A stretch of 64,000 bases of DNA from Desulfobacterales bacterium (GTDB taxonomy: Bacteria > Desulfobacterota > Desulfobacteria > Desulfobacterales > JAHDSC01): the NCBI GenBank assembly GCA_018432925.1, contig JAHDSC010000018.1:1-64000 (forward strand), in the 5' to 3' direction. The position numbers and the translations under genes were made by a program. How positions within the stretch are numbered: position 1 is the first letter of the stretch; each line of letters begins with the position of its first letter. The notes beneath the pieces are model-generated. The model saw only the letters and a list, made by a program, of their open reading frames with translations, was not told the origin of the DNA and searched no databases. Below, piece after piece: positions 1 through 64,000 of the stretch.

Positions 1-893
1 CCCGTATCCACGTGAGAAGATATAAAAGAATACACGGAGTAGGCCAGGCCCCTGCGCTCCCGAATTTCCTGGAAGAGCCTTGAACTCATGTTGCCGCCGA
101 CGATGGTATTCATCAGAGACAAAGCATATCGACGGTGATCGGTCACGGAAATCCCGTTTGTGCCCAAACAGAGGTGAACCTGCTCCAGATCCTTTGGGCA
201 TAATTCGACCAGCGAACGCCCCCGGGGAGTTGCGCGTTTCGGTGCGCCGTGACCCGGTTGAATCGATTCAAAAGCCGGCCCAACCAAATCGACAAAACTA
301 TCATGCTCCAGGTTGCCCGCAGCCGAAATCACGATACACTCCGGCTGGTAATAGCGGCGGAAAAATTCTTTAATGGCATCCGAATCAAACCTAAGGATGT
401 TTTCGAAATTTCCCAGAATCGATCTTCCAAGAGAGTGATCGCCCCAAAAACCGTTTCCCAAAAGGAAATAAACGTAGTCCTCCGGAGTGTCTTCAAGCAT
501 CTTGATTTCCTGAAGAATGACCGGCCGTTCTTTTTCAATATCTTCCGCATCAAACCGGGAATTCAAAAATATATCGGAAAGGATATCAACCATCGTCGCA
601 AGATGCGTGTCCATCACCTTGGCGTGATAACAGGTATGCTCCATGGCCGTGAAGGCATTTGTATGACCGCCGATGGCATCAAACTCTTTGGCAATCTCAA
701 ACCCGGTCCGCTTGCCGGTTCCCTTGAAAATCATATGCTCAATAAAATGGGAAAGTCCGTTTTCCACGGGGCTTTCATCCCGTGCACCGACATTGACCCA
801 TACTCCCATCGAAACGGAACGGACAAAGGGCATCTTTTTCGTTATGATCCGGATGCCGTTGCCGAGAAACGTTTTGTTTACCGAGTGGCCCAT
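1..893 (-). CDS. M16 family zinc peptidase (processing-protease type), 3' end cut by window edge
   Basis: The minus-strand frame opens at ATG 891-893 and runs off the left edge without a stop (297 residues visible). It shows the inverted zinc motif HFIEH at residues 49-53, and a third zinc ligand Glu at about 129 in the context ERPVILQEIKMLED, the M16A spacing. A second M16-like half begins after about residue 190. Members of this family related to mitochondrial processing peptidase and PqqL degrade or process peptides; the substrate here cannot be told. Only 4 bases separate its start from the pnp stop, so it is almost certainly the last cistron of the rpsO-pnp transcript, an arrangement seen in many bacteria. 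No signal peptide is visible, so a cytoplasmic location is likely. Confidence 0.9.
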   Translation of the reverse strand, partial: MGHSVNKTFLGNGIRIITKKMPFVRSVSMGVWVNVGARDESPVENGLSHFIEHMIFKGTGKRTGFEIAKEFDAIGGHTNAFTAMEHTCYHAKVMDTHLATMVDILSDIFLNSRFDAEDIEKERPVILQEIKMLEDTPEDYVYFLLGNGFWGDHSLGRSILGNFENILRFDSDAIKEFFRRYYQPECIVISAAGNLEHDSFVDLVGPAFESIQPGHGAPKRATPRGRSLVELCPKDLEQVHLCLGTNGISVTDHRRYALSLMNTIVGGNMSSRLFQEIRERRGLAYSVYSFISSHVDT

Positions 894-897
894 CGTT

Positions 898-2988
898 TTA
901 TTTGTTTTGCTCTTCTAAAACCGCTTTGTGGCTGAGCCGGATTTTTCCGTCCCGGCTTATTTCAAGCACCTTGACCTTGATACGGTCTCCTTCCTTAACC
1001 ACATCCGCAACCTTTGTGACCCGTTTGGATGCAAGTTGGGAAATGTGAACAAGGCCGTCAATATTCGGCAATATCTGGACAAAGGCCCCGAAATCAGTGA
1101 TCTTTACCACCGTCCCTTCGTAAACTTGACCGATTTCGGGCTCCCGGATGATCTCATTTATTTTTCTGACGGCCGCCTCTCCTTCCTCTTTTGAGGTGGC
1201 GGCAATCTTGACCAGACCCGAATCGTCGATTTCAATTCGCGTGCCGGTTTCACTCTGAATCGCTCGAATCATTTTTCCCCCCGGTCCGATGACTTCACGA
1301 ATTTTGTCCGGTTTTACTTCTAAAGTGAAGACCTTGGGCGCATAGGGGGAAATTTCCGCACGAGGTTTATTCAACGCCTCCAGCATTCTTTCAAGGATGA
1401 AAAGTCGACCGATACGCGCCTGTTCAAGCGCTTTTTTCATGATGTCCTTTGAAAGTTCATGAATTTTAATATCCATCTGCAGTGCGGTAATTCCTTCATT
1501 CGTGCCGGCAACTTTAAAATCCATGTCACCGAAATGATCCTCATCGCCGATAATGTCGGACAGGATAACCACATGATCTTCATCGGTTAAAAGGCCCATG
1601 GCAATACCGGCAACCGGGGTTTTTATCGGGACACCTCCATCCATCAAAGCAAGACTGGCCGCACACACGGTTGCCATGGATGAAGAGCCGTTGGACTCGA
1701 GCACCTCGGAGACAATACGAATCGTATAGTCAAAGTCTTCCTTGGCGGGCAGGATCTTTTCGATTGCCCGGGTGGAAAGTCCGCCGTGACCGATATCCCT
1801 GCGACTGGGTCCGCCCAGTCGTTTCGTTTCGCCGACGGAGAAAGGCGGAAAATTATAATGGAGCATAAAAGGTCTGTATTCATCTCCCATCAATGTTTCG
1901 ACGCGCTGCTCGTCGGGTCCCGATCCCAGCGTCAAAACACCGAGCACCTGCGTTTCACCGCGCGTAAAAAGAGCGGAACCATGAGGCCTGGGCAGAACCC
2001 CGACCTCACAAGTAATGGGTCGGATTTCATCAAATCTTCGGTTGTCGATGCGCCGCCCTTCCTTCAGGGCAAGATCCCGGCAGATGGTTTTCTGAAGCTC
2101 GTTGAGCCCATCGTAAACTTCGCCTTTTTGATCCACATAATCTTCGCCGAGTCGTTGAAAAATTTCCATCTTGACGGCGTTGACGGCATGGTTGCGCTTC
2201 ATCTTCTCAGGAACCAGAATGGCTTCACGCAGGCGGGATTTGGCGGCAAGTTCCATTTCCCCGACCAGTATTTCTTTCTTTTCGGGTGGCTGGAAAAGCC
2301 TTTTCGGCACTCCGATGATCTCTTTAAGTTTTGCCTGGAGATCGATCAGCGGTTGCATCGCCTTGTGGCCCCAAAATATGGCTTCGAGCATGTCATCCTC
2401 CCGGACAATGTTGCCTCCGCCTTCCACCATGACCACACCGGTTCTCGATCCGGCGACAATGATGTTAATATCGCAGTCTTTGATTTCACAGATACTCGGA
2501 TTGATTTTAAATTCCCCGTCGATTCGTCCGACACGAACCGATGCAATCGGTCCTGCAAATGGGATGTCCGAAATTTCAAGGGCAGCCGATGCCCCGATCA
2601 TCGCCAGAACGTCCGGATCATTTTCCTGATCCATGGACAGAACCGTTGCAATCACTTGAGTTTCATAAGGATAGGCTTTGGGAAAAAGGGGACGGATCGG
2701 CCGATCGATCAGACGTGCGGTCAGCACCTCCTTTTCGCTGGGCCTGCCGATTTCGCGTCTGAAATAATTTCCCGGTATCCGACCCGCGGCATAAATCTTT
2801 TCCTGATATTCAACCGAAAGGGGTAAAAAATCAACAGATCCCCTTTCTTCATCGGAGGAGACAACCGTTACCAAAACAATGGTTTCCCCGTATTGAATCA
2901 CAACCGAACCCGATGCCTGTTTGGCAACCTTGCCTCCTTGGATGCTCAGGGTTTTTCCTCCGACTTCTGTTTTAAGCAAAATTTCCAT
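898..2988 (-). CDS. pnp: Polyribonucleotide nucleotidyltransferase (PNPase)
   Basis: A 696-residue protein of normal PNPase length. It has two RNase PH-like cores (about 1-230 and 310-530) joined by an alpha-helical linker, then a KH domain (about 552-610, motif [16 protein letters not shown]) and an S1 domain (about 620-690, ending in LSHKA). The trimer degrades mRNA 3' to 5' by phosphorolysis and is part of the degradosome in many bacteria. The start ATG is preceded by GGGAG at a spacing of 6. It lies downstream of rpsO with a 311-base spacer, the classical rpsO-pnp order. In E. coli pnp is autoregulated through RNase III cleavage of its leader; the spacer could serve a similar purpose here, but no obvious long hairpin was recognised in it. 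Confidence 0.98.
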
Positions 2989-3299
2989 ATTTGTCTCCCG
3001 AGAGGATTCCCCCTGCTTGCAGTTTTAGAGAGAATTTCATGTTTGTATCTCCTAAGAAGCCGCCTGCACCGGCAACCAGATAAACGTTGTACCGTTTCCT
3101 CGGTCTCGGCACGCTGAAACAACGGATCATCTCGACCTCCCATCCGCATCTTTACGACATTTGAGACGGCGGACGGTCGCCCGTTCGGTATCCATTCGTA
3201 GCATCAACGCGAAAAAACAAAGAATCGGCATATCTCTTCCCTATGGTCCGATTTGCACCCGCATCCGGACAAGGACACCATGTTTTTTGAAAAAGCAGG
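2989..3299 (-). other. rpsO-pnp spacer
   Basis: This 311-base non-coding stretch separates rpsO from pnp on the transcribed strand. It contains the pnp ribosome binding site near its end and short GC-rich inverted sequences, but no convincing terminator with a U-run. Read-through from rpsO into pnp is therefore expected. Small open frames inside it show no family resemblance. Confidence 0.5.
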
Positions 3300-3569
3300 C
3301 TATCTTCTGAGTCCAAGGTTTTCGATGATTGTTCGATACCTTTGAATGTCTTTGCCTTTTACATAGTTCAAAAGCCGCCGCCGCCTACCGACAAGCATCA
3401 ACAATCCTCTTCGGGAGTGATGATCCTTCTTATGGGTTTTGAGGTGCTCGGTAAGATAAGAAATACGATGGGTGAGAAGCGCGACCTGAACTTCCGGTGA
3501 GCCGGTATCTTTTTCGTGCAGTTTAAATCGACCAATTAAATCTTTTTTGTTTTCTGATGTTAAAACCAC
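3300..3569 (-). CDS. rpsO: 30S ribosomal protein S15
   Basis: Small-subunit protein that binds the central domain of 16S rRNA. From GTG 3567-3569 the product is 89 residues, the family's standard length, opening with [14 protein letters not shown] and containing the conserved [13 protein letters not shown] and [17 protein letters not shown] segments. An in-frame ATG exists 13 codons upstream (3606-3608), but AGGAGG at 3580-3585 sits 10 bases before the GTG and inside that longer frame. The GTG start is therefore preferred. It is followed by pnp, as in most bacteria. Confidence 0.97.
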
Positions 3570-3694
3570 TGTTTTATTGCCTCCTGTTGTAAAAGAAAAA
3601 TTCTGCATATCTTAACCCAAGCCATGGATATGGAATTTTGTTTCGAGAACTTTTCATAACGCCCCTTTCCGTCCGATTCCTCTGTAAAACTCAA

Positions 3695-3737
3695 ATCTTT
3701 ACCTCGGAAATTCGCACGGTATTTCCGAGTTAAAGAT
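3695..3737 (-). promoter_or_regulatory. Long hairpin between truB and rpsO
   Basis: Arms 3695-3711 and 3721-3737 are complementary over 17 bases with one mismatch around a 9-base loop. The hairpin lies in the transcribed spacer about 125 bases before rpsO. Only a short T-run (GTTTTAC) follows on the transcribed strand, so it is at best a weak terminator. It may instead be an RNase III or processing site separating truB from rpsO mRNA. The function is inferred; the structure is directly visible. Confidence 0.6.
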
Positions 3738-3822
3738 GATAGACCTCCCGGACCTTAACGAAATAGAACATTTTTCAAATTTCTCGTTCCTATATCGGTT
3801 TCAGGTAAAACAAACAACAAGT

Positions 3823-4746
3823 TTATTTGTTGAAAACGCAGCAGTAACGATAGGGCCTGCTTTGCTCTTTACGACTTAAAACGGCAAGCAGATCGTCACT
3901 GTTGTCAACAATTTTGATAAATCCTTTTGCAATGCCCGTCGATTCGGATATGAAATCGTTTTCGGTAATGATGCGGCCATGCATGATTTTTGCGATCAAA
4001 TTCTTATCCGCGACATGCGCAGGCATTTTCCTCAATGCACTCGACATGTTTATTAGCCGGCCGGATAATTTTCCCGTTGATGCAAGTTCTTTTACTTCCG
4101 CCAAAGAGATTGCCTCTTGAATCGTAAAGCCTCCACTTTCGAGCCTTCTAAGGGCTTTAAGGTGTCCACCGCATCCAAGCGCCTTCCCAATATCTGAACA
4201 AAGGGCCCGTATATAGGTTCCGGAGGAACAGGACACCTCGAACCGGATCTCAGGCAAACGAATATCCAGTATCCTTATGGAGGAAATAAAAACCCTCCGA
4301 GCCGGTTTCTGAAACGGTCGCCCGGTTCGGGCCAGCTTGTATAGAGGAATTCCTTGATGCTTAAGAGCCGAAAAAATCGGGGGAAACTGCTCGATCGATC
4401 CCTCGAACCGCTTAAATACCGATCGTATCGTTTTTTCCGAAAACTCGACCGGATCACATTGTGACATGATATTTCCAGTGGAATCCTGTGTGTCGGTTTC
4501 AACCCCCAGGCATATTACGGCTTCGTATTTCTTTTCGTCATTCAAAAAAAAACGGGCCAGGCGGGTTGCATGATTGATGCAGCACACGAGAACACCGGTG
4601 GCAAATGGATCAAGCGTACCGGTGTGACCTGCCTTTGCGGCTTTCATCTGTTTTTTTACAAAGGCGACCACCCCGGCGGATGTCATTTTTTCGGGTTTAT
4701 CTACAACAAGAACCCCGCTCAATTTGTCCCGCACGTTCTCGGTCAT
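3823..4746 (-). CDS. truB: tRNA pseudouridine(55) synthase TruB
   Basis: 307 residues, the usual TruB length. It contains the catalytic motif GHTGTLDPFATGVL with nucleophile Asp at about residue 46, the KKYEA segment, and YKLARTGR followed by SSGTYIRALCSDIGKALGCGGHL. The C-terminus carries a PUA-like extension. It makes pseudouridine at position 55 in the T-loop of tRNAs. The start ATG overlaps the stop of the upstream nrnA gene by 4 bases (ATGA), indicating translational coupling within the nusA-infB-rbfA operon. Confidence 0.97.
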   Translation of the reverse strand: MTENVRDKLSGVLVVDKPEKMTSAGVVAFVKKQMKAAKAGHTGTLDPFATGVLVCCINHATRLARFFLNDEKKYEAVICLGVETDTQDSTGNIMSQCDPVEFSEKTIRSVFKRFEGSIEQFPPIFSALKHQGIPLYKLARTGRPFQKPARRVFISSIRILDIRLPEIRFEVSCSSGTYIRALCSDIGKALGCGGHLKALRRLESGGFTIQEAISLAEVKELASTGKLSGRLINMSSALRKMPAHVADKNLIAKIMHGRIITENDFISESTGIAKGFIKIVDNSDDLLAVLSRKEQSRPYRYCCVFNK

Positions 4747-5714
4747 AATCTTTCCGACAATTTAACAATTTGAGATTTTAAATCATTCAGTGTTGAATCG
4801 ATACTGAATCCGGCAGCGCCGTAATGGCCGCCGCCGCCGAAAGAAGAAGCGATTCTCGCCACGTCAACGGTTCCATCGGATCTAAGGCTGACATTAAAGC
4901 TTTTCAAGTCTTTTGATTCTTTATTGCCGTTCGGGTTCTCCTGTATCAGCACCGCGACCTTGACGTCATCAATACGGGCGTAATTGATAAAACCGTCGAT
5001 ATCTTCCGGCTGCGTCTCCGTTTCTTCAAGCATGTTTTGGGTAAGCGTCATTACGGATAGCTTGCCGTTTTGTGAAATCTCAATCGAGTCAAGAGCCAAA
5101 TTCAGAAGTTTTATGCGACCCAGCGAGTACGTTCCATATACATGCTGCGCAACATCGTATGGATCGACCCCCATATCGATCATCTCCTGGCAGATTTCAA
5201 AAGCAGCTCGATTGGTATTTGAAAAACGAAAGGATCCCGTATCGGTTAAAATTCCGGTATAGATGCAGGTGGCTATTTCTTTACTAATCCGGAGGCCCAT
5301 TTTTCGGATCAATCGATAAATGATTTCGGCTGCGGCACAGGCGGAAATATCGATAAGTTGCAGCTGTCCAAAGTATGTGTTCGTAATATGGTGATCGATG
5401 TTGATAATGGCGGGTATACGGGAAACGATCGGAGCGGCCTTCCCGATTCTCTGCAGGTCGCCGCAATCAACGATAATTGCCGTGTCATAACTGTTTCCCT
5501 CACTGCCGACGGTTCGAACAATATGATCGGTCGATGGTAAAAACCGATAGATTGCCGGTATGGAACTTTCAATGTATAAAGTGGTCTTTTTGTTGAACGC
5601 TTCCAGTGAAAGTCCCATGGCGACGAGCGAACCGATTGCATCACCATCCGGATTATTGTGAGTGGCGATCAAGATATGGTTACTTTTTCTCAGGTGCCGT
5701 ATGATTGGATCCAT
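4743..5714 (-). CDS. nrnA: DHH-family bifunctional oligoribonuclease/pAp phosphatase (NrnA type)
   Basis: 323 residues. The N-terminal motif ATHNNPDGDAIGS (about 18-30) and the NIDHH motif mark a DHH phosphoesterase. The C-terminal DHHA1 domain ends in SSFGGGGHYGAAGF. Such proteins hydrolyse nanoRNAs and 3'-phosphoadenosine 5'-phosphate and are commonly found between rbfA and truB, as here. The start ATG lies 35 bases inside the end of rbfA, and the stop overlaps truB by 4 bases. Assignment to the NrnA subgroup is by family resemblance and context. Confidence 0.92.
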   Translation of the reverse strand: MDPIIRHLRKSNHILIATHNNPDGDAIGSLVAMGLSLEAFNKKTTLYIESSIPAIYRFLPSTDHIVRTVGSEGNSYDTAIIVDCGDLQRIGKAAPIVSRIPAIINIDHHITNTYFGQLQLIDISACAAAEIIYRLIRKMGLRISKEIATCIYTGILTDTGSFRFSNTNRAAFEICQEMIDMGVDPYDVAQHVYGTYSLGRIKLLNLALDSIEISQNGKLSVMTLTQNMLEETETQPEDIDGFINYARIDDVKVAVLIQENPNGNKESKDLKSFNVSLRSDGTVDVARIASSFGGGGHYGAAGFSIDSTLNDLKSQIVKLSERL

Positions 5715-6060
5715 TTTCCGTTCTTAGAGATTGCAGCAATGCATCGATATGCGATCCGTAATCAAAAGATTCATCGTAATAAAATCGAAGCTCGGGCATA
5801 TAGCGCAAACCCAGTTCACCGGCAAGGATGCGTTTTATATATCCGAGCGCATTTTTGAAACCTTCGGCTGCCGCCTCTTTGCAGTTCTTGTTATCCGATG
5901 TAATATAATAAATTCGTGCAATTCTTAAATCTGCGGATGTCTTCACCCCGGTGATTGTGATGGTTTTCAGGCGAGGATCTTTAATCCCTTTCCGCAACAG
6001 ATCCGAAAGAATTTTTTTAATCAACCCCGATACCCTTTCAGACCGTTCAAAGGATTTCAT
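5680..6060 (-). CDS. rbfA: 30S ribosome-binding factor A
   Basis: 126 residues, typical of RbfA, a KH-fold factor for 16S rRNA 5'-end maturation and cold adaptation. Visible hallmarks are an N-terminal R-S-E-R-V-S-x-L-I-K-K segment, the DPRLKTITITGVKTSADLR region and the C-terminal LRYMPELRFYYDESFDYGSHIDALL. Its ATG overlaps the stop of the DUF503 gene (ATGA), consistent with the conserved nusA-infB-ylxP-rbfA-truB gene order. Confidence 0.96.
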   Translation of the reverse strand: MKSFERSERVSGLIKKILSDLLRKGIKDPRLKTITITGVKTSADLRIARIYYITSDNKNCKEAAAEGFKNALGYIKRILAGELGLRYMPELRFYYDESFDYGSHIDALLQSLRTENGSNHTAPEKK

Positions 6061-6347
6061 AAATTGATAAGCTCCATTTCCGTATCGATGATTTCAGCAA
6101 GCCCCAAACTGTCCGCAAGGTTAAACATCTTGTCTATTTTTGAATTGATGACCGCTCGGTCGTTGCCGATGAGAGCAAATCCGATCTCCGCCTTTTGATG
6201 AATATCGTTCGCGCCCACCTCAGCCACAGATGCATTAAAAGCATTGCGCAGTTGACTGATGGCGGACTTTACGACCTTTCGTTTCCCCTTCAGGGAATGG
6301 CAGTCATGAAGCCTGAATGTAATTTTTCCTATGCCGACGACCATCAT
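6057..6347 (-). CDS. DUF503 (YlxP-like) protein
   Basis: From ATG 6345-6347 this is a 96-residue protein, the normal DUF503 length, opening MMVVGIGKITFRLHDCHSLK and followed by GKRKVVKSAISQLRNAF. A longer frame from TTG 6422 would add 25 residues with no family resemblance. DUF503/YlxP proteins are found between infB and rbfA in many Gram-positive and delta-type genomes and have been linked to ribosome assembly, but no biochemical function is firmly known. The stop overlaps the rbfA start by 4 bases. No strong ribosome binding site is visible before the chosen start. Confidence 0.88.
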   Translation of the reverse strand: MMVVGIGKITFRLHDCHSLKGKRKVVKSAISQLRNAFNASVAEVGANDIHQKAEIGFALIGNDRAVINSKIDKMFNLADSLGLAEIIDTEMELINL

Positions 6348-6495
6348 TAAAATCGCTTGACGGAAGGAACGCTTCAGTTGAGGACACACCGTCATACAAC
6401 TTTTTAAGCAGGGGGATAACAACGGCTCCTCAAAATACGGCGGTCCGTAAAAACCGATTTTTCAATCTCTCCCGGCCGCAGCAGCGCTGCGTGTC

Positions 6496-9177
6496 CTATT
6501 CAAGTTCAGGTTTGATCTCCTCGAGAAAATAACATTCGATTATATCGCCGATTTTTATATCATTGTAATTTTCAATGCCGATCCCGCATTCATATCCGTT
6601 CTGGACTTCCTTGACATCCTCTTTAAACCGCCGGAGTGAAGAAATTTTTCCTTCATGGCAGACAATTCCATCTCTGATCAGGCGTAAGAGCTGTGCCCGC
6701 TCAATCTTTCCATCCGTAACATGACAGCCCGCAATCGCTCCGACTTTTGGAACCTGAAAAACTTCCCGAACCTCCGCTCTGCCAAGAATCCGCTCTTCAT
6801 AAGTGGATGCCATAAGCCCGACAATCGCATCCTTTACGTCTTTTATCACATTGTAGATGATATTATAGTAACGGATGTCCACATTTTCTTCGTGGGCCAA
6901 CTCCTCAACCTTCGCACTCGGCCGAACGTTGAATCCAATCACAATAGCTTCGGATACGGAAGCCAGAGAAACATCGGATTCGGTTATGGTTCCGGTAGCG
7001 GAATGAATCACATTGATTTTTACCTCCTCCGTGGAAAGCTTGGAAAGGGAATCCTTAAGAGCTTCAATGGAACCGTGTACATCGGCTTTTATTACAAGAT
7101 TGAGTTCCTTGACTTCACCTTTCTGCATCTTCTCGAACAGTTTTTCAAGGCTCAATCTGCTTGTTTTGGCAAGTTCTTTGGATCGCTGTTTCTGAATCCG
7201 GTGAAGGCTGACCTGCTTCGCATCCTTTTCGTCTTCAATTGCAAACAGTTCATCGCCTGAAACAGGGACGCCGGAGAGTCCAAGGATTTCCACGGGGATA
7301 GAAGGCCCTGCCGATTTGATCTGCACGCCTCGATCATTCAGCATGGCACGGATCTTACCGTAATGAACCCCGCACACAACCGCTTCTCCGGCGTGAAGTG
7401 TTCCTTCGTGTATCAGTACGGTGGCAACCGGCCCTCGGCCTGAATCCAATTTTGATTCAATGACATGACCTCTGGCATGCTTATGCGGATTGGCTTGCAG
7501 TTCCAGCATCTCGGCCTGCAGCAAAATCATATCCAGCAGTTCATCAATCCCCTCGTTCTGTTTTGCGGACACCTTGACATAAATCGTATCACCGCCCCAT
7601 TCCTCAGGAACCAGCCCTATTTCGGAAAGTTGCCTCTGAACACGATCAGGTTCCGCACTTGCCTTGTCTATCTTGTTGATGGCGACGATTATCGGAACCC
7701 CGGCAGCCTTGGAGTGGTTGATCGCTTCAATTGTCTGGGGCATAACCCCGTCGTCGGCGGCAACAACGAGAACAACCAAATCCGTAACCATTGCTCCACG
7801 ACTCCGCATGGCAGTGAATGCTTCATGACCCGGGGTATCCAGAAAAACAATCTGACCTTTATTTGTAGAAACATTGTAAGCACCGATATGTTGTGTAATG
7901 CCTCCCGCTTCAATCTCAGTAACATTGGTTTTACGTATTACATCGAGAAGAGATGTTTTCCCATGATCCACATGGCCCATAATGGTTACCACCGGCGGCC
8001 GCTGGGTTAACTTTCCGGGCTCATCCTTTTCCGTCCCCAGGAAAGATTCTTCCGCAAAGGAAGCTTTTTCCAATTCGTAACCGAATTCTCCGGCAACCAA
8101 AACCGCAGTTTCGAAGTCAATGACCTGATTTACAGTTACCATGACACCCATGTCCATCAATTTTTTAATCATTTCACCGGATTTTATTCCCATACGCTTT
8201 GCTAAATCGGACAGGACAATGGTTTCATCGATTCTGATTCTCCGTTTAATCGCCTTGGGTGTGGTAATCTGCGGTTTTAACAGCTGAATCGGTTTGCTCT
8301 TTGCCCCCTTTCGGGTCTTTCGGGTTCGGAATTCCCCGGCATATAAATCTTCGCCTTCGACGACTTCTTTTTTTCGAAAGGAAATTTTCTTTTTGAAAAA
8401 CTTTTTGTCTTTTTCAATCTCTTCTTCTTCGATTTCCTTCTTCTTCGATTTCTTTTTCTTTTTTTCCTTTAGCGCCTCTTCCTCTGTAACGGTTTTGATT
8501 TCAAGAACCGGTTTTTCCATAACCGGCATTTCTTCAATCTCCGGTTCGGGTTTTTCAACCGTAATTTCTTCCGCTTCGGGCGCCTTTTCCTTAGGTAGTT
8601 CAGGAAGCTTGATGATTTTTGCCGGCATTTCCTTTTTTGTTTTTTTTAGCTTTTTTTCCGGCTTAACGATTCTTAATTTCGTCGGCTTTTCGGCTTCCGG
8701 TAACGGCTCCGGCACGGGTTCCGGCGTTTCCGGTTCAACAGGAGGAACGGGCGTGACTTCCTCTTTCGGAGCTGCCACTTCCACCGCTGTAATTTCTTCC
8801 AGCACTTCCTCCTCGATCATGCTTTCAGCGGGATATTCCTCCGGCGCTTCTTCTATAACCTCAACCTTTTCAGCCGGTGTTTCCGGAACTTCAAGCTCAT
8901 CCGGGCGAGCCTCCGGCATCTCAACAGCTTCCAACGGAGCCGGCTCTTCGGATGCAGGCTTTCTTCGCCTTCGAATCACAGTGGGTTTTATGCGTGTCAC
9001 ATCGACCGCATCGGTTTCCGTACCGAAAAGATTTGCCTTGATTCTGGCAACGGTCTCATCTTCCAGAGAACTCATATGGCTCCCTACGCTAATACGCATC
9101 TCACTTAACTTATCAAGGAGTGCCTTGTTGTTCATGTTCAGATCCCTGGCAAGTTCATATACTCTGATCTTTGCCAT
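6496..9177 (-). CDS. infB: Translation initiation factor IF-2
   Basis: 893 residues. IF2 N-domain at 1-50 ([22 protein letters not shown]). A long low-complexity segment of Glu/Pro/Val then Lys/Glu repeats spans about 75-290, followed by a second IF2_N domain (about 310-370). The G domain carries [12 protein letters not shown] (about 400), DTPGHEAF and NKIDK. Domains II, III and the C-terminal initiator-tRNA-binding domain follow. It delivers fMet-tRNA to the 30S subunit in a GTP-dependent manner. The 92-base gap to nusA holds only the ribosome binding site. The acidic/basic low-complexity linker is normal for the family, though long. Confidence 0.98.
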
Positions 9178-9268
9178 TCATCCTCCTTACATTTATATTG
9201 CCGAGCGGTTGAAAATTCGCAATTGTCATCGCTCCCGCTTTCTTATGTGGGCCGAGGCAAGCATACGA

Positions 9269-10672
9269 TTACACGTCATCGGCTGCCGGTTTTTCTGGAG
9301 ATAAAACCTCATCGCTCCTGTCTTCGCCTTTTCCCCCGCCCGTTTCATCGTCTTTGGGGACATCTGGAACGAGCTCATCGCTTTCCGCTTCGTTACTCGT
9401 CATCAATTCCTCGGCTGCACCTGCAACGCGCTCAGGATTCGTAACATAATCTTTGGCAACTTCAATGAGCCGACGCGCTTCTTCTTCCGTAACTCTCCTG
9501 ACCTGGGTCAAATCCTCGACGGAACTTATACTGAGCTCTTCAGCGGAAAAAAATCCTTTCTCGTACAATGAATCCGCCAGGCTTACACTGACCCCGGGCA
9601 AAGCGACCAGTGAATCATAACCGTCTTTCATGGCTTTGCTGTATCGTGTTTCACTCTTTACATCGAGCCGCCAACCGGTCAGCTTGGAAGCCAGTCTGAC
9701 ATTTTGACCCCGTTTTCCGATTGCAATGGAAAGCGATTCATCGGGAACAATCACTTCCATCAAACGGTTCTCTTCATCAATAATAACTCGGGATATTTCA
9801 GCGGGAGCCAGCGCATTGCATACAAATTTTGCCGGATCAACGTGCCAGGGTATGATGTCGATCTTTTCGCCTCTGAGCTCTTGAACGACATTCTGAACGC
9901 GGCTTCCTTTCATTCCGACACAGGCACCAACCGGATCGATATCCGCATCGTTCGAAGCTACGGCCAATTTTGCCCGGCTTCCGGGTTCACGGGCGGCGCC
10001 CATCACATTAACGATACCCTCACTGATTTCGGGAACTTCTGTTTTGAAAAGATTGATCAAAAAATTGGGATGTGTCCTCGAAAGAACAATCTGCGGGCCG
10101 CGTGTGTCATAAAGCACATCCAAAATGTATGCTCGGATGCGATCCCCACGCCGATAAGTTTCCTTTGGCACCTGTTCTCGAACCGGCACAATACCTTCTG
10201 TTTGCCCCAGATTCACGATGATATCCCCACGGTCTATCCGCTGGACAATTCCATTTATGATTTCACCTTTCCGGTCAATGAATACAGAATAAACGGCATC
10301 TCTTTCCGCATCCTTCATTTTCTGAATAATCACTTGCTTAGCCGACTGTGCAGCGATCCTGCCGAAAGTGGTGGTATCCATTTTTGTGCCCAGACTGTCA
10401 CCCGTCTCGCATTCCGGATCCAGCTTTCTTCCTTCCGCCAAACTGATTTCAAGGTCGGGTTCCGTAACCTCCTCCACCACTTCTTTAAACTGAAAGACTT
10501 CTATTTCACCTGTTTCTTCATTATATTTCACTTCGATATCAGCTTTATTTCCAAACCTTTTTTTAGCGGCAGATCGAAGCGCCTCTTCCAATGTTTTAAT
10601 GAGAACTGCCCGGTCAATCCCTTTATCTCGACTCACCTGTTCAATAACACGCTTTATATCTGTTATAAGCAT
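9269..10672 (-). CDS. nusA: Transcription termination/antitermination factor NusA
   Basis: 467 residues. NusA N-terminal RNAP-binding domain (1-125), S1 domain (about 135-200, GIVQRIDRGDIIVNLGQTEGIVP), then two KH domains containing VGACVGMKGSRVQNVVQEL and IAIGKRGQNVRLASKLTGW. A helix-hairpin-helix-like region (about 365-430) follows, ending in an acidic Glu/Asp tail. It modulates RNA polymerase pausing, termination and rRNA antitermination. Its start overlaps rimP by 10 bases, and infB follows, the universal rimP-nusA-infB order. Confidence 0.98.
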   Translation of the reverse strand: MLITDIKRVIEQVSRDKGIDRAVLIKTLEEALRSAAKKRFGNKADIEVKYNEETGEIEVFQFKEVVEEVTEPDLEISLAEGRKLDPECETGDSLGTKMDTTTFGRIAAQSAKQVIIQKMKDAERDAVYSVFIDRKGEIINGIVQRIDRGDIIVNLGQTEGIVPVREQVPKETYRRGDRIRAYILDVLYDTRGPQIVLSRTHPNFLINLFKTEVPEISEGIVNVMGAAREPGSRAKLAVASNDADIDPVGACVGMKGSRVQNVVQELRGEKIDIIPWHVDPAKFVCNALAPAEISRVIIDEENRLMEVIVPDESLSIAIGKRGQNVRLASKLTGWRLDVKSETRYSKAMKDGYDSLVALPGVSVSLADSLYEKGFFSAEELSISSVEDLTQVRRVTEEEARRLIEVAKDYVTNPERVAGAAEELMTSNEAESDELVPDVPKDDETGGGKGEDRSDEVLSPEKPAADDV

Positions 10673-11208
10673 CCGTTTTCTCCATTGTAATTGACAAGCC
10701 GCGCTCTGGAAATGTTTTGAAAAGCAATGGCTACTGTCTTGTCATCGACTAAGAGTGTGACGACATCTCCTGATATGCCTAAAAGGATACCTTTAAAATT
10801 TTTCCTGCCATCAACAGGTTCCGCAACCCGGATCTTTGCTTCCATTCCACTAAATCTTTCAAAATCCTGTTTTTTCCCCAACGGACGATCCGAGCCCGGT
10901 GATGAGATCTCAAGATTATACGACCCATCGCTATTCAGATTCACATCCAGCAGGTCACCCAACTGGCGGCTGATATTCACACAGTCGTCCAGCGTAACCC
11001 CCCCTGGTTTGTCTATATAAATACGAAGCGTTCTTCCCGAAGGCTCCCGCTGATATTCAACATAAACCAGTTCCATTCCTTCGGCTTGACATAGCGATTC
11101 TGCCAATTCGTTAACCTGATTGACAATTTTTGCCTTGTGTGCCAAAAAATATTTTTCTTCCGATGCTTCCGGTCTTTTTGTTTTCGATCTTTTTCTTTGC
11201 GCTTTCAT
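10663..11208 (-). CDS. rimP: Ribosome maturation factor RimP
   Basis: 181 residues with a short basic N-terminal extension (MKAQRKRSKTKRPEASEEK) before the usual RimP start region. Hallmarks are GMELVYVEYQREPSGRTLRIYIDKPGGVTLDDC, SRQLGDLLDV and NLEISSPGSDRPL. It assists 30S assembly. It is the first gene of the rimP-nusA-infB operon and lies just downstream of the terminator that follows tRNA-Gly, so a promoter should lie at about 11210-11225 or transcription may read through that terminator. Confidence 0.94.
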   Translation of the reverse strand: MKAQRKRSKTKRPEASEEKYFLAHKAKIVNQVNELAESLCQAEGMELVYVEYQREPSGRTLRIYIDKPGGVTLDDCVNISRQLGDLLDVNLNSDGSYNLEISSPGSDRPLGKKQDFERFSGMEAKIRVAEPVDGRKNFKGILLGISGDVVTLLVDDKTVAIAFQNISRARLVNYNGENGCL

Positions 11209-11224
11209 CGACTTTGAGACTTCT

Positions 11225-11252
11225 AAAAAAACAAAAACGGGCTAAAAGCCCG
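11225..11252 (-). terminator. Rho-independent terminator after tRNA-Gly
   Basis: On the minus strand CGGGCT/AGCCCG form a 6-bp GC-rich stem with a 3-base loop, followed directly by TTTTTGTTTTTTT. It stands 165 bases after tRNA-Gly and just before rimP, separating the infC-pheT operon from the rimP-pnp operon. Confidence 0.85.
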
Positions 11253-11417
11253 CTTCTTTTCTTGCAAGTAGACCTTTTGTAGTGGATCGAAAGATGTTAT
11301 CCGTTCATGCGACTAACCATAAAAAAAGTTAAATCCAAACCACACCTAACATAGACAAAAGCTCTACCTTACCCAGCGTTCACCATAAAAAAGCCGGACT
11401 TTTAGGACTTTTAATGG

Positions 11418-11490
11418 AGCGGGCAACGAGATTCGAACTCGCGACACCAAGCTTGGGAAGCTTGTACTCTACCAACTGAGCTATGCCCGC
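11418..11490 (-). tRNA. tRNA-Gly (anticodon CCC)
   Basis: A full cloverleaf of 73 nt can be drawn on the minus strand. Acceptor GCGGGCA pairs with TGCCCGC. The anticodon stem CAAGC/GCTTG encloses loop TTCCCAA, giving anticodon CCC, which reads GGG. The T-arm carries TTCGAAT, and discriminator base T is typical of bacterial tRNA-Gly. CCA is not encoded. Confidence 0.95.
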
Positions 11491-11626
11491 TCGTCAAGCC
11501 TTGAAATTAAAGTAAAAAAGATTTTTTGTCAATATTTTTAAACAATAAATTAACATGCAAGGAAGGAAAACAGCGGGAAACGATCAACGGGAAACGAGCC
11601 TGCGATCCTTTGAATCGGCAAATGCA

Positions 11627-12022
11627 TTAAACCAGCAGATCCCGGATGCTTGCAAGCTCCGATCGGATCTCCTCAAGCGTTGGGTTGGTGGTCTTTTCTT
11701 TTTTATCACCGAACTCTGCCTTCAGGTATTGCTTTGCCCCCTCAATGGTAAACCTGTTGTTGTAAAGGAGATTTTTGATTTTCAAAATCAGCTCAATATC
11801 CGTTCTTCGATAAAGTCTTTGGCCTGAAGCGGTTCGTTTTGGATTGATTCTTGAAAATTCGGTCTCCCAGAACCTTAAAACATAACTTGGAAGTCCGGTA
11901 ATGGAACTGACTTCACCGATTTTGAAGTAAAGCTTTTCGGGTATTTCCACCGCAAGGGGGTTTTTATCTCGCATCGTAAAACAATCACATCCCGGAAGCT
12001 CTTCAGCCCGGCAATTCGGCAT
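11627..12022 (-). CDS. MerR-family transcriptional regulator
   Basis: Small MerR-type regulator, about 115-131 residues depending on start. The helix-turn-helix and wing are clear: FKIGEVSSITGLPSYVLRFWETEF followed by INPKRTASGQRLYRRTDIELILKIKNLLYN. A short predicted coiled-coil C-terminus follows, with no effector-binding domain. The start is uncertain. ATG 12020-12022 lies inside the end of pheT (20-base overlap); ATG 11972-11974 is the alternative and neither has a strong ribosome binding site. A small MerR regulator after pheT is a recurrent arrangement in Desulfobacterota and their relatives; its targets are unknown. Confidence 0.88.
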   Translation of the reverse strand: MPNCRAEELPGCDCFTMRDKNPLAVEIPEKLYFKIGEVSSITGLPSYVLRFWETEFSRINPKRTASGQRLYRRTDIELILKIKNLLYNNRFTIEGAKQYLKAEFGDKKEKTTNPTLEEIRSELASIRDLLV

Positions 12023-14417
12023 CAAACTCGACGATAAGCTTCTGTGTAATGGTTTTATGAATTCGGCTCACCTCGTCATCTTCCAGGGTTTTACGGTTTG
12101 ATCGGTAGGTTATTCTCAAGGAAATACTCTTTTTCCCTGGTGGAATCGGGCGGCCTTCGTAAACATCAATCAGATGGGTGGCTTCAACCAGCTCTTCCCG
12201 AAAATTCTCAATGCTCTCCAGAATATCAGACGATACAACGTATCCCGGAACAATAATGGTGATATCTCTGGAAACCGCCGGAAATTTGGGAACCGGTTTT
12301 GCTTGTCTGCCAGCAGGCATGAGAGCACCGAGATGCTCCAAGCTGGTTTCAAAAATAAAAGCGGGTTGCTTTAAGTCGAAATTTAAAAGAACTTGAGGAT
12401 CAATCTCTCCGACAAGACCGATTATCTTGTTCTGAGCAACGATCTGTGCGGTATGACCGGGTTTGGTATAGGTGCACGACCGATCCGGTATCCTGGTAAA
12501 TTTTATAGGATCAAGATTCAAGGCATTCAGCAACCCTTCGACGATCCCTTTCATGTCATAAAAATCACAATCCGTTTCCTTTGAATACCAGGTTGTTTCA
12601 ATTCTTTTTCCTGTCCAGAGGCCTGTCAAAATTTCTATCTCCTCCGGCAAATTCTCCTGACCCGTACCGATAAAGATTTTGCCTACTTCAAACAATTGAA
12701 GCGTTTTTATCTGCTGCCCGACGTTCCGCCGCATTGTTTCGAGCAACCCCGGAATCAACGAACTCCTCATTACTGCTTGATCCTCGGTCAGTGGATTCAG
12801 TATCTTCACCAGGTCTCTGCGTCGATCGTCGGATTCAAATCGCAACCGATCACAGGAATCTTCTCTTATAAAACTGTAATTAATGACTTCGGTAAATCCA
12901 AAGCCATTCATCAGACTTTTAATCTTGTTTCGTAAATCCAGCCGTTTTAACGGCCGTCTAGCTTCGGCGGGTATCAAAGGAAAAGTGGTCGGAATTTTGT
13001 CGTAGCCGGAAAGACGGGCAATCTCTTCCACCAGATCGATCGAACCTGAAATATCGACTCTGAATGAGGGAGGAATAACAAAAAGTTTATCCGCCGTCGC
13101 TTTTTCCGTCTTGAACTCAATCGATTGTAATAAGCGCTCGATTTCGTTTTGATCCAGCCTCAGACCCAAAAGACGGCTGGCATCTTTCACGCTCAGACGG
13201 ATGCGTTTTTCCCCGATTGGTCTTGGATATTCGTCAATAACCCCTCCAACGAATGTCCCACCGCAAACTTCGACCATTAATCGGGCGGCCCTGTTCAAAG
13301 CCGTGATGGTACCGCTCGGATCAACACCCCTTTCAAAGCGGTGAGAAGCTTCCGTGCTCAAACCCAGTTTTTTTGAGGTCTTGCGAATGCCGACGGGTGT
13401 GAAATATGCACTTTCAATTAGAACCCGGGTTGTAGCAGCATCGATCTCCGAGTTGGATCCGCCCATAACGCCTGCGAGTGCCACGGGTTTTTCTCCATCA
13501 CAGATCATCAGCATATTCTGGGAAAGTGAACGTTCCTTCCGGTCCAAAGTGAAAATCTTTTCACCCTCGCGGGCCGTCCGGACCACGATCCTGTTTTCAG
13601 CCAACCTGTCAAAATCAAATGCATGCAGCGGCTGACCGATTTCCATCATCACGAAGTTCGTAATGTCAACAATGTTGTTGATCGGTCTAAGCCCGACGGA
13701 CAGAAGCCGGTCCCTCAGCCAAAAAGGAGACGGGGCAACCTTTAGGTTTTCAACAATTCTCGCCGCATAACGCGGGCAAAGGTCCGGAGATTCAATCGAC
13801 ACGGAGGTCGGCCCGGAAGCGTAATTTTCAGATTCGAAAATCGCCGCGTCCGGATAGGTTACGCTGGTTTTATGCAGAGCCGCTACTTCACGTGCAATGC
13901 CGATCATGCTAAGGCAATCCGGCCGGTTTGGGGTCAGATCGATTTCAATTACCTTATCTGCGAGAGCAAGCGCTTTTGCGAGGCACTCTCCGACAGTGAG
14001 GCTGCTGCCGAGTTCCATGATTCCGTTACGGTCTTCGCCCAGTTCCAGCTCCGCTTCACTGCAAAGCATGCCTTCTGATTTTTCCCCTCGAATGATACTT
14101 TTTTTAAGAACCGCGCCATCCGGAAATACAGTCCCCGGCAAGGCGACCGGGGCAAGCATACCTTCAGCGACATTCGGCGCACCGCAGACAACAGAGATGA
14201 GTCTTTCCCCCAAGTTCACATGGCAGATTTTTAAATGATCCGATTTCAGATGCGGGGTAATTTTGGCAATCCGTCCAACCACAACAGAGTCCAGATAGTC
14301 ATATCGATCTGAAACCGAACTGACTTCAAGACCCACCATGGTCAGTGCTTCCGCCAGTTGATCCACTTCCATTTCAATCGGAACGTAATCTCTGAGCCAG
14401 CTCAAACTGATTTTCAT
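12003..14417 (-). CDS. pheT: Phenylalanine--tRNA ligase beta subunit
   Basis: 804 residues, a full-length bacterial PheT. A tRNA-binding OB domain (about 40-150), the B3/B4 editing domain (about 210-385), the B5 domain (about 400-475), the catalytic-like core, and the C-terminal ferredoxin-fold anticodon-binding domain (about 705-800, PKFPAVSRDITIIVP) can be followed in order. It pairs with PheS as an alpha2-beta2 enzyme. One base separates its start from the pheS stop. Confidence 0.98.
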   Translation of the reverse strand: MKISLSWLRDYVPIEMEVDQLAEALTMVGLEVSSVSDRYDYLDSVVVGRIAKITPHLKSDHLKICHVNLGERLISVVCGAPNVAEGMLAPVALPGTVFPDGAVLKKSIIRGEKSEGMLCSEAELELGEDRNGIMELGSSLTVGECLAKALALADKVIEIDLTPNRPDCLSMIGIAREVAALHKTSVTYPDAAIFESENYASGPTSVSIESPDLCPRYAARIVENLKVAPSPFWLRDRLLSVGLRPINNIVDITNFVMMEIGQPLHAFDFDRLAENRIVVRTAREGEKIFTLDRKERSLSQNMLMICDGEKPVALAGVMGGSNSEIDAATTRVLIESAYFTPVGIRKTSKKLGLSTEASHRFERGVDPSGTITALNRAARLMVEVCGGTFVGGVIDEYPRPIGEKRIRLSVKDASRLLGLRLDQNEIERLLQSIEFKTEKATADKLFVIPPSFRVDISGSIDLVEEIARLSGYDKIPTTFPLIPAEARRPLKRLDLRNKIKSLMNGFGFTEVINYSFIREDSCDRLRFESDDRRRDLVKILNPLTEDQAVMRSSLIPGLLETMRRNVGQQIKTLQLFEVGKIFIGTGQENLPEEIEILTGLWTGKRIETTWYSKETDCDFYDMKGIVEGLLNALNLDPIKFTRIPDRSCTYTKPGHTAQIVAQNKIIGLVGEIDPQVLLNFDLKQPAFIFETSLEHLGALMPAGRQAKPVPKFPAVSRDITIIVPGYVVSSDILESIENFREELVEATHLIDVYEGRPIPPGKKSISLRITYRSNRKTLEDDEVSRIHKTITQKLIVEFDAELPG

Positions 14418-14418
14418 A

Positions 14419-15426
14419 CTAAAATTGCCTTAAGAACCTTAAATCATTTTCAAAATATTTCCGTATATCATCGATTCCGTATTGGAGCATGGCAATTCGT
14501 TCAATGCCCATTCCGAAAGCAAATCCGGAATAACGCTTTGGATCGTATCCGACGTTTTCAAACACGGCGGGGTGAACCATGCCTGAACCGAGTATCTCAA
14601 GCCATCCGCTTTGCGAACAAACCCGACATCCCTTTCCCCTGCACATGACGCAAAGAATGTCCACCTCCGCGCTGGGTTCGGTAAACGGAAAAAAGCTGGG
14701 TCGAAATCTTACACTTGTCTGCTCATCAAATATCCGATGGATGAATGTGGTCAGTATTCCCTTCAAATCCCCGAATGATATGTTTTCATCCACCATCAGG
14801 CCTTCCACCTGGTGAAACATCGGCGTGTGTGTCAGATCTGAGTCGCGTCGGTAAACCTTACCGGGTGCAATAATTCTCACCGGCGGCGCCTGCTTTTCCA
14901 TCACCCGGATCTGCATGGGGGACGTTTGCGTACGTAGCACGATATTGTCCGACACGTAGAATGTATCATGCATATCCCTGGCAGGATGGTCTTTTGGGAT
15001 ATTGAGGGCTTCGAAATTATAATAATCCGTTTCAACCTCCGGCCCTTCGGCGATTTGAAAGCCCAAGCCGGAGAATATGTCGCATATCTGTCGAATCGTC
15101 TGGGTAATCGGATGCAAAGATCCCTGCCGAATGATTCGACCCGGCAATGAAACATCAATTCGATCGATCGCTTCAGCAGCCTCTCTTTCAAATCGATTGG
15201 AGGCTTCCGCAAACTTCTTGGCAAGTATGCTTTTCAGTTCATTCGCTCTCTTGCCTGCCTGTGGCCTTTCTTCCGGAGGAATTTTCGAAATGTTTCTCAG
15301 AAATTTTGTAAGGTAACCCTTTCGCCCCAGGTATCGAACGGAAATGACCTTTACAGCCTCGGCATCCGAAGCGGTTTCAAGCTCTGCAAGGGCTTCTTCA
15401 TAAATCTTTTCTATGGCTTTTCCCAC
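14419..15426 (-). CDS. pheS: Phenylalanine--tRNA ligase alpha subunit
   Basis: 335 residues from a GTG start. An N-terminal coiled coil (1-85, including [16 protein letters not shown]) precedes the class II catalytic core. Motif 2 is at [23 protein letters not shown] and motif 3 at [22 protein letters not shown]. Four Cys near residues 265-277 ([17 protein letters not shown]) are a common PheS feature. It charges tRNA-Phe together with PheT. It is 72 bases downstream of rplT in the conserved infC-rpmI-rplT-pheST order. Confidence 0.98.
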
Positions 15427-15497
15427 GGCATTCGCTCGATTTTAATGCAGTTGCAACAATAATTCCATGGAATGACTGAAAACGACCGGAAAACGTT

Positions 15498-15848
15498 TTA
15501 GGCCTGCCCGGAAGCTATATCCGCGATCTGCGAAAATCCATTTGGATCCGATATTGCCAGTTCAGCAAGAACCTTGCGATCAAGTTCGATCTTTGCGGTT
15601 TTCAGCCCATGAATCAATTTACTGTAAGACAAATTGTTCATACGCGCCGCTGCATTAATCCTTACGATCCAAAGTCTTCTGAAATCTCTTTTGCGTCCTT
15701 TTCGATCCCGATAAGCATACATGAGGGCCCTATCTACAGTGTCCGCAGCAGTTCGGAATAATTTGCTGTGGCCCCCACGGTAACCTTTTGCTAATTTCAA
15801 TACTTTGTTTCTACGTCTTCTTGCTTTAAAACCTCTTTTGACACGCAT
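15498..15848 (-). CDS. rplT: 50S ribosomal protein L20
   Basis: 116 residues. It opens [20 protein letters not shown] and continues with [14 protein letters not shown], the family's basic N-terminal extension. The globular part contains [28 protein letters not shown]20 binds 23S rRNA early in assembly and in enterobacteria represses its own operon; whether that applies here cannot be seen. Confidence 0.98.
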
Positions 15849-15902
15849 CTCTTTTCTCCTGGTATATAATCAATAGGGCTGCAACGTTGTCTTCTTACCA
15901 AA

Positions 15903-16100
15903 TTATCCATTCGGAAGCAGCAGCCGCAGCTCTCTCCGGTCGGATTTGCTTGCAACCCGGTCCTTCCTTAAATATCTTTTGCGTTTCGTGGTCTTTTTTG
16001 TCAAAATATGGCTGGCGTGGGATTTGGAATAAATGAATTTCCCCGTTCCTGTTTTTTTAAAACGCTTTGCGGCAGCACGGTTTGTTTTTATCTTCGGCAT
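15903..16100 (-). CDS. rpmI: 50S ribosomal protein L35
   Basis: 65 residues from ATG 16098-16100, the normal L35 length, opening [20 protein letters not shown] and containing [21 protein letters not shown] longer open frame upstream from 16151 adds residues without resemblance to L35 and is not used. It sits between infC and rplT as expected. Confidence 0.97.
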
Positions 16101-16247
16101 ATTGGTTTCCTTTATCCTATAATAAAAATAGATGGCGTGAGCAACCAGCAATTACTTGCTCACGCCACCAGCAGCGTTATATTTCCTGAAAGTAAAAATC
16201 CTGATCGTGCGCGGACGGCGGCCGAATCGCTTATATACTTCGGGCAA

Positions 16248-16766
16248 TCATTTTGGAGACAGAATCATCACGATGGTTCGGCCTTCAAATTTGGGACTTT
16301 GCTCCACCACCGCAATTTCACCGGTTTCTTCAACGATTTTAGACAGCAGATCCCTGCCTATCTGAGATAGTGTAATCTCACGGCCCCTGAAAACAACAGT
16401 AACCTTGACCTTATCCTTTTTTTCAAGAAACTTTTTAATATGCCCGATTTTAACGTTTAAATCATGGTCTCCCGTTTTCGGGCGTATCTTGATTTCCTTA
16501 ATCTGAAATGCGCTTTGCTTCTTTTTTGCCTCTTGTTGTTTCTTGGTCAGTTCATACCGGTATCGACCATAGTCCATTATCTTGCAAACAGGAGGGCTTG
16601 CGTTGGGAGAAATTTCCACCAAATCAAGACCGAAATCGGCGGCGGCTTCAAGAGCCTTGTAAATTGGAACAATACCGACCTGTTGACCGTTAGGATCTAT
16701 CACCCTTACCTCTTTTGCCTTGATTTCTTCATTAATGTTGGTTTTCGTTCGTTGCGATATAGCTAT
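16248..16766 (-). CDS. infC: Translation initiation factor IF-3, apparently with an AUA start
   Basis: The protein frame begins within the conserved IF3 N-domain (INEEIKAKEVRVIDPNGQQ), but between the in-frame TGA upstream (16779-16781) and the GTG at 16703 there is no ATG, GTG or TTG. The GTG would delete the conserved N-terminal strand. A strong GAGGAGG at 16774-16780 lies 7 bases before ATA 16764-16766, giving a 172-residue product close to the E. coli length of 180. infC is well known for rare start codons (AUU in E. coli) through which IF3 controls its own synthesis. The C-domain (KIRPKTGDHDLNVKIGHI) is intact. ATA 16758-16760 is a less well spaced alternative. Confidence 0.93.
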   Translation of the reverse strand: MAISQRTKTNINEEIKAKEVRVIDPNGQQVGIVPIYKALEAAADFGLDLVEISPNASPPVCKIMDYGRYRYELTKKQQEAKKKQSAFQIKEIKIRPKTGDHDLNVKIGHIKKFLEKKDKVKVTVVFRGREITLSQIGRDLLSKIVEETGEIAVVEQSPKFEGRTIVMILSPK

Positions 16767-17086
16767 ATTTTCACCTCCTCAATCAACGATTCTCTGGTTG
16801 GCATGATACTCGCCTGGAATAGAAATTGATTGGTCCGTTATTTCCGGTGATTCGGGATAGGAATCATTTATTGACGAACGGCTCGGAGAGATATTGATCC
16901 GTTTTATCTGTAAATATTACGAGTGTTAAATTTCCCTCTCCCAACCATTCATATTCCAAGGCATAGACTGTTGGTATATACATCTTCAATCTATGTAGTT
17001 GCATATAATAACAATATTATGAAAAGCAAGAAAAAAATGTTTTAACGGTTCAAAGTACGGCATGGTTATTATACCTTTTGATGGTT
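16767..17086 (-). other. infC leader and promoter region
   Basis: About 320 bases between the tRNA-Ser genes and infC. It holds the infC ribosome binding site, a candidate promoter at 17002-17029, and roughly 230 bases of untranslated leader. No thrS gene precedes infC, unlike many bacteria. No riboswitch class was recognised. Confidence 0.5.
17002..17029 (-). promoter_or_regulatory. Candidate sigma-70 promoter for the infC operon
   Basis: On the minus strand TTGCTT (17024-17029) and TATATG (17002-17007) are separated by 16 bases in an AT-rich stretch. Both are 4/6 to consensus. It is the best-looking site in the infC leader, but it is a prediction by eye. Confidence 0.35.
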
Positions 17087-17179
17087 TGGCGGAGAGAGAG
17101 GGATTCGAACCCTCGGTGCAGCTTTCACCACACACTCGCTTAGCAGGCGAGCGCCTTCAGCCGACTCGGCCATCTCTCC
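17087..17179 (-). tRNA. tRNA-Ser (anticodon GCT)
   Basis: A class II tRNA of 90 nt plus an encoded CCA (17087-17089). The acceptor stem GGAGAGA pairs with TCTCTCC. The anticodon stem CTCGC/GCGAG encloses CTGCTAA (anticodon GCT, codons AGC/AGU). A long variable arm and discriminator G are present, as expected for serine. Confidence 0.95.
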
Positions 17180-17190
17180 TGAACCATCAT

Positions 17191-17278
17191 TGGCGGAGGG
17201 AGTAGGATTCGAACCCACGGAGCAATTACGCTCAACGGTTTTCAAGACCGCCGCCTTCAACCACTCGGCCATCCCTCC
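17191..17278 (-). tRNA. tRNA-Ser (anticodon TGA)
   Basis: A class II tRNA in tandem 11 bases upstream of tRNA-Ser(GCT). The acceptor stem GGAGGGA pairs with TCCCTCC, the anticodon is TGA (in CTTGAAA), and there is a long variable arm, discriminator G and encoded CCA (17191-17193). It reads UCA and related UCN codons. Confidence 0.95.
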
Positions 17279-17559
17279 AAAAAATCAGCGGAGGATTTTT
17301 TAACATTTTACAAGGTACGGGTCAATATTTTTTATTTGACTAACGGCTATCCGCCGAATAATATAATCTGAATTTACCTATGGCAGATGCAGACTTCGCA
17401 TGGTCCTGATTTCGGCTTACAAGCGGAGATCCGGTTTGAACCGCGAAAACCAGCAAATTCTCCATGGTTTTCCTCAAAGTTCGTAGTCGCATTCAGATCA
17501 TTTTTCATCAAATGAAAACAAATTTTATAATTTGCACGACAAATCGGAAGGATTAAAAT

Positions 17560-18030
17560 ATGAAACAAAAATATCTGATTTCGAGAAGTAAGGACAACAA
17601 AATACTATTAATACAGGAGCTTGCAGAGATTGATAAAGACGTTTTGTCGGCAACCTGTGAAGTGACGTATGACGATTCGGCGATCGAATCGGCCATTGAA
17701 AAGGGAAGCGAAAGGCTAATTGCGGTACTGAGAACTAAGAATTTTTTTCCACCCGGTTTTTATATGGACAAAATTTCCGGATCCGTGATGTCCATGTATG
17801 CTACTCAAAACTTTCAGCAGACGGAGATCTTTGTTGACGAAACCGAGATTTTGCTAAAGGACAGGGAAACGCTTTTTGCCTTGGAAGACGCTGAAGTGGA
17901 ATCCCCTGAAATGGAAGAGCTGCTCGAAGATAATTTCGATGAAGACTATGAGGGAAAAGATGCAATAAAGAATATAAATACGCCTCTTAAACTTGCAGAG
18001 GATGAAACACTTGACACAGAAGAGGATTGA
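17560..18030 (+). CDS. Hypothetical acidic protein
   Basis: 156 residues with a good ribosome binding site (GGAAGG, 8 bases before ATG). I do not recognise a family. The N-terminal half (MKQKYLISRSKDNKILLIQE and on) is mixed; the segment SERLIAVLRTKNFFPPGFYMDKIS looks structured. The C-terminal third is strongly acidic (about 90-156, with EMEELLEDNFDEDYEGKD and a terminal EDETLDTEED). No signal peptide or membrane segment is seen. It is flanked by tRNA-Ser genes and a convergent ACT-domain regulator, so it is probably a single-gene transcript. An acidic tail suggests interaction with a basic partner, which is only a guess. Confidence 0.7.
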   Translation: MKQKYLISRSKDNKILLIQELAEIDKDVLSATCEVTYDDSAIESAIEKGSERLIAVLRTKNFFPPGFYMDKISGSVMSMYATQNFQQTEIFVDETEILLKDRETLFALEDAEVESPEMEELLEDNFDEDYEGKDAIKNINTPLKLAEDETLDTEED

Positions 18031-18236
18031 GATCCGGATTTTTAAATAATTTTATGCCCTTTTGAAGGAATAGGATTTAGTTCCGGCACGTTAAAGATAC
18101 CGCATCAACTTCTCTTGAAAACGGACAGTGCCTATCTAAAAATGAAATTCCTATCTCCTGGAAAAAAACAGGGTCTTTTTGCAAGATCACCCATCTTGCT
18201 CTGCATATAGTATATATGCCTTTTTCTCCGGTGCAT

Positions 18237-18491
18237 TCACCGACATAAAATTGATTTTACACTTACGTTCGGCAAATTTCCCAGTTTTCCCGTCAACGCG
18301 CCCAACTCATCCGTGGTGGCTTCAACAATCAATGCGACTACATGGATCCCTTTTTCCCTGTAGGGAATCCCCATGCGGCCAACGATGATGTCTCCGAACC
18401 GGCCGAGGATATCATTCACACGTGGGGCAGCTTTTTCTCTATCCTCAATGATAATGCCGAGTACCCCAATTCTTTCTTTTTTGTCGGTCAT
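18237..18491 (-). CDS. ACT-domain regulator of the TM1266 (iron-only hydrogenase system) type
   Basis: 84 residues from ATG 18489-18491, preceded by GGAG at a spacing of 6. The sequence KERIGVLGIIIEDREKAAPR followed by VNDILGRFGDIIVGRMGIPYREKGIHVVALIVEATTDELGALTGKLGNLPNVSVK is typical of the small ACT-like proteins found with HydE/HydF/HydG hydrogenase maturation genes. No maturase gene is in the window; instead a decayed nikR lies directly upstream on the same strand. A ligand-sensing role is inferred from the fold. Confidence 0.8.
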   Translation of the reverse strand: MTDKKERIGVLGIIIEDREKAAPRVNDILGRFGDIIVGRMGIPYREKGIHVVALIVEATTDELGALTGKLGNLPNVSVKSILCR

Positions 18492-18629
18492 GTCGATCTC
18501 CACAAGTGACAGATTTTTACATTTTTTATTCATCGGCAAGGAAAATCGCGGGTAAAGCATTATGGGTCTCAACGGAAAGATTTCGCCCGCTTATATGCCT
18601 TGCGCCACAAAATAATATAAAACACGGAT

Positions 18630-19045
18630 GAACTAATTTCTCTTCCGATGCCCGACATACTCGATGTTCGGTGCACTTGCCCTTTCGACGATCGAAGTAT
18701 ATCGGCCGATTCAGGCATCTCATTTGGTGATTCCTTTCCCGAAATGATTTCTAAACAGATAGCGTGTTCCCAATGAATATGCTGAGCGCGAATGATCCGT
18801 GTTTGAAAAATTATGCTTGATATGGGTCAATTTGCTCAAAAGGTTCTTCGCACAGTAATCACAAATCAGGATAATGCCCTCTGCAACATATTTGCCCGTT
18901 TCCCATTCTTTCCTTACCAGTTCCTGACGGATCAAGTCCCGCAGGGCTTCCGACCGGTAATCATAACGATTTTACCTTATATGGGAATCGAACCGATCCG
19001 GCAACCCCTTTTTCATGAAATGCCGAAACGAACGGATGCGGACAT
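18630..19045 (-). pseudogene. nikR: Decayed nickel-responsive regulator NikR
   Basis: From ATG 19043-19045 (AGAGAG upstream) the minus strand reads MSASVRFGIS, the start of a ribbon-helix-helix protein, then loses frame near 19013. The next frame gives LPDRFDSHIR, an in-frame TAA, NRYDYRSEALRDLIRQELVR, then KEWETGKYVAEGIILICDY and LLSKLTHIKHNF. A further frame change gives QHIHWEHAICLEIISGKESP, matching the NikR nickel-site region (QHIH...H...CLEV). At least two frameshifts and one stop make it non-functional. Intact NikR represses nickel uptake genes. Neighbouring ACT regulator and hydrogenase themes fit a lost nickel-regulation locus. Confidence 0.88.
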
Positions 19046-19826
19046 TTTGCTGCTCTCTGCATATTACCATGCTGTTCCATTCGTAACACACACCCCGATG
19101 GTTTTCACCTTATTAGCAAGGCTTTTATTTTGATTCCGGTCCTCCGCGTTGTTACCGTATGTGATGCCTGCAATATTTTTTAACCATCGATCCCGGTTTT
19201 CCGTTTACCAATTGGCCTTGGATGCAAAAATGCTTTTTATTTCTTAGGTTCCATATGGTTATAAACGAAATCCTTTCCGAACAGCGCTCCAGGAAAAATC
19301 CTACAGACCTCACCCATCCTACCCGAATGCGGAGGACGAAATCAAAATATAATTACCTGCCAGGAAACGCACACCGGTCGATCGGCATCTCAACCGCCTG
19401 ACATGGCCGATTCCAATTGACGGCGTCCAAGATGTCGCCCTTGATTTACGGCTTGACACGATTTCCGCCTTTTGCCATATTTTTAAACTTTGAAATATAC
19501 GAGGAATTGAACTGCATGGACATTACCTTACCGACACCGCCTTGGGTGCCGAGACAGACAACGAGCAACACTCGATTTCTGCCGAGATCGATTTCCGGCT
19601 AATAAGGCGATTCAATATAACTATAAAAAATATTCCTTCAAACAATTTTTCATCCTGTTTTCCATGAAACCTTGGTTTTTAAAAAAACATTCCAAAATCC
19701 GGAAACTACAAAAATGTCCGGGAAAGGTTTTCGCATTTCGGGTAAAGATGCGATCCTTTTGATTACAAACCGAAATATTTTTTAAGGAATCGTAAAATAT
19801 AAGGTATTATTTTGAGGGTTTTTTTC
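19046..19826. other. Gene-poor stretch upstream of apbE
   Basis: No intact gene is supported in these 780 bases. A short minus-strand frame near 19455-19590 reads VLLVVCLGTQGGVGK, reminiscent of a deviant P-loop, but is only about 45 codons long and has no further family features. The stretch may be decayed sequence continuing from the nikR remnant. AT-rich DNA at 19620-19820 probably contains the apbE promoter. Confidence 0.4.
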
Positions 19827-20849
19827 ATGAAAAATTTTATCCGGCTTGCAATGATCATTTTTCTTATGATGTCTCTATACAATTGCGGTTTTCAAAAAGA
19901 GACATTGTTTTCAGGGGCAACCATGGGAACGACTTATCATATAAAAGTCGTTACCGGTTACTTTCGAAATGCCATATTCCTCCAGACAAAAATCGACGCA
20001 AGGCTCGAAGAAATAAACAAAAGCATGTCAATATATATTGAAAATAGCGAAATAAGCCGGTTCAATGAAAGAACGGGAATAAACAAAGCATTTTATCCAT
20101 CCATCGATTTTATGAATGTGATGACGGTCGCTAAAAATCTTTATGAGCTGACAGGCGGCGCATGGGACGGAACGGTTAAACCGTTAATTAGCCTCTGGGG
20201 TTTTTACGCTCCCGCAGGAAGCACAAAAAAAATTCCCGAACCAAACGAAATCGTTTCGATTTTATCCGAGACTGGATTGAATCATATCGAGATTTCAAAA
20301 AACGGATCCTTTTTAAAAAAGAAAGCTTGCATCTCTCTCGATCTATCCTCCGTCGCAAAGGGCTACGGAGTTGATGCAGTAGCAAAAATTATCAAAGAGA
20401 ACGGATTTGAAAACTTTCTTGTGGAGATCGGGGGTGAGGTCATTACTTCAGGATTTCGAACGGACGGCAAACACTGGAAAGTAGGAATCAACCACCCTCA
20501 AAGATGCGGCCCGATAAACAGCGTCTACAAAGTAATCACCATACACGACAAAGCCCTTGCAACGAGCGGCGATTACAGAAATTTTTTCGAAATCGACGGG
20601 AAACGTTACTCACATGTGATCGATCCGAGAACCGGATATCCCGTAAGCAACGGGGTCGTAAGCGTTTCCGTCACTGCGGATACTTGCGCCCTTGCCGATG
20701 GCCTCGCAACAGCCGTAATGGTTTTGGGCCATACAAAAGGGATTGAACTGGTGAACCGCCTTGAAGGGGTGGAATGCTTAATCGTTGTGGAGAAAGAAAA
20801 CGGCGATTTGATCAATCATTGCTCAAGGGGTTTTAAATTTCAAGGATAG
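19827..20849 (+). CDS. apbE: FAD:protein FMN transferase (ApbE family), exported
   Basis: 340 residues from ATG 19827, preceded by GAGGG at a spacing of 8; a TTG 15 bases earlier is less likely. A signal peptide with a Cys at about residue 21 (SLYNC) suggests a lipoprotein, though the lipobox is imperfect. Family motifs follow: GATMGTTYHIK, TGGAWDGTVKPL, DLSSVAKGYGVDAVA, EIGGEV and HVIDPRTGYPV. ApbE transfers FMN onto Thr of Rnf/Nqr-type subunits and other extracytoplasmic flavoproteins. No partner flavoprotein is encoded nearby; the gene stands alone between gene-poor regions. Confidence 0.93.
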   Translation: MKNFIRLAMIIFLMMSLYNCGFQKETLFSGATMGTTYHIKVVTGYFRNAIFLQTKIDARLEEINKSMSIYIENSEISRFNERTGINKAFYPSIDFMNVMTVAKNLYELTGGAWDGTVKPLISLWGFYAPAGSTKKIPEPNEIVSILSETGLNHIEISKNGSFLKKKACISLDLSSVAKGYGVDAVAKIIKENGFENFLVEIGGEVITSGFRTDGKHWKVGINHPQRCGPINSVYKVITIHDKALATSGDYRNFFEIDGKRYSHVIDPRTGYPVSNGVVSVSVTADTCALADGLATAVMVLGHTKGIELVNRLEGVECLIVVEKENGDLINHCSRGFKFQG

Positions 20850-21199
20850 AAAAACGGCAATACAATTTTATTGACAATGAAATACGAGTTCTGTAATTTT
20901 ACGCGATTGGAAAGTTGTAATCCGGTTATTATAGAGGGTTATATCCCTTCTGTTAATTCTGGACACGGATAATCTCATTATAGAAAAAGCCTGTTTTTTT
21001 GCATCGTTGGTTTCCGAAACATACCTTTCCTCAAGCGCATCGTGTCTTTTTTCCGTATAATTTGTAAAAAAGGGCTCCCCCCTTATCCTTTTACATATTT
21101 TAACGCTTGGCCATGACAAAAAAGCGAACAGGTAATTTTCAACGAATTTTCAAAAGATTATAAACGCTCGAACCGGGCAAAAAAGGAAGGAATTCGCCA
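20850..21199 (+). other. Intergenic region before etfB
   Basis: 350 bases without a supported gene. A minus-strand frame (20868-21119, 83 codons) has no family resemblance and no clear ribosome binding site. The end of the region carries the etfB ribosome binding site (AAGGAAGG). No hairpin with U-run was recognised for apbE. Confidence 0.4.
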
Positions 21200-21982
21200 G
21201 TGGAAATTGTTGTATTATTAAAACAGGTGCCGGCTACCGAATCGTATATCGGGATTGCCGATGACGGTGTATCCATCAAAACCGATGATATCAAGTGGGT
21301 CATTAATCCCTATGATGAATATGCGGTAGAGGAAGCCCTCCGTATCAAAGAGGCACACGGCGGAACGGTCACCATCCTATCGGTCGGCCCGCAAAAAGCC
21401 ACCGAAACGATAAGAACCGCTCTAGCGATGGGAGCGGATCAAGGGATCTTGGTCAATGATCCGACGATTGCGACCCGCGATGGATTGAGCATTGCAAGGA
21501 TCCTTGCAGCGGTGCTCAAAAGCATCCCTTTTGACCTGATCATAGCCGGTCAGCGGGCCATTGACGATGACAACTTTCTGGTGGGAACGGCTGTTGCGGA
21601 ATTGTTAGGCATCCCAAACATCTCCTTGATCATCAAGGAAGATATTGCAGACGGCAAAATCAAATGTCACCGAACCATTGAAGGAGGAACCGTTGTTATT
21701 GAATCACCATTACCTGCTCTGATCACTACGCAGCGGGGACTCAATGAACCTCGCTACGCATCGCTTCCGGGGATTATGAAAGCAAAAAAGAAGCCCCTTG
21801 ACGTCAAAACCATTATGGATATTGAACTGGACAGAGCGCAGGAAACAGCTTCCGTCACGCGGATCGTGGCACTAAAATTACCTTCGGAACGAAAAGGCGG
21901 AAGAATCATTCAAGGCGATTCCGCTCGTGCAAAAGCGGCTGAACTTGTCAGGCTCTTACGGGAAGAAGCAAAGGTTCTTTAG
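21200..21982 (+). CDS. etfB: Electron transfer flavoprotein beta subunit
   Basis: 260 residues from a GTG start with AAGGAAGG 9 bases upstream. Features are MEIVVLLKQVPATES, INPYDEYAVEEALRIKE, VSVGP-type ILSVGPQKATETIRTALAMGAD, AGQRAIDDDNFLVGTAVAELLG and TQRGLNEPRYASLPGIMKAKKKPL. It forms a heterodimer with EtfA carrying FAD and passes electrons between acyl-CoA dehydrogenases and the membrane quinone pool. No dehydrogenase is adjacent, so its partners lie elsewhere. Confidence 0.96.
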   Translation: MEIVVLLKQVPATESYIGIADDGVSIKTDDIKWVINPYDEYAVEEALRIKEAHGGTVTILSVGPQKATETIRTALAMGADQGILVNDPTIATRDGLSIARILAAVLKSIPFDLIIAGQRAIDDDNFLVGTAVAELLGIPNISLIIKEDIADGKIKCHRTIEGGTVVIESPLPALITTQRGLNEPRYASLPGIMKAKKKPLDVKTIMDIELDRAQETASVTRIVALKLPSERKGGRIIQGDSARAKAAELVRLLREEAKVL

Positions 21983-22055
21983 TTTTGTAAAAAAACAGCA
22001 AATGAATGTTATATGGCATTTGTTCGAAAACTATTTATAATAAAAGGAAATCGAC

Positions 22056-23021
22056 ATGTCACAAGGTGTACTTGTAATATCGGAACTGTCTGACCGGGTT
22101 TTTCGAAAAGTCACTTTCGAGGCCATGAGTGAGGGAAGGCGAATCGCTGATCATATGAAAGGCAATCTTGCGACCGTGGTTATTGGATCGGGTATTGAAA
22201 CGGTCGCTAACGAGCTAAAAAAATACGGAGCAGACAAAATTATCCTGGTCGATGACCCGACCCTGTCGGAATATATGACCGATTCATATACCAATGTGCT
22301 TGCCGATATCATCACCAAGGAAAAACCGGATGTGCTGATTTTGGGGGCCTCTGCCCAGGGAAAGGATCTATCCGCCCGTCTTTCCGCGCGTCTGAATGCT
22401 CCCCTTGCGATGGATGGTGTGGCAATCCGGGTCGACAATGAATCGCTGATCGTAACTCGTCCCTTATACGGAGGCAAAATTCTTGCAGATGTAAGACTTG
22501 AGGGAAAGCCGCAAATAATTGCAATCCGGCCCAACTCAATGAGTATCACAGAATGCGAAAATGCCGGCCTTATGAAATCCTGGGATCCGGTGGTTGGAAA
22601 AACAGATTTGCGGTTTATTGAAAAACAAGTAGAAACGGGCAAGGTCGAATTGACCGAAGCAGATGTGGTGGTGTCGGGCGGAAGGGGGATGGGGAGCAAC
22701 AACTTTTCAATTTTGGAAGAACTCGCCGGGCTTCTGAAAGGTGCGGTCGGAGCTTCTCGATCTGCAGTTGATGAAGGTTGGCGCCCTCATTCGGACCAAG
22801 TGGGACAAACCGGAAAGGTTGTCTCCCCCGGTCTTTATTTCGCATGCGGAATATCCGGAGCAATTCAACATCTTGCAGGCATGTCAACATCTAAAATAAT
22901 CGTGGCGATCAATAAGGATCCGGATGCTCCGATATTTTCAAAAGCAGATTATGGAATCGTCGGAGATCTTTTTGAACTTGTTCCGCTAATTTCAGAGGAA
23001 ATAAGAAAGATAAAGCAATAA
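22056..23021 (+). CDS. etfA: Electron transfer flavoprotein alpha subunit
   Basis: 321 residues. The N-terminal domain (1-190) and the FAD-binding C-terminal domain are complete; the latter shows VVSGGRGMG, the segment VGASRSAVDEGWRPHSDQVGQTGKVVSPGLY and ISGAIQHLAGM followed by IVAINKDPDAPIFSKADYGIVGD. It follows etfB after 73 bases with a ribosome binding site AAAAGGAAA, forming the usual etfBA operon. Confidence 0.97.
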   Translation: MSQGVLVISELSDRVFRKVTFEAMSEGRRIADHMKGNLATVVIGSGIETVANELKKYGADKIILVDDPTLSEYMTDSYTNVLADIITKEKPDVLILGASAQGKDLSARLSARLNAPLAMDGVAIRVDNESLIVTRPLYGGKILADVRLEGKPQIIAIRPNSMSITECENAGLMKSWDPVVGKTDLRFIEKQVETGKVELTEADVVVSGGRGMGSNNFSILEELAGLLKGAVGASRSAVDEGWRPHSDQVGQTGKVVSPGLYFACGISGAIQHLAGMSTSKIIVAINKDPDAPIFSKADYGIVGDLFELVPLISEEIRKIKQ

Positions 23022-23046
23022 AACAAAAATCGGGTGAGCAGTTATA

Positions 23047-24363
23047 ATGAAACTGCATTTCGTTAGCCTCGGATGCGTGAGAAATCTTGTCGATAGCGAG
23101 GTGATGCTGGGCCGACTGAAAAAAGCCGGCTGGATCATTACACAAGACCCTGCCGAAGCAAATACCATCGTCATAAATACCTGCAGCTTTATCGAAGCCG
23201 CGGTAAATGAATCCATTGACACGATCCTTGAATTGGCTCAATACAAAAAAAGAGGAACCTGCAAGCGCCTGATCGTGGTCGGCTGCCTTCCCGAAAGATT
23301 CAGAGAGGAAATCATTCCCGCCTTGCCGGAAGTGGATGCATTTTTGGGCACAGGCGCTTTTGACCGGATTATTGAGGCCGCAAACGGACTTGTCGGCTTT
23401 TCGGAATGCTTGTTGCCGAATCCTTATTTGGCGGCAATCCGGAATTATGATACACCTCGATTCCGTCTAACACCATTCATAGCTTACCTGAAGGTTGCGG
23501 AAGGATGCAACCGGAAATGCACCTATTGTATTATTCCGAAACTTCGCGGCAGGCAAAAAAGCCGCCCCATTGAGGATATCATGGCGGAAGCACGCGAATT
23601 GCTATCTTCGGATGTTAAAGAACTTATACTGGTAGCCCAGGACACATCATCTTATGGAAAGGATTTATGCCCGCCGATCGATTTGTCCTTCCTGCTTAAA
23701 AAAATTTCTACGCTAAGCAATCGGGCCTGGCTGAGAATCCTTTACGGACATCCGCAGAACACGGACGATAAACTGATCGAAACCGTTGCAGGGTTTCCGA
23801 ATATCTGCCCCTATTACGACATACCGATTCAGCATGCAAGCGAGCCGGTTTTACAAAAAATGGGGAGACACTATACCCGTCAAAGCCTATACCGTCTTTT
23901 TGATAAAATTCGCAAACGAAGCCCGGATGCTGCCTTGCGTACAACCGTAATGGTGGGTTTTCCCGGAGAAACCGATAAAGACTTCGAGACGCTTCTTGCT
24001 TTTGTCAATGATATATGTTTCGATCTGCTGGGAGTTTTTATTTATTCTGATTTTGAAGATCTTCCCTCTCATCGGCTTCGCGACCATGTTCCGAAACAGT
24101 TGGCAAATGAACGATACGACCGGCTCATGTCCCGCCAAAAAGAAATATCATTAAAGAAGAACCAAAGCCGCATCGGCAAGGTGTTTAAAGTTCTCGTGGA
24201 AGATTCACCCGAAGAAAATCTTTTTACGGGGCGCACTTATTTTCAGGCCCCGGAGGTCGATGGTATTGTCTTTATTCATTCAAAAAATTTGCATCCCGGC
24301 GCATTTGCCAGCGTAAGGATCACGGACGCCCTTGAATATGATCTGATCGGAGAAGCAGCATGA
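23047..24363 (+). CDS. rimO: Ribosomal protein S12 methylthiotransferase RimO
   Basis: 438 residues. The MTTase N-domain has Cys at 10, 46 and 80 for the auxiliary 4Fe-4S cluster. The radical SAM motif CNRKCTYC places Cys at 154, 158 and 161, and a C-terminal TRAM domain (about 370-435) follows. It adds a methylthio group to Asp in S12. RimO rather than MiaB is favoured by the opening MKLHFVSLGCVRNLVDSE and the IPKLRGRQKSRP segment. The stop overlaps the downstream ispB start (ATGA). Confidence 0.94.
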   Translation: MKLHFVSLGCVRNLVDSEVMLGRLKKAGWIITQDPAEANTIVINTCSFIEAAVNESIDTILELAQYKKRGTCKRLIVVGCLPERFREEIIPALPEVDAFLGTGAFDRIIEAANGLVGFSECLLPNPYLAAIRNYDTPRFRLTPFIAYLKVAEGCNRKCTYCIIPKLRGRQKSRPIEDIMAEARELLSSDVKELILVAQDTSSYGKDLCPPIDLSFLLKKISTLSNRAWLRILYGHPQNTDDKLIETVAGFPNICPYYDIPIQHASEPVLQKMGRHYTRQSLYRLFDKIRKRSPDAALRTTVMVGFPGETDKDFETLLAFVNDICFDLLGVFIYSDFEDLPSHRLRDHVPKQLANERYDRLMSRQKEISLKKNQSRIGKVFKVLVEDSPEENLFTGRTYFQAPEVDGIVFIHSKNLHPGAFASVRITDALEYDLIGEAA

Positions 24364-25340
24364 TGGACCTGAAAGACAAAACCCTCGCTATGGTAAAAGA
24401 TGACCTCGCAGATATTGAAGCCGCCCTTCTGCAAAATTTAAACCCGTATTTCGAATTGGTTTCCCAAGTTGCCAGCCATATGATTTCCAGCGGCGGCAAG
24501 CGATTGAGACCTCTGCTTATGGTTCTTTCCGCAAAAATTTGCGGCAATCATAAAAAATCCGATAATTTTTTTTCTATTATTTTTGAATACTTGCATGCTG
24601 CCACACTTTTGCACGACGACATTGTCGACGAAGCATGTCTTCGCAGAGGCAAACCGGCCGCACGTTCAATCTGGGGCAATCCGATCGCGGTTCTTGTGGG
24701 TGATTTTCTTCTCGCCCGATCTCTTTCGATTGCTGCGAAAACCGGACGGCCAAGGGTTATCAGGGTCATTGCGGAAATTACCGAAAACATGTCTCAAGGC
24801 GAAATCCACCAGTTGATGAGAAAAAAGAGCTTGGACCTAAGCGAAGAGGAATATTTGGAAATCGTCCGCCGCAAGACGGCAGTACTCATCCAGGGCGCAT
24901 GCGCTGTTGGTGCCATCATTTCAGATGCGACGGCTCAACAGGAAAAAGCGCTTTCGAAGTACGGATTCAATCTTGGAGTTGCCTTCCAAATGGTTGATGA
25001 CCTCCTGGATTACTCTTCAGATACCAGCGTCCTTGGAAAAGAGATCGGGGCGGATTTAAAAGAAGGAAAACTGACCCTGCCGGTTATTTATGCATTGAAG
25101 ACAGCAAAATCAAAAGATCGGGACCTGATGAAAAAAACACTTTTGAGCAAAGAATGTTCAGTCCCCGATTTTGAAAATTTCCTTATCCTGTTACAAAAAT
25201 ACGGGGGTTTGACTTATACAAAAAAAATGGCAGCAGAATATGTAAAAAATGCAAAAGATGCGCTTTCGGTTTTTAAGTCTTCGGAAGTTAAGGATATTCT
25301 TTTGTACCTTGCAGATTGTACTCTTGCCCGCAGGGCTTAA
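24360..25340 (+). CDS. ispB: Polyprenyl diphosphate synthase (octaprenyl type)
   Basis: 326 residues. First Asp-rich motif LLHDDIVDEACLRRGKPAAR (about 82-101), GDFLLARS, and second Asp-rich motif FQMVDDLLDYSSD (about 211-223), with GGKRLRP near residue 43. It builds the long isoprenoid side chain of quinones (menaquinone in a sulfate reducer). Chain length cannot be read by eye. It is translationally coupled to rimO. The start could be either of two adjacent ATG codons. Confidence 0.93.
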   Translation: MMDLKDKTLAMVKDDLADIEAALLQNLNPYFELVSQVASHMISSGGKRLRPLLMVLSAKICGNHKKSDNFFSIIFEYLHAATLLHDDIVDEACLRRGKPAARSIWGNPIAVLVGDFLLARSLSIAAKTGRPRVIRVIAEITENMSQGEIHQLMRKKSLDLSEEEYLEIVRRKTAVLIQGACAVGAIISDATAQQEKALSKYGFNLGVAFQMVDDLLDYSSDTSVLGKEIGADLKEGKLTLPVIYALKTAKSKDRDLMKKTLLSKECSVPDFENFLILLQKYGGLTYTKKMAAEYVKNAKDALSVFKSSEVKDILLYLADCTLARRA

Positions 25341-25367
25341 TTTTGCGGTATGTGGAGGTTAAAAGCC

Positions 25368-26564
25368 ATGCTTGTATCTTGTTCCCTTTCCAGAAAATTG
25401 ATGATTGCAGTTCTCCTGGCTGTCGCTTTATCATGTCCTGCAGCAGCTGAACAACCACCCCGAATAAAAGTTGTTGAGGTGATCGGAAGTGGCAATATCC
25501 ATGGTCAAGATGCAGCAACGGCTCGTGATCTGGCGATTTCATATGGTTTGGTGCTAGCAGTACATGGAGTTGTTGCAGATTTAATTTCTCTGGATACACA
25601 GGTTCAGAATTTTCAGACACTTAACGAAACCCTTTATAACCACACAGACCAATTTGTCGGCAACTACAAAGTGCTTGCGGAGTCGGTGTCCGGCAATACT
25701 TACAGGGTAATGATACAGGCAACCGTTTTGGTCGATACGATTTTCCAGCGATTATCGGATATCTGTGTCACCCAGACCCAAAAATCTTTGCCTTCGATTC
25801 TCTTTTTGATTGCGGAGCAAAATCTGGAAGATGCAAAACCGAAATATGAGTGGGGGCAAGGGTTAAATCGTTCATCCATCTTTTCGAAGAAAGCAATGGC
25901 CGAAGAAATGAAGGAAAAAGGGTTTTCAATAATTGATTACGAAACCATGATGCAGGACAGCAATGAGGATTTTTCTGTTTTCAGGCAGGATATGGAAGAC
26001 TCTGAGGTTGTAAACCTCGGTGCACGACTGAAGGCGGATGTTGTCATCGTTGGAAAATCGGTGGCACAAAAATCACCGAACATCATGGAAGAAAGCACCG
26101 GGTCCTTCCAGGGTCACCTTACCGCTCGCGCCCTTTCAACGGAAACCGGCGCAGAAATTGCCTCAACGGTGCAAACCTTCACCGTGATGAACCGTGATGA
26201 TCTCGTCGGAAGCAAAGAAGCGCTTACCGGCGCCGGGATTCTTGCAGGAAAAGAGCTTTCGTCTCAAATCGCCTCGGTTTGGCTGGAAAAAGACAACACA
26301 CTTCAAAAGCTGAAAATTTTCGTTGAAGGAACCCGTCATCTGGGAAATTTCGTCTCCTTTAAAAGAATTTTAAATGGCTTCCCCGGGGTAAAACAGATGA
26401 AAACCAGCGAAGTGAAAGCCAACGAGGCCACCCTTATTGTTGTTTTCAACGGAAATGCTGAAAAGCTTGCGGAAACATTGATGTCACAATCTTTTGACTC
26501 GTTCGAGATCAAGCTTCACGAAACATCAGAAGATAGCGTAAGATTGGAACTGCTATCGCGATAG
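25368..26564 (+). CDS. Exported protein with FlgT-like domain organisation
   Basis: 398 residues from ATG 25368, which has GGAGG 9 bases before it; an ATG 18 bases earlier overlaps that site. A signal peptide (RKLMIAVLLAVALSCPAAAE) precedes a region resembling the FlgT N-terminal domain: VVEVIGSGNIHGQDAATARD, then AISYGLVLAVHGVV. A middle domain (about 130-290) contains ADVVIVGKSVAQ and ends in GKELSSQIA. A C-terminal domain (about 300-395) follows. FlgT-like proteins are periplasmic and often associate with the flagellar or outer-membrane apparatus, but no flagellar genes are nearby. The family call is tentative; export to the periplasm is better supported. Confidence 0.6.
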   Translation: MLVSCSLSRKLMIAVLLAVALSCPAAAEQPPRIKVVEVIGSGNIHGQDAATARDLAISYGLVLAVHGVVADLISLDTQVQNFQTLNETLYNHTDQFVGNYKVLAESVSGNTYRVMIQATVLVDTIFQRLSDICVTQTQKSLPSILFLIAEQNLEDAKPKYEWGQGLNRSSIFSKKAMAEEMKEKGFSIIDYETMMQDSNEDFSVFRQDMEDSEVVNLGARLKADVVIVGKSVAQKSPNIMEESTGSFQGHLTARALSTETGAEIASTVQTFTVMNRDDLVGSKEALTGAGILAGKELSSQIASVWLEKDNTLQKLKIFVEGTRHLGNFVSFKRILNGFPGVKQMKTSEVKANEATLIVVFNGNAEKLAETLMSQSFDSFEIKLHETSEDSVRLELLSR

Positions 26565-26611
26565 AAACATCTCGGACTCCAACCCTTATCCGCCCAAATC
26601 GTTTTGATCAA

Positions 26612-27202
26612 TTGAAGCCACAGAAATCCGTCATAAATTTGCCAAACATATTAACCATTGCGAGGATTCTGTTAACACCTCTTTTTGTTATTCTGCTGTT
26701 GAAGCACTTGCTCCTTTACGCACTACTTGTTTTCACTCTTGCCGGGATCAGCGATGCTTTGGATGGCATACTGGCGAGGTATTGCAATCGGAGAACCGTA
26801 TTGGGCGCCTATCTTGACCCGATCGCCGACAAGCTTCTTTTAGCCTCGGCTTTTGTAGTCCTTGCAGTTCTGGAGATTATTCCCGGATGGTTGACGGTTA
26901 TTGTATTAACCCGAGACATTTTGATCGTGATCGGTTTCATCGTCTTCGCAATTCGGACCATCAAAGTCGAAATCAAACCGAGTCTTGCCAGCAAATTGAC
27001 GACGCTTACCCAGTTGACGGCCGTGTTTTTTGCCTTGCTTCAAACAGAAAGTTCGGCCGGTTTCATCACAAACTATACTTTTTACTGGCTTGCAGCCTTG
27101 TTAACCATTATATCCGGCTTACATTACATTTACATCGGGTTAAATATTCTCCAGAATTCTTCGGAAAACAACCAACCACCAACGCAACCGGCCACAGGCT
27201 GA
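26612..27202 (+). CDS. pgsA: CDP-diacylglycerol--glycerol-3-phosphate 3-phosphatidyltransferase
   Basis: 196 residues. The CDP-alcohol phosphotransferase motif is complete: DALDGILARYCNRRTVLGAY followed by LDPIAD (DGxxAR...GxxxDxxxD). At least four hydrophobic segments place it in the inner membrane, where it makes phosphatidylglycerophosphate. The N-terminus NLPNILTIARILLTPLFVILL is typical. The start is a TTG at 26612 without an obvious ribosome binding site, so the exact start is uncertain. tRNA-Val follows 53 bases downstream. Confidence 0.93.
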   Translation: MKPQKSVINLPNILTIARILLTPLFVILLLKHLLLYALLVFTLAGISDALDGILARYCNRRTVLGAYLDPIADKLLLASAFVVLAVLEIIPGWLTVIVLTRDILIVIGFIVFAIRTIKVEIKPSLASKLTTLTQLTAVFFALLQTESSAGFITNYTFYWLAALLTIISGLHYIYIGLNILQNSSENNQPPTQPATG

Positions 27203-27255
27203 ATCATTTCCCTTGACACAAAAAACGATCGATGGTATCGATTTTTTTAAATTAA

Positions 27256-27330
27256 AGGCACGTAGCTCAGGGGGAGAGCGCTACCCTGACACGGTAGAAG
27301 TCGTTGGTTCAAATCCAATCGTGCCTACCA
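27256..27330 (+). tRNA. tRNA-Val (anticodon GAC)
   Basis: A complete cloverleaf with encoded CCA. Acceptor AGGCACG pairs with CGTGCCT. The anticodon stem CTACC/GGTAG encloses CTGACAC (anticodon GAC), the T-arm has TTCAAAT, and the discriminator is A. Its 3' end (27309-27326) recurs at 29002-29019, marking it as a likely integration site. Confidence 0.95.
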
Positions 27331-27340
27331 GAAAAATCAA

Positions 27341-27375
27341 GGGGGATTACGAAATCAATCGTAACCCCCCTTTTT
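27341..27375 (+). terminator. Rho-independent terminator after tRNA-Val
   Basis: Arms GGGGGATTACGA and TCGTAACCCCC pair with one mismatch around AATCAA, followed by a C then TTTTTG. It would end the pgsA/tRNA-Val transcript. Confidence 0.85.
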
Positions 27376-27539
27376 GTTTCGGACAAACTGCGAGTGATCG
27401 AATCAATCTTTTTGCCGGACCGCGGAGTGACTAAAAAATGGGATGACTTGGGAAGCATCAAACTATCCCTTGTTCAGATTTGGGAAGAGACCGGACAGCG
27501 GAATAGAGGTCAAACTGTCCGGATGAGTTCTGACAACTC

Positions 27540-28195
27540 GTAGAACCATCCGTTGATCCTCATGAGAACAAGCTGCCCTTGCTGCGAACGATCCCCTCTT
27601 TCTTGACGGAAGGATCGGAGATGCGATCGAACGATAAGAAAAGGTTGGATGGAACTGATTGTTTTCATTACGCCATAACATTTTGGACAAAGCAGGGAAT
27701 AAGGTCGCAAGTTTTCTGGATCAGCCTTGTCCGGTTGCTGTAATAGCCGTAATATCGAACCATTTGCGCGCCCTCGGCTGGGTATAAGTTTGACAAGCTG
27801 CTATTGCCGGTCCTGCGCATCGAAGGTTTTCTATGTCTTGCGGTCTTTCGATTCGTATATTGTTTTGCTCATGCCATCGGGTGAATCATGGGCCGGAATA
27901 TTTGTCCTCCGTTCCTTTGCAAAGTAGGATCGGATCTAATCACGCATCAAGTTCTCGATTTCATTCCCGCCATACGACCGGATGGTTGGTGCGCAAAACA
28001 CATAAATCCCGCTTTGGTGGCGCCCCATCGCGTTTTTGATTGGGACAGAGAAATTTGAAAATTGCTGGAAAAGCTCTTGGATATTACTGGTTGGGCGGCG
28101 GGCAAACCGTAAAGGCGTCATCTCCGGCAAGACATCCGTTGGCGATCAAAAGCAATTGCGGATGAAAATTTTGGAAGTCGCAAAAGAACTGTAGG
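27540..28195 (-). pseudogene. Decayed IS91-family (HUH/Y2) transposase
   Basis: Several frames on the minus strand each preserve a piece of the same transposase, in the right order. QFFCDFQNFHPQLLLI (28145-28192) corresponds to the HUH region (normally FHPHLHAL). SKTIYESKDRKT then a stop then KTFDAQDR matches the V-x-YRSK...KTFDAL block. MVRYYGYYSN is at 27734-27763. TRLIQKTCDL runs into CPKCYGVMKTISSI (27661-27689), the C-terminal zinc-finger part. Stops, frameshifts and an internal deletion after YYGYYSN make it inactive. Confidence 0.8.
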
Positions 28196-28213
28196 CGGGG
28201 CACCGCATCCGGT

Positions 28214-28870
28214 TTAACGTCTTTCACTACCCGAACTTGATCGCGCGTTTCTGGAGACAGGATGGGCAGAAATGACTTTTTTTACATCCGGATTCTCCAT
28301 CCGAAAGATTCCGACCTCATGTAGCAGATTATGAACAACGGCAAGCGGATCTGCAAGGTTGATATCCACAACAACCGGCCTTTCCATACGCCACCTTGCT
28401 ATAACCTGATCCAAAAGACTATGTCTGACCGTCCAGATCATGGGTGGATATCTGAATTCAAAAATACGGTCAAGGTATTGCGCCCAGATTTTACCTCTCA
28501 GTTCAAACAATCCAACCTCATCGACAACAAAAAGATCGGTAGTCTCAGGAACCGGAAAGGACAACGCCCTCTGCCCGAAAAGTAATCCTTCCGGTCTGAA
28601 GTAAAAATGGCCGTACCGGCTGCTTTCCGGTGAAGGCACAATGGAAGCAAGTTCACAGAAAGCGCCGGTGGACAGATCAATTATCGAAAAACCGGACCGA
28701 ATGCCATCACGCACATGTCCCGGAGCGGCAATTCCACGAATGTTCAACCCCTTCTCTTCAAGAATGCCAAGAACTGTCAAAAGAAAGCTGGTTTTTCCTT
28801 CCCCCGGCTGTCCGGTAAAAATATAAATCGGCGGCAGCCATCCATCCAGCCGTGAGGCTCCCCCGTCCAT
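28214..28870 (-). CDS. THEP1-type nucleoside-triphosphatase (NTPase_1 family)
   Basis: 218 residues with GGAG 8 bases before the ATG. A P-loop GQPGEGKTS (about 20-28), the segment VRDGIRSGFSIIDLSTG and a Walker B VVDEVGLFELRG mark the THEP1/DUF265 NTPase family. These are small ring-forming NTPases of uncertain cellular role, some linked to molybdenum or tungsten metabolism and others to mobile DNA. This copy lies inside the tRNA-Val-flanked segment; a molybdenum-carrier-like gene stands immediately outside. The C-terminal tail (after about residue 200) is Ser/Arg rich and may be extraneous. Confidence 0.8.
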   Translation of the reverse strand: MDGGASRLDGWLPPIYIFTGQPGEGKTSFLLTVLGILEEKGLNIRGIAAPGHVRDGIRSGFSIIDLSTGAFCELASIVPSPESSRYGHFYFRPEGLLFGQRALSFPVPETTDLFVVDEVGLFELRGKIWAQYLDRIFEFRYPPMIWTVRHSLLDQVIARWRMERPVVVDINLADPLAVVHNLLHEVGIFRMENPDVKKVISAHPVSRNARSSSGSERR

Positions 28871-29001
28871 TAATTCTTCTCCATGCTACATCATCCTCTT
28901 GTATCTTTTGTCATAGCAACCATCGGAAAACCGGCCGCCTGAAAGCTCATCAGGTCTTCTGCCCGGAACCTATTCATTCAGGCCGACCTTTACTTTAAAT
29001 G

Positions 29002-29019
29002 TCGAATCCAATCGTGCCT
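29002..29019 (+). repeat. Partial duplicate of the tRNA-Val 3' end (att-like)
   Basis: AATCCAATCGTGCCT at 29005-29019 is identical to tRNA-Val 27312-27326, and the preceding TCG differs by one base from TCA in the tRNA. No tRNA-like sequence precedes it, so it is not a second tRNA gene. It is followed by GTCACCA rather than ACCA. Confidence 0.8.
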
Positions 29020-29206
29020 GTCACCAAAAAGCATTATGCAACGGTACAATGCCGGGGGCAACCTTCGGTATAATTTTGCACGTAATCTAAGAAAGGTTTC
29101 GGCGTTTCTGCAGTGGGCCGTATCTTTGACTCAACTCAGGCAGGCGTTGCGGCCAAATTAAAAAAACATACAATCTTAGACTTTTTAATCTGATACCGGT
29201 TATGGA

Positions 29207-30004
29207 TCATTTCACGATCCGCAACCGGTGCGTCTTTCTTAATTTTTTCCACAATTCCTTTATTATGAGCGATGATGCCTCTTCTTCATCTATTTCGTCC
29301 TTTTCGGATAGGGAGAGGCATGATTCCATCAACTCTTCATTTCCCATACGCACTCCAAGTTCATCTTTTATATAGCCGCCCAAAGAAAAAGAAAGCAAAC
29401 TCAAATCATTTTCGCTCATGTGGGCAATATTTACCTTGTCTTTCAAAGTCAATTCTGAAAGGAACCGTTCCACGGCTTCAAAAACCGTATCAGGCAAAGA
29501 CAATATATTCGGCCTGCCGTTCGCTCTTCTGTTTTCAACATGGTCCAAACAAATAACCGCTTCCAGAATATCCCGTGCCGGTTCATATATTTTCGGATCT
29601 TTTCCGGCTCTTGGTCCTGCTACATTTAGAATCTCTATCTCGTAGGTATCAATCCATGTGTAAATGGCAATAATTGCATCAAGCGTTACGGTCTTATCAA
29701 GGTCTATGTGAAACCAAGGGCGTTCGTGTTTAATAGCCATTTCCCGGGTACAGGCAGACCCTCCGGTTAAATTTCCATGAGATATAATCAGAGTTCCATC
29801 AGAATCGATTATGTTTTTCTCGGTTTTCTTTGAGCAGCTTTCGATGGATATTTCCTTTGACGGATAAATGCCGGACAAATTTCCATCTTTAGTTTTTCGT
29901 CCATCTATTATACGAATTCCGTATGGAACATTCAGATTTCTTGCCGCATCCAAGGCAGCCTGATCCACTCCGGTCTGTCCACCTGAGATGATTCTCTTGA
30001 TCAT
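29207..30004 (-). CDS. Putative molybdenum carrier (YpsA/SLOG-like) fused to DUF6794
   Basis: 265 residues. Residues 1-150 resemble the putative molybdenum carrier family: MIKRIISGGQTGVDQAALDA, GNLSGIYP, DGTLIISHGNLTGGSACT, and a repeated nucleotide-binding-like glycine pattern (SLOG/Rossmann-like). Residues about 170-265 resemble DUF6794: LPDTVFEAVERFLSELTLKD, then FSLGGYIKDELGVRMGNEELMESC, and a C-terminal LWKKLRKTHRLRIVK. The N-terminal domain probably binds a nucleotide or a molybdopterin-like ligand; the second domain has no known function. Fusion of the two is seen in other bacteria as well. The ribosome binding site is weak. It stands alone outside the tRNA-Val element. Confidence 0.75.
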   Translation of the reverse strand: MIKRIISGGQTGVDQAALDAARNLNVPYGIRIIDGRKTKDGNLSGIYPSKEISIESCSKKTEKNIIDSDGTLIISHGNLTGGSACTREMAIKHERPWFHIDLDKTVTLDAIIAIYTWIDTYEIEILNVAGPRAGKDPKIYEPARDILEAVICLDHVENRRANGRPNILSLPDTVFEAVERFLSELTLKDKVNIAHMSENDLSLLSFSLGGYIKDELGVRMGNEELMESCLSLSEKDEIDEEEASSLIIKELWKKLRKTHRLRIVK

Positions 30005-30672
30005 TGAACTTTACACTTATCCGTTTTTTATCTCATCCAAATTGATGTTCGAAATCTCTGGTCGAATTACAGATGACATTGCAGTTTTACTGTCAAAAGT
30101 CAACGACAGGATTTTTGGGAAAAACCGATTTAAAAACGGAACCGGCAACCAGCGGAAGAGATTCGGCACTTCAAAGCGACTCTGCGATGGAAGACGTTTT
30201 CGTTACAGAAAATGGACCATACGCTACCTGTTTCAGATCAATCTATCGAACCAAAGAAATCGACCAAAAATGTGAAAAAGATTGTTTGGAATTCTGAATC
30301 TTAAAAACTTGTAATCGTGACTCACCTGATATGGATTTTTTTGAATCAGATGACTAACAATTTGGAGGATATTTTATAAAATTAATTTACCAATCAAATC
30401 TTTCGTGTTATTTTAATAAATTTTTAGATGAAACGAATTGGGGGGGGCTTTTTTAAAATTGGGCACTTAAAAGTCGGATAAGGAATTCATGCCAGACGCT
30501 TTACTTTCTCAAGGTTCGCGGCTGACGGGTTCAGCAGACGCTGTTCATTTATGGTTGGCGATAATGGGGCGAAATGCGGAGATCGGATTTGTTTGAAAAC
30601 GTTCTATTCCGGAATAAAATATTGCTGAGTACGGGGCCATATATTCGAATATGGGTATAAAGGAACGCTCTT
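30005..30672. other. Intergenic region before hisI
   Basis: About 670 bases with no supported gene. The segment 30340-30450 is very AT-rich and is the likely location of the hisI promoter or a decayed sequence. A 74-codon plus-strand frame (30073-30297) shows no family resemblance. The hisI ribosome binding site (AAGGA) is at the right edge. Confidence 0.4.
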
Positions 30673-31050
30673 ATGATTGAACTTGATTTTGACAAAATGG
30701 GGGGGCTTATCCCTGCGATTGTACAGGATTACACAAGCGGTGAAGTTCTAATGCTTGCATTTATCAATCAGGAAGCATGGGAGACGATGCTTTCAACCGG
30801 CAAGGCCACCTATTACAGCCGGTCCAGGCAAAAACTCTGGGTTAAAGGTGAGACCTCCGGAAATCTGCAACTTGTAAAAGAAGTCAGAATTGATTGCGAT
30901 GACGATACCGTGCTTCTGAAGGTCGAACAGATCGGGGGGGCGGCATGTCATCTCGGCTATAAGAGCTGTTTTTTCAAAAAAGTTGCTAACGGAACGGTTC
31001 GGATTACCGCCCAACGAATATTTGACCCGAAGGAGGTTTACAATAAATGA
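30673..31050 (+). CDS. hisI: Phosphoribosyl-AMP cyclohydrolase
   Basis: 125 residues, single-domain HisI without the HisE part. Motifs are [57 protein letters not shown] and KSCFF. The Asp and Cys residues bind Mg and Zn. It opens the purine ring of phosphoribosyl-AMP in histidine synthesis. AAGGA lies 8 bases before ATG, and the stop overlaps hisG (ATGA), so the two are co-translated. Confidence 0.96.
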
Positions 31051-31922
31051 AAAAGTTTCTGAAATTAGGCATTCCAAAGGGAAGCTTGCAAAGCGCAACG
31101 ATTTCCCTTTTCATGCGCTCCGGATGGAAGATAAGCGTCAACGACAGAAGTTACTTTCCGGAAATTAATGATGATGCTATCGAATGCGCCATTTGCAGAG
31201 CCCAAGAAATGTCCCGGTACGTCGAAAGCGGTAGCCTGGACGCAGGACTAACGGGAAAAGACTGGATCGCTGAAAACAACTCCGACATCCACGTGGTGAG
31301 CGACCTGGTCTACTCAAAAGTTAGTTCTAGGCCTGCAAGATGGGTTCTTGCCGTTGCATATGATTCAACGATAGAAAAAATCGATGACTTGAGGGGGAAA
31401 AAGGTTGCAACCGAGTTGGTAGAATATACCAAACGGTATTTTTCAGAGCGGGGTATTGACGTAACCGTTGAATTTTCATGGGGCGCCACCGAAGCAAAGG
31501 TCGTTTCCGGTCTTGCAGATGCTATTGTTGAAGTTACTGAAACCGGAAGCACCATTAAAGCCCATGGTCTTCGAATTGTGCAGGAGCTAATGGAAACCAA
31601 TACCCAACTCATCGCCAACCACAATTCCTGGAATGATCCCATCAAAAGAGAAAAGATTGAGCAAATTGCGCTTTTGCTCAAAGGTGCGCTTTTGGCCGAA
31701 AAACTGGTTGGGCTTAAAATGAATGTACCCGAAAAATTTCTTGAAAAAATTGTATCGTTGCTTCCAAGCCTGAATGCCCCCACCGTTTCCCCTCTATACC
31801 AATCCAAATGGTTTTCGGTAGAAACAGTTGTTCATACAGATGTTATGAGAGATCTAATCCCTGAGCTTCGAAAACGGGGGGCTGAAGGCATAATCGAATA
31901 CCCTCTGAACAAGGTGATATGA
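31047..31922 (+). CDS. hisG: ATP phosphoribosyltransferase, long form
   Basis: 291 residues, including the C-terminal regulatory (HisG_C) domain at about 210-288, so it is the self-sufficient long form that does not need HisZ. Motifs include [39 protein letters not shown] and [18 protein letters not shown]. It catalyses the first step of histidine synthesis and is normally inhibited by histidine through the C-domain. Confidence 0.96.
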
Positions 31923-32043
31923 AACACGGATGGCTCTGAACCTTATTGCGAAACGAATGCACCATTATTGATAATACCGATGATTTCCATCCTACCGCAT
32001 TGGATAGTTGATGGTTTCCGAAAAGATAAAAAAGGATTTGACG

Positions 32044-33192
32044 ATGATTTCAAAGCGAATAAGAGATATTTCATCTTTTATTGTCATGGATGTCCTGGAA
32101 AAAGCTCACGAGATTGAACGGAAAGGTGTTCATGTGATCCACCTTGAGGTCGGGGAGCCGGACTTTGATACCCCTCGATGCATTAAAGACGCCGCCTGCA
32201 CAGCTCTAAACAAAGGCTATACACATTACACGCATAGTCTCGGGTTATTTGAGCTCAGAGAAGCCATCAGCAAATACTATAAACAAACCTACGATGTTTC
32301 CGTGGACCCGGATCAGATCGTGGTCACTTCAGGGACCTCTCCCGCTATGTTCAGCCTCTTTTCGGTTCTTCTGGACGAAGGTGACGAAGTCATTATTTCA
32401 GATCCTCATTATGCATGCTATCCGAATTTTATAACTTTTGCACAAGGAACACCGGTTACGGTGCCGGTTTACGAAGAAGATGGATTTCAATATCGACCTG
32501 AGGCTATCAGGGATAGAATCACCAAAAAGACCAAGGCTATTCTCATTAATTCCCCTTCAAATCCTACCGGAAACCTGCTTTCCGAGGATCGGATGAGGGA
32601 AATCGCTGAATTTTCACCCTATATCGTCTCGGACGAAATTTATCATGGTCTGGTTTATGAGGGGAAAGAACATTCCATCCTGGAATTTACGGACCATGCC
32701 TTTGTGTTTAACGGTTTTTCCAAACTATATGCCATGACCGGTTTACGGTTGGGATATTTGATTGCACCGAAGCCATTTATCCGCCCTATCCAGAAAATTC
32801 AACAAAACTTCTTTATTTCAGCCAATTCGATGGTTCAGATGGCTGGCATTGCAGCGCTAAAAAAAGCTGGAGAGGATATTGAAAGGATGAAGAAGATCTA
32901 CAATGATCGAAGACGATACATCATTGCCCGACTTAAAAAAATGGGTTTTGGGATTACCGTGGAACCGACCGGGGCATTTTACGTATTTGCAAATGCAAAG
33001 CACATTTCACAAGATTCTTACAATCTTGCATTTGACATTCTGGAAAAAGCCCATGTGGGTGTAACGCCCGGTATAGATTTCGGAAAAAATGGAGAGGGAT
33101 ACATAAGGTTTTCATATGCAAACTCGCTGGAAAATATAGCTGAAGGTATGGATCGGCTGGAGAATTATCTCAATGATCGTCAAGTCCGCTGA
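32044..33192 (+). CDS. Class I/II aminotransferase
   Basis: 382 residues from ATG 32044, which has AGGA 7 bases upstream; a TTG 36 bases earlier is less likely. PLP-binding features are SGTSPAMFSLFS, INSPSNPTGN, SDEIYHGLVY and the catalytic Lys at about 227 in FNGFSKLYAMTGLRLGYL, with Arg 235 for phosphate. It resembles aspartate/aromatic-type aminotransferases. The substrate cannot be fixed from sequence. A role in histidine synthesis is not supported, since it lacks HisC hallmarks. It overlaps engB by 20 bases. Confidence 0.9.
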   Translation: MISKRIRDISSFIVMDVLEKAHEIERKGVHVIHLEVGEPDFDTPRCIKDAACTALNKGYTHYTHSLGLFELREAISKYYKQTYDVSVDPDQIVVTSGTSPAMFSLFSVLLDEGDEVIISDPHYACYPNFITFAQGTPVTVPVYEEDGFQYRPEAIRDRITKKTKAILINSPSNPTGNLLSEDRMREIAEFSPYIVSDEIYHGLVYEGKEHSILEFTDHAFVFNGFSKLYAMTGLRLGYLIAPKPFIRPIQKIQQNFFISANSMVQMAGIAALKKAGEDIERMKKIYNDRRRYIIARLKKMGFGITVEPTGAFYVFANAKHISQDSYNLAFDILEKAHVGVTPGIDFGKNGEGYIRFSYANSLENIAEGMDRLENYLNDRQVR

Positions 33193-33799
33193 ATTTGTCA
33201 CAAGCGCATCCATTCCATCCCAGTATCCTTCGGCGGTTTTGCCGGAAATCGCATTTGCTGGCCGTTCCAATGTTGGAAAATCCTCTCTAATTAATGCCCT
33301 CCTGAACCGGAGACATCTCGTAAAAACAAGTTCCACACCCGGCCGTACCCGTTTGATTAATTTTTTCATGATCAACAAAGCCGTCATATTTGTAGATCTT
33401 CCCGGATATGGATACGCAAAGGTGCCGATGCGTTTAAGAAAAAATTGGGGGCCAATGGTTGAAACCTACCTGTCAAAACGAAATACGCTGAAAGCGGTAG
33501 TTTTGATCATCGATATTCGACGCATTCCCGGTTCGGAAGAATTCAGCCTGATTCAGTGGCTCAGCCATATGGACATTCCATGGGTACCGGTGTTGACAAA
33601 AGCCGACAAACTCCCGAAAACAAAACAGCTCAAACAACAACGATCCATTGGAAAAGCGCTTTCCGTCGAAGAGAATGAATTGATCCTTTTTTCCGCAAGA
33701 ACAAAAAAGGGCAAAGAAAATGTTTGGAAAACCCTTGAACGATTTATCGGCAATCTTCCGCCGAACGATGACGGCCTCCTGCCGACGGGAGAAATATAA
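33173..33799 (+). CDS. engB: Ribosome biogenesis GTPase YsxC/EngB
   Basis: 208 residues. G1 GRSNVGKSSLINALLNRR (about 31-48), the switch segment TSSTPGRTRLINFF, G3 DLPGYGYAKV, G4 TKADK and G5 SARTKKGKENVW are all present. It is an essential GTPase for 50S assembly. The ATG lies within the aminotransferase gene's end, implying coupled translation. Confidence 0.95.
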   Translation: MIVKSAEFVTSASIPSQYPSAVLPEIAFAGRSNVGKSSLINALLNRRHLVKTSSTPGRTRLINFFMINKAVIFVDLPGYGYAKVPMRLRKNWGPMVETYLSKRNTLKAVVLIIDIRRIPGSEEFSLIQWLSHMDIPWVPVLTKADKLPKTKQLKQQRSIGKALSVEENELILFSARTKKGKENVWKTLERFIGNLPPNDDGLLPTGEI

Positions 33800-33852
33800 A
33801 CCCATCATCTCTTGCAAATCATCCGGGTACAATTTTCTGCGTCTAAAGGTTT

Positions 33853-34791
33853 ATGATAAAAACCAATCCTGACAATCATCACTTCCGAAATAAAACAGGC
33901 TGGGCCAACGGGTTCAAATCCGGCTATGTCGCCATTGTCGGAGCCCCCAATGTCGGAAAATCAACACTTCTGAACAGGATTCTGGGCGAAAAAATTTCTA
34001 TTACTTCCAAAAAACCTCAGACCACGCGTAACCGGATTATCGGCATTCTTCACAGACCATTTTCGCAGATGGTGTTTATCGATACCCCAGGGGTTCACCC
34101 GGCGGAAGGAATCTTTAACCTCCGGATGGTAGATGCAGCTTTTTCGGCATTCCCCGACGCGGATATACTACTCTTGGTCGCAGATGTTTCCAAAGCAAAC
34201 CCGAATTCAGAGCAGGTCCTGATAAAAACGCTGAAAAAGTCGAAAAAACCGGCAATTTTGGCGCTAAACAAGATCGATCTCGTAGAAGAAGCCACGGTAT
34301 TTGCTGCAATTGAAAGGTGGAAAACGGCTCACTCTTTCTTTGCAATCATACCCGTTACCGCTAGGCATGGCACGGGAATCGAAAAAATTCTTAATGCCAT
34401 AGAATCCCATCTGCGGACAGGGCCGCCTTACTTTCCTGAAGAATACTTAACCGACATGCCCCAGCGTTTCATTGTCGCGGAAATTATACGGGAGCAAGCT
34501 TTTCGTTTTACCGGGCAGGAAATCCCCTATTCCATCGCTGTTACCGTGGATTCTTTTACGGAGGATGAAAATCGTTCTCTTGTGAGTGTATATGCAACCA
34601 TCCACGTGGAACGAGACTCTCAAAAAGGAATCGTGATAGGGAAGAACGGACAAAAATTAAAAAAAATCGGTGAAGTCGCCAGGAAAGAAATAGAGCGGAT
34701 CCTGGGAACAAAAGTTTTTTTGAAACTTTTTGTTCGGGTTCAAAAAAACTGGACGAAAGACTCCAAAGCTTTACAGAAGTTTGGCTACTGA
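33853..34791 (+). CDS. era: GTPase Era
   Basis: 312 residues with an N-terminal extension of about 22 residues (MIKTNPDNHHFRNKTGWANG). G1 is GAPNVGKSTLLNRIL, G2 region SITSKKPQTTRNRI, G3 DTPG, G4 NKID, then a C-terminal KH domain with GIVIGKNGQKLKKIGEVARKEIE. It binds the 3' end of 16S rRNA and couples ribosome maturation with growth. It follows engB by 53 bases. Confidence 0.97.
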   Translation: MIKTNPDNHHFRNKTGWANGFKSGYVAIVGAPNVGKSTLLNRILGEKISITSKKPQTTRNRIIGILHRPFSQMVFIDTPGVHPAEGIFNLRMVDAAFSAFPDADILLLVADVSKANPNSEQVLIKTLKKSKKPAILALNKIDLVEEATVFAAIERWKTAHSFFAIIPVTARHGTGIEKILNAIESHLRTGPPYFPEEYLTDMPQRFIVAEIIREQAFRFTGQEIPYSIAVTVDSFTEDENRSLVSVYATIHVERDSQKGIVIGKNGQKLKKIGEVARKEIERILGTKVFLKLFVRVQKNWTKDSKALQKFGY

Positions 34792-34981
34792 TGATGCCGT
34801 GTTTTTTTCTCCCGATAGCCCTATTCCACTGCAGCGGGGCCGCAAAAAGCCTCGGCGGAACCATATGGCCGGCGAACCTATCTGTTAAGTCCCAAAAAAT
34901 ATTTGGTTAAAATATAATTGTAATGTTTTCCGGAAATCAATTCCGGGGATCAACGCAAAAAAGGCCAACGGATGAATCAAT

Positions 34982-35278
34982 ATGGAACCATTTTCATTCA
35001 CGTTAGATGAAACGGATGTAAAACGAGAACGTCAAAAAGCAAGGGAACTCAGGGGATCTCAGTGGTGGAAACGCCGGTGTGCAAAAGGGGTTTGTTACTA
35101 CTGCGGCCGCCAAACCCCACCCAAGGAGTTAACGATGGATCATATCGTTCCCATATCCCGAGGAGGAAAGAGTACAAAAAATAACACAGCCCCTGTTTGC
35201 AAGGAATGCAATAACAAAAAAAAGCATTTGCTGCCCATGGAGTGGGAAGAATATTTAGAAAAAATCGGCTTTCACTAA
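34982..35278 (+). CDS. HNH endonuclease
   Basis: 98 residues. Two Cys pairs (CYYCGRQ and CKECNNKKK) bind structural zinc, and DHIVPISRGGKSTKNNTAPVC is the HNH core, with the general-base His in DHI. The N-terminal 35 residues are charged. Such stand-alone HNH nucleases are of unknown target and are frequent downstream of housekeeping operons. A ribosome binding site GGATG is 6-7 bases before ATG. No mobile-element signature is adjacent. Confidence 0.88.
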   Translation: MEPFSFTLDETDVKRERQKARELRGSQWWKRRCAKGVCYYCGRQTPPKELTMDHIVPISRGGKSTKNNTAPVCKECNNKKKHLLPMEWEEYLEKIGFH

Positions 35279-35415
35279 AAAAAATTATTAATCACATCTT
35301 TTTGGATTTTTGGGCAGCCGTAGCCGTCGATGTTGCCGCATGCATAGTGAACCTGACATGATCTACCATGATCGGCTTCTGTTGCGGTATATTACAGCAG
35401 TTCTACATGTTTTAA

Positions 35416-35883
35416 TTAAAGAGGTTCTCTTTTCGCCTCCATTCTTCTGACCCATCCGGATATGATCCATCCGGATATGCTCATACCCGCAAAAACGATG
35501 AACAGCACAACAAACACGCCGACAAATCGCAAAAAGAGGGTGCCGATAATCCAAGTCCAATTATCTTTCACAATGACGACCGCGGCTCCTGTTTTATCGT
35601 TTTTTGCAATCGTTATGGAATGCCAGAGACGGTTTCCATCGTCTTCGATGTAAGTGTAATCCTTCCAATCTCGATACTTTATGTCTGAAGCGTTTTTTAA
35701 AGCCTCTTTATAAAATTGAAGAACCTCATCATGGGACCGATCGGTTTCTAATTCTAATCGGGCCTCGGTTTTCAGAATCGTTTTCCCTGTCGATACAACA
35801 GGAGCTCCAAGAAAATCTTCGGCATTTACGTGCAGAGGAAAAACAAAGGAGAAAACGAGGAGCATAAACACGCATGTTTTCAT
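35416..35883 (-). CDS. Membrane-anchored periplasmic protein of unknown function
   Basis: 155 residues with a signal peptide (MKTCVFMLLVFSFVFPLHVNAED), a soluble domain of about 80 residues (DFLGAPVVSTGKTILKTEARLELETDRSHDEVLQFYKEALKN and on), and one C-terminal transmembrane segment (IIGTLFLRFVGVFVVLFIVFAG), ending in a basic tail RRMEAKREPL. I do not recognise the family, though the soluble part resembles small periplasmic domains with a D-x-V-x-x-F-Y-x-x-x-L helix. It is 76 bases downstream of the decarboxylase beta gene on the same strand and may be part of that transcript. Confidence 0.75.
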   Translation of the reverse strand: MKTCVFMLLVFSFVFPLHVNAEDFLGAPVVSTGKTILKTEARLELETDRSHDEVLQFYKEALKNASDIKYRDWKDYTYIEDDGNRLWHSITIAKNDKTGAAVVIVKDNWTWIIGTLFLRFVGVFVVLFIVFAGMSISGWIISGWVRRMEAKREPL

Positions 35884-35959
35884 GTTTCATCCTTTTTTTC
35901 TTGTTACTCTTCCAATGAAGAGCTGTTTTATATGAGGACAAGGATCGCTGGTCATCCGT

Positions 35960-37105
35960 CTATTCAAACATGGCAATGAACATGCCGGCTGCAGCGGCCG
36001 AACCGATCACGCCCGCAAGGTTTGGTCCCACCGCATGCATCAGCAGATGATTGGTATTATCATGTTTCAAGCCCTCCATTTGGGCAACCCGGGCAGCCAT
36101 CGGTACTGCGGAGACCCCGGCGGCACCGATAATCGGGTTAATTTTTTCTTTCAGAAACAGATTCATGATCTTGACGGTTAAAATACCGCCCACCGTGCAA
36201 ACGGCAAAATCGACAAGCCCTAAACCAAAGATAAAAAGCGGTTTCCAGCTTAAAAAACTGTTCGCCTGCATGGTGGCGCCCACTGAAATTCCAAGTATGA
36301 TCGTCATTATGTTCATAAGAGAGCCTTGAGCCGTTTCTGAAAGCCTGTTGACCACGCCGCATTCCTTCATCAGGTTGCCGAACATGAACATTCCCATTAA
36401 AGGTATGACGGACGGCACCAGAATCGCAATGACACCCACGGTAACCAAAGGATAGATGATTTTTTCCGTTTTTGAAACGGGTCGCAACTGCTCCATGCGA
36501 ATCTTTCGTTCCTTGCCATTGGTCAACAGTCTTACAATAGGCGGCTGAATCAGAGGAACCATTGCCATATAAGAGTAAGCGGCCAAAGCGTTTGCACCCA
36601 GCAGTTGGGGAGCCAGATGTTGGGTTAAATAAATCGTTGTGGGCCCATCCGCCCCTCCGATGATACCCACCGAAGCGGCTTCCTTCAGTGTAAAACCGGC
36701 CAGAATGGTCCCGGTAAAGGTAACAAAGACACCCAGTTGAGCCCCGGCCCCGATGAAAAGCGTCTTTGGATTTGCAATCAACGGTCCGAAATCCGTCATC
36801 GCCCCCAAACCAAGAAAGATAACGCAAGGAATCACCTCCCACTCCAAGCCGTAATGATAAAATATTTCAAGAAGGTAACGGTTGCCCTCCGGAGAGTGGC
36901 CCATTAAAGGAACGAGCGGAAAATTGACGATGAAAATACCAAAACCAATAGGCAGAAGGAGTAACGGCTCATACTTTTTGGCGATCGCAAGATATATGAA
37001 AAGGAGGCCGACACCCCACATGATGAGGATATTCCATTGCCAGTTAAAAACCCCGGTCGTGTAAAGAATGCCTTTTAACATGTCCAGAATTTCATTGATT
37101 GTCAT
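35960..37105 (-). CDS. Sodium-translocating decarboxylase beta subunit
   Basis: 381 residues from ATG 37103-37105 (AGAGGA, 7 bases upstream); a longer frame adds 10 residues and is less likely. It is a highly hydrophobic protein with about nine membrane segments. Hallmarks are GIGGADGPTTIYLTQHLAP, FGPLIANPKTLFIGAGAQLG and NHLLMHAVGPNLAGVIGSAAAAG, typical of the OadB/GcdB/MmdD beta subunit that couples decarboxylation to sodium export. A separate biotin carrier lies 480 bases upstream on the same strand. The carboxyltransferase subunit is not in the window. Confidence 0.95.
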   Translation of the reverse strand: MTINEILDMLKGILYTTGVFNWQWNILIMWGVGLLFIYLAIAKKYEPLLLLPIGFGIFIVNFPLVPLMGHSPEGNRYLLEIFYHYGLEWEVIPCVIFLGLGAMTDFGPLIANPKTLFIGAGAQLGVFVTFTGTILAGFTLKEAASVGIIGGADGPTTIYLTQHLAPQLLGANALAAYSYMAMVPLIQPPIVRLLTNGKERKIRMEQLRPVSKTEKIIYPLVTVGVIAILVPSVIPLMGMFMFGNLMKECGVVNRLSETAQGSLMNIMTIILGISVGATMQANSFLSWKPLFIFGLGLVDFAVCTVGGILTVKIMNLFLKEKINPIIGAAGVSAVPMAARVAQMEGLKHDNTNHLLMHAVGPNLAGVIGSAAAAGMFIAMFE

Positions 37106-37584
37106 ATTAAAGTCCTCTCGAAAACCCGAAAGCACAATCCAAGATTGTGCTTTAGAAGCGGAGCAATTCTTTGTTTTTTAACATAAGCAAGCAAATCAGG
37201 AGAAACTGACAGATATTTAGCAGGCCGTATAACCAGAGCCGTTGCTAAAGTCGAGTGCTTGAATCGAGCATATAAACAACTTGAGGCTTCTGCACAAATT
37301 TTCAGGAATCATTCTTTATTCTGGGGTTAAATGATAATCGTCTGCTTCCTAAAAACTTCCGTCAATGTGCTCAATCGATAATTCAGCGATTGTCTTCTTT
37401 TTTACCGGATTTTCCATAAATTTCTTAACCGCAACAACTTCTGGAAAAATGGAGGCGGTTTCTTTGAAAAATATCTTTCTCTATAAAAAATGCTCCAATT
37501 CATGCTCGTTCAAGGACGAGAATAATCTTTAACCACAAGAATGTATTTGGCGTCGCAAGAATTAAAAAAGGTTTGCTGTTCTTG
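37106..37584. other. Gene-poor gap between biotin carrier and decarboxylase beta
   Basis: About 480 bases without an intact gene. A minus-strand frame ending at 37349 reads FFKETASIFPEVVAVKKFME then NPVKKKTIAELSIEHIDGSF before a stop, preceded by another stop; it may be a decayed coding sequence but I could not assign a family. Other frames hold nothing recognisable. Confidence 0.4.
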
Positions 37585-37800
37585 CTATATCAAAACAGCC
37601 AGAATATCCCCGACATTCACAGCCTGCTTTTCATTTACACGAATGTCACCAACCGAACCGCTCGTAGCAGCGACGATAGGAATTTCCATCTTCATCGACT
37701 CCATCAAAAAGAGCTCTTCTCCCGCTTCAACATTGTCACCAACTCGTTTCCATATTCTTGAAATGCTTCCTGGCATCGGGGCGGTAATTTCCGTGCTCAT
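37585..37800 (-). CDS. Biotin carboxyl carrier protein (decarboxylase gamma/biotin subunit)
   Basis: 71 residues, a complete minimal biotinyl domain: PMPGSISRIWKRVGDNVEAGEE followed by LFLMESMKMEIP, with the biotinyl Lys in the ESMKMEI motif, and a closing VNVGDILAVLI. Its ribosome binding site AGGAG is 6 bases before ATG. It is likely the biotin subunit of the sodium-pumping decarboxylase whose beta subunit lies downstream on the same strand. It lacks the Pro/Ala-rich linker of many such subunits. Confidence 0.92.
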   Translation of the reverse strand: MSTEITAPMPGSISRIWKRVGDNVEAGEELFLMESMKMEIPIVAATSGSVGDIRVNEKQAVNVGDILAVLI

Positions 37801-38400
37801 CCATTACTCCTTTCTCGCATATTGATATACTAAAAGGTACGTTCAAACTTAAAATTTGAACCATTAAAAGGTCTGTTCCACCTTCCCTCCCGGGCCATTT
37901 GCTTGAAATAACATTATCTTCCGTCGGAATGGTTCGAGCTGGGCACCGGCTTGGCCTGCAAACGTCTTGGCAGAGTTTGAGCCTTGTATCATTCAGTACA
38001 AATACCGATGGATAACCCTTATTTGAAGTCAGAGGTTCCCCAAAGTTTTTAGCGGAGAGATTCGTCCATGTATAGTTGCATTTCCTGATAGCACAGCGCC
38101 AGCAAATAATTCATATCGGAAATTCCGACAGGCATCAGGCCCCAAAAAGTCTAGCCTATATCAAGCGATGGTTGAATTGTCAATTTGGAAAAAGCAAGGA
38201 AATTTGACGCAGCGATCCTCCGTCAATATGGAAAGCAACGGTCATGTCTTCCATATTAAGTTGGACGACCGGGTAAAAATATAATGATATACCTATTGCG
38301 GTGTGCCACCTGCGGATGGATAATCGGTTAAAACGCGTTTCGTGTCTTCTTTTATATCGGCCATTGCTGCATATGAAAGCCTTAAAGTAGAATTTTCCAT
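37801..38400. other. Gene-poor stretch between kamA and biotin carrier
   Basis: 600 bases with no intact gene. A hairpin GTTCAAA/TTTGAAC is near 37840-37860, possibly part of the biotin-carrier leader. A minus-strand frame ending near 38050 reads GLMPVGISDMNYLLALCYQE before a stop 12 codons later, with no identified family. The rest shows nothing recognisable. Confidence 0.35.
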
Positions 38401-39468
38401 CTATCTATTTTGAATAATGATGGTCTGACCATCATGGTTTTTAAGCTCATACTCCTTGTCTGTTTTTTTTGAGATATAATAGTCCGGCATCAAGGGAATT
38501 TTCCCGATATTTGTGGATACCACATACATTGGTTGGGCAAGACCGGAAGTGTGCCCGCGTATTGCATCCCGAATAAGCTCCGCCCCCTTTTCAATCGGAG
38601 TACGAAAATGATCAATCCCGGGTGCCGGTTCGCAATAAAAAAGATAATAGGGCCGTATGCGAATCGACAATAGTTTTTGATGCAACGCCCGGAAGGTTTG
38701 CACGTCATCATTGATGCCCTTCAACAGAACGGCTTGATTGCCCACATTGACACCGCAGCAAAGAAGATCATAAACCGCCTTTGCTGTCATTTCGGTAATT
38801 TCCTTTGGATGATTACATTGAATATTTATCCAGATCGGAACACGGTGGAAACCCTTCAGCACCTTTTTTAAGCCACCGGTTATTCGCTGGGGAAGTATGA
38901 TCGGCATGCGTGTGCCGAAACGGATCAATTCAATGTGAGAAATGTCTCGCAATTTACAGACGATATATTCGATCTTTTCGTCCGAAAAAATAAAAGGATC
39001 TCCGCCGGTAACCAAAACATCACGAATCTCTTTATGGTCTCGGATCCATTCAAGCCCTTCTTCAATATCCAACCGAAGGCGAAGACGCCGATCGACCACA
39101 ATTTCTCTGCGGAAGCAGTGGCGACAATAACCGGCACAAGCATCGGTTACGGTGAAGGCAATTCGGTCACGATACTGTCGGGCAATACTGTCCGGCCTTA
39201 ACTCACCAGTGGCCCGGTTTTCTATCCAGACCAGATAGTTAGAAATTCCATGATGATTTTCTTTTTCGAGAAGCGATGGAATGATCTGTTTGCGAATCGG
39301 GCAGGCAGAATCATCAGGATCCATCAGCGATGCAAAGTAAGGCGTTGTACCCCATTTCGTGTCAAGCGTTGTGATTGCCTTTTCTTCTTCCGGTGTAATT
39401 CGGATGAATTCTTTCAGTCTTTCAACCGTGTTGACGCACCGGTCCAGTTCATCTATCCAGCTGTCCAT
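38401..39468 (-). CDS. KamA-family radical SAM protein (lysine/glutamate 2,3-aminomutase-like)
   Basis: 355 residues. The radical SAM motif CAGYCRHC has Cys at 111, 115 and 118, and is followed by FRREIVVDRRLR, GGDPFIFSDEKIEYI, IRFGTRMPIILPQRIT, GVNVGNQAVLLKGINDDV, RPYYLFYCEPAPGIDHFRTP and PMYVVSTNIGKIPLMPDYY. These features are characteristic of lysine 2,3-aminomutases and relatives. Members of the family include glutamate 2,3-aminomutase, used for N-acetyl-beta-lysine or beta-glutamate osmolytes, and EpmB. The shorter length (355) argues against canonical KamA (about 415). The substrate is undetermined. Confidence 0.88.
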   Translation of the reverse strand: MDSWIDELDRCVNTVERLKEFIRITPEEEKAITTLDTKWGTTPYFASLMDPDDSACPIRKQIIPSLLEKENHHGISNYLVWIENRATGELRPDSIARQYRDRIAFTVTDACAGYCRHCFRREIVVDRRLRLRLDIEEGLEWIRDHKEIRDVLVTGGDPFIFSDEKIEYIVCKLRDISHIELIRFGTRMPIILPQRITGGLKKVLKGFHRVPIWINIQCNHPKEITEMTAKAVYDLLCCGVNVGNQAVLLKGINDDVQTFRALHQKLLSIRIRPYYLFYCEPAPGIDHFRTPIEKGAELIRDAIRGHTSGLAQPMYVVSTNIGKIPLMPDYYISKKTDKEYELKNHDGQTIIIQNR

Positions 39469-40899
39469 CTAAAACCTTTCTTGTTTTGTAAAAGTAGTTG
39501 CTTATCGCATTATTGGGCAATCCGAATCAATATCATAATTGATAAAACCCATTATCGCTTCATTGTGCAAAAGGAAAATTTATTTTTTCCCGAGACGTTT
39601 AGCTAAAGAATTTTAACAAGATTACCAAACGTATTTATTCCAGTCCCCCCGTTTACTTCACACAGGCCATCGAATAGACGGCTAATGTCCATGCGCAATG
39701 CCATGGCAAGATGGATCTCAGCCGGGCTAAAAATCCCGCATTACGGTCCGGGAATCACATGCGAAGCTGAAAAAATGATTTTATGGAAAGAGGGTACGAC
39801 TATCAGAACTACTTATGGGATGCGGGCACTACCACATGCCTCCAACTAAAAGAAAGGGCTCGATCTATAGATCTTGAGGCGTGCCACCAAGGCCCAGGGG
39901 ATTTAAGCATCCTCGGAAACAAATGGGCAGCGGTGCCAAATATCGCAAAGCCTTATTAAAAATAACGACAGCCAACGCGTGCGATTGCACCAAATCCCCG
40001 GAGGGCCAGATGTTTACCTGAAATCTCAAAAACAGGAATGCCCAGAGCTTTCTTGAACCGGATTGCCATTGCACTCTAACCCGAGATTCTTTGCATATCC
40101 GACAATGATTCTCAAAGCACAGGCCGCTTCTGCCTCGAAACCCTCAAGCCATCTTCACGGCTTGAAAATTTAAAGCGGCACGATCTCTCCTCAGCTTTAC
40201 ACAGAAACCATAACACAAAAGACGAAAAAAAGTTCCGGCATGTTGGAGCTTTCCTATGACCGTTCCCCCGGCGGAAACTTGCAAACGGATCGTCTTCCAA
40301 TGGAAGCTTTTGAATCCGTAATTTGCCCAATTAAAGCCATTATGTTATCAAAGCCCGATATTTACTTTAGCTTGACCGGATCTTTTGTATTTCATGCCGC
40401 AGAGGGCATCATGAACCATATATCCCAGATCGATAAGATTCCGCTGCCGGTGAAATCCGGATCCGCACCTTTCAGACCTTTTCCCGCGTCAATCGTATTT
40501 CCCCTGCTGGTATGGTTTGGCAGAGGAGGATCAAACGTCCTTGGGAAATCAAAAAACTACCCCATACGTTTCTCTAGACCATCCACAACCACCAAGAGAA
40601 AGTCATGCCGACTTTCTCCCGATCCAGTTCCGCAAATTCATTCCAAGATCCTTTGATGTCGTGTCTTGTCGGGCAAATCGGGAACGGGAATATGTTTTTG
40701 ACATCTGAGAGGGAATTGCAAATGAGAATGGGATCAAGATAGGCGATGGATGACTGACGGTTGTTGGTCAGCAAACCGGATCTCTTAGTTTCAACAAAAC
40801 CGTCGGGGCGACCTGAAGCTTATCCGCCTCCGGAACAATGAGTAGGTATAACGGGCGGTAAACATCCCCCCCGCTTATCATCTGCCGTTTTCGAAGGAA
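39469..40899. other. 1.4-kb gene-poor region next to parS
   Basis: No intact gene is supported. Minus-strand frames show short stretches that look protein-like but are broken by stops. Examples are AIRFKKALGIPVFEISGKHL (about 39990-40080), EAEAACALRIIVGYAKNLGL (about 40080-40140) and HDFLLVVVDGLEKRMG (about 40550-40605). They may be remains of decayed genes; I could not assign them to mnmG, rsmG, parA or parB, the genes that commonly follow mnmE near a parS. The plus-strand frame 40240-40656 is a shadow. Confidence 0.4.
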
Positions 40900-40915
40900 T
40901 GTTTCACGTGAAACA
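40900..40915. promoter_or_regulatory. parS site (perfect 16-bp palindrome)
   Basis: TGTTTCACGTGAAACA matches the conserved bacterial parS consensus at all 16 positions. ParB binds parS to nucleate the chromosome partition complex, usually within about 50 kb of the replication origin. It lies directly against the mnmE stop codon (40916-40918). No parA or parB is in the window. Confidence 0.93.
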
Positions 40916-42331
40916 CTATTTTCCAATACAGAAACGGTCAAATATATTTCCAATGATATCGTCTTTAACGCAGACCCCCAAGATTTCGTTTAACAAGGCA
41001 ATCGCTTCATTCAAATCAATTGCTATCAACTCAAACGGCATTTTCTCTTGAATCCCCTTTTCCGCATCCAAAATAGCCTTAAGCCCGTGTTCCAGTAACG
41101 ATTTGTGCCTTAAATTCGGAACAATCCAGTTTTCCGAATCGGCCTCACGTCCTGCAAGGAAAACCTCTTTGATTAAATCCTTAAGCGCTTCAATCCCTTC
41201 TTCAAAAAGAGCTGAAATCCTGATCTGCCGTATTTCATTCCATGAATCAGGAATAGGCATATGGAATTCATTATTAACAAGGTCCTTTTTGTTCCACACA
41301 AGGATTACCTTCTTTTTCTTAATCTCTTCATAGATCTCATAATCCTCTTGGGTCAGCGGCTGACTTGAATCAATCATGAAAAGAATCAAGTCGCAACGGT
41401 TTAAATATTCATGGGTTTTTTTTATTCCTAAAAGTTCGATGGGATTATCGGTTTTATTAAGACCGGCGGTATCTCCAAAAACGATGGGAATTCCTCCAAT
41501 GTTCAAGTTTTCCTCGATTACATCTCTTGTGGTTCCGGGTATGGCAGTTACAATGGCACGTTCCCTTTGCGCCAGGCAGTTCATAAGACTGGACTTGCCA
41601 ACATTGGCTCTTCCGGCCGCGGCAACTCTTATGCCTTCTTTCAAAATATAAAAATCGGCATGTTGCCGGATCATAGTTTTTAACGGATCGATGGCGTACT
41701 CCCGTAGGTTTTTAATCAAGGTGGCAACCTCAATTGTTTCTTGAACAGCATCCGGGAAATCCATCACGGCTTCCATCTGCGTTAAAACATTAACCATCGC
41801 CATCTTGATTGATTCAACTTCTTTTCGTAACCCCCCTTTCATCTGCACGATGGCCATATCAAACGCTTGCCTGGTTCTTGCGTTGATGCAATCGATAACA
41901 GCTTCTGCCTGAGTCAGGTCGATGCGCCCGTTTAAGAATGCTCTCTTTGTAAACTCGCCGGGCTGTGCAAGCCTCGCACCCATTTTCAGAACCAACCCTA
42001 AAATTGCATTTAATCCGAGGAAACCGCCATGTGCATGAATTTCTACCACATCTTCTCTGGTATAAGAAAACGGTGCCTTCATGGCCACTAAAAGAACCTC
42101 ATCAATTTCACGTTCATTTTCAGGGTCTATGATATGCCCGTGATAAAAATGACGGGATTGAAACTCTTGATAACGGGAATCATGAGAGAAACCGCTCTTT
42201 TCTGTAGAGCGGCCCGATTTCCTGAAGACAGACGCGGCGATTGGAACAGCGTCTCGACCGGAAATTCGGATGATTCCGATACCGCCACTACCCATAGGGG
42301 TTGCGATAGCGGCAATAGTACAGTTTTCCAT
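40916..42331 (-). CDS. mnmE: tRNA uridine-5-carboxymethylaminomethyl modification GTPase MnmE
   Basis: 471 residues. The N-terminal folate-binding domain (1-125), helical domain, and inserted G domain with GRANVGKSSLMNCLAQRERA, DTAG and NKKD are present. The C-terminus ends FDRFCIGK, the catalytic CIGK. It works with MnmG (not in the window) on wobble uridine of several tRNAs. It is downstream of jag in the rpmH-rnpA-yidD-yidC-jag-mnmE series. Confidence 0.97.
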   Translation of the reverse strand: MENCTIAAIATPMGSGGIGIIRISGRDAVPIAASVFRKSGRSTEKSGFSHDSRYQEFQSRHFYHGHIIDPENEREIDEVLLVAMKAPFSYTREDVVEIHAHGGFLGLNAILGLVLKMGARLAQPGEFTKRAFLNGRIDLTQAEAVIDCINARTRQAFDMAIVQMKGGLRKEVESIKMAMVNVLTQMEAVMDFPDAVQETIEVATLIKNLREYAIDPLKTMIRQHADFYILKEGIRVAAAGRANVGKSSLMNCLAQRERAIVTAIPGTTRDVIEENLNIGGIPIVFGDTAGLNKTDNPIELLGIKKTHEYLNRCDLILFMIDSSQPLTQEDYEIYEEIKKKKVILVWNKKDLVNNEFHMPIPDSWNEIRQIRISALFEEGIEALKDLIKEVFLAGREADSENWIVPNLRHKSLLEHGLKAILDAEKGIQEKMPFELIAIDLNEAIALLNEILGVCVKDDIIGNIFDRFCIGK

Positions 42332-42503
42332 TTGTCTGAATTTTCTTCCTCTGAAGTTCTGTGAAATTACCGATTTAAGCCGGCACCGGTTTTCTGTTTT
42401 TGATTCCTGGGGCTTTCGGTTTTGTTGTATCGATACCTATCGCTTCCTCATCCATTCGGTTAGTGCAACAGAACGATTGGAGGGCAACCGTCCACACAAG
42501 GAT

Positions 42504-43259
42504 TTATGTGTTTTTTTCTTTTTTCCGCTGATAACTCTTTTGGGGGAAAATAACGAGCTTTCTATAAAAACCATCTCCGATGCTCTGGGTTCTGACGCCC
42601 GAATCGTCCTTTAAGGCAAGGTGAACGATCCTTCTGTCCTGAGCATTCAGTTGCCCAATCGTCACAGGTTTGCCGGTCCGCTTGGCTTTTTCCGAAAGAC
42701 GAACGGCGATTCTTTCCAGACCCGCCTCCTTGGTTTCCAAATAACCTTCTATATCCACCAGGATTCTAATTCGTTGCTCATAGTTTTTATTGATAATCTT
42801 TTCCACAAGGTATTGCATCGCTTCAAGGGTTTGGCCTCTCTTTCCAATAAGTATCGCAGAATTTCCACCACTTATATTAAATAAAATTCTCTCGGAATTT
42901 TCTTGAATCGAAACAGTTGCATCCGAAGTTATGGAGTCAATAATTCTTTGCAAAACGTTCCTGCCAAGCTCGATCGGACCCTCAGAAGCATTTTGTTTCT
43001 GTTCACTCTCTGATATTATTTGAATTTCTTTGTTCTCTCCCGCAGATACTTCCTCTTTAATGATCGCTTCCGGCTTTGGAATTGGCTCTCGCAATGTAAC
43101 GCAAATTCGTGCCTTTTTGCTCCCAACCAATCCGAAAATACCGGTCGATCCGTACGAAATAACATCATATTTTAATTTCTCAATTGGTATTCGTAGTTCT
43201 TCAGAAGCTTTCTTTATCGCCTTTTCAACACTTTTGCCTTCAAATTCCAAACAAGGCAT
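42504..43259 (-). CDS. jag: Jag (SpoIIIJ-associated) RNA-binding protein
   Basis: 251 residues. Jag N-domain (1-50, LEFEGKSVEKAIKKASEEL), a Lys/Glu-rich linker (about 70-95), a KH domain (about 100-175, AILIGKRGQTLEAMQYLVEKI) and a C-terminal R3H domain (about 180-240). It binds RNA and is functionally linked to YidC/SpoIIIJ, whose gene lies 15 bases upstream on the same strand. Confidence 0.95.
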   Translation of the reverse strand: MPCLEFEGKSVEKAIKKASEELRIPIEKLKYDVISYGSTGIFGLVGSKKARICVTLREPIPKPEAIIKEEVSAGENKEIQIISESEQKQNASEGPIELGRNVLQRIIDSITSDATVSIQENSERILFNISGGNSAILIGKRGQTLEAMQYLVEKIINKNYEQRIRILVDIEGYLETKEAGLERIAVRLSEKAKRTGKPVTIGQLNAQDRRIVHLALKDDSGVRTQSIGDGFYRKLVIFPQKSYQRKKEKNT

Positions 43260-43274
43260 TGTCGCTTACCTCCC

Positions 43275-44933
43275 TCATTGGGCCATTTTTTTTGAAATAT
43301 AGGATTGCTGCAGAATAGAAAGAATATTGTTTACGAGCCAGTACAAAACAAGACCGGATGAAAAATTAATAAAAATTACCGTGAAAAATAGCGGCATTAA
43401 CCTCATCATCTTGGCCTGGGTCGGGTCACCGGCTGTCGGGGTCATTTTTTGTTGTAAAAACATAGTCACCCCCATAATGATAGTCAAAACAGGGATGCCA
43501 AAGGGTGGATGCATGAAGGGAACAGCGAAATTAAAATTAAAAAGTCGATCCGGTGCCGACAGATCGTTAATCCAACCAAAGAAAGGCGCGTGCCGCAATT
43601 CGATGGCTTGATACAACATCCGATAAAGCGCGAAAAATACCGGAATCTGCAATATCATTGGAAGGCATCCGCCCATAGGATTGATTTTGTAAATTTTGTA
43701 CAACCCCATTAATTCCTGGTTCATTCGTTTCTTGTCGTCTTTGTATTTTTCTCGGATTTCCGCCATCAGAGGTTGCAGTTTCTTCATTTCATTCATGGAT
43801 TTATAGCTTTTAGAGCCCAGAGGCCAAAGGATCAGCTTGATCACAATCGTTAAGATGATGATTGCGACACCATAATTCGGTATGAAACCGTAAATAAAAT
43901 TCATAAACCAGAGGCAAGGCTTGGCAATAAAATCAAACATTCCGAAATTGATCGCCTTATCCAAATTATAATCAACCTCGCTTAGAACCTTCATGCTCTT
44001 GGGCCCGAAAAACAATTCATATTCATAAGTTTGCTGGGTGCCGGGTTGAATTACACTTGTTTTCTGAACATACTGGCTTTCCAATATATTGTTTTGTTGC
44101 ACAAAAAGTCTCATCTCTCCCGGCAGATTTTTTTCAGGTACAATACTGGACATGAAATATTGATCTTCAATCGAAATCCATTTAATTTCTCCGCTATATA
44201 TATTCTTGTCTTTGATCTTCTCTATCTTTACCTGTTCCAGTTTGTTGCCGATTAATGCGCTAGGGCCTTCAAAGCCATAACTGCCCGTGTTTGCAGGAAG
44301 GACGTTCACCAAGGACAAAACAAGATTGTCCTCGAAAATTTTATCCGATCCGTTTTTAATCGTAACATCTAAACCAATTGCATATGTTTTGGGTGAGAAA
44401 ACGAACTTTTTTTCAACAACAATGCCGCTGGCAGATCGCATTGAAAAAGAAATCGTCTCCGGTTTATCGGTTATCTCCATAATGTCATCGGTCACATCGG
44501 ATGCAAACAAGGAGCCTTCCAGTGCAGGAATACTCTTACCGGCAAATCCAATTTGAACGGAACCCATATCCAGGTCCTTAGGTATGACTTGTTTTAACGG
44601 CGAGTTTTTATCAACAGTCTCCCGGTAATCTCTCAGGATTAAACTATTAAATACGGCACCTTTCTCAGAAATCCGTGCGGAATATAAAGAGGTATTCACG
44701 GTAATTTCTCTGGCTTTTCTTTCAGGCTCCAACGGCGTTTCTTCTAATACAGGCGCTTTGTTCACGGCTTGCCCTTCAATCGGCTGGACGAATGGTTTTT
44801 CCTTGACCTCCTTTCCCGACGTCACCGTTTCTGCCGACTCTTTAATCGGTTCCTTTGCAGTAAAAAAAACCCCATATAGTAAAAATACGAGAAACGATAG
44901 CACAATCGCAATCAATAATCGAAGCTGTTCCAT
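43275..44933 (-). CDS. yidC: Membrane protein insertase YidC
   Basis: 552 residues, the Gram-negative form. It has an N-terminal TM (LRLLIAIVLSFLVFLLYGVFF), a large periplasmic domain (about 60-345), then a conserved membrane core of five segments, including FIYGFIPNYGVAIIILTIVI, a cytoplasmic hairpin (KLQPLMAEIREKYKDDKKRM) and GGCLPMILQIPVFFALYRML. It inserts membrane proteins with or without Sec. It is part of the conserved rpmH-rnpA-yidD-yidC-jag cluster. Confidence 0.98.
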   Translation of the reverse strand: MEQLRLLIAIVLSFLVFLLYGVFFTAKEPIKESAETVTSGKEVKEKPFVQPIEGQAVNKAPVLEETPLEPERKAREITVNTSLYSARISEKGAVFNSLILRDYRETVDKNSPLKQVIPKDLDMGSVQIGFAGKSIPALEGSLFASDVTDDIMEITDKPETISFSMRSASGIVVEKKFVFSPKTYAIGLDVTIKNGSDKIFEDNLVLSLVNVLPANTGSYGFEGPSALIGNKLEQVKIEKIKDKNIYSGEIKWISIEDQYFMSSIVPEKNLPGEMRLFVQQNNILESQYVQKTSVIQPGTQQTYEYELFFGPKSMKVLSEVDYNLDKAINFGMFDFIAKPCLWFMNFIYGFIPNYGVAIIILTIVIKLILWPLGSKSYKSMNEMKKLQPLMAEIREKYKDDKKRMNQELMGLYKIYKINPMGGCLPMILQIPVFFALYRMLYQAIELRHAPFFGWINDLSAPDRLFNFNFAVPFMHPPFGIPVLTIIMGVTMFLQQKMTPTAGDPTQAKMMRLMPLFFTVIFINFSSGLVLYWLVNNILSILQQSYISKKMAQ

Positions 44934-45095
44934 AATTTTCCTCTAGATTTGAATCGGGCAATTTAAAATTTGACTTTGGGCAAAGATAGAGAAGCCATAT
45001 CTGTTCATAGAAACTAACGTCTTGCGGGGAGTGATCAGGAAAGGCGGAAGGTTTACAAGTTTGTGGCCATATAATCGGTTTCTTAGTATCACGTT

Positions 45096-45332
45096 TTAAG
45101 GGGCAGGGTCGTATCCCCCTGGATTAAAGGGGTGACATCTCAAAATCCTTTTAATCGCCAGGAAACAACCCCTAAAAGCGCCATGACGCAAAATAACCTG
45201 ATAAGCATAATCAGAACAGGTTGGACGAAAACGACAATTAGCCCCCAAAACAGGAGACAATCCATATTGATAGGCCTTGATTAGAATTAACAGTATTCTT
45301 TTAATGATCAAAACGACTCGATATCCTATCAA
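45096..45332 (-). CDS. yidD: Membrane protein insertion efficiency factor YidD
   Basis: 78 residues from TTG 45330-45332, with AAGGA 5 bases upstream; a second TTG seven codons in is possible. The family signature [20 protein letters not shown], the following DYA and [12 protein letters not shown] are present. It assists YidC-dependent insertion. It overlaps the end of rnpA by 32 bases. Confidence 0.93.
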
Positions 45333-45675
45333 ATAGATCCTTAAGTGATAAAAATGCCAGATCCGTTGGCAAATTACCCGCTTCTTTCTTAGCGATGATA
45401 TTTATATCCCAGGTACCTGTAATATTGTGCCTATTTAACCGAAAATATTCGCGAGAAATTCGTTTGATTTTATTGCGTTTTACAGCCTTTCCGACCTTTC
45501 TGGTAATAGTGACACCAAGGCGGATTCTATCAGATTGGGCCGGAGTGAATACCGCGATAAAATACCGGCCATGAATCTTTTTTCCGTAACGTGTTAAGCG
45601 AATGAAATCCTTACGTTTCAGGATCTTATCTGCCTTGGTCAGTGAAAAGTTTCGCAAAAAATTAGCCTCTGTCAC
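45301..45675 (-). CDS. rnpA: Ribonuclease P protein component
   Basis: 124 residues from a GTG start. Features are [41 protein letters not shown] with the RNR-type motif, [10 protein letters not shown], and a basic central helix. It is the protein subunit of RNase P, which matures tRNA 5' ends. It lies 107 bases downstream of rpmH. Confidence 0.95.
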
Positions 45676-45782
45676 CGATTAACGGTCTTTGATTCCAGCT
45701 GTCTTAAAAAAAGTGATAAGACGTCTCCGTATTGATTCCTCAATGGATTCGGTTGTAAAAAATTACCGCTTGTTGAATACAA

Positions 45783-45920
45783 TTATTTGACCCCTAAACG
45801 CTTCCGCCCTTTGGCTCTGCGCCGACTGATCATCCTTCTGCCCTCTTTGGTTGACATTCTTTTTAAAAAACCATGTGTTCTGGCACGCCGAAGCTTGCTG
45901 GGCTGATATGTTCTTTTCAT
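45783..45920 (-). CDS. rpmH: 50S ribosomal protein L34
   Basis: A 45-residue basic protein from ATG 45918-45920: [20 protein letters not shown], then [25 protein letters not shown], a complete L34. It is the first gene of rpmH-rnpA-yidD-yidC-jag-mnmE, and in many bacteria dnaA and the origin lie immediately upstream. Here no dnaA is found upstream; a radical SAM gene on the same strand is next after about 250 bases. Confidence 0.97.
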
Positions 45921-46166
45921 CGTTTACATTCCTTTTTAGCATCCTGAAATAAGACAACTATTCGTTGGTATAATCCTTTACCTTCAAATCGGTTCTCAGT
46001 GCTTCTTATCTTAAATTTTTTGATTAAGCCATAGTATGGCCTTCCTGTCAAGATTCAAATTGTGACTCCATAAAAAGTAAAGCGGCAATTGCAGCCATAT
46101 TTCGAATCCCATAAAACGGAGGTCACGGAAATAAGCTTCATTTCCTGTAATGGCAAAAAGATAAAT

Positions 46167-48674
46167 TTAATTCGTTTGCATCTTAAGTACCATCACTCTC
46201 CTTGCACTTTCCTCCGTGAGGTGAAAAAGGGTTTTTATAATTTCAAACGGCCGCGCAGTTTCTGCAGAACCGGACCGCATCACGATCTGGATTTTATGAG
46301 AGCTCATTAACTCAATTTTCTCGACTACCTGTTTCAAGTCGATTTTTTTCACCCGTCCTTTCTTGTTGATACGAGTAAAGAAATATTTTTCATTTTTTAA
46401 AAACCATTCTATTCTTTGTTCATCAAACAAGTCTTCATCGGATGTGACCGTATAGGTGATTGGCTTAGATTCGTTAGGCACCGGCTTCTCACCTGATAGC
46501 CGGCATTCATGCACGAATAAACCTTTCGGAAGTTGAGCATTTAAGGCTTTTGCTATCGTGTGCGGTTTTATAATGTCGGGCACGGTTACATATAAATTTT
46601 CGTCTTCGCTTTCCATACCGATGGGAAGAGAATCTTCAAAAGATATTTTCGGCATGGGATGAAAACCCTCTGAAAATTTAATAGGTATCCCGGCACGAAA
46701 CAGTGCGCGCAAAAATATGTTAACAAGTTCAAGGTGTCCGAAATATTTCGCGGAATCTCGCTTGGAAAAAGAAACCTGAACTTTGTTATATGCGCGGGAC
46801 ACGTTGCTGTTGGTTTCATATGCTTCAACGGTGTTTTCTCTGAAAGGTTCAAAAACTATCGGTTTGATGGCATTAAAATCACAGACCCCACAAGTGTTAC
46901 ATTCGCCACCCCTGCAGTCCAATGTGATTTTTCCCTCCCAAGCCTTTTCCAGCTCTTTTATTAAAAATGCCTTTGAAACTTTTACATCAATATGCTCCCA
47001 GGGAAGAGGTTCTTCGATCGCTCGTTTCCTGGTTGTAAAAAATTCGATTTCCACGCCCTCATCGCATAAGGCTTTTTGCCATAACTCGTACTTAAACCTG
47101 TCGCTCCATCCGTCAAATCTGCAACCCTTTTTGTATGCATTAACCAGTAAATGGCTGAGTCGCCGGTCGCCCCTTGCCCAGAGCCCCTCGAGTATGCTGA
47201 CTTCCGGATCATTCCATTTAAAATGAATACCCGGCATTTTCAGATTGCTCTTAAGCCATTGAATCTTTTCCTTTGATTCATCCGGCTGGATTTGAGAAGT
47301 CCATTGAAAAGGAGTATGGGGTTTAGGAATAAAGGTTGCTGCACTAACATTTATTTGGCCTTTTCGACCGCTTGTACCGCTTATTTTTCGGATTCGATCC
47401 ACAAGATCAACCAGCGCTTTCAAATCATCATCAGTTTCGCCGGGAAGTCCAATCATAAAATACAGCTTGATAACCTGCCATCCCAGCCTAAAGGCATCTT
47501 TAACCGTATCCAAAATCTCCTTTTCCGTAATGTTTTTATTTAGAATGTTTCTAAGCCTCTGACTTCCCGCTTCAGGCGCAATGGTAAAACCGGTCTTCCG
47601 GACTTTCTTCACCAGATTCATGATTTTCGGCGTCAGTGTTCCGGCGCGAAGCGAAGGCAAGGAAACCGCAATATGTTTTGGCTCACATGGTACCATCAGC
47701 CTCTCCAGGAGAGGAACGATGCATCCATAGTCCCCCGTACTTAACGATAACAGCGAGATATCGCTGTAACCTGTTGCCTGGATAGCGGTTTCAAAAATAT
47801 CAAGAAGTTTTGCCGGCGACCGCTCACGAACCGGTCGGTAAATCATTCCCGCTTGGCAAAATCTGCATCCTCTTGTGCAGCCTCTGGACACCTCAAGGCG
47901 CAGACGATCATGAACCGGTTTCCCATAAGGGATTATTGGATCAACCGGAAATGGTGTTGCATCCAAATCTTCCACAATTCTCCTCGTAACCGATTGATAA
48001 TTTGAAAGCTTCGGTATAAGGGTCTGGAAACCAAATTGATCAAATTGGGGCGTGAAAAAAGCCGGTATATAAACCCCTTCAATTTCCGACCACATTTTCA
48101 AAAGCGTTTCTTTGTCGCCAAAATTTTCACGCCATTTGATGAAGGTGTTTGACAATTCCAATATCGCCGTTTCTCCGTCTCCAACCAAAATCGCATCAAA
48201 AAAATCGGCAAAAGGCTCCGGATTGCAAGCACAGGGGCCGCCCGCAATAATCATCGGAAAAGAAAGATTCCGCTGGGAAGCATAAAAGGGAATTTTGGCA
48301 AGATCCAGAATACCAAGCATATTCGTGAGATTAAGTTCGTACAGGAGGCTGAACCCGATGATATCGAATTTTGCAAGCGGTTTGTGTGACTCGAGCGAAA
48401 AAATCGGAAGATCATTTTTCTTCAAATAACCCTGCATGTCCATCCCCGGTGAAAATACTCTTTCAGCTGCAATCTCCGGATGATTATTTAAAATGGAATA
48501 TAATATCTGAAGGCCCAAATGAGATGTGCCGATTTCGTAAAGATCCGGAAACGCAAGGGCAACGGACAATTTAACCTTAAGGTCATCCTTTTTAACGCTG
48601 TTGATTTCGGAACCTAAATATCGGCTCGGCCGCTCAACGAGTGGCAAGATGTCTTGAATGGTTTTCATACTCAT
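46167..48674 (-). CDS. Radical SAM protein with C-terminal DUF2344 domain (TIGR03960/TIGR03936 fusion)
   Basis: 835 residues. The N-terminal half carries a B12-binding-like region (about 20-220), the radical SAM motif CTRGCRFCQAG near residue 270, and continues through GLPGETDDDLKAL. The C-terminal third (about 630-830) has SKRDSAKYFGHLELVNIFLR and KFSEGFHPMPKISFEDSLPIG, typical of the DUF2344 family. The fusion is common in Desulfobacterota, Firmicutes and relatives; the DUF2344 part is related to proteins located next to the ribosomal-protein rplU gene. A role in RNA or protein modification is plausible but unproven. A Cys cluster (CRGGECNTCGVCDF) lies between the two parts. Confidence 0.9.
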   Translation of the reverse strand: MSMKTIQDILPLVERPSRYLGSEINSVKKDDLKVKLSVALAFPDLYEIGTSHLGLQILYSILNNHPEIAAERVFSPGMDMQGYLKKNDLPIFSLESHKPLAKFDIIGFSLLYELNLTNMLGILDLAKIPFYASQRNLSFPMIIAGGPCACNPEPFADFFDAILVGDGETAILELSNTFIKWRENFGDKETLLKMWSEIEGVYIPAFFTPQFDQFGFQTLIPKLSNYQSVTRRIVEDLDATPFPVDPIIPYGKPVHDRLRLEVSRGCTRGCRFCQAGMIYRPVRERSPAKLLDIFETAIQATGYSDISLLSLSTGDYGCIVPLLERLMVPCEPKHIAVSLPSLRAGTLTPKIMNLVKKVRKTGFTIAPEAGSQRLRNILNKNITEKEILDTVKDAFRLGWQVIKLYFMIGLPGETDDDLKALVDLVDRIRKISGTSGRKGQINVSAATFIPKPHTPFQWTSQIQPDESKEKIQWLKSNLKMPGIHFKWNDPEVSILEGLWARGDRRLSHLLVNAYKKGCRFDGWSDRFKYELWQKALCDEGVEIEFFTTRKRAIEEPLPWEHIDVKVSKAFLIKELEKAWEGKITLDCRGGECNTCGVCDFNAIKPIVFEPFRENTVEAYETNSNVSRAYNKVQVSFSKRDSAKYFGHLELVNIFLRALFRAGIPIKFSEGFHPMPKISFEDSLPIGMESEDENLYVTVPDIIKPHTIAKALNAQLPKGLFVHECRLSGEKPVPNESKPITYTVTSDEDLFDEQRIEWFLKNEKYFFTRINKKGRVKKIDLKQVVEKIELMSSHKIQIVMRSGSAETARPFEIIKTLFHLTEESARRVMVLKMQTN

Positions 48675-48751
48675 GATATATTTTCTTGAGAAAATGGGTT
48701 AGGTCATGGCCGGAAAAATCGATTTGAAAAGAAAAATCTCTTAAAATTTAA

Positions 48752-50167
48752 ATGTTAAAGCTAATATCACATTTCAACAAAAAAATAACGATTTCAATAA
48801 CTAGCTTTTATTCTTTTTTTACCATTATTTTTTTTGTACCTTCTGTTGCCCTCGGTGTGGAATATAACCGTGAAAATGCCGTTGTAAAAGCGGTTCGAAA
48901 GGTGAGCCCCGCAGTTGTTAATATAAGCTTGGAATATGAAGTAAAACAACACGTTAATCCATTTTCTGGATTCGGCATGGATCCATTCTTTGATTCCTTT
49001 TTTAAAGACTTCTTCGATCCCGGTTCGGAACGAAGACATAAAACAACCAGCCTGGGATCAGGTGTCATCATTGATGGTGAACGGGGTTTTATTCTTACAA
49101 ATTCACATGTTATTACCAGATCCGCAAAAATCAAGGTGGTTTTGAAAGACGAGCGTGACTTTGAAACCCGCATTGTGGGTGCCGACCCTGATTCCGATCT
49201 TGCAGTGTTGCGCGTTGATTCACAAACACCGCTTCCTGCGATTAGCATGGGTAATTCCGATGATCTTATGATTGGTGAGACCGTGATCGCTATCGGCAAT
49301 CCTTTCGGCTTTTCGAACACCGTCACGACCGGCGTCATAAGCGCCCTGAACCGCAGTCTTAGAACCGAGGACAGAGAATATCATGATTTTATTCAGACTG
49401 ACGCTTCCATTAACCCCGGAAACAGTGGAGGTCCCCTTCTTAACATAAACGGAGAGCTGATCGGAATCAATACCGCAATATATGCAAAAGCCCAAGGAAT
49501 CGGGTTTGCTATACCTATCAATAAGGCGAAAAAAATTATATCGGATTTAATCAAATATGGAGAGGTCGTCCCCGCATGGATCGGTATTACGGTCCGGGAA
49601 CTGGATCCAGGGATGGCCCACTACCTGAAATTATCTTCATATAAAGGCCTCGTTGTCAAAGAAGTTGAACCAACCAGTCCCGCTCACAAAGAAGGAATTT
49701 TAAAGGGAGACATCCTTTTTTCAATCGATGGCCGAAAAATCATATCCGTTAAAGACTACCAGACGGTAATGAAGGAATTTACAGCCGGTGACAAATTAAA
49801 CTTGGAAATATTTCGAAACGGCAAACGAAATATAGTTACGATAACATCCGATGTGTTTCCCTTAGATTTATCGCAGGACCTTGCATACAAGCTTCTCGGG
49901 ATAAAAGTGGAAGATTTGACAAGTGATAACCCTCTCAAATATAAAACCAAACTGGAAGAAGGGGCCGCTATTTCGGAAATTAACAGCCGGTCTTATCTTG
50001 CCCGAATCGGAGTAAAAACCGGAGACATCATACGACAACTGGATGACATTCGAATCAATAACACGATGGATTTTAAGAAGGCAATTATAAAATACCGCCA
50101 AAAGCCATCCGTGGTTATTCTTTTACAACGGGGAGATGAAGGATATTATATCACCGTAAAGCTATAA
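48752..50167 (+). CDS. DegQ/HtrA-type periplasmic serine protease
   Basis: 471 residues. A signal segment (ITSFYSFFTIIFFVPSVALG) precedes a trypsin-like domain with catalytic His 119 (TNSHVI), Asp 149 (DPDSDLAVL) and Ser 225 (NPGNSGGPL), then two PDZ domains (about 275-370 and 385-470). The loop before the protease domain contains VNPFSGFGMDPFFDSFFKDF, as in DegP/DegQ proteins. It degrades or chaperones misfolded envelope proteins. Its start is divergent from the radical SAM gene, with 77 bases between them. Confidence 0.95.
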   Translation: MLKLISHFNKKITISITSFYSFFTIIFFVPSVALGVEYNRENAVVKAVRKVSPAVVNISLEYEVKQHVNPFSGFGMDPFFDSFFKDFFDPGSERRHKTTSLGSGVIIDGERGFILTNSHVITRSAKIKVVLKDERDFETRIVGADPDSDLAVLRVDSQTPLPAISMGNSDDLMIGETVIAIGNPFGFSNTVTTGVISALNRSLRTEDREYHDFIQTDASINPGNSGGPLLNINGELIGINTAIYAKAQGIGFAIPINKAKKIISDLIKYGEVVPAWIGITVRELDPGMAHYLKLSSYKGLVVKEVEPTSPAHKEGILKGDILFSIDGRKIISVKDYQTVMKEFTAGDKLNLEIFRNGKRNIVTITSDVFPLDLSQDLAYKLLGIKVEDLTSDNPLKYKTKLEEGAAISEINSRSYLARIGVKTGDIIRQLDDIRINNTMDFKKAIIKYRQKPSVVILLQRGDEGYYITVKL

Positions 50168-50344
50168 AGAAGAGCCTTGCCGGGCGATGAGGATTTTTTG
50201 CTCAGTTGCGACCTAATTTTCGATCCCGCGGGTTAATATTTTTTCCTTAACCATATTTGTGCCGGATGCACAGGTGTAGGCATTCGGCAATACTCCTTAT
50301 TGTCCGAGTCAGCGAATATCGTATATTGGAAATCGTTTTAAAGT

Positions 50345-50465
50345 GAAACTCCCCGCCTTAAAAGGCGGGGCTTCTTGAAAAGGGCAAGGCGGGGGATTGC
50401 ATCCCCCATACTCCTGCACCGCATTCATCCCCGCCATAAATGGCGGGGTATTCTGCGGGAGTTTC
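50345..50465. repeat. Palindromic intergenic element (121 bp)
   Basis: Perfect 9-bp inverted ends, GAAACTCCC (50345-50353) and GGGAGTTTC (50457-50465), enclose three hairpins: CCCCGCCTTAAAAGGCGGGG (50351-50370), GGGGGAT/ATCCCCC (50391-50407) and CCCCGCCATAAATGGCGGGG (50429-50448). It occupies the degQ-asnS gap and resembles REP/BIME or miniature element organisation. No coding capacity is seen. Confidence 0.8.
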
Positions 50466-50496
50466 ATAAAACTTAATTGAATGACAGGAAGCCGGC

Positions 50497-51879
50497 GTGA
50501 ACCGAACGAAAATATTACGACTTATACAATCAGACACTCCTATGAATGCCGTTTGCATAACAGGATGGGTCCGAACCAAGCGAGATTCAAAAGAATTTTC
50601 TTTTATCGAAGTAAATGATGGATCATGCCTGAAAAACATGCAGGTGATCGCTGGCAATACTCTATCCAATTACGACGATATTAAGAGACTTAAAACCGGA
50701 TCTGCTGTCACTGTGACCGGTAACATGGTGGCATCGCAAGGAAAAGGACAGAAATGGGAAATTCAGGCTGATCGGTTACATATCATCAGCCTGACGGATG
50801 ATTCGTATCCTTTGCAAAAAAAACGCCATAGTGACGAGTTCTTGAGAGATCTTGCTCATCTGAGACCCAGGACCAATAAATACGGAGCCCTATTTCGCAT
50901 CCGATCGGAGCTTTCGTATGCCGTGCACAAGTTTTTCAGGGACAGGGGTTTCATTCATATCCATACTCCTATTATTACCGGTTTAGACTGCGAGGGAGCC
51001 GGAGAATTGTTTAAAGTCACAACCCTTGATCTTGAGAATCTTCAAAAAAAATGCGGGAAAATAGACTATACTGTTGATTTTTTTGGAAAAGAGGCAAATC
51101 TAACGGTTTCCGGTCAATTATCAGCTGAAATGTTTGCCTTAGCCTTGGGGGATGTTTACACATTCGGCCCGACATTTAGAGCAGAAAACTCAAATACCAG
51201 AAGACATGCTGCCGAGTTCTGGATGGTTGAACCGGAGATGGCATTTTGTGACTTGGAAGGGGACATGGCCCTCTCCGAAGAAATGGTAAAGTATCTGACG
51301 GCTTATATATTGAATACATGCCAAGAGGATCTGGAAATCTTCACCAAGTTCGTGGACAAAAGCCTCCTTTCGACTTTGGAAAACATTGCCAATTCCGACT
51401 ATATCCGGTTGCCCTATGAAACCTCGATAGAAATTTTAAAACGATCTGGAAAATCTTTTGAATACCCGATTGATTTTGGGAAGGACCTCCAGTCCGAACA
51501 CGAGAGGTATCTCACCGAGCAATATTTTAAAAAACCCGTAATTATTTTTAATTTTCCCAAAGAGACAAAACCATTTTACATGAGATTAAACGATGATCTC
51601 AAGACCGTGGCGGCAATGGACGTTCTTGTACCGGGTATCGGGGAAATAATCGGAGGGAGCCAGCGTGAGGAAAGATTGGATATATTGGAATCAAGAATGC
51701 AGGAAATGAATCTGTCTCAAGAAAAATACTGGTGGTATATGGATTCTCGAAAATTTGGCTCGGTTCCTCATAGTGGTTTTGGCCTTGGATTTGAACGCTT
51801 GTTGATGCTTTTAACAGGAGTGAGTAATATCAGAGATGTCATACCCTTTCCCCGAACACCGAACAGCATAGAATTTTAG
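50497..51879 (+). CDS. asnS: Asparagine--tRNA ligase
   Basis: 460 residues from a GTG start. The N-terminal OB domain (about 15-105, CITGWVRTKRDSKEFSFIEV) and class II core are complete: motif 2 FGPTFRAENSNTRRHAAEFW followed by MVEPEM, and motif 3 GFGLGFERLLMLLTGVSNIRDVIPFPRTP. The family is distinguished from AspRS by the insert FKVTTLDL and by HAAEFWMVEPE. It is located after the palindromic element and ends just before gyrB on the opposite strand. Confidence 0.97.
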   Translation: MNRTKILRLIQSDTPMNAVCITGWVRTKRDSKEFSFIEVNDGSCLKNMQVIAGNTLSNYDDIKRLKTGSAVTVTGNMVASQGKGQKWEIQADRLHIISLTDDSYPLQKKRHSDEFLRDLAHLRPRTNKYGALFRIRSELSYAVHKFFRDRGFIHIHTPIITGLDCEGAGELFKVTTLDLENLQKKCGKIDYTVDFFGKEANLTVSGQLSAEMFALALGDVYTFGPTFRAENSNTRRHAAEFWMVEPEMAFCDLEGDMALSEEMVKYLTAYILNTCQEDLEIFTKFVDKSLLSTLENIANSDYIRLPYETSIEILKRSGKSFEYPIDFGKDLQSEHERYLTEQYFKKPVIIFNFPKETKPFYMRLNDDLKTVAAMDVLVPGIGEIIGGSQREERLDILESRMQEMNLSQEKYWWYMDSRKFGSVPHSGFGLGFERLLMLLTGVSNIRDVIPFPRTPNSIEF

Positions 51880-51913
51880 AAAAAGAGTTGTTTTCACCAT
51901 TGATCCTAGCGGT

Positions 51914-55467
<3,554 letters not shown>

Positions 55468-55697
55468 ATATTTTCCTTATTGTTATCTATAAATTGTAAA
55501 ATTAATAATAAGAGTTGTTGATATTGATTATAATTTTTTAACCATTAAATATTATGGAAAAATATAATGTGAGAATAACAAAAAAACATCGAAACAGATT
55601 TCTTATAAAAAGCAAGTTATAAACAATACAAAACAATCAAGGTTGAAAAATAGGCATTTATTGACAAAATATCAACGTTAAAACGAATGATCTCTAT

Positions 55698-56222
55698 TTA
55701 TTGCTGTATCCAGCGTTTCAAGGAAATTCGAATGGTATTGTTCCAGTCTATCGAAACCCTTTTATGTATAAATTGCCCATATAGGCTGTCTATCAATTGG
55801 ATTACTTTATAATAAAAAAAAGATTTTTCAATAATTGCATTTTCGATATCTTCTTTTAATTCAATTTGGCTTGAATTCGGAATCTTCAGGTTTGCGATAC
55901 TGAGGCTTTCACCCTTAACAGTAAAATTCCATTCTTGATCTCCTTCCTTGTAAGAAAGATTGAGCTCGGTTACCACAGCCCCCTTTTCCAATGACAGCAT
56001 TCCTTCCTCAAGACCTGCATCATCACCTTTTATGGTGATGGTTTCCATGCTGTCGCCGATCCTGTTTTCAAGGACAATTCGATTTCCGATTTCAAGAGAT
56101 ACACTTTCGTTTTCAGAATTTTTTAATATGTCAGGTTCGTTTTCGATAGAGTACCAGAGCCACGTCAGGAATTCATGCCCTAAAAACTTAAAACGGTTAT
56201 AGGACACAGCTACATCAAGCAT
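55698..56222 (-). CDS. RdgC-like protein, C-terminal half
   Basis: 174 residues. It aligns by eye with the second half of RdgC: the segment VSLEIGNRIVLENRIGDSMETI, EKGAVVTELNLSYKEGDQEWNFTV and SIANLKIPNS matches the beta-strand-rich core. It begins MLDVAVSYNRFKFLGHEFLT and then WLWYSIEN. It is in the same reading frame as the upstream RdgC N-half, separated only by TAA-CCG. RdgC forms a ring around DNA and affects RecA-dependent recombination. The start has only weak ribosome-binding resemblance (GGGG), which fits either coupling or nonsense splitting. Confidence 0.65.
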   Translation of the reverse strand: MLDVAVSYNRFKFLGHEFLTWLWYSIENEPDILKNSENESVSLEIGNRIVLENRIGDSMETITIKGDDAGLEEGMLSLEKGAVVTELNLSYKEGDQEWNFTVKGESLSIANLKIPNSSQIELKEDIENAIIEKSFFYYKVIQLIDSLYGQFIHKRVSIDWNNTIRISLKRWIQQ

Positions 56223-56225
56223 CGG

Positions 56226-56840
56226 TTACCCCGCAAATTTTGTTGGAGAAAGCTGAGACAAGGCATCGCGTTCCGTCGGTGAAAGACCCGCCATCAACTC
56301 CCCGAAGGTATAAGGAAAAAGCCTGATAAGGGTTAGTTTGAATGACTTTGAAAACAAGGTCTCCAGTTCTTCGTTGGGAGACTTTAGGTTTGAAAAGAAC
56401 CACAATGAAGATTCTTCATAGTTCCAGATCAAATCGTATATATTCGGCGTTGCCGGGATTCGTAATCCAAGGACTTTTGCGACACGTTCTTTAATTAATT
56501 TTTTTTCATTTTTTGATAAATAGACCTGTCCCTTTTCTGAGAGTTCTTTCTCCATTTCAATGGCGCAATATTTTTTTATCAGCTTTGAAGAAATGGTTTT
56601 CTTATCAATTCTCATTGAAAAGATAAAATGATCGCCGATTGAAAAACTGGACCCATCGAAATCAGGCTTGAAGGGATTACCGAAGGAAGTCCATCCGACA
56701 GATCTTTCAGAAACATCCTCATCGATTTCTATAATGGCATTTTTTTTAAGAGCGCCGGATACGGTTTCGATAACAGGCGCTGATAGTTTTCCCTCTACTT
56801 TATAGCGTGTGATGGATACTCTGGATGATAATAAACCCAT
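56226..56840 (-). CDS. rdgC: RdgC-like protein, N-terminal half
   Basis: 204 residues. It matches the RdgC N-half: RSVGWTSFGNPF (RdgC MGWVPPMGSH), HFIFSMRIDKKTISSKLIKK, LSKNEKKLIKERVAKVLGLR (RdgC LKKTEKDSLKDEVL), IYDLIWNYEESSLWFFSNLK and EELETLFSKSF. It ends at a TAA, after which the same frame reopens one codon later as the C-terminal half. A full RdgC is about 300 residues in E. coli; the two pieces together are about 380. It is upstream of dnaN in the same direction, placing a recombination factor beside replication genes. Confidence 0.75.
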   Translation of the reverse strand: MGLLSSRVSITRYKVEGKLSAPVIETVSGALKKNAIIEIDEDVSERSVGWTSFGNPFKPDFDGSSFSIGDHFIFSMRIDKKTISSKLIKKYCAIEMEKELSEKGQVYLSKNEKKLIKERVAKVLGLRIPATPNIYDLIWNYEESSLWFFSNLKSPNEELETLFSKSFKLTLIRLFPYTFGELMAGLSPTERDALSQLSPTKFAG

Positions 56841-57056
56841 GCTTATGTCCTATGGTACCAAAAAAATGAAGGCGAGGATAAAATCATGTTACATCTGTTA
56901 CCGGATAATCTAAATTTGATAATTATATTTTATTACCTTAGGAGTTACAAGAATTTTCTCAAAATTACCGATGACCTTTTATCTTGCCGCATTAAGGATA
57001 AGATGTTATTATTTCAAAATATTTTTAACTAAACTGACATTTGGAGATATTGGAAA

Positions 57057-58094
57057 ATGAAACTTGGATTGATTGGTCTCCCCGGATCGGGCAAAACAAC
57101 CATATTTGAAGCATTAACCCAAAATGTTTTGGATTCGTTAAACAAGAAAGAAAACCGGGTAGGAACCATAAAAGTCCCAGACAAGCGACTGGACGTACTG
57201 AGCGGGATGTATCAACCGAAAAAAACCACAAATGCACAGGTAGAATATTTTCTGCCGGGTATGATGGATAAAAATAAAGATAAAACGAAAGATCCGACCG
57301 GATGGATCCAAATCCGAGAATGTGATGCCCTTATCCATGTTATCAGAAATTTTGGGATATACGGTTCTGAAAAACCCTCTCCCCGCAAAGACTTTCAGGA
57401 AATCGACATGGAACTGATTCTTGCGGACCTCATTGTTGTTGAAAAGCGCTTGGAACGCCTAAAACTGGACCGAAAAAGGGGGAAAAAAACCGATCAGGAG
57501 GAGTTTCCGATTCTCAAAGAATGTCTTGAAACCCTTGAAAATGAAATTCCTCTGCGAAAGAATAAAGAGCTGGCCGATTCTCATCTTTTGAGGGGTTATG
57601 CTTTTCTTTCCGCTAAACCAATGCTTGTCCTTTTTAACAACGATGATGAGAACAACAGCATACCGGATAATACGAACAGTTTAACATCTACGGAAAATTG
57701 CGGCATTATAAGGGGAAAACTCGAACATGAGCTTGCTCAGATGACAAGTGAAGATGCACAGGATTTCCTTAAAGAGTTTAACATCGCTTCATCCGCTAGA
57801 GACAGGGTTATTCATCAATCTTATAAAATTTTAGGTTTGATATCTTTTTTTACGGTTGGTCCAGATGAAGTGAAGGCATGGACTATAAAAAAGGGGACCA
57901 GCGCCGTTGATGCTGCAGGGGCGATTCATTCGGATATCAAAAAGGGTTTCATCTGTGCAGAGGTTCTATCTTATGAGGACTTGATGAATGCAGGCTCTTA
58001 CCAGGAGGCGAAGAAAAAAGGTACCGTCAGACTGGAAGGGAAAACCTACGATGTGCTGGATGGTGACATAATAAATTTTCGTTTTAACATTTGA
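57057..58094 (+). CDS. ychF: YchF/Obg-related GTPase/ATPase with TGS domain
   Basis: 345 residues. Walker A GLPGSGKTTIFEAL (about 6-19), the KVPDKRLDVLSGMYQPKKTTNAQV segment, a helical region, and a C-terminal TGS-like domain ending EGKTYDVLDGDIINFRFNI resemble YchF/Ola1. It is smaller than standard YchF (363) and lacks the usual NKxD/NxxE G4 motif: the equivalent LVLFNNDDEN is atypical. This family prefers ATP and is redox- and stress-linked in E. coli. Confidence in the exact subfamily is moderate. Confidence 0.82.
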   Translation: MKLGLIGLPGSGKTTIFEALTQNVLDSLNKKENRVGTIKVPDKRLDVLSGMYQPKKTTNAQVEYFLPGMMDKNKDKTKDPTGWIQIRECDALIHVIRNFGIYGSEKPSPRKDFQEIDMELILADLIVVEKRLERLKLDRKRGKKTDQEEFPILKECLETLENEIPLRKNKELADSHLLRGYAFLSAKPMLVLFNNDDENNSIPDNTNSLTSTENCGIIRGKLEHELAQMTSEDAQDFLKEFNIASSARDRVIHQSYKILGLISFFTVGPDEVKAWTIKKGTSAVDAAGAIHSDIKKGFICAEVLSYEDLMNAGSYQEAKKKGTVRLEGKTYDVLDGDIINFRFNI

Positions 58095-58120
58095 TAAGTC
58101 ACTTCAAGAAATGTGCATGG

Positions 58121-58147
58121 CTGCCATCCAGGGAGATGGCAGTTTTC
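58121..58147 (+). terminator. Rho-independent terminator after ychF
   Basis: CTGCCATC and GATGGCAG form an 8-bp stem around CAGGGA, followed by TTTTC. It lies 27 bases after the ychF stop. Confidence 0.8.
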
Positions 58148-58321
58148 ATTCCAAACGGCTTCTTATTTTCATGTAAACAATCCCTTGTCTTGCTGCAATT
58201 GCATGGAAGAATATAAGAATTGTTTTTTTATATTCAATTTGTGCCTATTCCTGTGATTTCGGTCACCTGGTATGAAACCACTTTGCAATACAGATCCTTT
58301 ATGAAAAGTATGAGGCGAGTA

Positions 58322-58341
58322 CCCCGCCTTTTAAGGCGGGG
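58322..58341. repeat. Second copy of the GC-rich palindrome
   Basis: CCCCGCCTTTTAAGGCGGGG is the exact reverse complement of the 20-base hairpin at 50351-50370. It stands in the gap between ychF and the convergent cyclic-nucleotide-binding gene. Only this hairpin, not the rest of the 121-bp element, is repeated. Confidence 0.85.
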
Positions 58342-58373
58342 ATAATTTATTCAGGGCGGGAGCGCTTTGACCT

Positions 58374-58922
58374 TCATGAGGTCGCGGTTTGATTGTAAGC
58401 GGAATATCCAACCGGTTTGCCACCCGTTTCCTTCAATAATCTTTTGGCGATTCGTTTCGATTGAATGAGTTCATCATTGGTTAAACGCAGCCGGGCAGAT
58501 ACATATTCGGCGAACATCCGATAGAGCAATAGCAAAAAGTTTGCCTTTTCATCTTCCGAGCCAAGTCGGTTTGTTGCCGAGGTATCAACCGCAAGGCATA
58601 CTATCTTTCCTTCTGCATAAACCGATGCAGATCTTCCCAAACCGTCAAGTATTCTCATTTCACCGAAAATCTCTCCTATTTTATCGAAAATGCCGATTTC
58701 AACCTTTTCTTTTTCCACCCGTATTTTACCGGATAAGAGAAAGAAAAGCCATGGATCCATATCTCCCTCTTTTATAATGAGTTCTCCATGTGAATATTCT
58801 CTTATCTTGCTGAGCCGAAGCAGTTGTCGAAGACTCTTTGTTTCGAAATTTTTCAATGGGGGAATCGATAAGAGCTTTTGAATGTTTTGAATGTTATCTT
58901 TAAGAAACTTGGATTCAATCAT
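58374..58922 (-). CDS. Cyclic-nucleotide-binding domain protein
   Basis: 182 residues. It is a single CNB domain (about 20-150): LSKIREYSHGELIIKEGDMD followed by PWLFFLLSGKIRVEKEKVEIGIFDKIGEIFGEMRILDGLGRSASVYAEGKIVCLAVD. The phosphate-binding cassette GEMRILDGLGRSASVYA carries the FGE...RSAS pattern. No helix-turn-helix follows; the C-terminal 40 residues are basic. It may be a stand-alone ligand sensor rather than a CRP-type transcription factor. It is next to the AAA+ and signalling genes. Confidence 0.88.
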   Translation of the reverse strand: MIESKFLKDNIQNIQKLLSIPPLKNFETKSLRQLLRLSKIREYSHGELIIKEGDMDPWLFFLLSGKIRVEKEKVEIGIFDKIGEIFGEMRILDGLGRSASVYAEGKIVCLAVDTSATNRLGSEDEKANFLLLLYRMFAEYVSARLRLTNDELIQSKRIAKRLLKETGGKPVGYSAYNQTATS

Positions 58923-59280
58923 GCTGACCTCTTATAAAGAAAAACATTTCCGTGTTTGGATATTCGATATTTCTGATCGTGCGGTTTCCCTTGGTGGAAC
59001 CGCAATTGATATTAAAATTGGAGGCCCGTTTCGTTTCGAAGGGCCTTATAAAAGCGTATGCTTGGAAACGTACAAAATTGGCCTTTACATTTTATATCGG
59101 GAAATACCGTAAAGAAGATAAGGATAAATTAACGCCGGAATCGGAAATTCTCGAGTTTTTATATCATGGATTCTTTCTTTTCGTTCGACATGAAAAACGC
59201 ATTGAAGGTTGGAACGGCTTTTCAGTTGCTCTTTATCTGGTTTGAAAGCCATTTTCATGGAATTGAAATATAATTTCGTT
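58923..59280. other. Intergenic region between CNB protein and AAA+ gene
   Basis: 358 bases without a supported gene. Plus-strand frames of 60-97 codons have no family resemblance, and nothing recognisable is seen on the minus strand. It could contain the promoter for the CNB gene. Confidence 0.4.
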
Positions 59281-60066
59281 TTAACTCACCATATTGAGGC
59301 TATGGGAGGTTTTTCGCGCGCTGGATAAAAGCTCTTCCACAATAATTGTCCAGTCACCCAGGGTCAAAAAACGTTGAACCACATCTCGGAGTTGGTCGAT
59401 GTTTTCCGGCCATTGATATCGCATCAGTTGCTGTATTACGTTGCTGTCCGGCTGTAATGGAAGACTGTTTTTAAATTGGAAAGCATATTTTTCCAGATAA
59501 TAATCAATCAATGTGGGGATTTCTTCAGTCCTGTTTCGAAGCGGTGGAATATAAATTTGCATGCCGTTTATCAGGTGGTAAAGTTTTTCATCGAATTTAC
59601 CTTCTTGCACGTCCGGCTCAAGAGCGTGGGTTGCGGTTGATAAAATCAAAGGACCGGTTGATTTCGAACGGTTTAATCCGGGCTGTAACAACTTGTCACG
59701 CCGAATCATTTGGAAAATTTCAGCCTGGATCGAAAGAGGAATGACATGGATCTTGTCAAAAAATAAAACGCACCCATTGGATATTTTGTGTTGCCGGCCT
59801 TGATTCGGCTCAGTACCGGAAAAGAATCCGCCTTCATTCCCGTAGAGTTTGCTGGAAAGCATCATTTTCGGTAAAATCTCACAATTGATTTTAACAAAAG
59901 GACCTTCCTGTCTCGAGGATTTGCGGTAAATATTTCTGGCGGCCAATTCTTTTCCGACGCCGTTTTCGCCGCAAATTAAAATATTTACTCCTGACTCGAC
60001 AGCTTGATTAATTTGATTTCTTATTCTTTCCATACTTGGGCCTGAACCGAGCAGGGTATCTTCCAT
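59281..60066 (-). CDS. Degenerate sigma-54-interaction AAA+ protein without helix-turn-helix
   Basis: 261 residues, with AGGGA 7 bases before ATG. The AAA+ core of NtrC-type activators is clear: Walker A GENGVGKE (33-40), FVKINCEILPKMMLSSKLYG, PPLRNRTEEIPTLIDYYL and WPENIDQLRDVV. Two key features are altered. The GAFTGA loop reads GFFSGT (80-85), and Walker B reads LFFDKI (101-106) with Lys in place of the catalytic Glu. The protein stops right after the AAA+ domain, without a receiver domain or Fis-type HTH. It therefore probably does not activate sigma-54 and may act as a partner or decoy. Confidence 0.85.
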   Translation of the reverse strand: MEDTLLGSGPSMERIRNQINQAVESGVNILICGENGVGKELAARNIYRKSSRQEGPFVKINCEILPKMMLSSKLYGNEGGFFSGTEPNQGRQHKISNGCVLFFDKIHVIPLSIQAEIFQMIRRDKLLQPGLNRSKSTGPLILSTATHALEPDVQEGKFDEKLYHLINGMQIYIPPLRNRTEEIPTLIDYYLEKYAFQFKNSLPLQPDSNVIQQLMRYQWPENIDQLRDVVQRFLTLGDWTIIVEELLSSARKTSHSLNMVS

Positions 60067-60164
60067 TATTCATTCCCTATGGGCTTAGATATCTTGAAGC
60101 CGCCTTTTTCGCTTCGGTTTCAATGACACGGAGGCGGAAAACACGCTCACTGTTCGGTTATAAT

Positions 60165-60386
60165 TCATATCGCCTGTTTTATTTTTTTCCTGCTCGTTTT
60201 TCCAGATAGCCCCAGACATAGAGAACGAAAGGCGCATTCCGATTGGTCGCAATAACCGGCAGCGGAACCAAAACAATCAAAATTTCCCTCTGAACGCTGA
60301 ATCTGACGGATCAGGTTCTCTTTTGTTTGCCCGAATGAATTAATTCCTCTGTTTTTGGCAAGCATTCGTACTTCCAGCATTTTCAT
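60165..60386 (-). CDS. SAP-domain protein with Cx7Cx4Cx5C motif
   Basis: 73 residues with AGAGGA 6 bases before ATG. The first half, MKMLEVRMLAKNRGINSFGQTKENLI, resembles a SAP domain, a DNA- or RNA-binding helix pair. The second half, QRSEGNFDCFGSAAGYCDQS followed by ECAFRSLC, has four Cys spaced Cx7Cx4Cx5C, suggesting a metal or Fe-S site. The same Cys module occurs in the protein at 62001-62258. Such small SAP-Cys proteins accompany two-component genes in some delta-type genomes. The function is unknown. Confidence 0.8.
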   Translation of the reverse strand: MKMLEVRMLAKNRGINSFGQTKENLIRQIQRSEGNFDCFGSAAGYCDQSECAFRSLCLGLSGKTSRKKIKQAI

Positions 60387-60522
60387 TGCCGTTCCTCTCT
60401 AAATTATTGGGTTAAAGGTTTTCAAAAACATAAATGATCCTGATCTTTCATCTTTCTCGAAAATTATTTTGGACAAAATTGGGCTTTCAAATAATTCTTA
60501 AATTCTACGCATTTTATATGCA

Positions 60523-60576
60523 TTGTCCATAGAGAAAGAACATTATTTTTCTGGGGATTTCCCCTGGGCATATAGG
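60523..60576 (-). promoter_or_regulatory. Upstream element A, shared with the second Cys-protein gene
   Basis: On the plus strand TTGTCCATAG (60523-60532) and TATAGG (60571-60576) bracket a central ATTTCCCCT (60557-60565). The same three blocks recur at 62359-62412 with the outer two exactly the same distance apart. The element is about 137 bases upstream of the SAP-Cys gene. It may be a promoter or operator; this is inferred. Confidence 0.55.
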
Positions 60577-60584
60577 AATTTGCC

Positions 60585-60890
60585 CTATTTTGCTTTCGAA
60601 TAAGGTGCTTCGATGTATATTTTGGTTCCTTCCTTTAATCGGGTTTGAATCCTGAAACACCCATTGAGCAGGCTGACCTTTTCCTCCATGCAGCAAAGTC
60701 CGATTCGTTTTTCACTGTTGGCTCTCTGTGAAACCTCGGCAAAATCAAAGCCCTTGCCATCATCTTCTGCCCGGAGAATAATGTTCGGAAAAGACGCGAC
60801 AAGTCGGATGGTCACCCGGTCCGCGTTAGCATGACTGTGGATGTTGTTCAGCGCTTCAAGGAAGATATCAAAGCCCCGGCCGATCGCTTT
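60585..60890 (-). pseudogene. Histidine kinase C-terminal fragment
   Basis: Following an in-frame TAA, the minus-strand frame reads GRGFDIFLEALNNIHSHANA (N-box), then DRVTIRLVASFPNIILRAED, DDGKGFD (G1-like) and RIGLCCMEEKVSLLNG, then FRIQTRLKEGTKIYIEAPY. That is a complete HATPase_c domain of the NarX/HisKA_3 class. The dimerisation/phospho-acceptor domain and sensor are missing, and no start codon of normal strength precedes it. It is likely a truncated kinase remnant. Confidence 0.8.
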
Positions 60891-61186
60891 TTATCCCGTT
60901 CTCCGTATTTTGCCAAACATCGGATCCCCCCACAAAGAGAAAAAAGTTTATCGAAGAGAAATATGGTGAAAAGTTTGAGAAACGGGTGCGTTATGAAAGG
61001 AGCTTTATAGTAAAATGAACCGATGATTTAAAAGAGCTTACGGGGATAAGGACAAATTTACTTTATTCAAAAAAAGGAAAACACGAGATTGATGTTGAAA
61101 ATTCTATTAAAACGTATAGGCGGTGTCGCACGATGAAAGGATTCGCATTCATAGCTGCAATGGTATGGATCGATCTGTTCATAGGA
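60891..61186. other. Gap between kinase fragment and STAS-like gene
   Basis: About 300 bases. The plus strand has an open segment KFIEEKYGEKFEKRVRYERS followed by FIVK and a stop (near 60950-61015), which looks protein-like but has no start and no assigned family. The remainder is AT-rich and not recognised. Confidence 0.35.
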
Positions 61187-61468
61187 CTAAATTTTTTCAG
61201 AGATGATCCGGGTTGCATTTTCGCCTGTAAACATTATTTTAATCGGAAGATTTTTTAGATCGCAAAGATTGCGCTGCAATACATCTCGCCCGAACGGAAT
61301 AATGTTGCTCAGGCAATTGGTATGAATAATGACCCTGTAAACATTGTCGCAACTTTTCTTTAAAACATTTAGTAATTCGCACGCCGAAGAGCCGTCGAAA
61401 TCTCCCATCAGTTTCAGGTGCAGATTGTCCTCATTTCGATGTACAAAGATTTTGAAATTAGATGCCAT
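61187..61468 (-). CDS. STAS-like small protein (anti-sigma antagonist type)
   Basis: 93 residues from ATG 61466-61468, with AGGAG 6 bases upstream. An earlier ATG would add six residues that include the ribosome binding site. FKIFVHRNEDNLHLKLMGDF, DGSSACELLNVLKKSC, VYRVIIHTNCLSNIIPFGRD and LPIKIMFTGENATRIISEKI follow the beta-alpha pattern of STAS domains, but the phosphorylatable DSSG Ser is not obvious (TNCLSNIIPFG). It may be a diverged regulator in the same transcript as the response regulator, 52 bases upstream. Confidence 0.6.
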   Translation of the reverse strand: MASNFKIFVHRNEDNLHLKLMGDFDGSSACELLNVLKKSCDNVYRVIIHTNCLSNIIPFGRDVLQRNLCDLKNLPIKIMFTGENATRIISEKI

Positions 61469-61519
61469 CACTTTCTCCTTTTTCATCGGAAAAAAATCAT
61501 CAGGTCAATTGTATATCCC

Positions 61520-61936
61520 TTAGGCACAATCTTTGATCAAATTGATTTTTCCCCATTCCTTCAAGACATTTCTTTTCAGCGATAGAACTTCGGATATCGT
61601 TTGTTTGAGCCTGTAAAGCGCATCAAAATGCTTGATGACGTATATAAGAACAGGGATTTCAGGCCTTCTTCGATTGATATCCAGCAGTACATCCCAACTC
61701 TCGGTTCCGTTCAGATAATGATCAAGAAGCAGCAGGTCCGGTTGCATATCTCGTAAATACTCCCACATGGCCTCCGCATTTCCCGCACGCTTAACCAAAT
61801 AACCATCTTGAGTCAATTCCACGGAGAGAAGGTCCGGGATATAAGGCTGATCATCCACAATCAAAATATCAATCCTTTTTTCATTCTGCTTAACCGCTAT
61901 TGATTCTTTTTTAGAAATACCCGGCATAAATATCAT
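61520..61936 (-). CDS. Response regulator receiver protein, apparently shortened
   Basis: 138 residues from ATG 61934-61936 (AGGAGG, 8 bases upstream). The receiver has the acidic pair DD at 28-29, phosphoacceptor Asp at 72 (LLLLDHYLN) and a late Lys in VIKHFDALYRL. Between PEIPVLIY and VIKHFD about 20 residues of a normal receiver (the Thr/Ser strand and following helix) are missing, so the fold is likely compromised. There is no output domain. It lies between the Cys protein and the STAS-like gene. Confidence 0.78.
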   Translation of the reverse strand: MIFMPGISKKESIAVKQNEKRIDILIVDDQPYIPDLLSVELTQDGYLVKRAGNAEAMWEYLRDMQPDLLLLDHYLNGTESWDVLLDINRRRPEIPVLIYVIKHFDALYRLKQTISEVLSLKRNVLKEWGKINLIKDCA

Positions 61937-62000
61937 GATCGTCACCTCCTGTAGATGAGGCCTGGCACACAGAAAACCCGCCTGTCCTTCTCATGCATGT

Positions 62001-62258
62001 CTATTTGTCAAAAGAATCAGCATATTGTATGCAGTAGGAGTACCACGCGCAATCCAACCGACTACAAAGGCCCCTGCTCTTGCCAAAGCAATCGAAGTTT
62101 CCCTCCGAACGCTGAACGCTTCGCACCAAAGCGGTGATATCCAGAAAATTTTTTCGATCCGTTTTACCGTCTTTATGGGTTGATAGTTGATCGTTTCCGC
62201 CATTTTCCTCAGGGTATTCGATTAATTTTTTGCTGAGAAAACCGGTCATATGTGCCAT
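62001..62258 (-). CDS. Small protein with Cx7Cx4Cx5C motif, paralogous to the SAP-Cys protein
   Basis: 85 residues, AAGGAA 7 bases before ATG. The C-terminal part, QRSEGNFDCFGKSRGLCSRL then DCAWYSYC, matches the SAP-Cys protein at 60165-60386 in the QRSEGNFDCFG block and in all four Cys spacings. The N-terminal 45 residues (MAHMTGFLSKKLIEYPEENG and on) are unrelated to SAP and hydrophilic. It is the first gene upstream of the response regulator. The function is unknown; a shared metal site or protein-binding role is plausible. Confidence 0.75.
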   Translation of the reverse strand: MAHMTGFLSKKLIEYPEENGGNDQLSTHKDGKTDRKNFLDITALVRSVQRSEGNFDCFGKSRGLCSRLDCAWYSYCIQYADSFDK

Positions 62259-62731
62259 TATGGGGTTCCTTTAAGGTTTCCAGGATAAGCAGAAATGTGT
62301 ATTGGCTTTTATGGAAAATTCCCAAAATTTTAATTCAGTATGATGATTTTATTTTGCTTTGTCCATAGGGGATGCGGTTCATTTTTATAGGAGCATTTCC
62401 CCTATTTATAGGGGTTTATCCTGAGAACCGATTTATCTTTTTCTAGTTAAAACCCCGGCTGACTATAGATTGTCCTGTTTTGGGTATGGAAATCGGACGG
62501 AATTTTGAGAAGCATTTTCCTTTACACCTTTTCTGATGGATCCCATCAGGGCTCATCCCAATGATTGATATAAGTTTTTTGTTTGAAAATTCTTAATAAA
62601 CAGGATAGCCTACCTTAATGGTTTCTTAAAAATTCGCCTCGTTTTACCGGTTTAAGGTCGAACCTGATTCAAACCGCATTGTGAAAATAACTGCAGAAAT
62701 AAAAGATGCTTTTTAAAAAACGGAACGCAAT
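62259..62731. other. Intergenic region before citrate synthase
   Basis: About 470 bases. It includes element B at 62359-62412. The rest, upstream of gltA, is AT-rich with no recognisable gene. Confidence 0.4.
62359..62412 (-). promoter_or_regulatory. Upstream element B, shared with element A
   Basis: TTGTCCATAG (62359-62368), ATTTCCCCT (62395-62403) and TATAGG (62407-62412) repeat the blocks of element A; the outer blocks have identical 48-base spacing. The right part forms a hairpin, CCCCTA/TAGGGG around a 4-base loop (62399-62414). It lies about 100 bases upstream of the Cys-protein gene. Confidence 0.55.
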
Positions 62732-64000
62732 ATGCCGGAACCTGTGAAAATTATTATTGAAGGAAAAACATATGAATTGCCTGTCATTGTTGGTTCTGAA
62801 GATGAAAAGGCAATTGATATCTCGAATCTCAGGAAGAAGACCGGATATATCACTCTCGATCCGGGATTCAACAACACGGGAAGCTGCATCAGTTCAATCA
62901 CCTTTTTGGATGGCGAGAACGGCATCCTTCGCTATCGCGGAGTGCCGATCGAGGAACTGGCAGAGAATTCAACCTTTGTGGAAACGGCCTATCTTTTAAT
63001 AAATGGAGAATTGCCAACCAAAAAACAACTGAACCGTTTTTCGGTTCTTCTTAACGACAATTCCCTTGTTCATGAAGATATGCAGATTTTTTATCAGAAT
63101 TTTCCGAGAGCATCTCATCCGATGGGGATTCTTTCGTCAATGGTAAATGCCTTGAAGAGCTTTTACCCGGAACTTCAGGAAAACGAAGAAGAGATCAATA
63201 TAACGGTTACAAGGCTTCTTTCCAAGGTTCGAACGATGGCTGCCTTGTCGTATAAAATATCCAGGGGCCATAAGGTTGTTTACCCTCGACCCGATCTGTC
63301 ATATGCTGCAAATTTTCTCAACATGATGTTTGATACCCCTGTCAGGCCTTATATGATCGATGAAGATATCGTTAAAGCGCTTAACGTCTTCTGGATTCTC
63401 CATGCCGATCATGAGCAGAATTGTTCTACATCGGCGGTGCGGCTTGTCGGAAGCGCACGGGTGAATCTGTATGCAGCAATATCCTCCGGAATTTGTGCGC
63501 TATGGGGTCCGCTGCACGGCGGTGCGAATCAGGCCGTTATCGAGATGCTTTCTGAAATTAAAGCGGATGGAAAAGATCTGGCACGTGTGATCGAAAAAGC
63601 CAAAGACAGGAAAAATCCATTCCGACTGATGGGTTTCGGACACAGCGTTTACAAAACATATGATCCCCGTGCCAAGATCCTGAAAAAGGAGTGCGACAAG
63701 ATTCTTTCGAAATCGTATATTGATGATCCGCTGCTGGACCTGGCAAAGCAGCTTGAAGTATTCGCACTGAAAGATGACTATTTTATCGAGCACAACCTTT
63801 ACCCGAACATTGATTTTTACAGCGGTATACTGCTTCGTGCCATCGGCATTCCAACCAATATGTTCAGCGTCATGTTCGCAATCGGCAGGATGCCGGGATG
63901 GATCGCTCAGTGGAGGGAAAGCATTCATGACCCACGCTGGAAACTCAATCGACCCCGCCAGATCTATATGGGGCTGCCGAAGAGGAAATACATTCCGATT
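62732..64000 (+). CDS. gltA: Citrate synthase (3' end cut by window edge)
   Basis: 423 residues visible from ATG 62732, without a stop before the edge; probably only a few residues are missing, as the end (RQIYMGLPKRKYIPI) is close to the usual C-terminus. Type II features are GSCISSITFLDGENGILRYR, WILHADHEQNCSTS, ALWGPLHGGANQA with catalytic His, FRLMGFGHSVYK with catalytic His, and NLYPNIDFYSG with catalytic Asp. It condenses oxaloacetate with acetyl-CoA. The gene is on the plus strand, divergent from the Cys-protein signalling genes. Confidence 0.96.
   Translation, partial: MPEPVKIIIEGKTYELPVIVGSEDEKAIDISNLRKKTGYITLDPGFNNTGSCISSITFLDGENGILRYRGVPIEELAENSTFVETAYLLINGELPTKKQLNRFSVLLNDNSLVHEDMQIFYQNFPRASHPMGILSSMVNALKSFYPELQENEEEINITVTRLLSKVRTMAALSYKISRGHKVVYPRPDLSYAANFLNMMFDTPVRPYMIDEDIVKALNVFWILHADHEQNCSTSAVRLVGSARVNLYAAISSGICALWGPLHGGANQAVIEMLSEIKADGKDLARVIEKAKDRKNPFRLMGFGHSVYKTYDPRAKILKKECDKILSKSYIDDPLLDLAKQLEVFALKDDYFIEHNLYPNIDFYSGILLRAIGIPTNMFSVMFAIGRMPGWIAQWRESIHDPRWKLNRPRQIYMGLPKRKYIPI

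Follow-up and report, generated by a model that had tools for sequence, protein, structure and literature searches.

Positions 59281-62258 of the window (the whole stretch of 64,000 nucleotides that was analysed) carry a patch of minus-strand genes that is probably a detached and remodelled copy of a conserved two-component accessory cassette, in which two small four-cysteine (Cys4) proteins, here called CysA and CysB, would serve as metal-site adaptors. The accessory block is conserved and under selection. One branch of the Cys4 proteins thereby gains a testable context, as the third gene of a kinase/NarL-type operon that is co-inherited with often non-phosphorylatable receivers and a STAS-like partner.

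Gene content of the patch

All six signalling and cysteine ORFs proposed by an earlier sequence-only reading were confirmed on one strand. In order of transcription they are:

62001..62258, minus strand: CysA, 85 aa; predicted disordered N-terminus, helix, Cys4 loop, helix
61520..61936, minus strand: stand-alone receiver (Response_reg) lacking about 18 internal residues
61187..61468, minus strand: STAS-like protein of the anti-anti-sigma type, lacking the customary phospho-Ser motif
60585..60872, minus strand: histidine-kinase relic, HATPase_c domain only, without DHp/HisKA_3 or sensor part
60165..60386, minus strand: CysB, 73 aa; the Cys4 module of CysA preceded by a SAP/Rho_N-like helix-loop-helix
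59281..60066, minus strand: degenerate sigma-54-activator AAA+ domain and lid (Sigma54_activat, AAA_lid_14) without helix-turn-helix

Domains were assigned with Pfam and NCBIfam, and the STAS-like protein through a profile of 18 homologues. A citrate synthase gene starts at 62732 on the strand opposite to the patch. Coding scores were weak for CysA and CysB, as is expected at such short gene length, and the case for these two genes is therefore built on their conservation.

The Cys4 module and its distribution

The two cysteine proteins had been proposed to have QRSEGNFDCFG and the cysteine spacing in common; both indeed contain QRSEGNFDCFG, and C-x7-C-x4-C-x5-C is exact in both (C57-x7-C65-x4-C70-x5-C76 in CysA). 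The 3.38 Mb genome holds exactly two genes with the module, both in the patch and less than 2 kb apart, which together with its conservation in other genomes argues that the module is not a product of chance. It was present in 12 genomes when 40 relatives were searched and in 122 of the 395 genomes sampled from the phylum (Desulfobacterota), and also in Nitrospirae and Gammaproteobacteria; one pattern scan of a species-wide collection gave 149 confirmed places, of which 80 were kept. The sequence-only reading had taken random decay to follow if neither the module nor its neighbourhood were conserved, but both the module and the gene order were found in relatives.

Two main types can be told apart. 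Type A, the CysA family, has proteins of roughly 50-130 aa with an unstructured N-terminus, the consensus DITxLIRSIQRxEGNxDCF and then the Cys loop, and its species-named loci belong to Desulfobacterales and related 'Deltaproteobacteria'. Type B, with the SAP/Rho_N-like N-terminal half of CysB, extends to Nitrospirae, Gammaproteobacteria and further groups. Among 73 proteins the four cysteines were invariant in 25/25 of type B and, with one residue excepted, in 47/48 of type A.

No Pfam or NCBIfam family covers the module, and nothing relevant to it or to its motif turned up in the literature searched. The only curated matches to the module itself were DUF7949 and methanogenesis marker 9. Pfam DUF7949 was rejected as its identity due to equal scores all over the control genomes. 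The NCBIfam model for methanogenesis marker 9 (TIGR03277) scored 14 bits against a curated cut-off of 96.2, yet this was its sole match genome-wide, and we regard it as a weak lead. A mobile-element origin was likewise considered and found unsupported, as CysA had no phage relatives in our searches and CysB a single distant relative on a Leptospirillum plasmid. Judged from sequence conservation, the Cys4 proteins are a real and widespread family of small proteins that is unnamed in the curated libraries and literature searched.

The AlphaFold2 model of CysB (pLDDT 80) consists of two SAP-like N-terminal helices, the Cys loop and a C-terminal helix, whereas in the low-confidence model of CysA (pLDDT 61) the first of these helices is absent and the other elements remain. 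A Foldseek search of the CysB model against the PDB gave no significant match (E at least 2.8); the best of the insignificant ones was the Rho N-terminal region, and CDNF/MANF was also among the low-scoring ones. The Rho_N profile was matched weakly by 19 of the 25 CysB-family members (E up to 0.1, best 4e-5), the window CysB itself being unmatched by it and having no formal Pfam SAP match. By these weak Rho_N matches and the top, insignificant PDB match of the model, the N-terminal half of CysB may resemble the small nucleic-acid-binding SAP, Rho_N and HeH domains. CysB differs from them in its added conserved Cys4 module, and CysA in having just one helix of the N-terminal pair, the second.

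The kinase and regulator operons of type A genes

Upstream of type A genes, profile-based labels placed a NarL-type regulator in 40/47 loci, a kinase in 38/47 and both in 37/47. These 47 are the type A loci with at least 1.5 kb of upstream sequence (50 loci minus three of SAP type), and many of them come from related metagenome-assembled genomes, so that they do not all count as independent observations. In a second, separately drawn genome sample a regulator was nearby in 5/5 type A loci with usable flanks and in 0/20 random control stretches. From the 37/47 loci and this second sample, the ancestral place of CysA is most likely that of the third gene of a two-component operon, directly after the kinase and the NarL-type regulator. 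This setting behind an intact pair was beyond the sight of the sequence-only reading, as were the close homologues of the regulator elsewhere in the genome. Those CysA-linked kinases that were tested proved to be HisKA_3/HATPase_c proteins, most of them carrying PAS domains; the regulators are receiver-GerE proteins. Stand-alone receivers and STAS-like proteins are frequent downstream: of 48 loci with 1.5 kb or more of sequence on that side, those of SAP type counted in, 23 have the former and 15 the latter.

The arrangement is reminiscent of NreABC-type systems, which have the same kinase (HisKA_3) and regulator (NarL-type) families and a third small operon gene. NreA is a nitrate receptor and a GAF protein. 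CysA, in contrast, is a Cys4 protein unrelated to NreA, and the kinase-regulator pair of the window lineage is detached: no adjacent HisKA_3 kinase and NarL-type regulator were present in the window, where only the HATPase_c stub remains.

Detachment in the window lineage

In a genome of the same family (G001) the order is CysA, receiver, STAS-like protein, second receiver, CysB, glycogen debranching enzyme and glycogen phosphorylase, and in one of the same order (G013) it is CysA, STAS-like protein, CysB, debranching enzyme and phosphorylase. Both loci adjoin citrate synthase as in the window, and neither has a kinase-regulator pair alongside. Both Cys types occur in one locus also in L061, L068 and L082; outside the window lineage CysB has no fixed neighbourhood. 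The window genome (G000) has two stand-alone close homologues of the CysA-type regulators, on contigs C171 and C198, with 71-73% identity to the regulator of locus L063. Two such homologues were found in G001 (C41 and C50) and one in G013 (C7), the last with its own kinase still alongside. As judged from these gene arrangements, the block of CysA, receiver and STAS-like protein no longer adjoins the kinase-regulator pair in the window lineage. This shows how such a system can come apart, the accessory block persisting in one place and the regulators in others.

The kinase fragment of the sequence-only reading is a truncated relic. Its HATPase_c match (E 0.0012) lies at 60585-60815 and homology reaches back to 60872, covering only the last ~97 residues of a HisKA_3 kinase, over which it has 58-60% identity to the C-termini of the CysA-linked kinases. 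Beyond this HATPase part, no other remnants of a kinase or regulator were detected in 58000-62800.

Receiver and STAS-like protein

According to the starts of homologues, the receiver (Response_reg, E 9e-12) probably begins at ATG 61936, with the Shine-Dalgarno sequence AGGAGGTGA upstream, and not at GTG 61945, where the ORF of the sequence-only reading began. The STAS-like protein, by homologue starts and a Shine-Dalgarno sequence, probably begins at 61468 within a longer ORF from 61486. That the receiver is shortened, as had been noted, holds true (~18 residues are gone), but the site is internal and not at the end: the active-site DD, D (the phospho-Asp) and K are present, and the conserved Thr is gone together with a segment of the alpha-4 region. 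The same deletion occurs in a second copy on contig C134 of the window genome, in G001 and in two G021 loci; its presence in G001 and G021 marks it as long-standing rather than as damage of local origin.

Contig C134 carries a copy of both the receiver, there with the phospho-Asp lost, and the STAS-like gene. Between the window and C134 copies, the STAS-like gene had dN ~0.06 and dS 0.5-0.8 (dN/dS ~0.1) and the receiver dN ~0.2 and dS 0.5-0.6 (dN/dS about 0.3-0.4), indicating strong purifying selection on the former and weaker on the latter. The phospho-Asp is missing in 12/30 stand-alone receivers of type A loci (a misassigned ORF and duplicates left out; several from related genomes), while a review on pseudo-receivers gives 2.0% for receivers generally (PMC12632262). 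In this, and in the window type's lack of the conserved Thr, the cassette receivers resemble the pseudo-receivers as described in that review; the window receiver differs from them in keeping Asp and Lys and in losing a whole internal segment.

Alone, the STAS-like protein had no match in Pfam. The profile of its homologues found SpoIIAA as the best PDB match, weakly (E 0.008), and aligned in register over ~70 residues to SpoIIAA and RsbS chains, a possible likeness to the STAS anti-sigma-factor antagonists (SpoIIAA, RsbV, RsbS). Their phospho-Ser motif D-S-S-G-L is replaced by IxPFG in most homologues of the window protein, and no ORF for an RsbW- or SpoIIAB-type anti-sigma kinase was found within the patch.

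The degenerate AAA+ protein

The description of the AAA+ module as crippled was well founded. The protein shares the AAA+ domain (Pfam Sigma54_activat, 2e-36) and lid with the sigma-54 activators (bEBPs), and across both it has 39% identity to an intact activator encoded by the same genome. Compared with this paralogue, Walker A (GENGVGKE) is kept, but the sigma-54-contact loop GAFTGA has become GFFSGT, Walker B DE has become DK with loss of the Glu, the sensor motif AATN has become STAT with loss of the asparagine, and FREDLYYRL in the arginine-finger region has become FDEKLYHLI, the Arg fingers being lost. The ORF stops past the lid at 261 aa, the paralogue running to 349 aa, so it has no C-terminal helix-turn-helix. 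All five of these lost elements are required for sigma-54 activation (PMC7175178), and the window protein, unlike the activators, stands alone without any of them. The relatives searched had no ortholog of it, and among the genomes covered it occurs only in this one. Its frame is open with a positive coding score, and it may have a non-catalytic role.

A proposed mechanism and its alternatives

We suggest that the ancestral operon consisted of a PAS/HisKA_3 kinase, a NarL-type regulator and CysA, in many cases with a stand-alone receiver and a STAS-like protein behind them, and that CysA, the receiver and the STAS-like protein parted from the kinase-regulator pair in the window lineage. CysB lies in the same block in the window and in its two nearest relatives carrying CysB, and the kinase stub and degenerate AAA+ protein would be debris or cast-off parts added in this genome. 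The four invariant cysteines could form one metal site, and CysA could act as a small adaptor, its helix-Cys loop-helix binding some partner in the kinase-regulator pathway, now in trans, with CysB as a version of the adaptor fused to a SAP/Rho_N-like nucleic-acid-binding half. A zinc site is our guess, in preference to an Fe-S cluster, since proteins of the CysB type are present in lineages with aerobic members too. The receiver and STAS-like protein would then work as binding switches and not as parts of a phosphorelay; a point against this is the phospho-Asp retained in the window receiver.

The sequence-only reading had offered either a decaying two-component locus or a repurposed signalling cassette. 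The former holds for the truncated kinase and for the AAA+ protein, which is without its catalytic and sigma-54-contact residues and occurs only in this genome, and these two are the only decayed-looking parts of the patch. The latter is borne out in part, as CysA, receiver, STAS-like protein and CysB are kept in relatives and the STAS-like gene is constrained. That the patch is instead simply the graveyard of a two-component operon, with the remaining ORFs as chance survivors, would agree with the kinase being cut to its last ~97 residues, with four broken catalytic or contact motifs in an AAA+ protein that has no ortholog beside these genes in relatives, and with the lost phospho-Asp of the C134 receiver. 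However, purifying selection and synteny largely refute it: the STAS-like dN/dS of ~0.1, the invariant cysteines of CysA and CysB, the gene order kept in two other genomes and the age of the receiver deletion all speak against decay, and we consider it unlikely. Another explanation would make the Cys module a redox or iron-sulfur sensor giving input to the kinase in the manner of proteins such as NreA, with the window cassette now feeding the C171 and C198 regulators in trans. The strict operon place after the kinase-NarL-type pair, a C-x10-C-x2-C motif in the PAS domains of several CysA-linked kinases and the persistence of regulators in trans are in line with this, but it seems very doubtful given the type B members in lineages with aerobic members and a Cys spacing unlike that of any cluster-binding family known from Pfam, NCBIfam or the PDB.

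The Cys proteins could also belong to glycogen or central carbon metabolism, as small regulators of glycogen synthesis or breakdown, their signalling neighbours being incidental. CysB lies directly before the debranching enzyme and phosphorylase in G001 and G013, and CysA is found near a debranching enzyme in three loci (L047, L049, L052) and near CBM48 and/or glycogen synthase genes in three others (L093, L096, L105). Glycogen synthase was within 7 kb of 7/75 type B loci, from Gammaproteobacteria, Nitrospirae and Desulfobacterota among others, compared to 0/20 controls. Proximity to glycogen genes is thus recurrent, but confined to a minority of loci of either type: the majority of type A loci are without a glycogen gene nearby, and the debranching enzyme-phosphorylase-synthase cluster of the window genome lies on another contig (C34) without a Cys gene. 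A role as glycogen regulators in place of the adaptor role is therefore improbable.

If the adaptor reading is extended beyond the window, the helix-Cys4-helix could tentatively be seen as an undescribed metal- or redox-responsive adaptor domain that takes different architectures (SAP-Cys, zinc-ribbon-Cys, Cys alone) across Desulfobacterota, Nitrospirae and Gammaproteobacteria. Within Desulfobacterota it would have become the third component of a kinase/NarL-type system with phosphorylation-independent receivers and STAS switches, and it might tie that system to glycogen metabolism. A zinc-ribbon-like part is combined with the Cys module in five loci (L203, L204, L210, L217 and L240).

Other architectures and neighbours of the Cys module

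An N-terminal zinc-ribbon-like stretch (CIxCxxxWG...GLCxxC) is fused to the Cys module in L203, L204, L210, L217 and L240, and this fusion is a further architecture of the same domain. Glycogen synthase was found near SAP-Cys genes in several phyla (L205, L213, L219, L108, L117, L121 and L123). The SAP-Cys protein of the window, CysB (60165-60386, minus strand), was the sole match in the genome to the methanogenesis marker 9 model (E 0.34, 12.6 bits), and a remote link between the two is possible.

Around CysA, the type A Cys protein, about nine loci have a small Cys-rich protein (MISSPCKNCPRKDLPKEDCAKNCKLL..., approximately 59-70 aa) encoded 5' of CysA, after the NarL-type regulator:

L047, L050, L051, L052, L054, L055, L058, L060, L062: small Cys-rich protein upstream of CysA

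In two relatives, a protein of 262-266 aa, which is absent from the window, separates citrate synthase from CysA (L032:9186-9974 and L033:5391-6191); no Pfam match was obtained for the L032 copy, the one tested.

Related signalling genes in the genome of the window

Orphan NarL-type regulators, with no adjoining kinase, are present at C171:2959-3630 and C198:15041-15712, and share 71-73% identity with the CysA-linked regulator of L063. Another receiver and STAS-like pair (C134:18441-19208; L009:4286-5220) has 81-87% DNA identity to the pair in the window; it is without a Cys gene, and its receiver has lost the phospho-Asp. Just beyond the window lies a third STAS-like paralogue (C10:78179-78439; L277:1396-1764; 36% identity), the C-terminus of which carries additional Cys residues.
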